A DNA stretch of 48,781 bases from Chloroflexota bacterium (GTDB lineage Bacteria > Chloroflexota > Dehalococcoidia > SZUA-161 > SpSt-899): NCBI GenBank assembly GCA_013203045.1, contig JABMQN010000145.1:1-48781 (forward strand), given 5' to 3'. This document shows positions 1-48,781 of the stretch, in pieces (within the stretch, counting starts at the first letter, position 1; each line of letters starts with the position of its first letter). A program made the translations under genes and the position numbers. The notes under the pieces are model-generated. The model was given only the letters and a program-made list of their open reading frames with translations, ran no database searches and was not told the DNA's origin.

Positions 1-1919
1 GTTTGATTCTCAGTCAATGCCTGTGTAAATTTCTCAGCTATTACATTCATGCTTTCTGGTAAAACAAATGAGAAATCCATAAAATGCTTCCCTATCACCT
101 CTTCCCTTTCATAACCCCAGATATCCTTTATCCTGTTATTTACATCAATGATTATGCCTGCTTCATCAAGGTAGATGATTTGATCATTGGCATGTTCAAA
201 GATCGTCCTGAATTTCATCTCATTTTCCTGCAATGCCTCTTCTGTACGTTTTCGGTCAGTCACATTCCTGACAATGGCCAGCATGCCTTCTACTTCACCA
301 TCGATTCGTACCGCGCTTACGTTAGCTTCAGCAATGATCACTCTACCATCTTTGTGTATAATCTCCACCTCAGTCAAACCATCAGGTTTGTTCCCCTCAA
401 TCATTCCATCAAAATAAGTTGTGATTTTTGGCAAATATTGGGATACGATATTGTCTATATCTGTGAAATTCTTTCCGATTACTTCTTCAGGTGTATAGCC
501 GTAAAGTTCCTCTACTTTTGAATTTGTGTCCACAATGATGCCGGATTTGTCAATGTATATAATGTGATCATTGGAATGTTCGAAAATGGTTCTAAACCGC
601 TCTTCATTGTCCTTAAGAACCTCCATTGCCTGTCTACGTTCAAGGAACATGCGACCAAATGCAACAGCCAGATCACCAATCTCATCATCGGCTTCAATAG
701 CTATTTCTACCTCGTCGTCTCCCATACGAATTCTCTCTGCAGCATATCTCAGACGGGAGATAGGGCCGGTTATTTTACGGCTTTGCCTAATTGCGATAAA
801 CAATACTACCAGTGTCATAGCAACTGCTATCCCGATGATAGCGATACTGAGCTCTCTTCTGGAGTTATTAAGGTCATCTTTCAAAGCGCCAAAGCTGTTC
901 AGTGAAGCAAATGCAATCTCTTGTGGCTGTTCCACAACCACTCCCCATCCAAACCCATCGAAACCATTTATTGATTCGTAATAACCAGCTTGTGCCGATC
1001 GAGCAAACCCGGCTACAGTTTCATTGGCCAAGTTGTATCCACTGGCACCATCAGAATGGATGGCAAGGTTCACAGCTGTTTCTGTCGAAGCACTTAATTC
1101 AATATCAGGGGTCATGATGCGTTCAGCTTGGTGAAGGCTTGAGGTTTCAGCTAAAAGAAGTTCGTCAGAAGTGAATACTGATATATTTCCTGCTTCAATG
1201 AAATTTGTATTATTTTCTGCCAGTTCCTGTATTGCCGCAATGTCAAGAACAGTTTTAAAGACACCGACAAATTCACCGGTTTTCGGATCTTTAATGCGAA
1301 CAGCGATGTCTACCCCCCAGAATTCTGACGAATCGACATACTTGGAAATGCCAGTGTAAAAACCTTCTTGCCAGGCTGTTTTCCACCAAAGTTCATCCGA
1401 CAGGACAAAATCTGAGCTAATCCCTGTAGATACTGCCCTCAACCCATGAGAATCCGTAACAAGAATCTGTTTAGTATGTTCCTCAAACGCTAGTTGCTTG
1501 TTCAGGTAATCATCCAATATTGAATGTGAATATAGATAAGCGTTCTCTGCCACCGTGATCTCGGCTTGTTCCTTCGACATCTCATGGAGACCCAGCGTTT
1601 CAGATTGTAATCGATAGTATACGGCCGCCTGTAATATCCCTGGATACGAGGTCAATGCAACTGACTGTTCAATGAGATCAAGCATACGTTGATCAATATC
1701 CGCAATGGCCCTTTGAGCGGTTGACACAATATTAGTACTGACTACATTCTTTTCCAGAGTCGAGCGGCTATCTTGAAGACTCTTTTTTGTAGCTTGAACC
1801 GACTGATCTGCGGTGTAATAAGCAAATGAGCCAATAATGATTATTGGCAGCAGACTGATGAGCATCATCTGCCAAGTTATCTTGGCTTCCAGGCTTTTAA
1901 ATAGAGTTCGCTTTTTCAT
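1..1919 (-). CDS. Membrane sensor protein: dCache-like + HAMP + PAS-PAS (3' end cut off)
   Basis: Reading the minus strand from the ATG at 1919 gives 639 codons with no stop, so the gene runs off the left edge. The protein starts MKKRTLF, has a first membrane helix at about residues 17-38, an extracellular region of about 310 residues of dCache type (it ends with a GWGVVVEQP motif typical of that fold), a second helix near 356-378, a HAMP segment (ITGPISRLRYAAERI) and two PAS domains that each begin with a version of ERFRTIFEHSND. The second PAS is incomplete. The output domain, probably a histidine kinase or a GGDEF domain, lies outside the window. It should sense an extracellular small molecule and signal inward. 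No good ribosome binding site is seen at this ATG. Confidence 0.85.
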   Translation of the reverse strand, partial: MKKRTLFKSLEAKITWQMMLISLLPIIIIGSFAYYTADQSVQATKKSLQDSRSTLEKNVVSTNIVSTAQRAIADIDQRMLDLIEQSVALTSYPGILQAAVYYRLQSETLGLHEMSKEQAEITVAENAYLYSHSILDDYLNKQLAFEEHTKQILVTDSHGLRAVSTGISSDFVLSDELWWKTAWQEGFYTGISKYVDSSEFWGVDIAVRIKDPKTGEFVGVFKTVLDIAAIQELAENNTNFIEAGNISVFTSDELLLAETSSLHQAERIMTPDIELSASTETAVNLAIHSDGASGYNLANETVAGFARSAQAGYYESINGFDGFGWGVVVEQPQEIAFASLNSFGALKDDLNNSRRELSIAIIGIAVAMTLVVLFIAIRQSRKITGPISRLRYAAERIRMGDDEVEIAIEADDEIGDLAVAFGRMFLERRQAMEVLKDNEERFRTIFEHSNDHIIYIDKSGIIVDTNSKVEELYGYTPEEVIGKNFTDIDNIVSQYLPKITTYFDGMIEGNKPDGLTEVEIIHKDGRVIIAEANVSAVRIDGEVEGMLAIVRNVTDRKRTEEALQENEMKFRTIFEHANDQIIYLDEAGIIIDVNNRIKDIWGYEREEVIGKHFMDFSFVLPESMNVIAEKFTQALTENQ

Positions 1920-2316
1920 AACAGTGTTAGTGTTTTGGTAACTTCAATGCATTAAGATTTATTCCGAGCATGGTCCCTTAGTGACCTTCTCGGGTTCTAC
2001 ATGAACCATGCGAGATCATGCTCATGTGAATTATTCTGTAAAATTCGTACATGTTTAATATAATTAAGGCGTACCGAACCCCACAGTATATCATGAGACT
2101 ACAATGAACTTTGAATATATTGAAGATGGCCAGCCCTCAATTATCTACAGGACTACCCTACATATCCGGCCGCAAGCACAAATTGCAGTCAAAGAGGTAA
2201 CTTGGAGGAAGACAGCTTCAATATAGACACTGTAATAACCCATTTTACTGCCGAGATTGACACTACTGTGGTATCGCCTTTATCATTAAGACAGTTTGTC
2301 TTATTCAGGAGTTATT
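1920..2316. other. Intergenic region with stacked hairpins between divergent genes
   Basis: No convincing gene is present. Two hairpins follow each other: CCGAG/CTCGG enclosing GGTC/GACC at 1964-1993, then GGTTC/GAACC with loop TACAT at 1993-2007. A weaker dyad ACATGA/TCATGT spans 1999-2027. A TATAAT at 2059-2064 could be a -10 box toward the lipoprotein gene, but no clear -35 lies 16-18 nt upstream. The hairpins could be control sites for either divergent gene. Confidence 0.4.
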
Positions 2317-4575
2317 ATGTTTAAACAAAACAATCTACTGACGGTTATTATTCTTACAGCGCTTGCGTTGGTATTGTTCTCGGGATGTATGGAGGATGAT
2401 AGTACACCAACACCGAGTGAAAATGCACCAGAAGTTGTTGGGTCACCCACCCCATCAGCCACACCGACGCAAACCATCACAGTTACACTCTCATCGACAC
2501 CTACATATTCACCAGAACCTTTGTCAACACCAGAATCAACGCCTACACCAGCACCGTTACCGACTCCTACCATCGAATCCACCCCAACGCCAATGCCTAC
2601 TGTGATACCAGTGCTATCGACTTATGAAGTGCTTGCTCAATTGATTGCTGATACAAACCCAATCCTGCCAGCATCACTCGCCGATATTTATGGGATACTG
2701 CATAAAATAGACACTGCTAAAAGGGAGGACATGCTCACCAGCGAGGAAGTCTACGAATTGGAGGAATCACTTAAGACCAAGTTCAATCAGTGGATCATGA
2801 TTCGGGTCGATAATATATATGTGACAAGTCCAAATTCACTGGGGGATTTTTTGAACAACCATGCAGTGCAGGACACTCGCGAATATGGACGGTTGATAAA
2901 TGAAGAGACTCGGATCTACGAAAAAGATGCTTTGAATAACAAGTATAACCAATGGATCAGGAACCAGCTTAAAGAAATAGACCCGGATAATTCCAATTCG
3001 CTTAGTCAGTTTTATGATATAGAGCTATTCCAGTCAACTGATATATACGATGATCTTGCAATGTCGGTAACGCGCCGATATATTGATGGACAAATGCCTG
3101 ACATGTTCAATGAGTGGGTAAGGAATACCGTGGACGGTATTGACACCAATAGCTCATCCGATTCTCTTGTAGAGTTTATAGGCATCGAGTTAATTCAAGT
3201 AACTGAAATCTATGATAAACTCGTGACTCCGCAGACTCATGTGTATACGGACGGGCAAATAACTATAAAATTCAATAAATGGATTACTAACAAAATTGAT
3301 GACTTGAATCCAGATATTTCAGGCTTTATTGAAGACATCGCGGAAATACTAACAATCAAAGCTACAAGTGAATACCAAGCGCATGCTACTCCACTGACAA
3401 ATGATTACCTTGAACAGCAGTTACCGGTCAAAGTCGGTGAACACATGACAGACCTAGTAAATGGTATTGGTAGCAAAACGTCTACCACTTTCCCGAATAA
3501 ACTATATTCGCTTGTTAGTGTAATGCAGAAGGACATTTACGATGAGCTTTGTCCCGATATAATCAAAGAATATGTGAAAGATCGATTGCGTATAACAATA
3601 GCCGCAGCGGTCGGGTTGGCTCCAAGTGTGGTAGCAACGTTGCCAAATGATGGTGAAATCGATGTCCCTGTAACAAGTGCAATAATGATAACTTTTGATC
3701 AAGCAATGGCACCACAAGCGGTAGAGTCTGCCATTACAATATCTCCAAATATCGAATTCGATGCGACTTGGATCGCTGCCAACTGGATAATACCCGGTTG
3801 GGAACAAGCCGATGGGCATCTTATTGCCTTATTGAAATCTGCGAATGCTCTAGAACCGAGTACTGCATACACAATTGATATTGGCCTTAGGGCTGTTTCC
3901 GTGCAGTCAGTTGCGCCTGATTCAACTCACACCTTTTCATTCACCACCAAAAGTTCTGGTACCCCTCCTCAGATATCGAACATTGTCCCTGTTGATGAAC
4001 AAACAGATGCCCCAATTGGTGGAACGATAAGGGTGGTTTTTGATCAGGAGATGATTGCGGAATCGGTTGAATCGGCGATAAGCATTTCACCAAGGATCGA
4101 TTATGACATTCGCTGGCAAAGTGGGAATACCGTGGCTGTGCTGCAGCCATTAGAATCGCTTGATTTCGATACAAACTATAAGGTGACTATAGGCGCTGAG
4201 GCGATATCAATCAATTCGATACCGTTGGGAGAAGACTATACTTTTATTTTCTTTACTGGAATACATGGAGGACCTCATATTCTCAGTACCATGCCGACCG
4301 ATGGCCAAGTCGGCATTCCTTCGGGTTATCCTATTCAGGTATTCTTCAATCGATCAATGGACCCGGATTCTGTGGAGGATGCACTTTCAGTTACACCAGA
4401 TATAGAGTACAAGACTAAATGGTATGAAGCAGACTTTGTTTTGGAAATTGAACCCCAAGAGCAGTTGGTTCCGAACACGACATATACATTCGAGATAGGT
4501 GGTCAGTCTACTTCGTCACATAGCAGGCCGCTGGGTCAGAGCTATAGGTTTAGTTTCACCACGCTCGATGAGTGA
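2317..4575 (+). CDS. Lipoprotein with five 54-residue repeats and three SbsA/Big_5 Ig-like domains
   Basis: The ATG at 2317 is chosen over an in-frame TTG at 2296 because AGGAG (2307-2311) sits 5 nt before it. The product (752 aa) has a lipoprotein signal (VLFSGC), so it should be exported and anchored by lipid. Residues about 25-105 are a Thr/Pro/Ser linker. A helical region follows with a K/M-F/Y-N-x-W-I/V motif at residues 155, 209, 263 and 318 and a degenerate copy at 372, a period of 54-55 residues. The C-terminal half has three Ig-like domains beginning near 434, 550 and 652, each with a P.DG/E...DVP...I.V.FDQ.M signature of the SbsA/Big_5 family. Function unknown; a surface adhesion or scaffold role is an inference. 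It converges on the permease gene 14 nt downstream. Confidence 0.85.
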   Translation: MFKQNNLLTVIILTALALVLFSGCMEDDSTPTPSENAPEVVGSPTPSATPTQTITVTLSSTPTYSPEPLSTPESTPTPAPLPTPTIESTPTPMPTVIPVLSTYEVLAQLIADTNPILPASLADIYGILHKIDTAKREDMLTSEEVYELEESLKTKFNQWIMIRVDNIYVTSPNSLGDFLNNHAVQDTREYGRLINEETRIYEKDALNNKYNQWIRNQLKEIDPDNSNSLSQFYDIELFQSTDIYDDLAMSVTRRYIDGQMPDMFNEWVRNTVDGIDTNSSSDSLVEFIGIELIQVTEIYDKLVTPQTHVYTDGQITIKFNKWITNKIDDLNPDISGFIEDIAEILTIKATSEYQAHATPLTNDYLEQQLPVKVGEHMTDLVNGIGSKTSTTFPNKLYSLVSVMQKDIYDELCPDIIKEYVKDRLRITIAAAVGLAPSVVATLPNDGEIDVPVTSAIMITFDQAMAPQAVESAITISPNIEFDATWIAANWIIPGWEQADGHLIALLKSANALEPSTAYTIDIGLRAVSVQSVAPDSTHTFSFTTKSSGTPPQISNIVPVDEQTDAPIGGTIRVVFDQEMIAESVESAISISPRIDYDIRWQSGNTVAVLQPLESLDFDTNYKVTIGAEAISINSIPLGEDYTFIFFTGIHGGPHILSTMPTDGQVGIPSGYPIQVFFNRSMDPDSVEDALSVTPDIEYKTKWYEADFVLEIEPQEQLVPNTTYTFEIGGQSTSSHSRPLGQSYRFSFTTLDE

Positions 4576-4589
4576 ACATTGCGTAATTT

Positions 4590-6947
4590 CTAGCTGGCCT
4601 GCTCCTTGGTCACTTGTGCCAGGTTCAGTCGATTAATACTGCGAATACCGGGTACTTGCGATATTAGCATGATCAGTACGACAATGCCTATCGTCATCAC
4701 ATATGTGCGTGGGAAAACAACCAGGTCCATGGAGAACATATCACCCTGAAAAAGGCTGAAGAAATACCACGCGAGCACATATCCCAGAACGATTCCGGGG
4801 ATCAGTGCTACCATGCCCAGGAGCAAGTTTTCGATAGTGATCATGGCCACGATCCTGCCTTTGCTCTCACCCAAGGTGCGCATCGTAGCTATCTCGCGTC
4901 GGCGCTCCAGAATGTTGACTGTAACCGTGGTGAAGACGATGGCCAGCGCCAGGGTAGCACCGAAGAGAAGCATGATATAAAGCATGACCATGCCGCTTTC
5001 CATCATCTTGTCTACACTTTCTTTAGTTTCGGAAGAGAGTTCTACTGATGCTGCCCCTGCCTTGTAGGCTTTGTCTCTTATAATATCTTCATATTCAGGG
5101 TTAACTTCAAGCAGCATTCCGCTTATAACATCCATTCCTGCCATCGATTGTGCGAGTTCCAGACTAACGTATCCGAAGCTGCCCATAGGATCTTTTACAA
5201 ATCCTACAACCTCAAGTTGTTCTGAACCCCAGAGTGTCAGAGTGTCTCCTTTGTCAACATCGAGTGTATCGCTTAGGGCTTCAGTCAGCATGATCCCTTC
5301 GTTACTAACAGCTATCCGTTCACGAGAGGGAGAGTATATCCCCCTCAATTCGGTGTCGGAGGGAAGTGCTACCAGTAGTGTACTATAGCTCTTCTCTCCG
5401 TTTTCGAGTCGAACCGGAATTTCCAGAAGAGGTTCAGCCTTCTCAACTCCATCCCATCCGGCGAATTCATCAACTAGGCTTGCAGGTTGTTCTTCTGAGA
5501 ACTGGACCCGCGCGTCGTATCGCTGTATTTTGTTGAACTGAAAATCAATCAAATCTACCATGGAATCGATCATGATGGCTGAAACCAGAATGAGGCTAAC
5601 TCCAAAGGTTACTCCAATAGCTGTGTAAATACTGCGGCGTCGATTTCGGAAGATGTTGCGCAAGGGGATCTTCCATACGGAAGAGAGTCGGGTCAGAAAG
5701 GGGAACATCTTTTCGATCAATAACTTTCTTCCGGCTGATGGGGTTGGTGTTCGCATCGCCTCAGCCGGTAGTATTCGTGAAGCTGTAAATGCCGGAATGA
5801 TGCCGGAGATTATGCATGGCAGGAGACCCAGTATAATTCCTCCTCCAATGGAAATCCACTGAATTTCCATAGTGGTGTATGGCAGGTTGATCATGCTTGC
5901 ATAGAAGTGTGTAATACCTTCGGAAAGGAAATGGCCGACTATGATTCCGGCAATGGACCCGACGAGTCCGATAAACAGTGCGAAACCGAGATAGTGAACC
6001 ATGACTTGCCTTCGGGAATAACCCGTGGCTCGCATCAGGCCAATTTGTGGTCGTTGGTTATAAACGATTCGTGTGAGAAGGATGTACGTTGCCATTGCCC
6101 CCACGATGATGAACAGGAGCGGGAAAAGTTCGGCCAGAGTTGCAAATTGTTCCAGATCCATTTCCAGACCGGTATAACTGGGCTGGTCCTCCCTGGGAAC
6201 AATGTCCATCACTTGATATTGGTCCAGAATGGTTTCGACTTCGGTGATGATGCTATCATAGTCTGCACCATCTTTAATGAGAAAACAGAACTCATTGACC
6301 GGTCGCTTTAGAAGGGTGATTATATCTTCAGGAACAAAAACAACTCCCCATACTTCGGAAGAGGGCATGAAATTCTGGCGACTCTCTGCAGGGAAAATGT
6401 ATTCCGGACTGGCGACAATCCCGGCGATCCCGAATCCGATATCCTCTTCCTCCAAGGTGAGGTGGACCATCTGTCCGGGTTTCAATTCATGATGATCGGC
6501 AAAGTTCTTCTCTACGAGTAGCGAGAGGCCTTCATTATTTAGGAAGTAATTCCCCTCTTCCACGAGAACATCGTTAACCACATCCGCGCGAGCCGTATCG
6601 GAAGATGGCAAGGATATCACACGAGCAGACACTTTTTTTGTTTGGGTGTCAGGGAGGGTGAGCGCAATATCTTCTGCATTCATCCTGCCAGTGACGGTCT
6701 CGACTCCTTCAATTTTCTCAAGTTCATCTATAGCTTCCAATGCATCCTGAGATACCTTAACAGTGAAATCGGCAAAACGGAGTTTCTCGTAGGAGTAATC
6801 GTATGAATCGTTCAGATTCTGGTAGGCCATAAACATGGCCCCGAAGAATGCCACTGCCAGGAAGATGATGATAGTTACGGCGATGAACAATCCCTTTGAG
6901 GACCAGAGATCCCGAATGAGCTTACGCTCAAGCTTATTCATTTTCAT
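4590..6947 (-). CDS. ABC transporter permease, FtsX/MacB type
   Basis: 785 aa. An N-terminal helix (about residues 17-40) is followed by an extracytoplasmic MacB-like periplasmic core, a first FtsX block at about 265-390, a second core at about 440-620 and a second FtsX block at about 655-775. This duplicated layout is typical of single-gene FtsX-family permeases that work by mechanotransmission or extrude lipids, lipoproteins or peptides. The ATG lies 3 nt after the stop of the ATPase gene, and GAGGTGG in the end of that gene serves as ribosome binding site, so the two are translationally linked. The substrate cannot be read from the sequence. With the upstream TetR gene it looks like a regulated efflux system. 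Confidence 0.93.
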   Translation of the reverse strand: MKMNKLERKLIRDLWSSKGLFIAVTIIIFLAVAFFGAMFMAYQNLNDSYDYSYEKLRFADFTVKVSQDALEAIDELEKIEGVETVTGRMNAEDIALTLPDTQTKKVSARVISLPSSDTARADVVNDVLVEEGNYFLNNEGLSLLVEKNFADHHELKPGQMVHLTLEEEDIGFGIAGIVASPEYIFPAESRQNFMPSSEVWGVVFVPEDIITLLKRPVNEFCFLIKDGADYDSIITEVETILDQYQVMDIVPREDQPSYTGLEMDLEQFATLAELFPLLFIIVGAMATYILLTRIVYNQRPQIGLMRATGYSRRQVMVHYLGFALFIGLVGSIAGIIVGHFLSEGITHFYASMINLPYTTMEIQWISIGGGIILGLLPCIISGIIPAFTASRILPAEAMRTPTPSAGRKLLIEKMFPFLTRLSSVWKIPLRNIFRNRRRSIYTAIGVTFGVSLILVSAIMIDSMVDLIDFQFNKIQRYDARVQFSEEQPASLVDEFAGWDGVEKAEPLLEIPVRLENGEKSYSTLLVALPSDTELRGIYSPSRERIAVSNEGIMLTEALSDTLDVDKGDTLTLWGSEQLEVVGFVKDPMGSFGYVSLELAQSMAGMDVISGMLLEVNPEYEDIIRDKAYKAGAASVELSSETKESVDKMMESGMVMLYIMLLFGATLALAIVFTTVTVNILERRREIATMRTLGESKGRIVAMITIENLLLGMVALIPGIVLGYVLAWYFFSLFQGDMFSMDLVVFPRTYVMTIGIVVLIMLISQVPGIRSINRLNLAQVTKEQAS

Positions 6948-6950
6948 CGC

Positions 6951-7664
6951 TTACCACCTCAAGTCCTCGGGGTCAATTGGGGAGGTGTTTTCAGTTATCT
7001 CGACTATCTCACCACTGCGCATGCGGACAACACGATCAGCCATATCGCCGATGGCGGTATTGTGAGTTACGAGTAAAATGGTTTTGTTACCTTCCTGATT
7101 TATTTTGCGCATGGCTGAAAGGATGTGTTTGCCAGTATCGAAATCAAGATCTCCAGTAGGCTCGTCGCACAGGAGCAGCGGAGGGTCCTTCACGATAGCC
7201 CGGGCAATAGCTACTCTCTGTTGTTCGCCCCCGGAGAGCTCACTGGGAAAGTGACCTCCTCTATCCCCAAGCCCAACTATCTGCAAAGTCTCGAGAACAT
7301 TTCTTGAGTCTTTAACGAGCTCAGCGGCGAATTCGATATTCTCTCTGGCCGTCAAAGATGGGATGAGATTAAAGAATTGGAAGACAAAACCAATATGGTC
7401 ACGACGATAGCGAGTGAGACCTTTTTCATCAAGTGCTGTTGTTTCGATGCCGTCTGACATGATTTTCCCGGAAGTGGGGGAATCCATCCCGCCTATCAAA
7501 TTCAACAAGGTAGTTTTACCGGAGCCGCTGGGTCCCAGAATGACGATAAACTCGCCCTTCATGATTTCAAGGGAGACATTATCGAGCGCTTTCACATTTA
7601 TCTGTCCCATTTTATAAATGCGTGAAACATTTTCGAGTTTTAAAAGGACATCGTTTTTAGTCAT
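6951..7664 (-). CDS. ABC transporter ATP-binding protein, LolD/MacB type
   Basis: 237 aa from the ATG at 7664. A longer in-frame start at 7727 is rejected because GGAGAAG sits about 6 nt before 7664 and the ATG overlaps the TetR stop (ATGACTAA, 8 nt overlap). Walker [10 protein letters not shown], signature [15 protein letters not shown] and Walker [13 protein letters not shown] are intact, and the GD after the Walker B Glu is typical of the LolD/FtsE/MacB subfamily. It powers the FtsX-type permease encoded directly downstream. The three genes form one tightly packed operon. Confidence 0.95.
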
Positions 7665-8253
7665 TTTCTCTTCTCCCATACTGTATAAATCTCTCGTCAA
7701 GAATGGCCAGTGTTGCTTCTTTATCAAACATCTCCGGCATCATAACGGCCATTCCCATAAAGGCATCAAGCGTCAGTCCGAAGAACTTGGCAATGTCCTC
7801 GGGGTTTTTCTCCCCGGCCGCTGCAAAAATAGGAGCCACCCGATCAATGAATGGCTTCATCCACTCTGTATATTCGGAGGTGAACATCTCTTTCAACTCC
7901 GGTTGAGCCGCGATCTGCCACCCGAATCGGATGACTTCCGGATTGGATTCAGCGGTATCGAAACAGGCACGTGATAGGGCCCGCAGTTTGTCATGAGGTG
8001 GCAAATCATCCTCCATAACTTGCATAAGCGGTTCGAAAAGTGGTCCGGCAAGATACTCGAAAAGTTGATGGAATATCTCCTGCTTGGATTTGAAGTGCCA
8101 GTACAAGTTGCCTTTGCTGATTTCGGCCTTTTTAGCAATGGAGTCAACACTAACACCGTGATATCCTTTATCTGCGAACAGCTCAGCGGCAGCGTTCAGG
8201 ATTTCTTCCTGACGTACTGTGGGGATGTTTCTTCGCTTGATATTTCTTGCCAT
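7657..8253 (-). CDS. TetR/AcrR family transcriptional regulator
   Basis: 198 aa. The N-terminal helix-turn-helix spans about residues 14-60 (EILNAAAELFADKGY, VSVDSIAKKAEISKGNLYWHF), the standard TetR DNA-binding module, followed by an all-helical ligand domain. It is the first gene of an operon with the ABC ATPase and permease and overlaps the ATPase start by 8 nt. Two operator-like sites lie over its own promoter, so it very probably represses itself and the exporter until an unknown ligand binds. Confidence 0.95.
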   Translation of the reverse strand: MARNIKRRNIPTVRQEEILNAAAELFADKGYHGVSVDSIAKKAEISKGNLYWHFKSKQEIFHQLFEYLAGPLFEPLMQVMEDDLPPHDKLRALSRACFDTAESNPEVIRFGWQIAAQPELKEMFTSEYTEWMKPFIDRVAPIFAAAGEKNPEDIAKFFGLTLDAFMGMAVMMPEMFDKEATLAILDERFIQYGRREND

Positions 8254-8263
8254 AATTTACCTA

Positions 8264-8317
8264 GAACGACCGGTCGGTCAGTATATTTAGTGTAATACAA
8301 GAACGACAGTTCGTCAA
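8264..8317 (-). promoter_or_regulatory. Promoter of the TetR-ABC operon with two overlapping operators
   Basis: On the minus strand a TTGACG -35 (8317-8312) and TACACT -10 (8294-8289) are separated by exactly 17 nt. One operator-like repeat, GAACGACAGTTCGTC on the plus strand (8301-8315), fills the spacer and part of the -35. A second, GAACGACCGGTCGGTC (8264-8279), with the perfect 10-bp palindrome CGACCGGTCG at 8267-8276, lies just past the -10. Both begin GAACGAC and start 37 nt apart. Binding at either would block RNA polymerase. GACCGGTC-type palindromes are common TetR-family operators. Confidence 0.75.
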
Positions 8318-8360
8318 GCGATATGAAAGAAAGGGGCAGGAAGGTGAAAAAAACTATGCC

Positions 8361-11300
8361 CTAATCATGATTCCCGGTAAAGCGCAGTACCTCAGCAAAG
8401 TTGTATATCTTCACCAGGTTGTTGCTTTCCAGTGAACCATCATAGGTAAGAGATATCCATGGTTTTCCGTAGTCTTCGGCCAGGCTTTCTGACATAGCTG
8501 CTACAATGCCACCGGGCATGCATCCATGAGGCATCACAGATATGACGCCTGCAAACCTGGGATTGTCCATCCACTCGATCCCGGTACCGATACTTAGCAC
8601 AGCCTCACTGCCGCACCTGGGCGAGAGGTGAGATTTGGTAAAGTCGAGGAGTTGTTCGATGGTTGGCTCTTCGATATCGATAAGTGGCTCAAATTGGGAA
8701 ACAACCGAGTGTTCATCATGGTTCTGGACTTTGCGCTTAAGATAACCACGAATGACTTTCATAACCTGTCTATGTTTAATACCATCCTCGATGTTCCTTA
8801 AAGCCAGATATTTCATCCACTCCCCGAACGGTGAAACAACAACCTCAAGCCCGGCATCTTCGCAGGTTTTCACTAAGTTGCTGTTGCTAAAACTGTTGGA
8901 GCGGAGGAAAATTTCGCCATTTATTCCCACTAGAGGTTTTCGTGGCATGCTGGGATCCATAAGAGAATTGAACCTCGGCACTGCCTCTCTGATAATATCA
9001 GTAAAAGGTTGCTTAGTGCGTATGCGATCAGCTATTCTATCTATCAATTCGTCGAATAAGGCATCTGTGGAACCAACTTCTTTCTCGTATGGACGGCAAC
9101 GCCACTGCAGCTTTTGTATGTAGTCGTAAGCTACAATCCCTTTCCAGGCCAATCGCTCAAAAGCTGCTCCCAAACCCCAGTCGCGGTAGGCATTATTGGA
9201 TACGCTGGTGCGGATGGGAAGTTCAAATCCTAGTTCTCGAAGAATAACGCCTTGTTCAAGAGCATATTTCCCCAATCGACACGGTCCGAATGCCCCGGCC
9301 ATGAATCCTTCAACCTTGTTTAAGTCGATTCCATGGCTGTCCTCATAGTAAAGTCTCAAAAAGCCTCCCAGTGTAACCCGGTAGGGCAGACACTCTTTAC
9401 CTGAAGTCACTTTGTTGCTGTAAAGAATGTTCTTTTCATTTGGTTCAGGGAGTGCTATTGCTTCGACACCAAAAGCCTGCATCGCAGCAGCAAGGACCTC
9501 GACATGAGGACACATTCTGGGTAGAAGAAGGATTCCTTTGGAGTTATCTAAAGTTGCAGCGGAGCGGTAAATGTTCTTGCTAATCGGCCGTACCTTGCCG
9601 GATCGATCGAAACCTCTTATCGTATCAACAAAAGCTTCAAGCCGCGTAACAATTCCAGCTTCGGCAGCATGCTCGTCTATCTCAAGTTGACCCAGAGGTT
9701 TACTACCGATAATATCTTCTACGATGTTAAGTATAAACGAATTGGGGCCGCACCCGAAATTGGTGAGAATAAGTCCATATAGATGTGGATCATTTGCAAC
9801 GATATGCGCGCCGGCGATGAGTTTACTTTCATACATCCAATAGGGTCGATCAGAATACTGACTGATATCCACTGAGGAGATAGGAAGGAAGTCAAGAGGA
9901 ATAGGGACTACTCCTAGTCGAGCCAACTGTTCCGCAATTCCCAGATTAGCTCCCGAATCCTGTGACATGTAGGAGCGAGCTAGGATAACTACACCAATCT
10001 GGCCATTATCGCGGATTTGTTTCAGGAGTTGTCGACCGCGACGTTCGCGCGCCTTTTCAAACCTTCTTTGAGCTTTGAGTCCCAATTGTGCCGCTGCCTT
10101 GCCTCGCCATCTGTTGAATCCCAACTGCCTGGCTACTTTCGTGAAGTTCTCAATGACTTCTTTATCACCCATACTAAAATCGATAAACGGAGTCAGCATT
10201 TTGCCTTGGAGCTTCAGAGCTTCACGAACAAGGAACGGTGAGGCCTGAACAAGTGGGCAGGCATATTTCTGGTTCTCATCGCCTTCCTTTTGTCCTAAAC
10301 GAAGTGCACTTGGGAACAGAATGTAATCGGCATTTTTAAGGCTGGCTGTATGACCATGTAGCAGTTTGATGGGGAAACAGCTATCTGTATAACTTAATTC
10401 TGAAGAATGTTCAATAATTTGCCGATTGGTCTTGCGGGAAAACAGGGTGTTCATTCCAAGTGCGTTTAAAAACCCTATGAACAAAGGTGCAAAATCGTAT
10501 GTTAAGAGTGCTCTGGGGACGCCAACAGTTGGACCGGTTCGGGAGTTTTCTTCATAGTTTTTAAAAAGTAACCGTTCTCGTTCATCAAAAGCAGTTTCTT
10601 GCTTTTCATGACTGACAGTACTATCGTAAAGATCACAACGGCTGCCATAAAAAGTAGGAGGATCTCCCTCCATTTCAAGCCGACTGATGGTGCAGTTGTT
10701 TTCACATCGATTACAGGTGAAAGTCCTGAGAGCATACTCCTCATCAACGAGTCTGCGGAATCCCTTGAATTTTGAATCACCTTCCGGCATTTCTTCTTTG
10801 GCCAGCAATGCTGCTCCTATCGCTCCGGTCACTTCCTTATGTTCCGGAACGATAAGTTTCTTACCCTCAAGTTGCTGTTGAAAAGCGGAAACCACAGCTT
10901 CATTGTAGAAAACCGCACCCGTGAGAATGATCTCATCACCCAATCTTCTCATCTCAACAACTTTGGAGAGATAATTACGGGCAATGGAGCTGGAAAGGCT
11001 GGCGGTTATGGTTTCAATTAACACCCCTTCTTGTTGAGCAGAAGCAACAGCTTGTCCCATGAATGCAGCACATCTGGAACCAAGATCAATGATATGTGGG
11101 GCTTCAAACGCCAGGTTGGCGAATTGTCCGTCCTTGACTGAAACATGTAACATCTCTGCCAACTCGTCGATGAAGCTCCCGGTTCCAGCAGCGCATGCCT
11201 TGTTCATCTGGTAGTCAACGACTACGCCGTTTCGTTTGATTACCAGTTTAGAGTCCTGACCGCCTATCTCGATAATGTCGGCATTCGGAGCAAGGTCCTC

Positions 11301-12491
11301 TGCTGCCCTGGTTTGTGCGGTGATTTCATTTTTAATAAGATCGCCACCAATGAAACTGCCAACCAGATACCGGCCTGATCCGGTCACTCCAACTCCCCGG
11401 ATATCGGCATAGTCACCAACAGAAGTCAGGAGGTTTCGTAAAACCTGCTTGACCGCCTCAAGGGGACGCCCGGCTGTCATGAGATAGTTCTTGGCTAAAA
11501 CAGTCTTACCAGTTTCGTCTAGAACACTACCTTTCGTACTGGTGGATCCAACATCGATTCCCAAATATCCCTTGAAGGGTTTGTCTATCACAGGCGGCAT
11601 CCATCTATTGTCCTGCGTGATCTTTTCGAGTTGAGGCATGATAAAATAGCGCTGTTTTGTGTCATCACCTTCCAGTACAATTACTTTTGATTCCACCCCG
11701 GATTCCTGTGCTAATAATGCAGATCCAATACATTCTGTATAGTGATAGTTTTCAGGTATAACTACTTCTGTCTGGTGATCATTTCTGTTTGAGAGAACCT
11801 GGTTCAATGATTTGAAAACAGCGGCATTTGCAGCAACTCCACCGATAAAATACACCGGCTCAGCAAAAGTCCCTTTCTTGAAAGACGCAACCATTCGGGC
11901 AACGCTATCTGATAGAGCTTGAAGTATGGATTCCACAGGAACGCCCTTCTGCTGCAGGTGTATTAAGTCACTTTTAGCAAAAACGCTGCATCTGGCAGCT
12001 ATTCTTGGGGCATTTCCCTCTGCATTCAGCGCAAGCAGTGCGAAGTCTTCCAGGCTTATTCCAAGTCTGTATGCCTGTTGTTCCAGGAATCTGCCGGTTC
12101 CAGCCGCGCAGAGAGGATTAGAGGTTACTCTCCAGGGCTTCTTAAGCCCATCTTCCAGTTCGATAACGAGCGAACTTTGCCCACCGATCTGGACGATAGT
12201 TTTAACATCAGAATGTGAACTTAAAAGACCGGAAATAATAGCCAGGGGATTACTATAAACAGCCCAATTTAATTCTTTTGGAATTACCCCTTTGCCGGAA
12301 CCGGATACCCCGGCAGTAGCAATATCATCGAGGTTGAATTGGCTGGATAACCTGGATAGAAGGGTGATAACGGCAGCTTTGGGACCAACCGTTACTCTTT
12401 CGGTGTCAAAGTAGACAGTATTGGAATCAGAATCGATGAGGACCAGTTTTGAATTAACAGACCCCACATCTAAGCCAGCAGAATACCTCAT
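8361..12491 (-). CDS. Giant fused acyl-CoA dehydratase activase / HgdB-like Fe-S protein
   Basis: 1376 aa from the ATG at 12491 (MRYSAGLDVGS); an in-frame TTG at 12500 is possible and neither has a clear ribosome binding site. It has two ASKHA ATPase domains of the BcrA/BadF/HgdC type. The first has GLDVGSVNSK, CAAGTGRFLEQ and a second Cys in ARCSVFAKSD; the second (from about 300) has GIDVGSTSTKG, CAAGTGSFIDE and GSRCAAF. Each pair of Cys residues is the type that ligates a [4Fe-4S] cluster at the dimer interface. A DUF2229 region with CNRCENNC (near 600) and an HgdB-like region with several Cys motifs (DSCFPIK, PRMCPH, GKECLPY, GPCRLGK) follow. Known relatives couple ATP hydrolysis to very low-potential electron transfer. 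No separate dehydratase gene is nearby. Confidence 0.9.
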   Translation of the reverse strand: MRYSAGLDVGSVNSKLVLIDSDSNTVYFDTERVTVGPKAAVITLLSRLSSQFNLDDIATAGVSGSGKGVIPKELNWAVYSNPLAIISGLLSSHSDVKTIVQIGGQSSLVIELEDGLKKPWRVTSNPLCAAGTGRFLEQQAYRLGISLEDFALLALNAEGNAPRIAARCSVFAKSDLIHLQQKGVPVESILQALSDSVARMVASFKKGTFAEPVYFIGGVAANAAVFKSLNQVLSNRNDHQTEVVIPENYHYTECIGSALLAQESGVESKVIVLEGDDTKQRYFIMPQLEKITQDNRWMPPVIDKPFKGYLGIDVGSTSTKGSVLDETGKTVLAKNYLMTAGRPLEAVKQVLRNLLTSVGDYADIRGVGVTGSGRYLVGSFIGGDLIKNEITAQTRAAEDLAPNADIIEIGGQDSKLVIKRNGVVVDYQMNKACAAGTGSFIDELAEMLHVSVKDGQFANLAFEAPHIIDLGSRCAAFMGQAVASAQQEGVLIETITASLSSSIARNYLSKVVEMRRLGDEIILTGAVFYNEAVVSAFQQQLEGKKLIVPEHKEVTGAIGAALLAKEEMPEGDSKFKGFRRLVDEEYALRTFTCNRCENNCTISRLEMEGDPPTFYGSRCDLYDSTVSHEKQETAFDERERLLFKNYEENSRTGPTVGVPRALLTYDFAPLFIGFLNALGMNTLFSRKTNRQIIEHSSELSYTDSCFPIKLLHGHTASLKNADYILFPSALRLGQKEGDENQKYACPLVQASPFLVREALKLQGKMLTPFIDFSMGDKEVIENFTKVARQLGFNRWRGKAAAQLGLKAQRRFEKARERRGRQLLKQIRDNGQIGVVILARSYMSQDSGANLGIAEQLARLGVVPIPLDFLPISSVDISQYSDRPYWMYESKLIAGAHIVANDPHLYGLILTNFGCGPNSFILNIVEDIIGSKPLGQLEIDEHAAEAGIVTRLEAFVDTIRGFDRSGKVRPISKNIYRSAATLDNSKGILLLPRMCPHVEVLAAAMQAFGVEAIALPEPNEKNILYSNKVTSGKECLPYRVTLGGFLRLYYEDSHGIDLNKVEGFMAGAFGPCRLGKYALEQGVILRELGFELPIRTSVSNNAYRDWGLGAAFERLAWKGIVAYDYIQKLQWRCRPYEKEVGSTDALFDELIDRIADRIRTKQPFTDIIREAVPRFNSLMDPSMPRKPLVGINGEIFLRSNSFSNSNLVKTCEDAGLEVVVSPFGEWMKYLALRNIEDGIKHRQVMKVIRGYLKRKVQNHDEHSVVSQFEPLIDIEEPTIEQLLDFTKSHLSPRCGSEAVLSIGTGIEWMDNPRFAGVISVMPHGCMPGGIVAAMSESLAEDYGKPWISLTYDGSLESNNLVKIYNFAEVLRFTGNHD

Positions 12492-12579
12492 CGTCGTCAA
12501 TGTAATCTTATCATAAGATTCAAGGTTTTTGTATAATCGTAATGGAATTCAAATACCCGTACATTCGAAGCCTAGGTTG

Positions 12580-12987
12580 CTAAAAGAACATAGAATAAGT
12601 TCCTTCATCAATTTCAAGTATTATCTCTGAATCCGTACCTGTTTCGGGTGGGGTAGCTTCACACTTAGCTTTTCTACGCGAGTGCCTGGAAAGCCACAGT
12701 TTCTCCCCCCCCAAATACTCAGGGTCAATCCCTTCTGTGCCGCGTGCTACCTTTTCAATTGAATTGAGCATCCGGAGTGTGAAGTACTTGTTGGTATCGA
12801 TATTTGAAAGTTTGGCGATTTTTCGCTGTTTACGTACCCAATCAGGAACCATCTTCAATCGACAAACAGGCTCAGATGGAAACCAGAGGTATCTTCCGAA
12901 ATTAACATCCTTAGGGCACATGGGAGCACCACATGCATGATAGTAGCGGCAATCTATAGATTCCAGAGGAAATTTAAGCTGTTTCAT
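12580..12987 (-). CDS. Conserved-looking Cys-containing protein of unknown function
   Basis: 135 aa from the ATG at 12987; an in-frame GTG at 13008 would add seven residues but has its GGAG directly against it, so the start is uncertain. The N-terminal half holds CRYYHACGAPMC and a later Cys in PSEPVCRLK, four cysteines that could bind a metal, followed by a basic stretch (PDWVRKQRKIAKL). The C-terminus is acidic. I do not recognise the family. It lies between the activase gene and an IS element and may be transcribed alone. Confidence 0.6.
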   Translation of the reverse strand: MKQLKFPLESIDCRYYHACGAPMCPKDVNFGRYLWFPSEPVCRLKMVPDWVRKQRKIAKLSNIDTNKYFTLRMLNSIEKVARGTEGIDPEYLGGEKLWLSRHSRRKAKCEATPPETGTDSEIILEIDEGTYSMFF

Positions 12988-13084
12988 GTGCTGATTCTTT
13001 TGTATCACTCCGAAGCATTCTTTTCAAGACTTTACCTTACATAATAATCCGCAAATATTATACATTAAATACGGCGCATAATTC

Positions 13085-14006
13085 TCCGTAGAAATCCGAC
13101 AGTCAACCTCCATTGAAATTGAGTAAAGGTGGCCTCATCATCAGGCTCATATGATGCCGGTGGTAATGATATCTCATGAGGAAAGATTCTACCAGATCCG
13201 TGCATTCGGATAGTTCATTCGCATTGTATTTCCACCACCCCAGACATTCTTTCCGCAATGTTCGGTTAAAGCTCTCAATGTAAGATTGTTCGTTCTTCCG
13301 ATAAGGTTTGGAAACGCGATAGCGGTCGCAGAAAAGATGTAAGTTCTTCTTGAATTCCGCTTTGAATTCCGGGCCGCCATCCGTTTGCAGAAGGTGAACA
13401 TGGCCCCCCAATCGCCGCTTCATACTTCGCGAAAGAAACTGATACCCAAAGCTGGCAGTTAGATTTGGTGCCATAAAGACATCAGCCTCCCTGGTGAATG
13501 TATCAATTGCGGTAAAGGCATAAAGATCGCCAAAGTCTACGGCATCCATCTGGATTACCTCTCTGGGCCGTTCTGCTTTGAGCATATCACCTCTCGACTT
13601 GTTTTTCTTCCATTTGGAGCGAATGACATACTTCTCGGCAAGTATCTCATATATCTTAGGCACTGATAGATGAATCCCGTGTTCAAGGTTCAGGAAGTAT
13701 TGGATTTTCTGGCCACAGCACTCATATTCCCTCTCTCGGATATGCCAAACCAATCGCTTAATCACCGGGTCTACTTGCCTCTTTTTCCGTTCCCCTTTCT
13801 TGGCCTGTTCATACCGGTCCAGGAAATTTAACAGACCATATGTTTCAATATTATTGACCCCAATGCCAATTGTTTCACGATGTTTCCCCAGCTGCCGGGC
13901 GATTTGAGACTTGTTCATCCCCTGTCCATATAACTCCCAACTCATAACTAGCAATGCCGTATTCGTCATGTCCATATTTTATTATGGACTGTCGGATATT
14001 TACGGA
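13085..14006. mobile_element. IS481-like insertion sequence with 20-bp imperfect inverted ends
   Basis: The left end (13085-13104, TCCGTAGAAATCCGACAGTC) matches the inverse of the right end (13987-14006) at 18 of 20 positions. The element is about 922 bp, short for IS481, and holds one transposase gene whose stop codon lies within the left repeat. No clear target-site duplication is seen at the flanks, so the exact tips may differ by a few bases or the duplication has decayed. Confidence 0.75.
13103..13975 (-). CDS. IS481-like transposase (DDE integrase core)
   Basis: 290 aa. An N-terminal helix-turn-helix (NKSQIARQLGKHRETI, about residues 21-36) precedes an rve-type integrase core. The catalytic triad is visible as D144 (QMDAVD), D199 (LQTDGGPEF) and E234 (SYIESFNRTLRKE), with 34 residues between the second Asp and the Glu as expected for a DD35E enzyme. 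The frame is intact, so the element may be active. It is framed by 20-bp inverted repeats. Confidence 0.9.
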   Translation of the reverse strand: MDMTNTALLVMSWELYGQGMNKSQIARQLGKHRETIGIGVNNIETYGLLNFLDRYEQAKKGERKKRQVDPVIKRLVWHIREREYECCGQKIQYFLNLEHGIHLSVPKIYEILAEKYVIRSKWKKNKSRGDMLKAERPREVIQMDAVDFGDLYAFTAIDTFTREADVFMAPNLTASFGYQFLSRSMKRRLGGHVHLLQTDGGPEFKAEFKKNLHLFCDRYRVSKPYRKNEQSYIESFNRTLRKECLGWWKYNANELSECTDLVESFLMRYHYHRHHMSLMMRPPLLNFNGG

Positions 14007-14126
14007 AACAATGCGTACGGTTGACAAAGCGGTAATTCAGGTGTATACCATAAATCACCATACGTTTTAATCTAAATTAATCGATCGGAATTCTGGTAAA
14101 GAATCATAAAAAACAAGGAGGGCATC

Positions 14127-14519
14127 ATGGAAGATATTGATAAACTGGTTGCAACTTCAATGGGGGAAATCGAGAAACTGCTGAGTACAAAGTCCGTTAT
14201 ATCTGACCCAATAACTGTTGAGGGAAACACTATTATTCCCATGATGAGTATCGGCTTTGCCTTTGGTGCTATCGGAGGTACCGGGAAAGGTGGTGGTACT
14301 GGTAAAGGGGACAAAGGTAGAGGTGGTGAAGGTACCGGCGAAGGAATTGGAGAAGGAACTGGAGGAGTGGGTGGAATTAAACCGGTAGCTGTGATAATAG
14401 TGAATCAGGATGGGGTCAAGGTTGAGTCAATCAAGGGTAGGGCTGCTACAATTGTTGAAAAGGTAGGAGATGTAGTGGGAAAAGTGGCTGAGAAGCGATT
14501 TGAAAAGAAGGGAGAATAG
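14127..14519 (+). CDS. gerW: GerW family (YtfJ-like) protein
   Basis: 130 aa, preceded by AAGGAGG about 7 nt before the ATG. The N-terminus (EDIDKLVATSMGEIEKLL), the block DPITVEGNTIIPMMSIGFAFGAIG, a Gly/Lys-rich middle and the GGIKPVAVIIVNQDGVKVESI block are the standard GerW/YtfJ layout. In Bacillus the protein is spore-associated, but homologues occur widely in non-sporulating bacteria, including Chloroflexi, where the role is unknown. The next gene is DUF2953, the usual neighbour of ytfJ (ytfI in Bacillus), with the two nearly touching. Confidence 0.9.
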   Translation: MEDIDKLVATSMGEIEKLLSTKSVISDPITVEGNTIIPMMSIGFAFGAIGGTGKGGGTGKGDKGRGGEGTGEGIGEGTGGVGGIKPVAVIIVNQDGVKVESIKGRAATIVEKVGDVVGKVAEKRFEKKGE

Positions 14520-14525
14520 TACGAT

Positions 14526-15110
14526 TTGTGGATTCTTGCCACTGTCTTCAGCCTGATATTATTCTTTATCCTTTTGTTAGCCATACCAGTTGATCTGAGG
14601 TTCAGTTTTAAGAAGGAAGAGAACTTCAGGTCTCAGGCAAGGGTAGAGTGGATGTTTGGGTTGGTTGGTAAAGATCTCAAACGTAGGAAAAAAGAACCAA
14701 AACCCAAGAAGAAGAAAAAAAGTAAGTTCCAAGCGGGGAGGCATATAAAACCCCTCCTTGCTATGGTGAAAACTCGAGGATTCATTCGCAGGATCATCGA
14801 GTTAATTAGGGATATCCGAAGAGTTATTGAAATTCGGGAATTGATATTGGATCTCAAGTTTGGCCTTGACGATCCAGCCGATACTGCCATGCTATATGGG
14901 GCTGTTGCCCCTACTGCGTTATTTGCGAATCGCTGCTCTCCGATCAAAATTCGAGTTCAGCCTGACTTCGAGGATTTGGCCTTAGAAGGTTCCTTCAAAG
15001 GAAACATGAGGCTGGTTCCCATCCGACTATTCAAACCAATCACTCTTTTCGTACTATCTCCAGTTACAATTAGGGCAGCGAAAAACATGGTGTTTGAGTA
15101 TCGGAAATGA
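14526..15110 (+). CDS. DUF2953 domain protein (YtfI-like), membrane-anchored
   Basis: 194 aa from a TTG at 14526, supported by GGGAGA in the end of gerW about 9 nt upstream. An N-terminal membrane helix (ILATVFSLILFFILLLAIPV) is followed by a strongly basic patch (KRRKKEPKPKKKKK) and a domain matching DUF2953 (LKFGLDDPADTAMLYGAV, IRVQPDF, LEGSFKGNMRLVPI). It forms a gerW-DUF2953 operon, and its stop overlaps the next ATG (ATGA). Function unknown; the conserved pairing suggests a membrane partner of GerW. Confidence 0.85.
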   Translation: MWILATVFSLILFFILLLAIPVDLRFSFKKEENFRSQARVEWMFGLVGKDLKRRKKEPKPKKKKKSKFQAGRHIKPLLAMVKTRGFIRRIIELIRDIRRVIEIRELILDLKFGLDDPADTAMLYGAVAPTALFANRCSPIKIRVQPDFEDLALEGSFKGNMRLVPIRLFKPITLFVLSPVTIRAAKNMVFEYRK

Positions 15111-15358
15111 AAGAAGATCGTATTGGTACACCGATTACTGTTGGTGAAATTACGGTGATCCCGTTGGAGAAAGTGAGTTTGTACCACGTGGACACTAAAG
15201 AGGGATTCACGATGTATTTCTCAAAAGAACCTGTCGGTATCGCCATAAATTCACCGCAAAAAAAATGGGCTGTTGACGTAACAGACGGAAAAGAGGTGCC
15301 GATAGAATCGTATTACGAGCAGTTCGACGCCCTGCAACAAATTTTAGATAACCTTTAA
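15107..15358 (+). CDS. Small GerW-like protein, third gene of the gerW operon
   Basis: 83 aa, starting at an ATG that overlaps the DUF2953 stop by 4 nt, which supports translational coupling. The segment RIGTPITVGEITVIPLEKVS resembles SDPITVEGNTIIPMMSIG of the GerW two genes upstream, so it may be a shortened paralogue that lost the Gly-rich half. The C-terminal half (FTMYFSKEPVGIAINSPQKK, then an acidic helix) is not recognised. It has no signal peptide or membrane helix and is probably cytoplasmic. Confidence 0.7.
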   Translation: MKEDRIGTPITVGEITVIPLEKVSLYHVDTKEGFTMYFSKEPVGIAINSPQKKWAVDVTDGKEVPIESYYEQFDALQQILDNL

Positions 15359-15442
15359 CTCCCCTCATGATATCCTAAAAACAGTGAATTTACGCTGTAA
15401 ATCATAGAATCATACTTACATAATCACCAATAAATAATGACT

Positions 15443-15514
15443 CTCGCAAAGTCGCGAAGATCGCAAAGAAGATAGTTCAAAATATAAACTTTGCGTTCAT
15501 TGCGTCTTAGCGAG
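15443..15514. repeat. Imperfect palindromic repeat, MITE/REP-like
   Basis: CTCGCAAAGTCGCGAAG...CGCAAAG at 15443-15468 pairs with CTTTGCG...TTAGCGAG at about 15489-15514, with about 20 of 26 positions complementary. It lies in the 255-bp gap before the first CDF gene, where no gene was found. Its sequence resembles the scattered 'CTTTGCG/CTTAGCG' palindromes found in many bacterial genomes. Confidence 0.55.
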
Positions 15515-15613
15515 GAAATATGAACTCCAGCAGCAAAATATGGTTCGTAGGTTACAGTATATTTAGTTGCCGGATTAATAAGTTTACTTATAATTGGGGA
15601 AAACTAACAGAGT

Positions 15614-16534
15614 ATGGGTGAACATGAACACGATCACCAATCATCCATAAAGGCAAACCAGAAACGCCTGCTGATTGCCCTTTCTATCACCGCCTTGATG
15701 ACTGTGGTCGAAGTGATTGGTGGAATTCTGAGCAATAGCTTGGCCTTGTTGGGTGATGCTGCCCATATGTTCACCGATACCCTTGCACTCGGCTTGAGCC
15801 TTGTTGCCCTGCAGCTTGCAAAAAGACCGGCGAATGAAAGCAAAACGTATGGTTACCTCCGGGCAGAGATACTTGCTGCCCTGGCTAATGGAACCATTCT
15901 TCTCCTGATATGTGTGTATATTTTCTACGAAGCGTATCAGCGGTTTCTCGATCCCCCGGAAGTAGAGGGCGGATTGATGTTGGGAGTTGCAGTAATTGGC
16001 TTGATAGCCAATCTAATTGGCATTTCGATACTGCACTCTGTAAGCCGTCACAATCTGAATGTAAAAGGGGCATTTCTGCATATGATGGGAGATGCCCTTT
16101 CTTCTCTGGGGGTGATCATTTCCGGCATCGTAATTCTGGTTACAGACTGGAGTTATGCGGACCCGATTATCAGTATATTGATTGGCCTGTTGATCCTCAA
16201 AGGGGCATCGGGACTGGTTATGGAATCAGTTCATATTTTGTTAGAAAGTGTTCCCAAACACCTCGATGTGAAACGGATAAGCAATGAGATCAAAAGAATC
16301 CAGGGAGTAAAGGATGTCCACGATATGCATCTCTGGACCATAACATCCGGTGTATATGCTATGAGTGCTCACCTTTTAATTGAGGATCGCTTGGTGAGTG
16401 ACTGTCCTATGATTGTAGATACAGCAAACGAAACCTTGAGAAATGAGTTTGGAATAAGTCACACTACGTTCCAGCTTGAATGCGAAGAGTGTTCCAGCAG
16501 TCCCGTATGTCAAATAGAGAACCACAGACGTTGA
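15614..16534 (+). CDS. Cation diffusion facilitator transporter, CzcD/ZnT-like
   Basis: 306 aa with a His-rich start (GEHEHDHQ) and about six membrane helices. The metal site motif is seen twice in CDF style: HMFTD in helix II (GDAAHMFTDTLALG) and H..GD in helix V (HMMGDALSSLG). A cytoplasmic domain (HVLDVKR-like region, VHDMHLWTI) follows. CzcD relatives export Zn2+, Cd2+ or Co2+ in exchange for protons. A second, different CDF gene lies at 20105. No metal regulator gene is next to it. Confidence 0.93.
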   Translation: MGEHEHDHQSSIKANQKRLLIALSITALMTVVEVIGGILSNSLALLGDAAHMFTDTLALGLSLVALQLAKRPANESKTYGYLRAEILAALANGTILLLICVYIFYEAYQRFLDPPEVEGGLMLGVAVIGLIANLIGISILHSVSRHNLNVKGAFLHMMGDALSSLGVIISGIVILVTDWSYADPIISILIGLLILKGASGLVMESVHILLESVPKHLDVKRISNEIKRIQGVKDVHDMHLWTITSGVYAMSAHLLIEDRLVSDCPMIVDTANETLRNEFGISHTTFQLECEECSSSPVCQIENHRR

Positions 16535-16570
16535 TATCCATCCCTCTCTTTTTCCAATTGTCCACCACCG

Positions 16571-16605
16571 CGTCTACATTTTGCTCGTATGCTAAAATGT
16601 AGACG
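16571..16605. terminator. Perfect 12-bp inverted repeat between the CDF and CoA-binding genes
   Basis: CGTCTACATTTT (16571-16582) and AAAATGTAGACG (16594-16605) are exactly complementary around an 11-nt loop. The position 37 nt after the CDF stop suits a terminator, but only TAATT follows the stem, so it could equally be an operator for the genes that begin at 16672. Confidence 0.45.
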
Positions 16606-16671
16606 TAATTCAATCGTTTGGGCTAGGTGAAAAGTATGCGCAATGTTTAACCAATAGTTGGGGGAACCTAT

Positions 16672-17067
16672 ATGAGCATAGAAGAAGATATTTTGAGTGT
16701 AAGTGAAACCATTGCTGTAGTTGGTCTTTCTCCAAAAACGAATCGGCCAAGCCACGAAGTCGCCGAGTACCTTAAGCTGCAAGGATACAAAATCATTCCG
16801 GTAAATCCCAGGGCTACCGAAATCCTGGGCGAAAAGAGTTATCCTGATCTCATATCTATTCCCCTGAAAGTGGATTTGGTTGACATTTTCCGCCGATCTG
16901 AAGATGTTCCTCCAATTATTGATGAAGCCATCAAGATAGGGGCTAAAGCAGTTTGGATGCAGGAAGGGATAATAAGTGAGGAAGCCGCAGCCCGAGCCAG
17001 GAACGCAGGACTCCTCGTGGTTATGGACAAATGCACATTGAAAGTACATGAACGGATGAACAGATAG
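16672..17067 (+). CDS. CoA-binding domain protein, YccU type
   Basis: 131 aa, a single Rossmann domain: TIAVVGLSPKTNRPSHEVAEYL near the N-terminus, VNPRATEILGEKSYPDL, VDIFRRSEDVPPIIDEAI, AVWMQEGI and a terminal VVMDKCTLKVHERM, where the Cys before the final helix is conserved in this family. The size is the family norm. Members bind CoA, but their physiological role is not settled. It lies 5 nt upstream of mnmA and is probably cotranscribed with it. Confidence 0.9.
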   Translation: MSIEEDILSVSETIAVVGLSPKTNRPSHEVAEYLKLQGYKIIPVNPRATEILGEKSYPDLISIPLKVDLVDIFRRSEDVPPIIDEAIKIGAKAVWMQEGIISEEAAARARNAGLLVVMDKCTLKVHERMNR

Positions 17068-17072
17068 AGGAT

Positions 17073-18143
17073 ATGTCAAAAATAGCAGTTGCCATGAGTG
17101 GAGGTGTAGATTCGTCAGTCACTGCCGCTTTATTAAAAGATGAAGGGTACGAAGTTGTCGGTGTGACGATGAGGTTTTGGGAGTGCGAGTATACTGACGA
17201 GGCGTCAATGCCTTTTGATGGTTGTTGTGGTGTACAAGGATTGGCTGATGCCCAGAAAGTATGTTCGATACTGGGCATTCCACATAAGGTTGCAGATATG
17301 CAGCAGATTTTTAAGGATAAGGTGGTAACTGACTTTTATACAGAGTACAGTCGTGGTAGAACCCCAAATCCATGTATCAGGTGCAATGAACATCTGAAGT
17401 TTAGTGCATTCATGGAGTGGGTCCGAAATTTCGGCATCGATCTAATTGCTACGGGACATTATGCCAGAATTGAGGAACACGGTGAAAGGTTCAAACTAAA
17501 AAAGGGTGTTGATGAAAACAAAGACCAATCGTACGTGCTTTATTCTATGAACCAGGAACAACTTGGAAGAACGTTAATGCCATTAGGCGGACTCACTAAA
17601 CAGAAAGTACGTGAGATGGCTGTTGAATTAGGGCTGCCTGTGGCTGAGAAAAAGGATAGTCAGGAAATATGTTTCGTGCCGGATGATGATTACCGTGGAT
17701 TTGTTTCCAGACAGATGCCACACCTTTTGAAGTCAGGTGTTATCAAGGATAGCAATGGCAAGGTTCTGGGTGAGCACAATGGTATAATCAATTACACGAT
17801 CGGGCAGCGGCGTGGTATAGGAATCTCGGCAGATGAGCCTCTGTTTGTGATAGATATTGATGTAGAAACAAATGCCATCGTAGTTGGTTCCAAGCAAGAA
17901 ACCTACGGGAACAAACTTGTCGCTATTGATGTTAACTGGATAAGCATCGAAAATACTGATAATCCGATTAGAGTAAATGCTAAGATTCGATATAATCATC
18001 AGGAAGCACCGGCAACTGTAACCCACATGAGCGATGGAAAGGTTACTGTAACTTTTGAAGAACCTCAAATGGCGATTACCCCAGGACAGGCAGTAGTGTT
18101 CTATCAAGAGGATACGGTTGTAGGGGGCGGAACCATAGAGTGA
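17073..18143 (+). CDS. mnmA: tRNA-specific 2-thiouridylase MnmA
   Basis: 356 aa, the usual length. It makes 2-thiouridine at wobble position 34 of tRNA-Lys, -Glu and -Gln, using ATP to adenylate the base and persulfide sulfur. The PP-loop SGGVDSS (residues 9-15), the catalytic Cys in NPCIRCNEH (C101) and the second catalytic Cys in DSQEICFVPDDDY (C200) are present, as is GATGHYA-like TGHYARI. Two extra cysteines (CC at 51-52) lie in the N-terminal region. It sits between the CoA-binding gene and arsM. 2-thiouridine is also the substrate for selenation of tRNA in organisms with MnmH, but no mnmH is in the window. Confidence 0.97.
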   Translation: MSKIAVAMSGGVDSSVTAALLKDEGYEVVGVTMRFWECEYTDEASMPFDGCCGVQGLADAQKVCSILGIPHKVADMQQIFKDKVVTDFYTEYSRGRTPNPCIRCNEHLKFSAFMEWVRNFGIDLIATGHYARIEEHGERFKLKKGVDENKDQSYVLYSMNQEQLGRTLMPLGGLTKQKVREMAVELGLPVAEKKDSQEICFVPDDDYRGFVSRQMPHLLKSGVIKDSNGKVLGEHNGIINYTIGQRRGIGISADEPLFVIDIDVETNAIVVGSKQETYGNKLVAIDVNWISIENTDNPIRVNAKIRYNHQEAPATVTHMSDGKVTVTFEEPQMAITPGQAVVFYQEDTVVGGGTIE

Positions 18144-18171
18144 AAATGAGGTTTATAAGGACACTCACGAC

Positions 18172-18939
18172 ATGACCGAGGAAGAGCTAAAAACATTCAT
18201 ACAAGAAGTATATGCCCAAAAAGCCGTTCAGAGTGAACAATTTTATCCCTACTGTTTTGCACCTAAGAGCGCATTGGGAGCTTTCGCTGAAACCGAAGCG
18301 ATGGGATACTCACGAGATGAGTTAGAGAGTATACCCAACGAATCAGTGATGGGATTGGGGTGCGGTAATCCAATAGCGTGGGCTGAGACAAAAGCAGACG
18401 ATTTAGTAATTGATGTGGGTTCCGGTGGGGGCATGGATGTGTTCCTTGCCTCACAGAAAGTTGGACCAAAAGGAAAGGTAATAGGGATAGACATCACCGA
18501 GGAAATGGTAAGCAAGGCACGAACAACGGCAGCTCACTATGGTTACAAAAATGTTGAATTCCGTCTGGGCGGGATAGAGGATATTTCGTTCGAAAGTAAC
18601 TCGGTGGATCATATAATTAGCAACTGTACAATCAATCTGTCACCAAACAAAACAAAGGTTTTAAAAGAGATGTTCAGGGTACTGAAGCCCGGTGGAAAAA
18701 TTGTAATATGCGATAATGTTCTTGAAGAACCGCTCGAAGTAAACAGAGAAGATAACCTTGATGCTTGGACAGATTGTATTGCCGGCGCACTCATAAAACA
18801 GGAATATGTTAGTGCAATAGCTGAAGCAGGATTTGTTGATGTTGCGATTGTTGCGGAGCAGGAATTCAATGCAGGAGAAAAAGACATACCGGTCAATGTT
18901 CTCAGTGTTACTATAAAAGCTCTCAAACCAAGAATCTAG
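18172..18939 (+). CDS. arsM: Arsenite methyltransferase ArsM-like
   Basis: 255 aa class I SAM methyltransferase. The three cysteines that bind As(III) in characterised ArsM enzymes have clear counterparts: C64 (MGLGCGNP), C152 (SNCTINLSP) and C202 (DCIAGAL). The SAM motif is DVGSGGGMDVFLA. ArsM converts arsenite to mono-, di- and trimethylated forms. It lies 28 nt after mnmA and 28 nt before the selenoprotein gene, so it probably belongs to the same operon. No arsR is nearby. Related enzymes may act on other metalloids, so As specificity is not proven. Confidence 0.9.
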   Translation: MTEEELKTFIQEVYAQKAVQSEQFYPYCFAPKSALGAFAETEAMGYSRDELESIPNESVMGLGCGNPIAWAETKADDLVIDVGSGGGMDVFLASQKVGPKGKVIGIDITEEMVSKARTTAAHYGYKNVEFRLGGIEDISFESNSVDHIISNCTINLSPNKTKVLKEMFRVLKPGGKIVICDNVLEEPLEVNREDNLDAWTDCIAGALIKQEYVSAIAEAGFVDVAIVAEQEFNAGEKDIPVNVLSVTIKALKPRI

Positions 18940-18967
18940 AAAAACAGTAGTTAAACAGAATAGTGAT

Positions 18968-19594
18968 ATGTGGACAAAAAAGTATATTGCCGCAGTAATT
19001 ATAGTGACAGTAGCTACGTTGAGTGTAGGTCTTGCGTTATGGACCAGCGAGGAAAAACAAGTACTGGACCCTTTCGAAGCCTGGAGTCGAGGTGATGCGG
19101 ATGCTCAAGTCACGCTACATTCTTTCGCAGACTTCACTTGAAGTACCTGTGTTGAGAAAGAGCAGTTGGCTCTGCAGGCGTTGGAAATGTATCCTGGGCA
19201 GGTGAGATTTGTATATCATCATTACCCTTATCATGATGATAATGATTTCTCATGGACGATAGCTGAGGCATTAGAAGCGGCTGGGGCACAGGATATGTTT
19301 TGGGAAATGCACGATCGAATAACTGAGGATGTACCTGAGAATATCGGAGAGATGGAAATTGCTGCACAAGATATTAAAATCCCTGACATTGGCAGGTTTT
19401 TTGAAGAGTTAAATGACAGGGTGTATATGAAAACTGTGGGGGAGGCGATAGAAGAGGCTGAGGCAAACAACGTAAATGAAGTATCCCTATTCGTAGATTT
19501 GGAAGAGTATAGGAAATACCCAGGAAAACTGGAAGACTTGACCAAGATGATTGACGACAGACTCAATGAAATTGTGGAAAATGCTGAGGATTGA
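18968..19594 (+). CDS. DsbA-like thioredoxin-fold selenoprotein (in-frame UGA = Sec58, U-x-x-C)
   Basis: The ATG at 18968 opens a 208-residue frame if the single in-frame TGA at 19139-19141 is read as selenocysteine. Residues 5-26 form a signal anchor. The segment GDADAQVTLHSFADFT-U-STC matches the start of DsbA/thioredoxin_4 proteins (usually ...EFSDFQCPYC), so the TGA falls exactly on the first Cys of the redox motif and gives U58-S-T-C61. The frame continues with family-like sequence (GQVRFVYHHYPYHDDNDFSWTI) to a normal stop. A SECIS-like hairpin follows the TGA. Reading only from downstream would give a truncated protein without the active site. A fresh nonsense mutation is the alternative, but its exact placement argues against it. 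The MauE-like gene 13 nt downstream is a plausible membrane redox partner. Confidence 0.82.
19146..19178 (+). promoter_or_regulatory. Candidate bacterial SECIS element
   Basis: Downstream of the TGA, AGAGC (19159-19163) pairs with GCTCT (19169-19173) around the loop AGTTG, and outer CCTG (19146-19149) pairs with CAGG (19175-19178). The loop has a G at its second position (19165), 23 nt after the TGA. Bacterial SECIS elements are short hairpins about this far downstream with a G early in the apical loop, so position and form fit. The 9-nt/1-nt internal loop is asymmetric and the sequence is not a copy of E. coli fdhF. Confidence 0.65.
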
Positions 19595-19607
19595 TTCGAT
19601 AGGAATT

Positions 19608-20066
19608 ATGTCAAAAATATCCCATCCATATATAAACTTGGGATTGCGAGTAGCTGTCGGAGTAATATTCATACTCTCTGCAGTGAGCAAACTTCTTACT
19701 CATACAAAATTCGTAGAGATTGTCCGTGAGTATGACCTGTTGCCCGATGTTCTTGCTTCAACTTATGGAAATACATTGCCCTGGGTTGAGCTGATTGTGG
19801 GGGTATATTTATTGCTGGGAATACTTCGAAGGCCGAGTGCGATAGTTGTATTCCTAATGAGTGTAAGTTTCATGGTTGCTAATATTAGTGCATTGGTAGA
19901 GGGAGAGGAGCATTGTGGGGATTGTTTTGGGGACGTGATTACGCTTACGGCTAACCAGGCTGTCATGCTTGATATATTCATCCTCCTTGCTGCACTAATA
20001 CTGATATTTCCCAGTACGGTTAAACAGATATTCAGTCTTGAGAGTTTTGTTGGTAAAACGAAGTAA
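19608..20066 (+). CDS. MauE/DoxX-family membrane protein
   Basis: 152 aa from the ATG at 19608, preceded by TAGGA; an in-frame GTG at 19551 inside the previous gene is less likely. Four membrane helices are visible (LGLRVAVGVIFILSAVSKLL; LPWVELIVGVYLLLGIL; IVVFLMSVSFMVANISALV; VMLDIFILLAALILIF). Between helices 3 and 4 lies EEHCGDCFGD, the C..C-F-G signature of the MauE-type group. MauE proteins work with thioredoxin-like MauD in disulfide or electron transfer across the membrane. Its place directly after a DsbA-like selenoprotein fits such a pair. Confidence 0.85.
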   Translation: MSKISHPYINLGLRVAVGVIFILSAVSKLLTHTKFVEIVREYDLLPDVLASTYGNTLPWVELIVGVYLLLGILRRPSAIVVFLMSVSFMVANISALVEGEEHCGDCFGDVITLTANQAVMLDIFILLAALILIFPSTVKQIFSLESFVGKTK

Positions 20067-20104
20067 TCTGTTTTGAAACAAATCCCCATTAAGCAGATAG
20101 GCAA

Positions 20105-20998
20105 ATGAAGAAAATAGACTTCCTCGATTCGAAAACGTGTACTTTGCTGGGTCTGATACTCAATCTGATACTAACATTTTTCAAGCTGTTTGCAGGTATA
20201 TTTGGATTGAGTTATGCCATGATAGCAGATGGGATCCACTCTGCTACAGACACACTGGCCACCGCGACTGCATACGTCGGAATAAGAGTTGGTGAGAAAC
20301 CGGCTGATGAAGACCATCCGTATGGCCATGCGGGTGCGGAAACGGTTGCTGCTTTTGTTGTGGCGTTGATTATCTTAGGTACTGGCATATTTCTGGGAGG
20401 TTCTGCAATACGCCTCATTATTCGTGAAGACTTCGATGCTCCGGGAAACATTGCCCTTATCGCAGCCATAGTTTCAATCTTTGTAAAAGAGGGGATGTTC
20501 AGATATACCATAAAAGTAGGCGAGAATAATAATAGCCCTGCCGTAATTGCCAGTGCTTGGGATCATCGATCGGATGCATATACCTCAGTAGCTGCGCTTA
20601 TCGGAATTATTGGTGCAAAAATCGCTTATATTTACCTCGACCCTATTGCAGGATTGCTTATCTCTGCATTGATAATCTGGATGGCAATAAAACTGCTTCG
20701 TTCTAACATAGGCATATTTATGTATGAAAGACCGGATCCTGATTTTTTAGAGAAGGTTAAAAATACAGCGTGCGCTATAGATGGAGTAAAGGACATTCAT
20801 GATATCAGAGTGCATCGATGTGGTCCAGGTTTAAATGTTGACATAAAAATAGCAGTTAATGAGACTCTGAGCGTAGGAGAGGGCCATCATGTCGCAGGAA
20901 AGGTGAGGTCGGAGCTCTTGTTAAAGATTGAACATGTACGTGAGGTTATGATACATGTAAATCCCTACCAGGGTAACTTGGACGATGACAAAAGCTAA
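20105..20998 (+). CDS. Cation diffusion facilitator transporter, FieF/MamB-like
   Basis: 297 aa, about six membrane helices. Metal-site motifs are DGIHSATD in helix II and WDHRSDAYTS in helix V, which differ from the HxxxD/HxxxD pattern of the CDF at 15614, so the metal preference may differ (Fe2+, Mn2+ or Zn2+). The C-terminal cytoplasmic domain includes VKDIHDIRVHRCGPGLNVDIKI. It follows the mauE-like gene by 38 nt and is probably the last gene of the arsM-selenoprotein operon. Confidence 0.93.
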   Translation: MKKIDFLDSKTCTLLGLILNLILTFFKLFAGIFGLSYAMIADGIHSATDTLATATAYVGIRVGEKPADEDHPYGHAGAETVAAFVVALIILGTGIFLGGSAIRLIIREDFDAPGNIALIAAIVSIFVKEGMFRYTIKVGENNNSPAVIASAWDHRSDAYTSVAALIGIIGAKIAYIYLDPIAGLLISALIIWMAIKLLRSNIGIFMYERPDPDFLEKVKNTACAIDGVKDIHDIRVHRCGPGLNVDIKIAVNETLSVGEGHHVAGKVRSELLLKIEHVREVMIHVNPYQGNLDDDKS

Positions 20999-21016
20999 GT
21001 TGTAACGTATGTAAGA

Positions 21017-22126
21017 CTAATATAGCTTTAATGAGTGATCCCACGATTCCAGCAGCGCATCCGAGAGTGCCTTGGGATTATTTTCAGTGGCAGCAGCCTT
21101 TATCCGCCGGGAGAAAGCATAGATATCCTGAAACTTCGCTACAAGTTCATCGATCGTTTGTAGATAGGTAATATCGGACTTGTCCCCGGTTTCCTCCGAT
21201 TGAATAATTGATTTTGCGGCATCGAGACCACTCTTAAGTGAAGTGCCTACCCCTTCGCCCGTAACGGGCATGTTGAGACCGGCGGCATCACCGATAATCA
21301 ATGCGTTTCCTCTCGCAGGACGAAATTCGCCGGTGAAAAGCTCTCGATACAAAATCGGTTCAACACATCCATCTCTCCATAACGGTTCGATATTTGCATA
21401 AAGCCCATGATGATCGATGAGGAATTGTCGTGATTGCGCTATGGTGTCTTTAATTGTTCCGATAGCGGAACCGCCTTCCATCAGCATGTATCCGCCTTTA
21501 TCGTGAGTGCAAAAATAGAAGGGGGCTGTTTCAATCGTTGAAAAGAAGTTGAATCGTCTCTCAGGGAGGTCAAGTTTGACGTCATAGCATTCCCGGTAAC
21601 AGTGCCAGTAGGTTGTCTTGATTTCCGGGAATAGTGAGCCTCTGACTGCTGAGCGGGCGCCGTCAGCACCAATAACAAAATCTGAATTTACCCTATAAAG
21701 ATTTCCATCCCTTCTTAATTCAACCGTGTATCGGCCATCTTTTTCGGTGACATCAGTAACTCGAGTATTATCCCAGATTTCAGCTCCCGAAGACTGTGCC
21801 ATCTGGTTCATCCAGTAGTCGAGACGTTTTCTCCATGTGATTGGAGTATTAACATCGAGCGTTTGGATAGGTGCGCCAGGAACATGCACTGCGTATCCCA
21901 ATAGATTTTTGGGTTCAACCAGAACATCATCCGGTATCTCCCCGAATTCATCTACCAGTATTTTCTGAGCCCACTCACCCATCACCATACCGGAGCATAC
22001 CTTGTCGCGAGGAGTTTTTTTCTTTTCGACCAAAAGAGTCTTGAGTCCATGGGCAGCGCATTTTTTTGCTGCTAGAGACCCGCCAGGTCCTGCACCAACT
22101 ACAATAACATCCCAATTATTAGACAT
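21017..22126 (-). CDS. Geranylgeranyl-reductase-family FAD oxidoreductase
   Basis: 369 aa. The N-terminal dinucleotide motif is VVGAGPGGSLAA (about residues 9-20), followed by KVCSGMV, the Cys-containing block typical of this family. GADGARSAVRG in the middle and LIIGDAAGLNMPVTGEGVG near 270 complete the FAD site. Relatives reduce isoprenoid double bonds in lipids, quinones or chlorophyll side chains, but the family also includes other oxidoreductases, so the substrate is open. It is transcribed opposite to its neighbours and converges with the CDF gene. Confidence 0.88.
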   Translation of the reverse strand: MSNNWDVIVVGAGPGGSLAAKKCAAHGLKTLLVEKKKTPRDKVCSGMVMGEWAQKILVDEFGEIPDDVLVEPKNLLGYAVHVPGAPIQTLDVNTPITWRKRLDYWMNQMAQSSGAEIWDNTRVTDVTEKDGRYTVELRRDGNLYRVNSDFVIGADGARSAVRGSLFPEIKTTYWHCYRECYDVKLDLPERRFNFFSTIETAPFYFCTHDKGGYMLMEGGSAIGTIKDTIAQSRQFLIDHHGLYANIEPLWRDGCVEPILYRELFTGEFRPARGNALIIGDAAGLNMPVTGEGVGTSLKSGLDAAKSIIQSEETGDKSDITYLQTIDELVAKFQDIYAFSRRIKAAATENNPKALSDALLESWDHSLKLY

Positions 22127-22221
22127 GTTTTACGATCCTCTTCCATAGGAAATTCCAGCGTTTCTATTTTAGAATCTTCCATACTTTAAGGCAACCGTAC
22201 ACAACTGATGGTCCTATTTGA

Positions 22222-22227
22222 TATAAT
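22222..22227 (+). promoter_or_regulatory. Consensus -10 box upstream of queH
   Basis: A perfect TATAAT lies 18 nt before the chosen queH ATG. No good -35 box is seen at 16-18 nt upstream. If used, it would leave a leader of only about 12 nt and would exclude the upstream GTG as start. Confidence 0.45.
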
Positions 22228-22245
22228 AGCGTGGAAATAAATCAG

Positions 22246-22788
22246 ATGGCCTCAATTTTACTGCATTGCTGTTGCGCCCCGTGCGCTACCTATACAATCA
22301 AGTCCCTCAGAGAGCAAGACTTTGAGGTGACTGCCCTTTGGTATAACCCAAATATTCACCCTTACATGGAGCACCAGAAGAGATTGGAATCGATGCAGGC
22401 GCTAGCAGAGCAAATGGAATTTCCAATGATTGTCTCTGAGGGGTATGAAATGCCTGATTATTTCAGGTCTGTTGTGGGACATGAAGGAAAACGCTGCACG
22501 GACTGCTACAATATGCGGTTAAACAAGACTGCCCAAATAGCAAATGACAATGGGTTTGATGCGTTTTGTACCACCTTGCTAATTAGCCCTTATCAAAATC
22601 AGTCAATGTTAAAGGAAGTTGGTGATAAAACAGCTGAGCGTAACAACACAGCATTCTACTTTAAAGATTTCCGCGAGGGATTCAGGGAAAGCCAGCAGAT
22701 GACAAAAGAATTCGATCTCTATCGACAAAAGTATTGTGGGTGTATTTATAGCGAATGGGAGAGGTTTGCCAAGGTAAAAATTTCCTGA
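22246..22788 (+). CDS. queH: Epoxyqueuosine reductase QueH
   Basis: 180 aa from the ATG at 22246. A GTG at 22231 is disfavoured because a TATAAT at 22222-22227 would place the transcript start after it. The N-terminal LLHCCCAPC (C8, C9, C10, C13), the CTDCYNMRL motif and the terminal YCGCIYSEWERF give the Cys set of QueH (formerly DUF208), the Fe-S enzyme that makes queuosine from epoxyqueuosine in tRNA as an alternative to QueG. It is the first gene of a rightward group with two enoyl-CoA hydratases 9 nt later. Confidence 0.94.
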   Translation: MASILLHCCCAPCATYTIKSLREQDFEVTALWYNPNIHPYMEHQKRLESMQALAEQMEFPMIVSEGYEMPDYFRSVVGHEGKRCTDCYNMRLNKTAQIANDNGFDAFCTTLLISPYQNQSMLKEVGDKTAERNNTAFYFKDFREGFRESQQMTKEFDLYRQKYCGCIYSEWERFAKVKIS

Positions 22789-22797
22789 GAAAGGTGT

Positions 22798-23544
22798 ATG
22801 GTGGCTTATAAAAATATTTCATATGAGAAAAAGGATCAGATAGGGTATCTAACATTAAATCGACCAGATTCCGGAAATTCCGTAAATCGAGCAATGGCGG
22901 ATGAACTGGAACTCTGCTGTCAACACATAAGCCAGGACGACGAGGTGAGGGTGATGGTTCTCACCGGAATAGGTGATGTGTTTTGTACAGGCGGAGATAT
23001 TCAGAATACTTCGGTGTCAGGTGTAGCTACAGGTGCGATAGCCAGTTTGAAAATGCCGGTTGTTGCCGCAATAAATGGAGATGCCCTAGGTACCGGTTTG
23101 GAATTGGCACTTGCTTGCGATATGAGGCTTGCGGCTACAAGTGCGAATTTTGGTCTGACTGAGGTCTCTAATGGTTATATCCCTTCTGGAGGCGGAACAC
23201 AACGATTGCCACGTATTGTGGGGCGAGGGAAAGCACTGGAAATGGTGCTGACTGCAGCCATTATTGATGCAGAGGAGGCCTATCGAATTGGACTGGTAAA
23301 CAAGGTAGTGCCTTCAGACGAGTTAACCCAAACAGTACAGGAACTGGCGACTAAGATAGCTGCCAAAGGTCCAATTTCAGAACGATATGCCAAAGAGGCA
23401 ATTGGTGCAGGAATGGACTTGACTCTGGGGCAAGGTCTTGGTCTGGAAGCTGATCTCTCGTTCATACTGCAAAGCACGAAAGATCGTGCCGAAGGAATTG
23501 CAGCCTTCCTCGAAAAGAGGACACCGAATTTCAAGGGTGAATAG
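22798..23544 (+). CDS. Enoyl-CoA hydratase/isomerase family protein (first copy)
   Basis: 248 aa crotonase fold. CTGGDIQNT corresponds to the oxyanion-hole block (usually FSAGADL), followed by a shortened loop, LALACDMRLAA, and TEVSNGYIPSGGGTQRLPRIVGRGKA, which keeps one catalytic-type Glu in the EV position. The protein probably hydrates or isomerises an enoyl-CoA in fatty- or aromatic-acid oxidation. It is separated from the next crotonase gene by 2 nt and is only moderately similar to it, so this is not a recent duplication. Confidence 0.92.
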   Translation: MVAYKNISYEKKDQIGYLTLNRPDSGNSVNRAMADELELCCQHISQDDEVRVMVLTGIGDVFCTGGDIQNTSVSGVATGAIASLKMPVVAAINGDALGTGLELALACDMRLAATSANFGLTEVSNGYIPSGGGTQRLPRIVGRGKALEMVLTAAIIDAEEAYRIGLVNKVVPSDELTQTVQELATKIAAKGPISERYAKEAIGAGMDLTLGQGLGLEADLSFILQSTKDRAEGIAAFLEKRTPNFKGE

Positions 23545-23546
23545 AT

Positions 23547-24281
23547 ATGGGAGATTTCGAGAATATCATATTCGAAAAAGATGGCGGTATTGCCTACATA
23601 ACGCTCAATCGTCCCAAAGCATTGAATGCAGTTAATACAAGAATGCGCGATGAGTTATATGAAGTTCTTCCATCGATTAAAGATGATCCCGATGTAAAAG
23701 TAGCTATCGTTAAAGGTGCGGGAGATAGAGCGTTTTCAGCCGGTGCCGATATTTCTGAATTTGGCACTGTGCCATCAATGGCGATTGGACGTGAAATCAG
23801 ATGGGAGCGGGATCTGTGGGGGATGTTCTTGAGTGTGCAAAAACCTTTAATCGCGGCAATTGGAGGTTTCGCTCTGGGTGCTGGTATTGAAATGGCAATG
23901 TGTTGCGATATACGAATCGCCTCCGATGATTCACAGTTCGGTTTGCCTGAGGCTAATCTGGGAATGGTTCCTACGGCGGGAGGATCGCAGACAATGCCGC
24001 GGTTTGTGTTAAAAGGATGGGTTTCAGAGATTGTATTCACCGCTGATCGTATCGATGCACAGAAGGCGTTGCACATTGGATTGATTAATCAAGTGGTTCC
24101 AAGAGATCAGCTGTTAAATAAAGCTAATGAAACCGCACGTCGAATAATGTCAAACGATGCGAACGCACTGGAATGTGCCAAAGCAGCCATAGTAAGAGGT
24201 TTAGATATGCCTTTGAGTCAGGGACTGGAAATGGAACAGCGATTGGCTGCCGCATTAACCAGCGAGAGGAAAACAAGCTAG
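23547..24281 (+). CDS. Enoyl-CoA hydratase/isomerase family protein (second copy)
   Basis: 244 aa crotonase fold with the standard AFSAGADISEF oxyanion block, GGFALGAGIEMAMCCDIRIA and GLPEANLGMVPTAGGSQTMPRFV, where the Glu of EANLG is the usual catalytic position. A second Glu typical of hydratases is not clearly present, so isomerase or another crotonase activity remains possible. The stop overlaps the sirtuin start by one base (TAGTG), and the gene starts 2 nt after the first crotonase, so the cluster is translationally coupled. Confidence 0.93.
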   Translation: MGDFENIIFEKDGGIAYITLNRPKALNAVNTRMRDELYEVLPSIKDDPDVKVAIVKGAGDRAFSAGADISEFGTVPSMAIGREIRWERDLWGMFLSVQKPLIAAIGGFALGAGIEMAMCCDIRIASDDSQFGLPEANLGMVPTAGGSQTMPRFVLKGWVSEIVFTADRIDAQKALHIGLINQVVPRDQLLNKANETARRIMSNDANALECAKAAIVRGLDMPLSQGLEMEQRLAAALTSERKTS

Positions 24282-25063
24282 TGACAGGCGATTCGTTCGA
24301 TTCCCAGGTCGGAAAACTGGCTGCACTTATAGTCAACTCAAACAAAATAGTAGTTTTCACCGGAGCTGGGATTAGCACAGAATCGGGCATTCCGGACTTC
24401 AGAAGCCCCGGCGGTATTTGGTCGAAATACGATCCCAATCTTTTCACCATACAGCATTTCTTGAATAATGACGATGCACGTAAACTTCTTTGGAGAGTCC
24501 TCTCAGACGATGAATTTATTCCGCGAAATGTCGAGCCAAATGCTGCACATAATGCAGTAGCTGAACTTGAGGAACTGGGCAGACTGGACTGTGTGATTAC
24601 ACAGAATGTGGACTATCTTCATGAAGAGGGTGGTAGCAATCCTGATAGAGTATTCCACTTGCACGGAACCATGGGAAGAGCCAAATGTATAAAATGTGAA
24701 ACACTGTACCCAATGGACGAAGTGCGTCAATGGATTGAACAGGGAGTTGATGTCCCGATATGTAAAGAGTGTAATGGCCTATTAAAACCGGACGCAGTGT
24801 TCTTCGGCGAAAACTTACCTGAATATGAACTGAGTGAATCTCAACGTCGGGCACAGAGCTGTGATCTCTGCATAGTTATTGGTTCGTCATTAGTGGTTTA
24901 TCCTGCAGCACTCATGCCAAGATATGCAGTGCAATCAGGTGCCAAGCTTGCTATAATAAATCGTGATCGCACCGATTTGGACTCTTATGCCGAAGTGTGT
25001 ATCCACGAGAGTGCCGGGCAGACGATGTCCAGAGTGATGGAACTTGTGAGGAAAAAGCTGTAA
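24281..25063 (+). CDS. cobB: Sir2-family NAD-dependent protein deacylase
   Basis: 260 aa from the GTG at 24281, which overlaps the previous stop by 1 nt and has GAGAGGA about 11 nt upstream. Motifs: FTGAGISTESGIPDFRSPGGIWSKY (NAD binding), TQNVDYLHEEGG, catalytic His in HLHGTMG, zinc ligands CIKC and CKEC, and VIGSSLVVYPAA. The enzyme removes acetyl or other acyl groups from lysines using NAD+. The next gene encodes an AMP-forming acyl-CoA synthetase, the best known bacterial sirtuin substrate class, so that protein is the likely target. Confidence 0.95.
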   Translation: MTGDSFDSQVGKLAALIVNSNKIVVFTGAGISTESGIPDFRSPGGIWSKYDPNLFTIQHFLNNDDARKLLWRVLSDDEFIPRNVEPNAAHNAVAELEELGRLDCVITQNVDYLHEEGGSNPDRVFHLHGTMGRAKCIKCETLYPMDEVRQWIEQGVDVPICKECNGLLKPDAVFFGENLPEYELSESQRRAQSCDLCIVIGSSLVVYPAALMPRYAVQSGAKLAIINRDRTDLDSYAEVCIHESAGQTMSRVMELVRKKL

Positions 25064-25111
25064 ACAGCTTTAAAATATCCTTAAACAGTATATGGAGGAG
25101 TTGACTCGAGT

Positions 25112-26677
25112 ATGAATACAACGGAATTTCTCAACATCACCAGCCTTATTGCACCAGACAGACCCTGTGTAGTTTTCGAAGGGAAGAGGTATTCCTTCGG
25201 TGAGGTAGCGGATCGTGTAAATCGACTGGCAAATGGCTTGCAGGGAATGGGTGTGCAAAAGGGAGACAGGGTAGCTGTCCTGCAAGTTAACTGCAATCAG
25301 TTTGTGGAAATTTATTTCGCAGCGGCCAGGATAGGCGCAATATTCGTCCCGCTGAATTTCAGAGCAAAGGAAAATGAGCTTACTCACATGCTCAATAACT
25401 CAGAGAGTAAAGTGCTGTTTTCCGGTGATCGCTATATCGACATGGTGAAATCAATGCAGGCCAATCTCACTTCATCTCCGAAACTGGTATCCCTGGATAG
25501 CAAAGTTGAGGGAATGGAAAACTATGATGATCTCATAGCGAATTCTTCACCAGAGGAAATATTCACTGAAATTGGCGATGATGACATAACTATCCTGATG
25601 TATACTGCCGGAACAACCGGACTCCCTAAAGGGGTACCACTACGGCATAATGCCTTTGTTGATTATGCATTGCAGAATGTGACGCCGGTCGACCCCGATA
25701 TTCAGGAGACAAATGTAGTGACGGTCCCTCTGTACCATGTAGCTGGTATTCAGGCAATGATGGCAGCCGTTTATGGCGGAAGAACAATCGCCATGATGCG
25801 ACAGTTCGAAACGAATGACTGGATGGATACCGTCGAGCGCGAAAAAGCCAACCGTGCCATGCTGGTACCCACAATGCTGAAGTGGGTAGTCGAACACCCT
25901 GATTTCGATAAGAAAGACCTTTCCAGCCTAAAGGTAATAACCTATGGTGCTGCTTCAATGCCATTCGAAGTTATTAAGAAAGCCATCGAAGTTTTTCCGG
26001 GAGTGATGTTTATCAATGCCTTTGGACAGACCGAGACTGCTTCTACCATCACCATGCTGGGCCCTGAAGACCACATGATACCGGCTGATGCTTCTGAAGC
26101 TGAAAAAGAGAAAAAGCTGAACAGACTGGCCAATTCAATTGGTACAGCTATGCCGGATGTGCAGATCCAAATATGGGATGAGGATGGCAAAGAGTTGCCC
26201 CAGGGTGATGTTGGTGAGATCATGGCCAAGAGTGAACGCGTAATGAGTGGATACTGGAAGGATGAAGAGAAGACGGCCAAGACCATTACTGCTGACGGAT
26301 GGTTGCACACTGGCGACAAGGGCTATATAGACGAGGAAGGATATATCTTCCTTGCCGGGCGCGGCGATGACATGATCATCCGTGGCGGCGAGAATATCTC
26401 ACCCGAAGAAGTTGAGAATATTCTTTATGAACATCCCAAAGTAGCCGACGCTTCGCTCATCGGTGTTCCTGATCCTGAGTGGGGGCAAAATCCCCGGGCA
26501 TGCATAGTGTTGAAGCAGGGCGAAACAGCCACAGAGCAGGAAATATTGGATTTCTGTAAATCAAAGCTTGCTGGATACAAGCGACCTCAGAGCGTGGTCT
26601 TCATTGATGAACTTCCCAGAACTTCCACCGGAAAAGTACAGAGGAAGGTTCTGAGGGAACAGTACGGGCAGCCGTAA
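25112..26677 (+). CDS. AMP-forming acyl-CoA synthetase
   Basis: 521 aa of the adenylate-forming family. The phosphate-binding loop YTAGTTGLPKGVPL is near residue 170, INAFGQTETAS near 305, GWLHTGDKGYIDEEGYIFLAGRGDDMIIRGGENISP covers the hinge region, and the C-terminus carries PRTSTGKVQRKVLRE, where Lys508 is the catalytic lysine that is acetylated in related enzymes. The fatty or organic acid substrate cannot be told from sequence. GGAGGAG lies upstream of the ATG. It ends the queH-crotonase-sirtuin group and is followed by a strong terminator. Confidence 0.95.
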   Translation: MNTTEFLNITSLIAPDRPCVVFEGKRYSFGEVADRVNRLANGLQGMGVQKGDRVAVLQVNCNQFVEIYFAAARIGAIFVPLNFRAKENELTHMLNNSESKVLFSGDRYIDMVKSMQANLTSSPKLVSLDSKVEGMENYDDLIANSSPEEIFTEIGDDDITILMYTAGTTGLPKGVPLRHNAFVDYALQNVTPVDPDIQETNVVTVPLYHVAGIQAMMAAVYGGRTIAMMRQFETNDWMDTVEREKANRAMLVPTMLKWVVEHPDFDKKDLSSLKVITYGAASMPFEVIKKAIEVFPGVMFINAFGQTETASTITMLGPEDHMIPADASEAEKEKKLNRLANSIGTAMPDVQIQIWDEDGKELPQGDVGEIMAKSERVMSGYWKDEEKTAKTITADGWLHTGDKGYIDEEGYIFLAGRGDDMIIRGGENISPEEVENILYEHPKVADASLIGVPDPEWGQNPRACIVLKQGETATEQEILDFCKSKLAGYKRPQSVVFIDELPRTSTGKVQRKVLREQYGQP

Positions 26678-26697
26678 TAGCTGATTACCCAGCACGT

Positions 26698-26730
26698 AAA
26701 AAAAGGGCTCCGAAAGGAGCCCTTTTTATT
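26698..26730. terminator. Strong bidirectional intrinsic terminator
   Basis: AAAAAGGGCTCC (26700-26711), loop GAAA, GGAGCCCTTTTT (26716-26727). The stem has a tetraloop of GNRA type and is A-rich before and T-rich after, so it can stop transcription from the acyl-CoA synthetase (+) and from the surface-protein gene (-), which converge here. Confidence 0.93.
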
Positions 26731-26748
26731 TGATTCGATCAATGGTGT

Positions 26749-29700
26749 TTAGCGTTTTCTCATCCATACCACCCCACAAACGATGATTATCGCCAGCACG
26801 CCCAGAACAATCCCTATAATCAATCCCGGATTACTGCTACTGTCATCGTTTTCGGTTGAAATGATATCCCCTTTATCATCGGTGGATTCAAGCTTCAGAT
26901 CGATCATTGAAGGGGCCGTGCTTTTACCGTCATAGAGCACATAGCCCACAACTCGGCCAGTGTCCTCCGTGGCTTGCCATTGAGAGGAAAAGGTTATATT
27001 GCTATCAGGGGACAAGGCAGCGAAATCCTCTCTTAATTCCTCAATTGTGGCTCTGTTTTCATCTTGTAACCTGATAATCGCCGATCCAGTGATATCCATC
27101 GATCCGGTGTTGGCAAAGGTCATCTCAACGCCCACCGTATCGCCGGCATCCAATTCTTCGGGGTTAGCCGTAAGACCTGTAACGACTCCTGAGGATATGC
27201 CCAGTTTGAACATCTGCTGTTCTGTATCAAGTAGTTCACCATCCGGCGTTCTGATTTCCATCTCCAGCACATAATTGCCGGGATCGAAACCGGCACTGTC
27301 CCAGTCAAAAGCAAGCGATGCCAAGCCTTGTATATCCTTCAAGGTTTGTAAGGGAAGGCCATCAAAAAGTTCTCCATTCTCTGAGGTGATTGCGGCGCTG
27401 GCAATGATATCCATGGCATCATCAGCGGTACTGTGAATAAAAGCCTCTGCCTGTACAGGTTGCCCCTGTTCATAAGCGACTTTGTCTGTTTCAAGCGAGC
27501 TGATTTGCACCCCCGAGTCCGTATAGTCGATTTCGAATTCAAAACTGCGGTAAAACTCAACATCCGTCGTCTCCAGGTTATAAAGGAACGGATAGGTGGT
27601 AATTACCAACGTTAGGGTATCATCCGGATTTTGAATGGTAGTCCAATCGAATTCCCGGTTTGGCCACCATGTCATGTCCTCCGGTATTGTCTGGCTGCTG
27701 TTTGTTTCTTCATCGGCAATCAAGGGAACTACATCGGGTATGTTCAGGCCCGTATCTGTAAACCTATCGCTCTTCTCGGTCAACACTACGTTCTGAATTT
27801 GGCTGTAGGCCGGATAATCGATGAAGACACTATATGAAGGAACCTGTGGCATCCCGATGGCAAGGACTGTATCCCCTCCCGGTATATTCGGGTAATCTTC
27901 GCCCTCAACGGTAGTTACCTCATAATCAGGAATGGAGATTTCAATTGAGGACAATGGTCCAACCATGGAAATCTCAGGTGCGGATGGGGAGTTTTCGTTT
28001 GCTACTGTTCCTTGATCAGAGGAGGATGAAACTCCCAACGAATACGATGCAAGTACAAAAGGTGAACCACTTGCATCAGGAACAGTTGCGGAGGGTGAAA
28101 GCCAGTTTACCTCAAGTTTTGGGTCACCATACAAATGGAAAATGGCGCAGGTGTATCGGTTGAAGTTCGGGTCCCAGGCGTATGTATTCACCCCAAGGCG
28201 ATGCCTTTTGGCATGCTTCAAGGCTGAGCCAACGGTATGGGCGGGATCGAATCGGCCGAAGTAATTCTCTACAAGACGTCCACTCCAGGGCCAAATACCC
28301 ACTTCAGTGGCTCCGATATAGCCGGATGCCCCTTCATTCAAAAAGGCCTCGGCAATCGACCTGCCGCCAGGATATCGCCCAGTCAAGCAAGATGCAGCAT
28401 AAATCAATGGAGCATGTCGTGCTGGCCGGAAACGCCCATCGACTTCACTTCGTTCTATGACGTCCCATCCAGTGCGCCAGCCATGTCCGGCGATTAAAAT
28501 CACATCGGTGTTTGTCGCACCACTGAAGAATTCAGCTTCACTGGGATTGCTGATTAAGTCAGTAGTGAATCCTTCACCTCTGAGTGATCCGGCAACAGAG
28601 TCACGATTCTCGGAAAAGTCGATATCGTCCGCCTCGCCACTGGTCCCCCGATCTCTTCCACTAACCAAAAAGGCGTCAGAGTTATCGAACTCTTTATCGC
28701 CATTTAGAATATCGATGCTTGCCTGCAATGGCACCTGCAATCGAGCAGCCGAATCCCCGATGATTCGGCCAACAGACAGCTCCGGATAGTTGGTATTCCC
28801 TGACGTAGAACCATATGCCCGGTCGGAGTAGTCGACACTGCCCCGATCGCTTCCAGTCAGATCCCATGATGGCGAAAAGGCGGGAATGATTTCGATCTCC
28901 CCGACCAGCAGCAGGTATCCATCAGTAACGAAGTTTTCGCAGGTTCCGCTGCTGCCGTCGCACAACTGATTAGCCCAGTCACCATGCTCGTTGTCGTTGA
29001 TAAGTGCGTCAAGAGCGTATCTGTCTCCAGGTGACTCACCGTATGTCATCGAAAGAATCTCGACGTCTCCTTCGCTGTGACCGCTGAAGGAGCGCCCTCT
29101 GGTTACCAGAATCTCCTCTTTGTCACCCATGAACACGTTCGCTGTTGAAATTACATCCTCTACCTGCAATGTATAGTTAATTGCAACAACTGGCAGCATC
29201 TCGTCACGAATGTCGTCGTAACTGTAAGCCCAAATTGTATCGTTATCCTCATCAGCCAGGATTATCTCTTCCCGTTCATTACCCCAGACATCTCCTACTG
29301 TCAGAATATCTTCCGGGCTAAGGGGATGGGATATGCTGTATTCTTCGCTCAGGTAGCTTTCTCGTGAATCGTTAACCAGCACTCTTATCCGGTCATTTTC
29401 TACATTCCCGATAACGATGCGCTCTCTGTCACTATCAAACAATCTGCCAACAGCTAGTTTGTCTCCGGTCCTGAAAGTTGTGCTGTATTCCTCTGACGCA
29501 ACACCGGTGAAATCTCGATAAATACTGACTCGGGCCGCTCGTACAGATGGATCATCACTTTGATCAATGACAATGATCTCATCCTCCCGATTATCGATTC
29601 CAACTTCAAGATATACCTCCCCAACCGCAAAACCACCTCCCTCGCGGTACGGCGCATAGAAATTATATGACGTAAATTCCCCATCACCGGGCACATATTC

Positions 29701-32700
29701 ATACTGGTAGACTGTAACTTCTCCGCCGTTATCGGCAACCAGGATTTCGTTACGTGTATGGTAGTCACCGGCCGAATTCAAATGTGTTACATTGCCAACA
29801 GCGATCGCATCCCTTTCGTCAAGTAGATGGGCAATCGGAAGATGGCTGTCCGTTTCTGTTTCAATCACTACTTCTTCAAATGCGTTATAGACTCGGATAA
29901 GATCAGCATCGAGGTCGGCCATGACAATTTCATCATTTGCACCATCACCGAAGATATGCTCGTTACTCAAGGCGACTCTATCTCCTTCTTCAAATAGGGT
30001 TTCCAGTACATGCCAGCTATTGAAGTAGCCCAACACTCCATTTTGAAGTATGGCCAGTTCGGCCATCTTATCCAGGGCGCCATTCGCCTCGGTTTGATCG
30101 TAGAGTCCCAGCAGATTGTAGGGATTGGTCACCAGCAGATAGTCCGAGTTGCTGATGCCGTCTTCAACCAGTGAATCGAATGTAGAGTCACCGACCGCAG
30201 AGAAGGTGAAGATATCGTCGTAATAACTGCCATAAGCGTCTTCGTACGCGATTTCGCACGTCGTTGCATTTATGCCATAGTCGATGGGCCCGGGGTAGAG
30301 AATCGGCACAGCGCGGTAGCTTATAGCCATAGTATCACCCGGGTCAAGACGATAGTATGGTTCGATGGTAAATACGTTATCACAGCGCTTTCCGGACGGA
30401 ACATAGCTGGTAATAACAGTCGAGCTGCCGACAACTTTGTCGATTGCCTGCAACCCAAAACTGGAGGAGCTATAGGTGAAATCTGTTATGATGGCAACTT
30501 CCGGATCGTCCTCAGCGGTGTTCTCGATAATCAACGTCTCCGTAACATAGTTGTCTACCACGTCCACTTCACGAGTGATGTTGAGCCTTGGCCTGGGCCG
30601 AACTATACTAACGGTGTGTCTTTCAGTATAGACACAGTCTTCATGGTAATGGGCTTTCACCCTTACCGTATGATCGCCAACACTGGCACCGCTGGCATCC
30701 CATTCATAGATATGCATTGTTGTGTCGGCAGTGGAGTTGTAGAGCCGCACGCCATCGACGAAAAATTCCATCCGGTCGACCGCCGTACCCATAACTGTTT
30801 CAATATCAGGATGCCCCGAAACATGACCATACTCCCATTCGGTGGTACTCGCGTCAACCCAAATATCGATTGTAGTGCCATCTTCGGCTGTAGCACCGCT
30901 GGTTGAAATCACCAGGCCCTCGCGAGGAGACCTGAAAAGCCACTCAGTGGGTGGCCCACAACGGAGTGGTGGCGCAATGAAATCCAAAGCTGCTCTGCTA
31001 ATCTCTCCTCTTGGGCTGAAAGCCCTTGCCTCCATTTCATGATCAGCCATGTACTCCGCACGTGACATGCCCATGTATGCAGGGTCCAACGTGAATTCAA
31101 AAGGAGCCGAATAGTCGGTTCCGATATGTTCTCCATCCATTAAAAACTCGATACGCTCCGCATCATCGTCATCGGTCATGGATGCCATGAAATCCGGCGG
31201 CAGATCCGAATCGATGGTAACGAAATACTCTATCTCCGGCTCATAGTCCGCCGGTGAATTTGTCTCGAAATATGCCACTCCGCTGGAAACAGTGTTCCCG
31301 CTAGAATCAGTTGACGCTACCATATAGTGATAGGTGGTCGACGTATCCAATCCTGCCAGAGTAATTTGATGCGTTTGTGTGAGTGGCAAGCTGCTCTCTG
31401 TATCGCTGTATATCCCAGCGCGCGATCCGTATTTCACAACGCTATTACACGGCTCGCTTGTGGTCCATGATATCACTGCTGAAGATTGAGTAATGTCTGA
31501 TACAGTAGGGCCTGAAGTGATTATCGGAGGGTTGTCAATCACTACTGGTGACGGAGTAGGTGTAGGCACAGGTGAAGATGTAGGAGTGGGTGTTGGGCTT
31601 TGTGACGGTGTGGCTGTAGGTGATGGAGTGGGTGAAGGGGTAGGCGACGCGGTTGGAGTTGGGGTTACTGTAGGAGTTGGAGTGGGACAATCCCAGGTTT
31701 CCTGTGTGCAATTGTTGTTCTCATCGGATTCGATGATGAATTGTTGAATATCAGCACAGATCAATACAATATACTGTAGGTCAAGGCATTGTGGCTGATA
31801 GCTGAAGCATCGGGTGACACTCTGGTTTGGCGCCAGGGCCTCAGTGATAAGATCGGTGCTAATCTGTACTCCATCAATCGAAATCGATGCATAATGACCT
31901 GCCGAGGCAGTCGTATCCCCAATGTTTTGAATTGTATAACAAACACTATCGTCATCATTCCATATATCGGAGACAATCAAATCCGGCAGAGGGCAATTCT
32001 GATTACTTTGATAACAGTTGTTGTTCTCATCGCTTTCATTGACAAATTGCTGGATATCGGCACATACCGATATCGAATCCTGAGCGTCGGAGCATTGCCA
32101 CTCATAACTAAAGCACCTGTTTGCACTCTGGCCCGCAGCCAGTTCAATATCCACGAGATCAGTAGCTACCTGTTGATTATCGATAGATAAAGACGAATAA
32201 TGACCGGAGGCAGCAGTGGCATTCCCGTTGTTCTGAATAACATAACAGATATTATTGCCCTGTATTGATATGTCAGTGATTATGAGGTCCGGTGAAGGAC
32301 AGGTCCAGTTTTCCTGTGTGCAATTATTATTTTCATCATCTTCCGGGACCGACTGCTGAATATCGGCGCAAACCAGAACCGAATCCTGAGAATTGCTGCA
32401 CTGCCAAGAGTAGTTGGGAAAACATCGGTTAGCGCTCTCTCCGGGAGTGAGCGTATTGCCAATGAAGTCGGTAGTTACCTGGTTACCGTCAATAGATAGT
32501 GATGTAACATGCTGAGCCGGTGCAGTAGCGCTACCCTGATTTTTAATGGTGTAGCAGATACTGCCGCTTTCTTCCCAAACATCGGTGATCACTAGGTCAG
32601 GCAAAGGGCAATCCCAGCTTTGATTCATACAGTTGTTCTGCTCGTTGGCCTCATCGATCATGTTCTGCACAGCGTCTGCGCAGACCTCGATGGTATCCTT

Positions 32701-33009
32701 CATGCCGGAGCATTGCCACTGATAGTTGAAGCACCGATTGAGTCCTTTTCCGGGAACAATGGAAGAAGTTATCTGGTCACTCGCCGCATACTGACCATCG
32801 ACATACAGATAGGTCGAATGCCCAGCATCTGCCGGGACATCTCCGATGTTCATTATCTGATAACATATCTGATTGCCATTTACAGAGATGTTCGTAATTA
32901 CAAGATCGGGCTTTTGACCGATTTGGGCCATCGTCGGTGTTGTTACCAACGTAACGCACAAACTGGAAAGCAATAAAAGGATCAAACTGATTTGAACGAA
33001 TTTTCTCAT
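26749..33009 (-). CDS. Large surface protein: 4 CARDB repeats, FnIII, peptidase C25 (gingipain-like) domain, C-terminal anchor
   Basis: 2086 aa, with AAAGGAG upstream of the ATG. A signal peptide ends near residue 28 (TTPTMAQ). Four CARDB-like repeats follow (each begins PDLVIT/PDLIVS and carries paired Cys in RCF and C.D), covering about 33-445, then a Pro/Thr linker (about 446-492) and a fibronectin-III domain (about 495-590). The middle contains Ig-like and repeat-like blocks. Near 1420-1600 a caspase-like C25 peptidase domain carries His in LIAGHGWRTGW (about 1508) and Cys in YAASCLTGRYPGG (about 1540), the order of the gingipain dyad. More beta domains and a C-terminal helix with a basic tail (VVWMRKR) follow. 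It probably sits on the cell surface and may digest extracellular protein. Confidence 0.88.
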   Translation of the reverse strand: MRKFVQISLILLLLSSLCVTLVTTPTMAQIGQKPDLVITNISVNGNQICYQIMNIGDVPADAGHSTYLYVDGQYAASDQITSSIVPGKGLNRCFNYQWQCSGMKDTIEVCADAVQNMIDEANEQNNCMNQSWDCPLPDLVITDVWEESGSICYTIKNQGSATAPAQHVTSLSIDGNQVTTDFIGNTLTPGESANRCFPNYSWQCSNSQDSVLVCADIQQSVPEDDENNNCTQENWTCPSPDLIITDISIQGNNICYVIQNNGNATAASGHYSSLSIDNQQVATDLVDIELAAGQSANRCFSYEWQCSDAQDSISVCADIQQFVNESDENNNCYQSNQNCPLPDLIVSDIWNDDDSVCYTIQNIGDTTASAGHYASISIDGVQISTDLITEALAPNQSVTRCFSYQPQCLDLQYIVLICADIQQFIIESDENNNCTQETWDCPTPTPTVTPTPTASPTPSPTPSPTATPSQSPTPTPTSSPVPTPTPSPVVIDNPPIITSGPTVSDITQSSAVISWTTSEPCNSVVKYGSRAGIYSDTESSLPLTQTHQITLAGLDTSTTYHYMVASTDSSGNTVSSGVAYFETNSPADYEPEIEYFVTIDSDLPPDFMASMTDDDDAERIEFLMDGEHIGTDYSAPFEFTLDPAYMGMSRAEYMADHEMEARAFSPRGEISRAALDFIAPPLRCGPPTEWLFRSPREGLVISTSGATAEDGTTIDIWVDASTTEWEYGHVSGHPDIETVMGTAVDRMEFFVDGVRLYNSTADTTMHIYEWDASGASVGDHTVRVKAHYHEDCVYTERHTVSIVRPRPRLNITREVDVVDNYVTETLIIENTAEDDPEVAIITDFTYSSSSFGLQAIDKVVGSSTVITSYVPSGKRCDNVFTIEPYYRLDPGDTMAISYRAVPILYPGPIDYGINATTCEIAYEDAYGSYYDDIFTFSAVGDSTFDSLVEDGISNSDYLLVTNPYNLLGLYDQTEANGALDKMAELAILQNGVLGYFNSWHVLETLFEEGDRVALSNEHIFGDGANDEIVMADLDADLIRVYNAFEEVVIETETDSHLPIAHLLDERDAIAVGNVTHLNSAGDYHTRNEILVADNGGEVTVYQYEYVPGDGEFTSYNFYAPYREGGGFAVGEVYLEVGIDNREDEIIVIDQSDDPSVRAARVSIYRDFTGVASEEYSTTFRTGDKLAVGRLFDSDRERIVIGNVENDRIRVLVNDSRESYLSEEYSISHPLSPEDILTVGDVWGNEREEIILADEDNDTIWAYSYDDIRDEMLPVVAINYTLQVEDVISTANVFMGDKEEILVTRGRSFSGHSEGDVEILSMTYGESPGDRYALDALINDNEHGDWANQLCDGSSGTCENFVTDGYLLLVGEIEIIPAFSPSWDLTGSDRGSVDYSDRAYGSTSGNTNYPELSVGRIIGDSAARLQVPLQASIDILNGDKEFDNSDAFLVSGRDRGTSGEADDIDFSENRDSVAGSLRGEGFTTDLISNPSEAEFFSGATNTDVILIAGHGWRTGWDVIERSEVDGRFRPARHAPLIYAASCLTGRYPGGRSIAEAFLNEGASGYIGATEVGIWPWSGRLVENYFGRFDPAHTVGSALKHAKRHRLGVNTYAWDPNFNRYTCAIFHLYGDPKLEVNWLSPSATVPDASGSPFVLASYSLGVSSSSDQGTVANENSPSAPEISMVGPLSSIEISIPDYEVTTVEGEDYPNIPGGDTVLAIGMPQVPSYSVFIDYPAYSQIQNVVLTEKSDRFTDTGLNIPDVVPLIADEETNSSQTIPEDMTWWPNREFDWTTIQNPDDTLTLVITTYPFLYNLETTDVEFYRSFEFEIDYTDSGVQISSLETDKVAYEQGQPVQAEAFIHSTADDAMDIIASAAITSENGELFDGLPLQTLKDIQGLASLAFDWDSAGFDPGNYVLEMEIRTPDGELLDTEQQMFKLGISSGVVTGLTANPEELDAGDTVGVEMTFANTGSMDITGSAIIRLQDENRATIEELREDFAALSPDSNITFSSQWQATEDTGRVVGYVLYDGKSTAPSMIDLKLESTDDKGDIISTENDDSSSNPGLIIGIVLGVLAIIIVCGVVWMRKR

Positions 33010-33088
33010 TTGGTTAGTCTCCTTTAGCTTGTCATCTTGTTATGGGAAGCGTGGTTAAATACTCATTTAGTAGCTATGAGGTTTGCTC

Positions 33089-33116
33089 ATTATACTACCA
33101 CATTTAATAAACGTGG
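33089..33116 (-). promoter_or_regulatory. -10 box and palindromic operator upstream of the surface-protein gene
   Basis: On the minus strand TATAAT (33094-33089) lies just downstream of a 19-bp near-perfect palindrome CCAC-A-TTTA-A-TAAA-C-GTGG (33098-33116, plus strand). The palindrome occupies the promoter spacer where a repressor would block polymerase. No clear -35 box is visible, which may mean an activator is needed. Confidence 0.55.
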
Positions 33117-33162
33117 TGCACACTTACAGAAATCCAAACGGTGAGGACCATTAACGTTTGGG

Positions 33163-33953
33163 TTACAGAAAATCTTGTAAAGCCAGTGCAAAAGCCTTGG
33201 GATTATCTCCCGGTACACTGTGCCCAGCTTGCTCAATATGCGTCAGGACAGCCGAAACAAGAGTGTCGGTCATCTGTTTAGCTGTGTCTGGCGAGAATAC
33301 ATCACTCTCCGCTTCACGTAGAACGAGAGTGGAACAAAGAACTTCAGGAAGATAATCCCAAAGCCACTCCGGCGATCCCATCTGATTCTGCCGAATGGCA
33401 GGATCGCATTTGTAGATATACCGGCCATCATCGGTGATCCGCGTGGCATATTGGGCTTGATGTTGAATAAAGCCCTCAGAATAGCGAGGCTGCAATTGAC
33501 GAATTCGGGCCATTACATCCTCGATCGAATCAAACACATCGGGCTCACTTGCCATTTCGGCCAGCATTCGTTCGGCTCCGGCAGAATCAATCTCAGGACC
33601 GATATCAACAACGGCCAGTTTTAGAACATGGTCGGGGCGATGTGTTGCGTAGAGTATTCCATTAATACCACCTAATGAATGCCCAATCAACACGAAATTG
33701 CTAAGTCCAATCGAACTGACATAATCCCTCGGCCTATAGGTTTCCGCCCAGCTGCTCTCCCCATGTCCGCGTTGATCCAGCGCAATGACGTGGTGGCTAT
33801 CGCAAAAGGAAGAGGTGAAAAAACCCAGTAGTGAGCATTCGCACCTAGTCCGTGGAGAAGGAGCATGGGAGTCGCACCGGAATTGCCCCAATCGAGATAA
33901 TGAAGTTTTAATCCATTTGGAATAGTAACGAATTTGGATTGAGGTTCTCGCAT
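33163..33953 (-). pseudogene. Alpha/beta hydrolase, frameshifted
   Basis: The gene starts at 33953 (MREPQSKFVTIPNGLKLHYLDW, then LLLHGLGANAHYW) in one frame and continues in another with FFTSSFCDSHHVIALDQRGHGESSW, GHSLGG (nucleophile Ser), VVDIGPEI and a final GHSVPGDNP (catalytic His). The switch lies at a run of six A (33818-33823; T on the coding strand), and one extra T restores the frame as HYW-V-FFTSS. About ten residues usually present between DYV and the LGL block also seem to be missing (RPRDYVSSIGLSNFVL). It is either a decaying gene or a homopolymer sequencing error. Upstream lies the MBL hydrolase gene on the same strand. Confidence 0.75.
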
Positions 33954-34037
33954 TCGCTATCAATAAAAAAATATATTGGAGTACGGCAGTCTTTCTGCCG
34001 TTTGTCCTTGCGGTAGTCCAGCTACCGCATTCCAAGA

Positions 34038-34712
34038 CTACAAGTTGTTGAGGTAGCCTCGAATGTATTTCTCCACTGCTGTTGCAGGTTTATAAATCCC
34101 GAAATGACCTTCGCAGAGAATATCGGCTTTTAGATCAATAAGCTTCTGCAATGACTGTCTGGCTTTGTTAATATCAGCGCCCCATTGGGGGAGATAGGGC
34201 CCGTGAATATCCTGCCCAAACAGGACTCTTCCATCTGGCGTATCGATATATGCTGCGATGCTGCCATCAGTATGTCCGGGAATATGGATGGCTATTATCT
34301 CGATATCACCGAATTGAATTTTGTTCTCTTCACCGCCAAGCTTCAAATCGACGGTGCACGGTAAATAGGGCACACCATACATATCAGCGCCTGTACCAAT
34401 GCCGCTTTCAATAGCATCGGCATCGAGTTCATGAGCAATGATTTGGACTCCAAAATCATCTTTGAAGCGTTTGAGCGAGCCAATATGATCGATATGACGA
34501 TGGGTAACAAGTATGGTTGTAAGTTTATTGGGATCGAGGCCTGTGCTTTCGATGTTGGAAATTAGTTGATCGAAACTATTACCGGCACCACAGTCGATGA
34601 GTACCAGATCACCCGCATCAATCAAATAGACTGAGCAATCGTTGGGGTGTGACAGACCGGAACCACCAATCATATAGGTGTCTTTACAGATTTTGACGAC
34701 GTTCTTTCCCAT
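34038..34712 (-). CDS. Metallo-beta-lactamase-fold hydrolase
   Basis: 224 aa. The metal-binding signature is THRHIDHIG (H71, H73, D75, H76), with later ligands in IPGHTDGS (His), FGQDIHG (Asp) and CEGHFG (His), so a two-metal site is complete. The fold is that of glyoxalase II-like and related hydrolases; the substrate is unknown. It lies between the frameshifted hydrolase and a repeat-containing gap on the same strand. Confidence 0.9.
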   Translation of the reverse strand: MGKNVVKICKDTYMIGGSGLSHPNDCSVYLIDAGDLVLIDCGAGNSFDQLISNIESTGLDPNKLTTILVTHRHIDHIGSLKRFKDDFGVQIIAHELDADAIESGIGTGADMYGVPYLPCTVDLKLGGEENKIQFGDIEIIAIHIPGHTDGSIAAYIDTPDGRVLFGQDIHGPYLPQWGADINKARQSLQKLIDLKADILCEGHFGIYKPATAVEKYIRGYLNNL

Positions 34713-34751
34713 AACGATTTCCCCCGTTCAAGAGCATGAAATAACTATAAA

Positions 34752-34881
34752 TGTCATTCTGACGGAAGTCAGAATCCAGAGGGGTATCAGGGGAGTGGAT
34801 TCCGGCTCGTGGGCCGGAATGACACACTCAGGGTTTCTGCACGACATTTCAGGGTCGCTTAAGGCGAGGCTAAAGCCTCGC
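34752..34881. repeat. MITE-like palindromic repeat plus REP-like hairpin
   Basis: TGTCATTCTGAC...GTCAGAATCC at 34752-34777 and GGATTCCGGC...GCCGGAATGACA at about 34797-34824 form a composite palindrome with matching ends TGTCATTC/GAATGACA. A separate perfect hairpin GCGAGGCT-AA-AGCCTCGC follows at 34864-34881. Such 'GTCATTC...GAATGAC' repeats are scattered in many genomes as non-coding mobile remnants. They fill the gap between the MBL and HD genes. Confidence 0.7.
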
Positions 34882-34909
34882 ATTACGTCACATAGATTTT
34901 AAAACCTCA

Positions 34910-35476
34910 TCACAAACCAATTCGATCTGCAACCTCACGCATTCCCAGAATTGTATCTGTTACAATATCTCGTAATTCCACTCCAAGCATTTCTGTGCCC
35001 TGCTCAATAACTGAACGGTTAACTCCAGCGGCAAACGATTTATCTTTCCATTTCTTCATCACCGATTTTGCTTCCAAATCCATTACGCTTTTGGAGGGTC
35101 GAACCAGCGCTGCTGCTGTTACCAACCCGGTAAGTTCATCGATTGTGAACAACGTTTTCTCCATCAAGCTCTGGGGCTCAACATCGTTGCACACACCCCA
35201 ACCATGAGCGATCACTCCGCGTACATACTCTGGAGGCCATCCCCGTTCCTCAAGAATTTCTTTTGTCTTGTCGCAGTGCTGTTCCGGAAAACGTTCATAG
35301 TCAAGATCATGTACAAGTCCAACGATCCCCCACTTTTCTTCGTCTTCTCCATGCTTGCGTGCCAGATAGCGCATTGCGCCTTCAACGGCATAAGCATGCT
35401 TTAGCAAACTTTCGTTTTCATTGAATTCATGCAACAGGGAAAGAGCCTCATCGTGTGTTGGTGCATGTTCACTCAT
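34910..35476 (-). CDS. HD-domain hydrolase
   Basis: 188 aa. His27 (LLKHAYAVEGAM), His56-Asp57 (LVHDLDYERFP), a later His (IAHGWG) and Asp (TIDELTGLV) form the metal-dependent HD phosphohydrolase site. Members act on nucleotides or related phosphate esters; the substrate is unknown. The start overlaps the MFS stop by 4 nt (ATGA), so the two genes are translationally coupled. Confidence 0.9.
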   Translation of the reverse strand: MSEHAPTHDEALSLLHEFNENESLLKHAYAVEGAMRYLARKHGEDEEKWGIVGLVHDLDYERFPEQHCDKTKEILEERGWPPEYVRGVIAHGWGVCNDVEPQSLMEKTLFTIDELTGLVTAAALVRPSKSVMDLEAKSVMKKWKDKSFAAGVNRSVIEQGTEMLGVELRDIVTDTILGMREVADRIGL

Positions 35477-36771
35477 GGATCCACCTCTTTTGATTCAAGT
35501 GTATGCTGTTGGTGTAATTTCATACCCCAAATGAAGATTGCTGCTAACACCATGATAGTTCCACCAAAGAAAAAGGCAAATTCATAGTTCCCGGTATGAT
35601 CCAAAACTAAGCCAGTGAAAAGAGGGCCAGCCCCAGCACCAAGGAACCAGCCTGAAATAACAATGAGTAATCGGGTGTCAGCCTTCCAAAATCTAATATC
35701 ATTCCCAAGAACAGCGGAAATTGGCAAATCGATTCCTCCAAGGGTAGTGCCGTAAACAGTGGCGAACAAATAAAACATCCACATATCATCGGAATCTACC
35801 AGCCAAAACAATGCCATGGCATGGAGTAAAACAAAGATCATAGCCACTGGTTTTTTGTCTAGTGCATCTCCAGAGAATCCTATCATTAATCGCGAAAAGA
35901 CAATAGCTAAGCCCATCAGTCCAAGTGTAGCTCCAGCGTCAACACTATCAAAGCCCATACTCTCAAGGCGTGGAATGAAATGGCTCAGTACCATGTAAAA
36001 ACAAAATGAATAGGCAAAAAGGATTCCAAAGGATAATAAGTAGTTCAAAGTATGCATGGAATTCTGAGTTGAAGATGGTCTGCTCACCGGGCTGCATCCC
36101 AAACCATTTTCATACGGAAATGGTTCTGTATATGGAATATCAACTATCTCGTTTGAGGTTTCTTTCAGAAACAAAGAGGCCGGTAACATAAGACACCATG
36201 CCAAAACGCTGCTAATTAGAAACGCATCTTGCCAGCCGTATTTAGATATCAGCCAGGACTCAGCGGGGAATATAGCTGCAATACCCAATCCTACTCCAAT
36301 GCTGATAACCCCAATGGATGTCCCAATTCTGCGGTGAAAACACTTGTGACAAATAGACATAACGATTATGCCAGCAACCCCAGTACTCAGTGATAATAGG
36401 ACACCATAAACAAGGAATAGCTGCCATCCATGTTCCACATGAGAGCAAAGAAACAGGCTCAGGCCACTGATGATTCCCATTATGAAAACAATCCATTTCG
36501 TTCCATAATTATTGATAGTCCAAATACTTAAGAGGGAAAAGATGCCGGCTGTGAGCAAATGAAGCGAGAACAGTGCTGAAGTTGTAGCATGGCTCCAGCC
36601 AAACTCATACCTTAACGTGGTGAAGAATGCACCGAACGTACAACTTATGCCAAAGGAAATAGCGAGAAGAATGAGGATGAGTGCAATGTTCACCCAACTA
36701 TGAACCGGACGGTTCTGCTGAGGAGAAGCCAATTGATTGCCAGAGTCATCATTGAGGAGGGGGGAAAACAT
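35473..36771 (-). CDS. Major facilitator superfamily transporter
   Basis: 432 aa with about 12 membrane helices. The N-terminal half starts WVNIALILILLAISFGISCTFGAFF and the cytoplasmic loops are short. The pattern FGWSHATTSALFSLHLLTAGI resembles the monocarboxylate/oxalate-formate antiporter branch (RFGW.....A.FS...). It should move an organic anion across the inner membrane, but the substrate is open. It overlaps the HD hydrolase gene by 4 nt and lies 81 nt downstream of the GH130 gene. Confidence 0.9.
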   Translation of the reverse strand: MFSPLLNDDSGNQLASPQQNRPVHSWVNIALILILLAISFGISCTFGAFFTTLRYEFGWSHATTSALFSLHLLTAGIFSLLSIWTINNYGTKWIVFIMGIISGLSLFLCSHVEHGWQLFLVYGVLLSLSTGVAGIIVMSICHKCFHRRIGTSIGVISIGVGLGIAAIFPAESWLISKYGWQDAFLISSVLAWCLMLPASLFLKETSNEIVDIPYTEPFPYENGLGCSPVSRPSSTQNSMHTLNYLLSFGILFAYSFCFYMVLSHFIPRLESMGFDSVDAGATLGLMGLAIVFSRLMIGFSGDALDKKPVAMIFVLLHAMALFWLVDSDDMWMFYLFATVYGTTLGGIDLPISAVLGNDIRFWKADTRLLIVISGWFLGAGAGPLFTGLVLDHTGNYEFAFFFGGTIMVLAAIFIWGMKLHQQHTLESKEVDP

Positions 36772-36852
36772 TGAAATGATTATAACATTTTTAGCTGGTG
36801 ATGCTATTGGTTATTGTGGAAAAGGAGAAGGGGTGAATTCAGTATGGGATAA

Positions 36853-37950
36853 TCAAGCGGCAGCAAAAAAGGGGGACGCCGAGTCTCTTATTTCATAGGG
36901 GATCAAATCGCCAATTTTGGCAGTGGCTATATTCATCACTGTATCTGCACCACCATAATATACAATCAGTTCGTCATCAGATTCCAGAATGTTTTTACCA
37001 TTCTCAGTGGGCAAAGCACCGCATGTGAATACGACGTTGGGAACCCAGGATTCGTTATTGTTTCCCAGTTCCCACTCAGTAGTCGGCTCCAAGACAAAGT
37101 TTGGTGAACGATAAATCAGTTTGGAAGGATTATCCAAATCAAGAACCATTACTCCCAATAGATACACATTGTGATGATCAACACCGTGAGTGATCAATAA
37201 CCAACCGTATTTTGTTTTAATCGGTTGGGCACCGGCACCGATCTTCTTTGAATCCCATTCTGTTCCCTCGGATGGTATGGCAAGTATCTTGTGACATTTA
37301 CTGGGCCAGGGGCATCGAAGATCAGAAGAGAAGGTTATCCAGATATGTGGTTCTATTCGATGGATTATGCCAATCATGCCATTAAAAGCCTCAGGAAATA
37401 TCACTGCATCCTTGTCCATCTGCCCTGGGAGGAATAAGCCAAGCCTTTGCCACGAATTCCATCGATATGCTATGAAATCTTCCATTGAAATAGATGCAAG
37501 TGCAACTTGAGCAACGACGCCATCATAAGCAGTATATGTCATATATATCTGGTCCCCAAGTAAAGCCAAGCGGGGATCCTCACATCCTCTTTTTTCAGTT
37601 TCACATACTGGCTCAAATATCGGGTTTTCCAACCTTTCATTGAATGAGAATCCATCATTGCTGGTCGCCAGTCCTATTCGAGAGATACTATCGTCACCAT
37701 AGGCCCGATATAGTAAATAGACCTTTCGCCCCAATCTGATACTACCTGCGTTTAACACATACTTTGATTCCCAAGGATGCTCTGGAATCGGTCTGAGAAC
37801 AGGATTGCCGGTGTATCTCTGCAGCTCTTCGGAGGGAAGATGATTCTTAGCTGGTTCGATAGACCTCCTGTCATGTACCATTCCATGGATATCATCAAGG
37901 ATTGATACATTAGCCGGAACCGTATCTTCTTGTATTAACTCAATAACCAT
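36853..37950 (-). CDS. GH130-family glycoside phosphorylase/hydrolase
   Basis: 365 aa, a five-bladed beta-propeller protein. YTGNPVLRP (residues 46-54), YLLYRAYGDDSISRIGLATS, NPIFEP, GCEDPRL (Asp125 is the catalytic-type acid of GH130) and IYMTYTAYDG are diagnostic. Family members are mostly beta-mannoside phosphorylases or hydrolases. The Cys before ED (usually Val or Pro) and the exact subfamily are not resolved. It is the first gene in a leftward group with an MFS transporter and HD hydrolase. Confidence 0.88.
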   Translation of the reverse strand: MVIELIQEDTVPANVSILDDIHGMVHDRRSIEPAKNHLPSEELQRYTGNPVLRPIPEHPWESKYVLNAGSIRLGRKVYLLYRAYGDDSISRIGLATSNDGFSFNERLENPIFEPVCETEKRGCEDPRLALLGDQIYMTYTAYDGVVAQVALASISMEDFIAYRWNSWQRLGLFLPGQMDKDAVIFPEAFNGMIGIIHRIEPHIWITFSSDLRCPWPSKCHKILAIPSEGTEWDSKKIGAGAQPIKTKYGWLLITHGVDHHNVYLLGVMVLDLDNPSKLIYRSPNFVLEPTTEWELGNNNESWVPNVVFTCGALPTENGKNILESDDELIVYYGGADTVMNIATAKIGDLIPYEIRDSASPFFAAA

Positions 37951-38130
37951 TTCGTTTTCTCACATTGGCGATACGTTAATTAGTTTTTAGGTGGAATGGG
38001 GGTATTGTTTAGTGTACTAGCCGAGTGTCAAAGATAAAAACAGGGCAGCACGGAATTTGCCCGAAGAAACGTCTACTCTTTTTGTGGGTGTGCTCTTCGG
38101 CACAACTGGGGGTTATCTTGCATTCTAGTA

Positions 38131-38169
38131 TTGGTGTAAACCCCATCCTGGAAGTCGGGTTTACACCAA
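38131..38169. repeat. Perfect 13-bp inverted repeat upstream of mutS2
   Basis: TTGGTGTAAACCC (38131-38143) and GGGTTTACACCAA (38157-38169) are exactly complementary around a 13-nt loop. It lies in the 331-bp gap between the divergent GH130 and mutS2 genes, where no gene is seen. It may be a mobile palindrome, a terminator or an operator; no T-run follows on either strand. Confidence 0.6.
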
Positions 38170-38281
38170 CTTTGTTATCTGTCATTAACAGAAAGAATAT
38201 CGACGGTAGGCATAAAGACTGCTGATATATAGTGGAAATCCATTGAATATCTACGTACAATGAAACATGTAAGGGAAATCC

Positions 38282-40642
38282 ATGGATCAGAAAAGTTTGG
38301 AAATGCTGGAATATTCAAAAGTCAGAGAAATACTGGCTGGCTTTACGTCGTTTCCAATTAGTCATGAGTTGGCCATGAATCTTGAACCTTCTCCTGACAT
38401 GGAGAAAGTTTCTTATTTGTTAGGGCAATCAGCAGAAGCACGCTATCTTTTCTCTTTAATCCCCAACTTTTCTGTAGGCACCGTTATTGATATCCGTAAA
38501 GCCCTGGCAATGGCAGAAAAGGAAAAAACTCTTGATCCCCAAACCTTGTTGCAAGTTCGAGCGACTGTTGCTGCCGGAAACGATTTGCGAACCTCCCTCA
38601 ACAGGATGTCAAGTGAGGTTCCATCACTTTGGAGTATCGCGAAAAACATCGTCGCTCTTCCAGAAGTTGTACGTGAGATCGATAGATGCATAGACGATTC
38701 GGGTGAGATACTGGATCTCGCATCACCGGATCTGGCCAACCTTCGATATCAGTTGAAAGATACACGCCACCAGCTTTTAAATCGATTGGAAAGCATGGTC
38801 AAAGCGCTAAGTAGCCAGAACCTGTTGCAGGATTCGATCATCACCGAGAGGGGCGGACGATATGTCATTCCCGTAAAAACAGAAATGCAACATGCAGTAC
38901 AGGGTATCATCCATGATGTATCTAACACAGGAGCTACCGTATTTATCGAACCGTGGGCCATAGTGGAATTGGGCAATAAACTAAGGCAAATGGCCCTGGA
39001 GGAAGAACGTGAAGTAAATCGTATCCTGGCGGAACTCAGTGCCGAAGTTGGATCGAATGGAACCGAAATAATAGATAATATGGTTATTTCGGCAGAAATA
39101 GACTTGTCACTCGCAAAGGCAAGATATGCCAAAAATGCAAATGCATGCGAACCCTGCATATCCCCAACAGGTAGTGATTCGCGGTATTCACTGAAGTTGA
39201 TAGATGCCAGACATCCTTTACTAAAGAAGAAGGTAGTACCTCTGACTGTGGAGATAGGTCAGGACTTTTCATCATTAGTTATCACCGGGCCTAATACCGG
39301 AGGAAAAACAGTTGCGCTCAAGACAATCGGACTTATGGCGCTAATGAATCAGTCGGGTATTCCCATCCCCGCTTCTGAGGATAGCTGCCTGCCAGTTTTT
39401 GATGGAGTGTTTGCTGATATTGGAGATGAACAAAGCATTGAGCAAACCCTATCCACTTTCAGTTGGCACATGGGCAATATCGTACGAATAATTCGAATGT
39501 CAACTTCCAGAAGCCTGGTGCTACTGGATGAGCTGGGAGGCAGTACGGATCCTGCAGAAGGAGCCGCATTGGCGAGGGCAATTCTAATGTACTTTCTCAC
39601 GAAGCGTACCTTAGCTGTTGCAACGACCCACTACAACGAGTTGAAGATTTTTGCCCACTCAACTCCGGAAATGCAAAATGCCTCCCTCGCGTTCGATTCC
39701 GTTACACTGACACCAACCTACCATCTTTCCCTGGGTATACCTGGTGGAAGTAATGCCCTGGCCATTGCGTCACAGCTAGGCCTATCCCCTGAAATAATAG
39801 ACTCAGCCAGGGAAATGATCCCTAAAGGTTCCCAGGAAATGGAGCAATTGCTAACAGACCTGACAAACGAAAAACAGGTGGCTAGATCTCTTCGGGATAC
39901 TCTGGAGAATGAGAAAGAAGAAATAGCAGGTATTAGAGATCAATTGGAGAATGAGTTAGAAAATTTGCAGGAGCAGAAACAAAGCGTTCTGAGAGAGGCC
40001 AGAGAATCGATATCAAAGGAAGCAACCAAACTTCAGAAACAAATCCGTGAAGCAACATCGGAATTGAAAAAGGTAAAGTCAAAGGAAAGTATTGAGCAAG
40101 CCAAGAGGGAATTGAGCTCTGTTCATCAACAACTTGCCGGTGAAAGCTGGCAGCCGGAAAAGGTTCAAGGGGAAATAACCACCACCATCGAAAGTATTGC
40201 TGAGGGAGATACCGTCAGAGTGATCGATACAAATCTGCGTGGCACAATTTTGTCAATATCCGATAAGGGCGATCAAGTAGAAATGCAGGCAGGACGTACT
40301 AGAGTGAAGGTAGGGCTAACGGATGTGGAGAGAGTGGATGCTCCAAAGGAAACAACTTCTCAGCGTTCATTCGAAGTGACGAGGAACAAAGAAAACCAAC
40401 GACGATCCATCGAACTTGATTTGCGCGGTAAACGGGCGGAGGAAGTAGAACCGGAACTCGATGCTTACCTTAATGATGTTTCACTTGCGGGTTTTCAAGA
40501 AGTGAGAATTATTCATGGTTACGGAACGGGTACTGTACGCCAAATCGTAAGAGAAATGCTTGCTTCCTATCCTTTGGTGAAATCATTCCGTTCAGGGGAA
40601 TTGGGAGAGGGTGGAGACGGGGTTACGGCCGTTAAGCTGTAA
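38282..40642 (+). CDS. mutS2: MutS2 ATPase with Smr domain
   Basis: 786 aa, the standard length. A core and lever region is followed by the ATPase domain: Walker A ITGPNTGGKTVALKT near residue 336, Walker B LVLLDELGGSTDPAEG and the ATTHYNE switch. A coiled coil (about 510-620) and a KOW-like segment precede the C-terminal Smr domain, ELDLRGKRAEE with the active-site-like IIHGYGTGTVR. MutS2 was first tied to recombination control. In Bacillus it is now known to bind collided ribosomes and split or cleave at them. The next gene, 6 nt away, encodes a Vms1-like release factor, which supports the ribosome-rescue role here. Confidence 0.96.
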   Translation: MDQKSLEMLEYSKVREILAGFTSFPISHELAMNLEPSPDMEKVSYLLGQSAEARYLFSLIPNFSVGTVIDIRKALAMAEKEKTLDPQTLLQVRATVAAGNDLRTSLNRMSSEVPSLWSIAKNIVALPEVVREIDRCIDDSGEILDLASPDLANLRYQLKDTRHQLLNRLESMVKALSSQNLLQDSIITERGGRYVIPVKTEMQHAVQGIIHDVSNTGATVFIEPWAIVELGNKLRQMALEEEREVNRILAELSAEVGSNGTEIIDNMVISAEIDLSLAKARYAKNANACEPCISPTGSDSRYSLKLIDARHPLLKKKVVPLTVEIGQDFSSLVITGPNTGGKTVALKTIGLMALMNQSGIPIPASEDSCLPVFDGVFADIGDEQSIEQTLSTFSWHMGNIVRIIRMSTSRSLVLLDELGGSTDPAEGAALARAILMYFLTKRTLAVATTHYNELKIFAHSTPEMQNASLAFDSVTLTPTYHLSLGIPGGSNALAIASQLGLSPEIIDSAREMIPKGSQEMEQLLTDLTNEKQVARSLRDTLENEKEEIAGIRDQLENELENLQEQKQSVLREARESISKEATKLQKQIREATSELKKVKSKESIEQAKRELSSVHQQLAGESWQPEKVQGEITTTIESIAEGDTVRVIDTNLRGTILSISDKGDQVEMQAGRTRVKVGLTDVERVDAPKETTSQRSFEVTRNKENQRRSIELDLRGKRAEEVEPELDAYLNDVSLAGFQEVRIIHGYGTGTVRQIVREMLASYPLVKSFRSGELGEGGDGVTAVKL

Positions 40643-40648
40643 AAGAGC

Positions 40649-41398
40649 ATGTACGTATCAAATAGCCGGAGGATGAACAGATCGAGGATGCTGAATTTCC
40701 TCGATGAAATTGACATAAATGATGGATCAGTAGTTTGCCTGTACTTCCCACCCGGGCTACCTGCATCTGAAATAGAGGGGATGCTTATACGCGCGTCAAA
40801 AATCGGTGATGTGCCTCCAGAGCTAAACGAGATCATAAGTGAATCCCATACAGGATGTGCTCTTATATGGGGTAACCAATACAGGTGCCTGGTGAGGACA
40901 CCGTTCCCAATAGAGGAAAAAAGAGTGTCCGATGGTTATGATTTGCAACCGTTACGTTCTTTATTGAATAGGGAATTCAGTATAGCTTTAATAATTGTAC
41001 GCTTGGGAGATTATGCTATAGGTGTGTTTGAGGGTGAAAAACGCATATCCAGCAAAGCAGGTACGGGACTGGTGCATTCACGACATAAGAAGGGCGGATC
41101 ATCACAGAGGCGCTTTGAAAGGCATCGTGAAAAACAAATAGAATCCTTCTTCACTCGTGTATGTGGGCGTGTAAGGGAACAGCTTGAGCAATATCCCGGC
41201 GAACTGGATTATTTGATTTATGGCGGTGATAGTAACACGTTGCGAAGTTTTCGCAGACAATGTAAATCCCTTGCAACATTTGATGATCGTACCTTGAAAA
41301 AGAGACTTAACGTTCGAAAACCAAGGCAAAAATCTCTGGAGGCAGCAATAGCAGATGTTTGGTCGAGTGACTTAATAGAATGGTTTGAGTCTAAGTAG
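40649..41398 (+). CDS. Vms1-like release factor / peptidyl-tRNA hydrolase (VLRF1 type)
   Basis: 249 aa. An eRF1-like fold is suggested by a beta-rich N-terminal half (SVVCLYFPPG, CALIWGNQYRCLV, SIALIIVRLGDYAIGVFEGE) followed by HSRHKKGGSSQRRFERHRE at residues 143-161. The GGSxQRRF motif, with Gln153 in the catalytic position, is the hallmark of Vms1/ANKZF1-type enzymes that release nascent chains from 60S or 50S subunits, and an Actinobacteria/Chloroflexi group of these is known. The start is uncertain: ATGs at 40649, 40673 and 40688 are all in frame. It is 6 nt after mutS2 and almost surely cotranscribed. Confidence 0.82.
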   Translation: MYVSNSRRMNRSRMLNFLDEIDINDGSVVCLYFPPGLPASEIEGMLIRASKIGDVPPELNEIISESHTGCALIWGNQYRCLVRTPFPIEEKRVSDGYDLQPLRSLLNREFSIALIIVRLGDYAIGVFEGEKRISSKAGTGLVHSRHKKGGSSQRRFERHREKQIESFFTRVCGRVREQLEQYPGELDYLIYGGDSNTLRSFRRQCKSLATFDDRTLKKRLNVRKPRQKSLEAAIADVWSSDLIEWFESK

Positions 41399-41419
41399 AA
41401 TTCATTCCTATAATAATAC

Positions 41420-41448
41420 TTGACAATTTAGATTAAAAAGTATAGGCT
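41420..41448 (+). promoter_or_regulatory. Sigma-70-like promoter of the dodecin gene
   Basis: TTGACA (41420-41425) is followed after 17 nt by TAGGCT (41443-41448), or after 15 nt by TATAGG. It lies 73 nt before the dodecin ATG in the gap after the release-factor gene. Confidence 0.55.
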
Positions 41449-41520
41449 AGCCAGTATCAAAAAACGTTGGTTGGGGGACGAATAGTGAAAAAGTCATCCC
41501 ACTGGCGAGAGGAGAGCAAT

Positions 41521-41733
41521 ATGGCTGACAGCGTCTACAAGATAATCGAGTTAGTTGGGACAAGTACCGAGTCATGGGAAAAAGCTGCGGTTGCTGCAAT
41601 CGAGTTAGCTTCCAAGTCTCTACGTGACCTTCGCATTGCTGAAATCTCTGAGCTTGATATCCAGCTTGAGAACGGCAAGATTCATGCTTACAGGGCAAAA
41701 GTCAAGCTCTCCTTCAAGTATGAAGGCAGCTAG
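41521..41733 (+). CDS. Dodecin-family flavin-binding protein
   Basis: 70 aa from the ATG at 41521, with GAGAGGAGAG upstream; a longer in-frame start at 41467 lacks such a site. MADSVYKIIELVGTSTESWEKAAVAAIELA is the classic dodecin start (VYK..E..G.S..S...A...A), and the C-terminal strand IHAYRAKVKLSFKYEG completes the beta-alpha-beta fold. Dodecins form hollow dodecamers that store riboflavin, FMN or CoA-like ligands and limit flavin phototoxicity. The gene stands alone with its own promoter. Confidence 0.92.
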   Translation: MADSVYKIIELVGTSTESWEKAAVAAIELASKSLRDLRIAEISELDIQLENGKIHAYRAKVKLSFKYEGS

Positions 41734-41964
41734 AACTTGTATTTTATTGATACACCTGGCAGTACGAGTAATCTAGTTGTGCCAACCACAAACCATAAGG
41801 GGGCCGAGTGATGCGGAAATATCCTTGGGCTTCAATAGGTAAGTATGTCTTCCAATATCAATAAAAAGCATAGTTTGTTATCATCAAAAAAAGATAAAAA
41901 GAATGGGATGAAATACAGTCTTCACAATTGAAATAAATGTGAGCCACCACGAAAAGAGGATTGA

Positions 41965-42720
41965 ATGACACAAAATCAGACACAAGCAAAATTGGCAGTT
42001 CTCATAGATGCTGATAATGCTCAGCCGGCTATTCTCGAAGGATTGGTTGCCGAAATTGCAAAGTATGGATCTGCCAGTGTGAAACGAATTTACGGTGATT
42101 GGACCAAACCCAAACTAAAGGGATGGAAAGAAGTGCTTCTGGAGTATGCCATTCAGCCTATACAGCAGTTTGAATATACCACAGGTAAGAACTCAACCGA
42201 CAACGCCATGATCATCGATGCAATGGATCTCCTGTATACGGGTAAACTCGATGGGTTTTGCCTTATATCCAGCGACAGCGATTTCACCAGATTGGCATCA
42301 AGGATTCGAGAAGCTGGACTTATGGTTTTGGGGTTTGGTGAGAAGAAGACCCCTAAAGCATTCGTTGGCGCGTGTGATAAATTTATTTATACAGAGATAC
42401 TGCGCAAGACGGATTCAAGCGCAACAAATGACAAGCAGACACTAAGTTCAACAAAACTCAAGAGTGATACAAAACTGGTTAACCTTCTCAGAAACGCTGT
42501 TGAGAATGCCGCAGGTGAAACTGGCTGGGCTTACCTGGGTAACGTTGGCCACAATGTATCCAATTTCACACCGGAATTCGATCCCAGAAACTATGGTTAT
42601 CCCAAATTGGGAGACCTTATTCGAGCGACTGGCCTATTTGAGATAAACGAACGCACGTCGGAAAACTCCCCGGCCAAGTCAGTGTATGTACGTGATAAGC
42701 GTAAGAAAGCCGTGTCCTGA
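41965..42720 (+). CDS. NYN-domain nuclease with C-terminal OST-HTH/LOTUS domain
   Basis: 251 aa. The NYN (PIN-like) domain carries metal-binding acids in VLIDADNAQ (D15, D17), NSTDNAMIIDAMDLLY and LISSDSDFTRLASRIRE. After a linker the C-terminal 80 residues (LVNLLRNAVENAAGETGWAYLGNVG... YGYPKLGDLIRATGLFEI) form an OST-HTH/LOTUS domain, which binds RNA. The family is expected to cleave or bind RNA, but targets are unknown. AAAAGAGG lies before the ATG. Confidence 0.9.
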   Translation: MTQNQTQAKLAVLIDADNAQPAILEGLVAEIAKYGSASVKRIYGDWTKPKLKGWKEVLLEYAIQPIQQFEYTTGKNSTDNAMIIDAMDLLYTGKLDGFCLISSDSDFTRLASRIREAGLMVLGFGEKKTPKAFVGACDKFIYTEILRKTDSSATNDKQTLSSTKLKSDTKLVNLLRNAVENAAGETGWAYLGNVGHNVSNFTPEFDPRNYGYPKLGDLIRATGLFEINERTSENSPAKSVYVRDKRKKAVS

Positions 42721-42760
42721 TATACATAATACAGATCAGTGAAATTGAGGGTCAACACAG

Positions 42761-42789
42761 TTGCAAATCTGCAAATTCTGCTGTATACT
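42761..42789 (+). promoter_or_regulatory. Promoter of the zinc-ribbon/RRM operon
   Basis: TTGCAA (42761-42766) and TATACT (42784-42789) are separated by exactly 17 nt. The start of transcription would be near 42796, leaving a 5' leader of about 120 nt before the zinc-ribbon gene. Confidence 0.65.
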
Positions 42790-42809
42790 CGCCGCAGTGG
42801 TTTAGATAA

Positions 42810-42918
42810 GGTTACCCATTCCATTAGTAGTAACCCCCTTTGGATTCCCCAAGGCCAGGTTCCACAAAGGTATTGGATGACCCGAGTTAAGCCCAAAAAA
42901 ACCTAGGAGGTCATCCAA
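42810..42918 (+). promoter_or_regulatory. Structured 5' leader that captures the ribosome binding site
   Basis: GGTTAC/GTAACC pairs at 42810-42835. Then GGATGACC (42875-42882) pairs perfectly over 8 bp with GGTCATCC (42909-42916), which includes the last GG of the Shine-Dalgarno AGGAGG (42905-42910) and ends 2 nt before the ATG. Opening this stem would be needed for efficient translation. Long, foldable leaders of this kind are typical of cold-shock and thermosensor mRNAs. Confidence 0.55.
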
Positions 42919-43227
42919 ATGAGCTTCACTGACAGAGAACTTCAATGCGCCGACTGTGGGGCAACCTTTACGTTCACTGTAGGAGAGCAAGAGTTCTTCG
43001 AAACTAAAGGTTTCACCAACGAACCAAAACGATGCCCGGACTGCCGGCAATCTAGAAAATCAGAACAGCGCGGATTCGGAGTCCAGAGTTCGCGAAGGCA
43101 GATGTACCCCGCTGTATGTGCAGAGTGCGGTATCGAAACGGAAGTGCCATTCGAGCCACGTGAAGGACGTCCAGTATACTGTAGGGACTGCTACAACTCA
43201 TCCAAAGCATCCAGCAGCAATTGGTAG
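42919..43227 (+). CDS. Double zinc-ribbon protein (CxxC-x17-CxxC type)
   Basis: 102 aa with two four-Cys sets: C10/C13 with C39/C42, and C67/C70 with C88/C91, the last with exactly 17 residues between the two pairs. Residues 43-66 are basic (RQSRKSEQR, SSRRQ) and could touch RNA. The C-terminal block VCAECGIETEVPFEPREGRPVYC matches the small zinc-binding domain found in many bacterial proteins of unknown function. It is followed by an RRM gene and has a long leader with a hairpin over its Shine-Dalgarno site, so an RNA-related stress role is inferred. Confidence 0.85.
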   Translation: MSFTDRELQCADCGATFTFTVGEQEFFETKGFTNEPKRCPDCRQSRKSEQRGFGVQSSRRQMYPAVCAECGIETEVPFEPREGRPVYCRDCYNSSKASSSNW

Positions 43228-43336
43228 ATAGAAGTTAGTTATGGTCATACAAGAAGGAGGACTCATCACGCCACCCGTTCCGGGGGATCGATAGGCACAC
43301 GTATGATCATCAGGCCTGGAAAAGGGGGCAATAGAA

Positions 43337-43630
43337 ATGAACATCTATATTGGCAACCTATCTCGTGAGATTACAGAGGTAGAGCTTCGTCAGCAATTTG
43401 AACCTTTTGGTGAAGTTGACACGGCGAGCATTGTCACGGATAGGCGTGGTGTTTCCAAGGGATTTGGCTTTATCGAGATGGATTCCCCCGAAGAAGGGCA
43501 AGCAGCAATCGAAGCTTTAAAAGGGCAGATGTTGGATGGGCGAACCATGGATATAGTGGAATCAAATCCTCCCTCTAAAGGAAAAAAAGGTGGCTTCAAG
43601 AAAGGCGGCAAAAAGCGCCGCAGGTTCTGA
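43337..43630 (+). CDS. RRM-domain RNA-binding protein
   Basis: 97 aa. A single RRM with RNP2 IYIGNL (residues 3-8) and RNP1 KGFGFIEM (41-48), followed by a Lys/Gly-rich tail (SKGKKGGFKKGGKKRRRF). This is the compact bacterial RRM type known from cyanobacteria and others, where several are cold-induced. It probably binds RNA as a chaperone. GGGGG about 9 nt before the ATG could serve as ribosome binding site. It follows the zinc-ribbon gene by 109 nt. Confidence 0.94.
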   Translation: MNIYIGNLSREITEVELRQQFEPFGEVDTASIVTDRRGVSKGFGFIEMDSPEEGQAAIEALKGQMLDGRTMDIVESNPPSKGKKGGFKKGGKKRRRF

Positions 43631-43632
43631 AA

Positions 43633-44718
43633 TTAGTTCCGTCTGTGTATTACGTGGACCGCAGTAGCTTTGAACGAAGCAAATAGGTGAGACCCAGTTT
43701 CTAATCCCATCTCCGCCACGGTCTTAGCTGTAACTACCCCAACTAATGGAAATCCGCAGTCGATCTCAATTCTCACCAGTGTACCTACGGGAGTCATTCT
43801 TTTTATAGGGCCTTCGAACGTGTTTCTGGCGCTGGTTGATGTCTTATGCAATGAAAATGTAACATCCTCGGTTCTCACCAGAACCCACACTTTTTCTCCT
43901 TCATCGAAATCTGAAATTGCCTGCAAGACATTTCCGTTTACTTGAATGGTCACGAGACTCTCGTCGACCCTTGCTTCGATAACCCCATCAAGCATATTAC
44001 CCACGCCAACAAAATCGGCTACACGCTTGCGTATGGGAGACCTGAATATTTCTGCCGGTGTCCCCACTTGAAGTATGTCCCCATCGATCAACACACCCAT
44101 TCTGTTGGCCAGCCGTTGGCCCTGGGAGCGGTCATGGGTAGACATAATCATGGTTGTTTGCCTGGCCTCAATTATGTTCTCTAGTATTTCCTCTGTTTGT
44201 TCCGTAGAAATCGGATCCAGATTAGCCGTGGGTTCGTCCAGGAGTAAAAGTTCGGGTTTCGTCACCAGCGCCCGTGCTATGGCTACACGCTGTGTCTCGC
44301 CTCCTGAAAGAGTTTTGGCGTCACGCTTTCTATGATCGGCCAGTCCAACCAAATGAAGTGCTTGTTCTACAGTTTCTTTTATTGATTGCCTCTTGACATG
44401 GCGCCACTTCAGTCCAACAGATACGTTGTCATATACGTTCATACTGAAGACAGTGGGGCGCTGTTGCACATAAGCCATTCGGCGACGGGCTTTGAGTCGT
44501 TCACTTTTGGATTTGGTAACATCAATACCATCGAATAGTATTCGACCAGAAACAGGTTGATCCAGCAGATCAATCAATCGGAGTATCGTTGTTTTGCCAG
44601 CTCCTGTAGGTCCAATCAGAGCGAAAACATCTCCTTTTTCGATGTTTAGATTCACCGATTTGAGACTATAGCTATCTTTAAACTGTTGTTGTAGATCGAT
44701 TACTTCCAATAGTGCCAT
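43633..44718 (-). CDS. tupC: Tungstate/molybdate ABC transporter ATP-binding protein
   Basis: 361 aa. Walker A GPTGAGKTT, Q-loop AYVQQRP, signature [15 protein letters not shown] and Walker B LLLLDEPTANLD are complete. The C-terminal third (VGVGNMLDGVIEARVDESLV... VLVRTEDVTFSL...) is a TOBE-like regulatory region seen in molybdate and tungstate importers. It overlaps the permease gene by 19 nt and is the last gene of tupABC. Assignment to tungstate rests on the TupA-like binding protein. Confidence 0.9.
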   Translation of the reverse strand: MALLEVIDLQQQFKDSYSLKSVNLNIEKGDVFALIGPTGAGKTTILRLIDLLDQPVSGRILFDGIDVTKSKSERLKARRRMAYVQQRPTVFSMNVYDNVSVGLKWRHVKRQSIKETVEQALHLVGLADHRKRDAKTLSGGETQRVAIARALVTKPELLLLDEPTANLDPISTEQTEEILENIIEARQTTMIMSTHDRSQGQRLANRMGVLIDGDILQVGTPAEIFRSPIRKRVADFVGVGNMLDGVIEARVDESLVTIQVNGNVLQAISDFDEGEKVWVLVRTEDVTFSLHKTSTSARNTFEGPIKRMTPVGTLVRIEIDCGFPLVGVVTAKTVAEMGLETGSHLFASFKATAVHVIHRRN

Positions 44719-45416
44719 GGTAATTTCCTGTACTGTAATGATAGTAATGCAAAATTAATGACGAATGCTAATAAAATCAGAATGATTCCGAGGGCCAGCG
44801 CAAGTTCACGTTCACCCTTTGATGTTTCCAGTGCAATTGCAGTGGTGAGGGTACGGGTGAATTCTCGGATGTTACCGCCGACCATCATAGATACTCCCAC
44901 TTCCGATACAGCTCGTCCGAATCCCATCACCAGGGCGGTGAGTATCCCAAACTTCGCTTCGCGAATGCAGATAATGTATGTTTGAAATCTACTTGCCCCC
45001 AAAGCTGTGGCAGTTTCAGGGATTGCTTTATCAATGGCATTGAGGGCGGATATTACAAGTCCCAGCATTACGGGGGTAATCAACAATGTTTGGCCGAAGA
45101 CAATTGCTGCTGGTGTCAGATACCATTCGAGGTCGCCAAAAGGCCCACTTCGTGATAATAGCGTGTAGGTGATCAAGCCCACTGCCACAGCAGGCATGGC
45201 GAATAGCGTTTGAATGGTGCTAATAACCAATCGCTTGCCGGGAAATCGGTTGAAATGGATTAGAGTCCCCAACGGTAAAGCGATCAGAAAAAACGCTATG
45301 GTACTGGAGGACGCTGCAAGCTGCAGCGACCTCCAGGTAATTTCCATAACCTCGGGGTCAAGCGTTCGAATCAGGCGTAAGGCCTCAACGAATGCATCCC
45401 AAAAACTGTTCTCCAA
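44700..45416 (-). CDS. tupB: Tungstate ABC transporter permease
   Basis: 238 aa, five to six membrane helices of the BinTP-dependent permease fold. The EAA loop is seen as ETATALGASRFQTYIICIREAKFGILTALVMGFGRAVSEVGVSMMVGGNI, and its AVSEVGVSMMVGGN end is typical of TupB/WtpB. It lies 17 nt after tupA and overlaps tupC by 19 nt. Confidence 0.92.
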   Translation of the reverse strand: MENSFWDAFVEALRLIRTLDPEVMEITWRSLQLAASSSTIAFFLIALPLGTLIHFNRFPGKRLVISTIQTLFAMPAVAVGLITYTLLSRSGPFGDLEWYLTPAAIVFGQTLLITPVMLGLVISALNAIDKAIPETATALGASRFQTYIICIREAKFGILTALVMGFGRAVSEVGVSMMVGGNIREFTRTLTTAIALETSKGERELALALGIILILLAFVINFALLSLQYRKLPWHYWK

Positions 45417-45433
45417 ATTATCCTATTACCTTT

Positions 45434-46339
45434 CTAATTGTTACAGGGCGCTATGGGTCCGGCACAGGGGGTAAACAGAGCCATCCCGTATTCCTCAAAA
45501 CCAAAGTTACCCATTATGTGCTGAATCTCATCGGAGGTGAGGAAGTCGACTAGTTTTTGAGCTGCCTGCGGCATTTCGGTATTAGTCCCAACGATAATCG
45601 AATACACGTTCAGCAGGGTATCGCCCTCATCGACAATGGGTACCAATTCAAGGTCGCCCTTATAAGATAGATAAGTTCCTGCGTCGGTCAGGGTGTAACC
45701 TTGCTTTTCATCAGCCATAACCAAAGTAGCGCCCATGCCACTTCCGGCCTCGAGGTACCAACTGCCGGCACTTTGGACATCTTCGTATTCATATCCGGCA
45801 TTGGCCCAAATGGTTTTCTCCTTGCCATGTGTTCCGGAGTCATCACCACGGGAAACGAAGGTTCCGGCTTCCGATCCGAATAAAGTCTTGAAAGCGTCTT
45901 CAGGGGACATGCCTCTGATGCCTGCGGGATCATCTTCAGGCCCTACAATTAAGAAGTAATTATAAGCGAAAGGGATTCGCTCTAAACCGTATCCTTCGTC
46001 AACGTATTCAATTTCCCGTGCTTTTGAGTGAACCGTTATCACATCCACATCCCCATTTCGGCCATATTCCAGAGCGATACCGGTGCCGACTGCCACGATG
46101 TCGAGATCGACATCATTCTGCTCCTCAAACAAAGGTTCGAGTGTTTCCCACAGACCGGTATTGTCCAGGCTGGTAGTTGTGGCTACCTTTAGCCGCCCCG
46201 ATTCTCCATTGGTTGGTTCAACCTCTGTTGAAGCTGTTACCGGGCTTTCAGTATCATCAGAATCGCATGCAATGGAGGCACTGCCCAACAGTAACATTAC
46301 TCCTATAATTAAGAGATTAGTTATCAAGCTGTTTTTCAT
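45434..46339 (-). CDS. tupA: Tungstate-binding lipoprotein TupA
   Basis: 301 aa from the ATG at 46339, which has AAGGAGA 4 nt upstream; an in-frame start at 46444 is rejected because it lacks one and the signal peptide fits the shorter form. Lipobox SASIAC gives Cys25. The TupA signature TTTSLDNTGLWETLEPLFEE, VAVGTGIALEYGRNGDVDVITVHS is clear (TTS and the GDVDV..VH block bind the oxyanion). It delivers tungstate, or molybdate, to TupBC. A riboswitch candidate and a 25-codon ORF precede it. Confidence 0.93.
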   Translation of the reverse strand: MKNSLITNLLIIGVMLLLGSASIACDSDDTESPVTASTEVEPTNGESGRLKVATTTSLDNTGLWETLEPLFEEQNDVDLDIVAVGTGIALEYGRNGDVDVITVHSKAREIEYVDEGYGLERIPFAYNYFLIVGPEDDPAGIRGMSPEDAFKTLFGSEAGTFVSRGDDSGTHGKEKTIWANAGYEYEDVQSAGSWYLEAGSGMGATLVMADEKQGYTLTDAGTYLSYKGDLELVPIVDEGDTLLNVYSIIVGTNTEMPQAAQKLVDFLTSDEIQHIMGNFGFEEYGMALFTPCAGPIAPCNN

Positions 46340-46385
46340 CGTTCTCCTTTTCTTTTTCAAACCTGTTGTAGTTCTCAAGAGCTTC

Positions 46386-46463
46386 TCATGGAGGAGACCG
46401 TGAGACTGAAGAACACTGATTTTCACACGCGTAAATAAAGACATACAGATTCTGTTTTTTCAT
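46386..46463 (-). CDS. Putative 25-aa leader peptide before tupA
   Basis: An ATG at 46463 follows AAAAGGAG by 6 nt, the best ribosome binding site in the leader. The frame reads MKKQNLYVFIYACENQCSSV and five more residues, then TGA, ending 46 nt before the tupA ATG. The ribosome binding site is also the 3' edge of the riboswitch-like fold. Translation of this ORF may therefore respond to the cofactor and influence tupA. No homologue is known to me. Confidence 0.45.
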   Translation of the reverse strand: MKKQNLYVFIYACENQCSSVSRSPP

Positions 46464-46466
46464 ATT

Positions 46467-46560
46467 ATCTCCTTTTCAATCACGGAAGGCACCGACGTTT
46501 CCATCGATACCCTATCGTCCATTTTCCGTAGCTAATGCCGTAGGATAAATGGCTCGGAGA
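46467..46560 (-). promoter_or_regulatory. Moco/Wco-type riboswitch candidate B, upstream of tupA
   Basis: On the minus strand the segment starts CUCCGAGCC, continues with a compact fold including GAUAGGG, a stem AUCGAU/GUCGGU around GGAAAC, then GCCUUCCGUGAUUGAAAAGG and a ribosome binding site. The order matches the end of the E. coli moaA Moco riboswitch (AGGGCG, stem with an A-rich loop, GCCUCCCGU, UGGAAAGG, ATG). An outer stem ACGGAA/TTCCGT is also possible. It has a shorter internal part than candidate A, as described for tungsten-cofactor variants lacking stem P3. The tungstate-transport gene downstream fits. Confidence 0.6.
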
Positions 46561-46584
46561 ATCGGTTATTCTATTGTAGAACCA

Positions 46585-47445
46585 TTACTTTCGCCACCAG
46601 ACAAGTGCCCATTTGGTAGTCGTGTCTTTCCACCAGAAACCATCCCTCTGTTTCAACTCGCTTTTCACAAGGGCGGCTATTCTCTCCTTTGCTTCGCGGC
46701 TTTCTATTTTATATCCCCTTGCTGCCTCTTCAATTGCATCATTCTCATTTTCGAATCGATGCGTATCCAATGATTCAAAAAACTCCACGGTGGCACTAAT
46801 TTCCATTCTCGAAAGTACATTCGAAATAAGATCATATCTTGGCAAGGAGTGGTACTCTTTCTTAAGAATCTCGCAGATTTGGGGATCAATCTCTTCTCTA
46901 TCTACGATCCAAGTTAAGTAACAAAGCTTTGTTGCTGCTTGATTCATTTGCTCAAGGAACTTGCGAATAGGGATCAAGCGGCGAAATCGTGACGCCAGGA
47001 CGATATCGTGTGATTCGATATCAATACCTATTCTTGCTTGTATCCAGTCCTCGTTTGCAAATCGCAGGTTGCTGATACCTTCAGACATACATTTATGAGT
47101 AAGTGTGGGAAGCAGACCCGGGTCCGAATCAAGAGCGGTAACATGCCGGACATTCTTGGTAAGTGGAATCGAAATCGTCCCGTTACCGCAGCCAACATCC
47201 AATATCGAGAACTCCGATGAGATATCTATTCTGGCCAGTAACTCGTCGATATAATTACCTGTTTTAACACCAATCGGGGGTGACTGGGTTTTGGCATACC
47301 AGAAATCAGCATCTTCCCATTTGAGGAGGCTACGCTTCATTTGCCGATCCCATATACTGGCCCAATCTGTTGAATCAATTCCCAATCCAAATCTCCAATC
47401 CGAGGTCCACGGAGGAATAGCGGCATGGAAGCTGTCTGAGGCCAA
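46585..47445 (-). CDS. Class I SAM-dependent methyltransferase
   Basis: 286 aa from a TTG at 47445 with GAGGTG about 9 nt upstream; the ATG at 47340 is an alternative but would remove a conserved-looking WASIWDRQ segment. SAM motif I is ILDVGCGNGTISIPL, motif post-I TALDSD. The C-terminal half is helical with Trp-rich end (GFWWKDTTTKWALVWWRK). The substrate is unknown. Its position just before tupA and under a Moco-like riboswitch suggests a link with molybdenum or tungsten cofactor metabolism. Confidence 0.85.
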   Translation of the reverse strand: MASDSFHAAIPPWTSDWRFGLGIDSTDWASIWDRQMKRSLLKWEDADFWYAKTQSPPIGVKTGNYIDELLARIDISSEFSILDVGCGNGTISIPLTKNVRHVTALDSDPGLLPTLTHKCMSEGISNLRFANEDWIQARIGIDIESHDIVLASRFRRLIPIRKFLEQMNQAATKLCYLTWIVDREEIDPQICEILKKEYHSLPRYDLISNVLSRMEISATVEFFESLDTHRFENENDAIEEAARGYKIESREAKERIAALVKSELKQRDGFWWKDTTTKWALVWWRK

Positions 47446-47446
47446 A

Positions 47447-47479
47447 ATAAAAGCACCTCATCGACGAACGATGGGTGCC
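47447..47479 (-). terminator. Intrinsic terminator in the riboswitch leader of the methyltransferase
   Basis: On the minus strand GCACC-CATCG, a 5-nt loop, CGATG-(bulge)-GGTGC is followed directly by TTTTATTTT. It lies between the mini-ORF and the methyltransferase start, and the T-run touches the proposed TTG start. It would act as an attenuator controlled by the aptamer upstream. Confidence 0.75.
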
Positions 47480-47482
47480 ATA

Positions 47483-47503
47483 TTATGATTCTCTTGTTTC
47501 CAT
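47483..47503 (-). CDS. Six-codon mini-ORF (METRES) at the end of riboswitch A
   Basis: AAAGGAG (plus-strand 47512-47518) lies about 8 nt before an ATG at 47503, followed by GAA ACA AGA GAA TCA and TAA. The ribosome binding site is part of the riboswitch 3' strand, as in E. coli moaA, but here it serves only six codons before the terminator. Its translation may couple ligand sensing to termination. Confidence 0.4.
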   Translation of the reverse strand: METRES

Positions 47504-47642
47504 TTGCACTCTCCTTTCCAACCGTGGGAGGTGTGAGTATTTCTGCTCACGCCCTCGGGACTTTACGTCCACCGTCTGTTTACCTTGTCCTTCTGGAATC
47601 CTTCCGGAGGGATTTAGGCACAACAGCTCGAAGAGCTATTTA
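47500..47642 (-). promoter_or_regulatory. Moco/Wco-type riboswitch candidate A, upstream of the methyltransferase
   Basis: Minus strand, 5' to 3': hairpin AGCUC/GAGCU, GUGCC (47622-47618), hairpin AAUCC/GGAUU, ACAAGGUAAAC, GGACGUAAAGUCC, GAGGGCGUGAG, loop CAGAAAUA, CUCACACCUCCC, then GGUUGGAAAGGAG and ATGG. The E. coli moaA Moco riboswitch, as I recall it, has CGUAAAG, AGGGCG, a stem with loop GAAGAAAUGA, GCCUCCC, UGGAAAGG and ATGG in this order and spacing. The match includes unpaired bases, so chance is unlikely. The extra AAUCC/GGAUU hairpin may be the P3 stem of the molybdenum form. Confidence 0.8.
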
Positions 47643-47739
47643 TTATTTTTCCGAATATATGTTACAGGAAACTAGACGTGCAGGTCAACATATCAAATCG
47701 GTTGAAAGAAGGGGGAAGGTGTAGTTGTTGATGGAAAAG

Positions 47740-48111
47740 CTAGAGATCAGAATGCCTTCGATAGATCACTTTGTGCCAATCGCCGTAACTGTAGACACCT
47801 TGCCAGGCCAGGCCACCCAGCAACCCGTAGAACATCTCAGGAGGTATATAAATGAAAATGCTTTTAGCCAAACCCGCGAACATCGCAAGTATAAAAATGA
47901 TCCAGTGATGCAAATGCAGCTTGAATTTCCCCAAAGGCAGGATGATTGATCGAACCCTTCCCTGTATTCCTTCTTGGTCACCACCGCTGTATTTGGCTAT
48001 CAGAAAACCACAAATACCAAAAACTACAGTAATCCAGCTAACAATTAATCCACTGAGGAATAAGGTGGTGGCGAAGGTATTTTTAATCATCTCCAAAATA
48101 TTATGTCTCAT
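47740..48111 (-). CDS. Small membrane protein of unknown function
   Basis: 123 aa with three to four predicted membrane helices (ATTLFLSGLIVSWITVVFGICGFLIA; HHWIIFILAMFAGLAKSIFIYI; FYGLLGGLAWQGVYSY). Between the first two lies a basic, polar segment ending KLHLHHW, a His-rich entry to helix 2 that could bind a metal or haem. No family is recognised. The start is the first ATG; an internal ATG at residue 8 is possible. It is upstream of the riboswitch-methyltransferase-tup region on the same strand. Confidence 0.65.
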   Translation of the reverse strand: MRHNILEMIKNTFATTLFLSGLIVSWITVVFGICGFLIAKYSGGDQEGIQGRVRSIILPLGKFKLHLHHWIIFILAMFAGLAKSIFIYIPPEMFYGLLGGLAWQGVYSYGDWHKVIYRRHSDL

Positions 48112-48448
48112 ACAAAGCTAACCCTACAATAGGGATAACCCCCAAACAGTATAAAAAGTATCTAAACACTTAACCCAATTAACGCTCTCACACATACAAG
48201 AAATGCGGGTCCCTTGAATAGAGACCCGCATCTTTGAGATCTAGGTTTACTAGTGAATTACTGATCATTCGATAACGAATTCATTTAAAATCTGTGGCTC
48301 GGCTGATTGCAGCTCCGTGATTTTTAATCCATCCAAATCCAGGCCAATATCCATCTTTGAATGCAAGCAGCAGGATATTCCATACCATCTGAGCAGAATT
48401 CGCATCACGGGCGTCTTAATATATACAACCACTCGAAAGGAGGCGAAC
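48112..48448. other. Intergenic region with terminator-like hairpin
   Basis: A perfect 9-bp stem ATGCGGGTC (48203-48211) / GACCCGCAT (48223-48231) is followed by CTTTGA. A minus-strand frame at 48265-48405 could encode a 46-aa peptide ending LNEFVIE, but it lacks a good ribosome binding site and is not claimed as a gene. Nothing else is evident. Confidence 0.4.
48203..48231. terminator. Hairpin, possible bidirectional terminator
   Basis: Perfect 9-bp inverted repeat ATGCGGGTC/GACCCGCAT with an 11-nt loop, flanked by AAGAA on the left and CTTT on the right. The T-run is short, so termination may be partial. Confidence 0.5.
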
Positions 48449-48781
48449 ATGAAAGGAGCAAGAGGCTTGATAAAGGGCAAGATGCCGGATCATAAGACAT
48501 TGAGCGTTGTAATAGTGTTCATACTGCTGGCCACATTGTTGCTCTCCGCATGCGTTGGAGAAGGTGCTCAAAGCAATAGAGTAATCACTGATGAGGATGA
48601 TTGGCGGTATGGAAATGACAGCAGGCAAAATGGTACATCGGGAACACCGACCTCAAGTGCGACGATAGGTAAGGTGGATGACTGGCAATACAATAATGGC
48701 AATGTTCACCCGGTGACTCCGCCAACACCACCAACACCACCAACACCACAAACACATCCTACCCTACCGACTCCACAAACA
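48449..48781 (+). CDS. Lipoprotein with Thr-Pro-rich linker (3' end cut off)
   Basis: The ATG at 48449 follows AAAGGAGG by 6 nt. The first 111 residues are in the window. A basic start (MKGARGLIKGK) leads into a hydrophobic segment and the lipobox TLLLSAC, so the protein is exported and lipidated. Two similar motifs, DEDDWRYGND and KVDDWQYNNG, suggest a short repeat of about 27 residues, and then a PPTPPTPPTP linker begins. The functional domain lies beyond the window. The layout resembles the lipoprotein at 2317. Confidence 0.8.
   Translation, partial: MKGARGLIKGKMPDHKTLSVVIVFILLATLLLSACVGEGAQSNRVITDEDDWRYGNDSRQNGTSGTPTSSATIGKVDDWQYNNGNVHPVTPPTPPTPPTPQTHPTLPTPQT

Follow-up and report, generated by a model that had tools for sequence, protein, structure and literature searches.

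An open reading frame of 208 codons (18968–19594, + strand) in the 48,781-nt stretch of DNA from an uncultured Chloroflexota bacterium analyzed here, referred to as the window, is split by an in-frame TGA, which raises the question of whether the gene is broken or encodes a selenoprotein, and what such a protein would do. The frame starts at ATG 18968, ends with a terminal TGA at 19592–19594, and holds its sole internal TGA at 19139–19141 (residue 58), exactly where a thioredoxin-type CxxC site would have its first Cys. The initial annotation had proposed this placement, and both the frame check and the homologue alignment agreed with it. Read as selenocysteine (U58) by homologue alignment, the codon becomes residue 1 of a U-S-T-C site, with C61 encoded at 19148–19150 (+). 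The conventional downstream ORF begins only at TTG 19166, and gene calling thus loses the first ~66 codons, as had been anticipated. Genome-wide reassignment of TGA was ruled out, as TGA also terminates this gene and occurs in frame just once within it. Leaky termination yielding two proteins, of which the short C-terminal one started at TTG 19166 would be the product, is scarcely credible: that ORF is present, but its protein would have neither active site nor membrane anchor and would miss the first strand, and all three orthologs (the window gene and its counterparts in genomes G003 and G036) conserve the part upstream of it.

The assignment of the 208-aa product with Sec58 to the DsbA-like (Thioredoxin_4) proteins was based on the ORF, Pfam, the orthologs, and a structural model. 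Family-like sequence had been noted on both sides of the TGA, and the Thioredoxin_4 match (PF13462) spans residues 41–197 with an E value of 2.7e-19 and 70.4 bits against a gathering cut-off of 23.2. It is preceded by an N-terminal membrane helix at residues 4–25. The AlphaFold model, built with 58 homologues, reached a mean pLDDT of 91 across the 208 residues, and its fold runs unbroken across the TGA. Both a helical insertion in the thioredoxin fold and a structural match to DsbA/BdbD were present in the model, with TsdA/DsbA of C. diphtheriae and BdbD of B. subtilis as the closest solved structures (TM 0.68–0.70, 18–26% identity). Both of these proteins use Cys, and the aligned TsdA/DsbA sequence keeps the cis-proline.

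A search among relatives gave numerous DsbA-like genes, a number of them with a single TGA. The alignment had 103 homologue rows, some loci being represented by overlapping copies; opposite U58, it showed Cys in 63, Sec (TGA) in 39, and Ser in 1, in line with the expectation of Cys or Sec at this position. Duplicate removal left 29 distinct TGA sequences. The closest Sec relative belongs to G003, a genome of the same bacterial family; it retains the TGA within FT-U-HIC and shares ~45% identity with the window protein, as does the ortholog of G036 from another family, which carries TGT in LCPEC. Where the window and G003 proteins have identical residues, the codon is kept in just 30 of 87 cases, and synonymous codons are mostly scrambled. 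In a metagenome-type assembly, a lone TGA usually points to a pseudogene or a sequencing error, in which case the codon would be a real stop and the gene broken. This reading is highly improbable here, as an independent genome whose protein is 45% identical has its TGA in that very codon, the position is exactly that of the catalytic Cys, the gene shows no other lesion, and the source genome encodes Sec machinery. A miscalled sense codon at 19139–19141, named in the initial annotation as a possible refutation, is likewise discounted because a second genome from this family of bacteria carries the TGA as well.

A bSECIS-like hairpin, AGAGC-AGUUG-GCUCU, lies at 19159–19173 (+), with 5 bp in the stem and G at position 2 of the 5-nt AGUUG loop. 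The hairpin had been described as 23 nt downstream of the TGA with an early loop G; the G was found as described, while the distance was close but not exact, the stem starting 17 nt and the loop 22 nt downstream. Taken alone, the window hairpin was no more stable than expected by chance (z −0.70; synonymous shuffles, p 0.10), and an Rfam search of the hairpin region returned no family and chance-level matches only. The comparative test supports the hairpin, and it is therefore retained as a SECIS candidate on this ground and not on its own stability. The G003 gene carries the same hairpin, and codons at residues identical between the two genes are the same in 5 of 5 cases inside the hairpin and in 25 of 82 elsewhere (Fisher p 0.004). 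Mean hairpin energies were −8.7 kcal/mol for 29 Sec genes and −1.6 kcal/mol for 58 Cys genes (Mann-Whitney p 2e-11), with combined synonymous-shuffle p-values of 5e-12 and 0.999, respectively, values that overstate independence because the genes compared are related. When genomes with tandem arrays of such genes (see below) were excluded, 14 Sec against 58 Cys genes still gave p 2e-7, and the combined shuffle p was 7e-5. SECIS-like hairpins mark the TGA homologues and are absent from the Cys homologues.

The Sec machinery (selA, selB, selC, and selD) was sought in the source genome, which comprises 277 contigs at 92.6% completeness and 4% contamination, and all four were found. Profile searches recovered SelA (474 bits), SelB (387 bits), and SelD (384 bits), the last by TGA read-through, as it has its own in-frame TGA at the active site (SG-U-ASK), and ARAGORN identified a tRNA-Sec with anticodon TCA. 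These genes lie on contigs other than that of the window and are tied to it by binning only. The SelD of the source genome (L067; G000 C228) is thus a selenoprotein itself, and a YedF-like gene follows it. In G003, SelA and tRNA-Sec were found along with a SelB fragment running off a contig edge, and an apparent absence of SelB from this genome was dropped accordingly. G036 has SelA, SelB, and tRNA-Sec, yet its ortholog uses Cys; the choice between Sec and Cys is therefore not set by the machinery alone. A further TGA-bearing homologue (L088, genome G173) was found with a good hairpin and tRNA-Sec, while searches for SelA and SelB in this 88% complete genome recovered neither. It is very probable that the 208-codon gene is a genuine selenoprotein of DsbA-like redox nature, in which we infer the insertion of Sec.

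DsbA-like UxxC selenoproteins were described from the Sargasso Sea in 2005 (PMC1088965), and a 2026 review lists a “DsbA-like protein form 1” under PF01323 (PMC13188914). The window protein shares with this family the DsbA-like thioredoxin fold, the U-x-x-C site, a bacterial SECIS-like hairpin, and widespread Cys homologues, but its branch has its best match in Thioredoxin_4 (PF13462), carries a membrane anchor, is MauE-paired, and has no cis-proline. Across 400 phylum and 393 class genomes, two samples that partly overlap, only the window gene and the G003 and G036 orthologs scored above 350 bits, with the next best at ~100. The three form one fully supported branch in the tree, whose stem measures 1.18 changes per site. 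The Sec label requires 11 changes by parsimony, of which at least 6 are forced, and swaps between Sec and Cys have therefore occurred repeatedly. This branch of two Sec and one Cys members is a new subfamily, while the UxxC DsbA-like kind itself is not new. The suggestion that a Sec-containing DsbA-like protein paired with MauE is rare in this lineage accordingly stands for the MauE-paired branch but not for UxxC DsbA-like proteins as such, with 29 distinct sequences in Chloroflexota. The best NCBIfam match of the window protein was NF041057 (Rcas_1661 family thioredoxin-like (seleno)lipoprotein), whose members carry Sec or Cys; membership was rejected at 43.4 bits against a cut-off of 190, and no lipobox was seen.

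Other UxxC DsbA-like genes were also encountered. Up to four different UxxC DsbA-like lipoprotein genes stand in tandem at L059, L060, and L065 (G088, G102, and G037, respectively; also in G116, G129, and G139), in arrays that are conserved within one genus. Long hairpins of the type GCGGCUC-AGG-UUGAGCCGC follow most of these genes, and their proteins are related to NF041057 at scores below its cut-off (87–141 bits of 190). The arrays are possibly more novel than the MauE-paired gene. At L050, L071, L072, and L073, the UxxC DsbA-like domain appeared by eye to be fused to a cyclophilin-type prolyl isomerase-like domain, and Cys versions of this fusion were seen at L074, L089, and L095.

A MauE family membrane protein is encoded 13 nt downstream of the DsbA-like gene (19608–20066, +), with a Pfam score of 78 bits for PF07291 against a gathering cut-off of 27, ~4 hydrophobic segments, and a C103-G-D-C106-F-G motif. 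MauE is the next gene in all three orthologs (window, G003, and G036). In addition, a single 395-aa ORF in another genome of the phylum (G219; L076:1417–2601, −) contains MauE followed by Thioredoxin_4, and this natural fusion is a strong sign that the two act jointly. With most loci searched within a flank of ~1500 bases, MauE was found close by only in the three orthologs and the L076 fusion and is not a family-wide neighbor. MauE is probably the functional partner of the DsbA-like selenoprotein and would be its likely redox partner. The MauD/MauE pair serves methylamine dehydrogenase maturation and likewise places a thioredoxin-like protein beside MauE, but the oxidoreductase of the window is DsbA-like and Sec-using, and methylamine dehydrogenase genes were not recognised in the window. 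A literature search for MauE-paired selenoproteins, or for MauE with DsbA, MauD, or arsenic, found nothing relevant within a coverage that excludes many journals.

The gene 28 nt upstream of the DsbA-like gene encodes an arsenite methyltransferase of the ArsM type (18172–18939, +; NCBIfam NF008823, 270.8 bits, cut-off 263), and 28 nt before it lies a gene that, from its sequence, we take to be an MnmA-like tRNA thiolase (17073–18143, +) and that possibly starts the same transcription unit. Downstream of MauE, the Pfam scan identified a cation efflux (CDF) transporter (20105–20998, +). The ortholog pair of G036 is set among ACR3, ArsG, ArsF, and an ArsR-type regulator (the last assigned by eye), and the L076 fusion is followed by genes for an ArsR-family regulator and a heavy-metal-domain protein. 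No arsenic genes were seen near the G003 locus, so the arsenic link draws on 2 of 3 ortholog loci and the L076 fusion. These gene neighbors are suggestive of a role of the DsbA-like/MauE pair in arsenic or metal (metalloid) stress, which we put forward tentatively. Elsewhere in the window, two Moco/tungsten riboswitches were present at 46453–46571 and 47495–47645 (−), near a likely tungstate/molybdate ABC transporter (43633–46444) and a methyltransferase-like gene.

At the site where relatives have T-(cis)P-T, the window protein reads E171-V172-S173 (19478–19486, +) and has no cis-proline. The residues replacing T-P are Val/Ser in the window protein, where the cis-proline position reads Val or Ser depending on gap placement, Val/Ala in G003, and Val/Ser in G036, while proline is present in the other 55 rows. 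A cis-proline before strand 3 is typical of the thioredoxin fold and does not define PF13462, and membership in this family therefore stands. The loss is confined to the branch of the three orthologs, from which the usual CPxC residues are gone too, but G036 keeps CPEC. According to work cited in PMC2757866, the cis-proline is thought to shield active-site thiols from metals. For the window protein, we infer its effect: the loss of the cis-proline and of the residues usual in CPxC suggests that it acts on a narrower range of substrates and not in general disulfide formation.

The protein would be a membrane-anchored, outward-facing thiol-disulfide oxidoreductase with a U58-S-T-C61 site, in which UGA-58 would be decoded as selenocysteine by SelB and tRNA-Sec, aided by the hairpin just downstream. 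Paired with the small membrane protein MauE, its U-x-x-C site would most likely be re-oxidised (or reduced) by the MauE Cys pair between the last two membrane segments, much as DsbB or VKOR acts on DsbA. Judged by the neighbors, the most likely setting would be extracytoplasmic defence against arsenic or other soft metals. The protein could instead be a genuine selenoprotein that serves as a general extracytoplasmic disulfide catalyst like BdbD/DsbA, with MauE as the DsbB analogue and the arsenic neighbors coincidental. This reading is a serious contender that falls somewhat short of probable: the nearest folds, TsdA/DsbA and BdbD, are general oxidants, and the G003 copy lies away from ars genes, but the losses at the cis-proline and CPxC sites are specific to this branch, arsenic genes adjoin two of the three loci, and metal genes adjoin the fusion. 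A more specific form of the arsenic/metal reading, an unlikely one as it stands, is a cis-proline-free, MauE-coupled selenoenzyme acting outside the cytoplasm on arsenic, soft metals, or metal-blocked protein thiols, whose selenolate-thiolate pair would bind the metalloid through the open site and be reset by MauE via the quinone pool.

Standard annotation would break the window gene and no fewer than 28 further DsbA-like genes of this analysis, and exported selenoproteins of Chloroflexota are therefore probably undercounted. The branch of the three orthologs provides a natural swap between Sec and Cys within one conserved gene pair and is useful for asking what Sec buys. The loss of the cis-proline together with the metal-gene neighborhood offers a testable idea about MauE partners.
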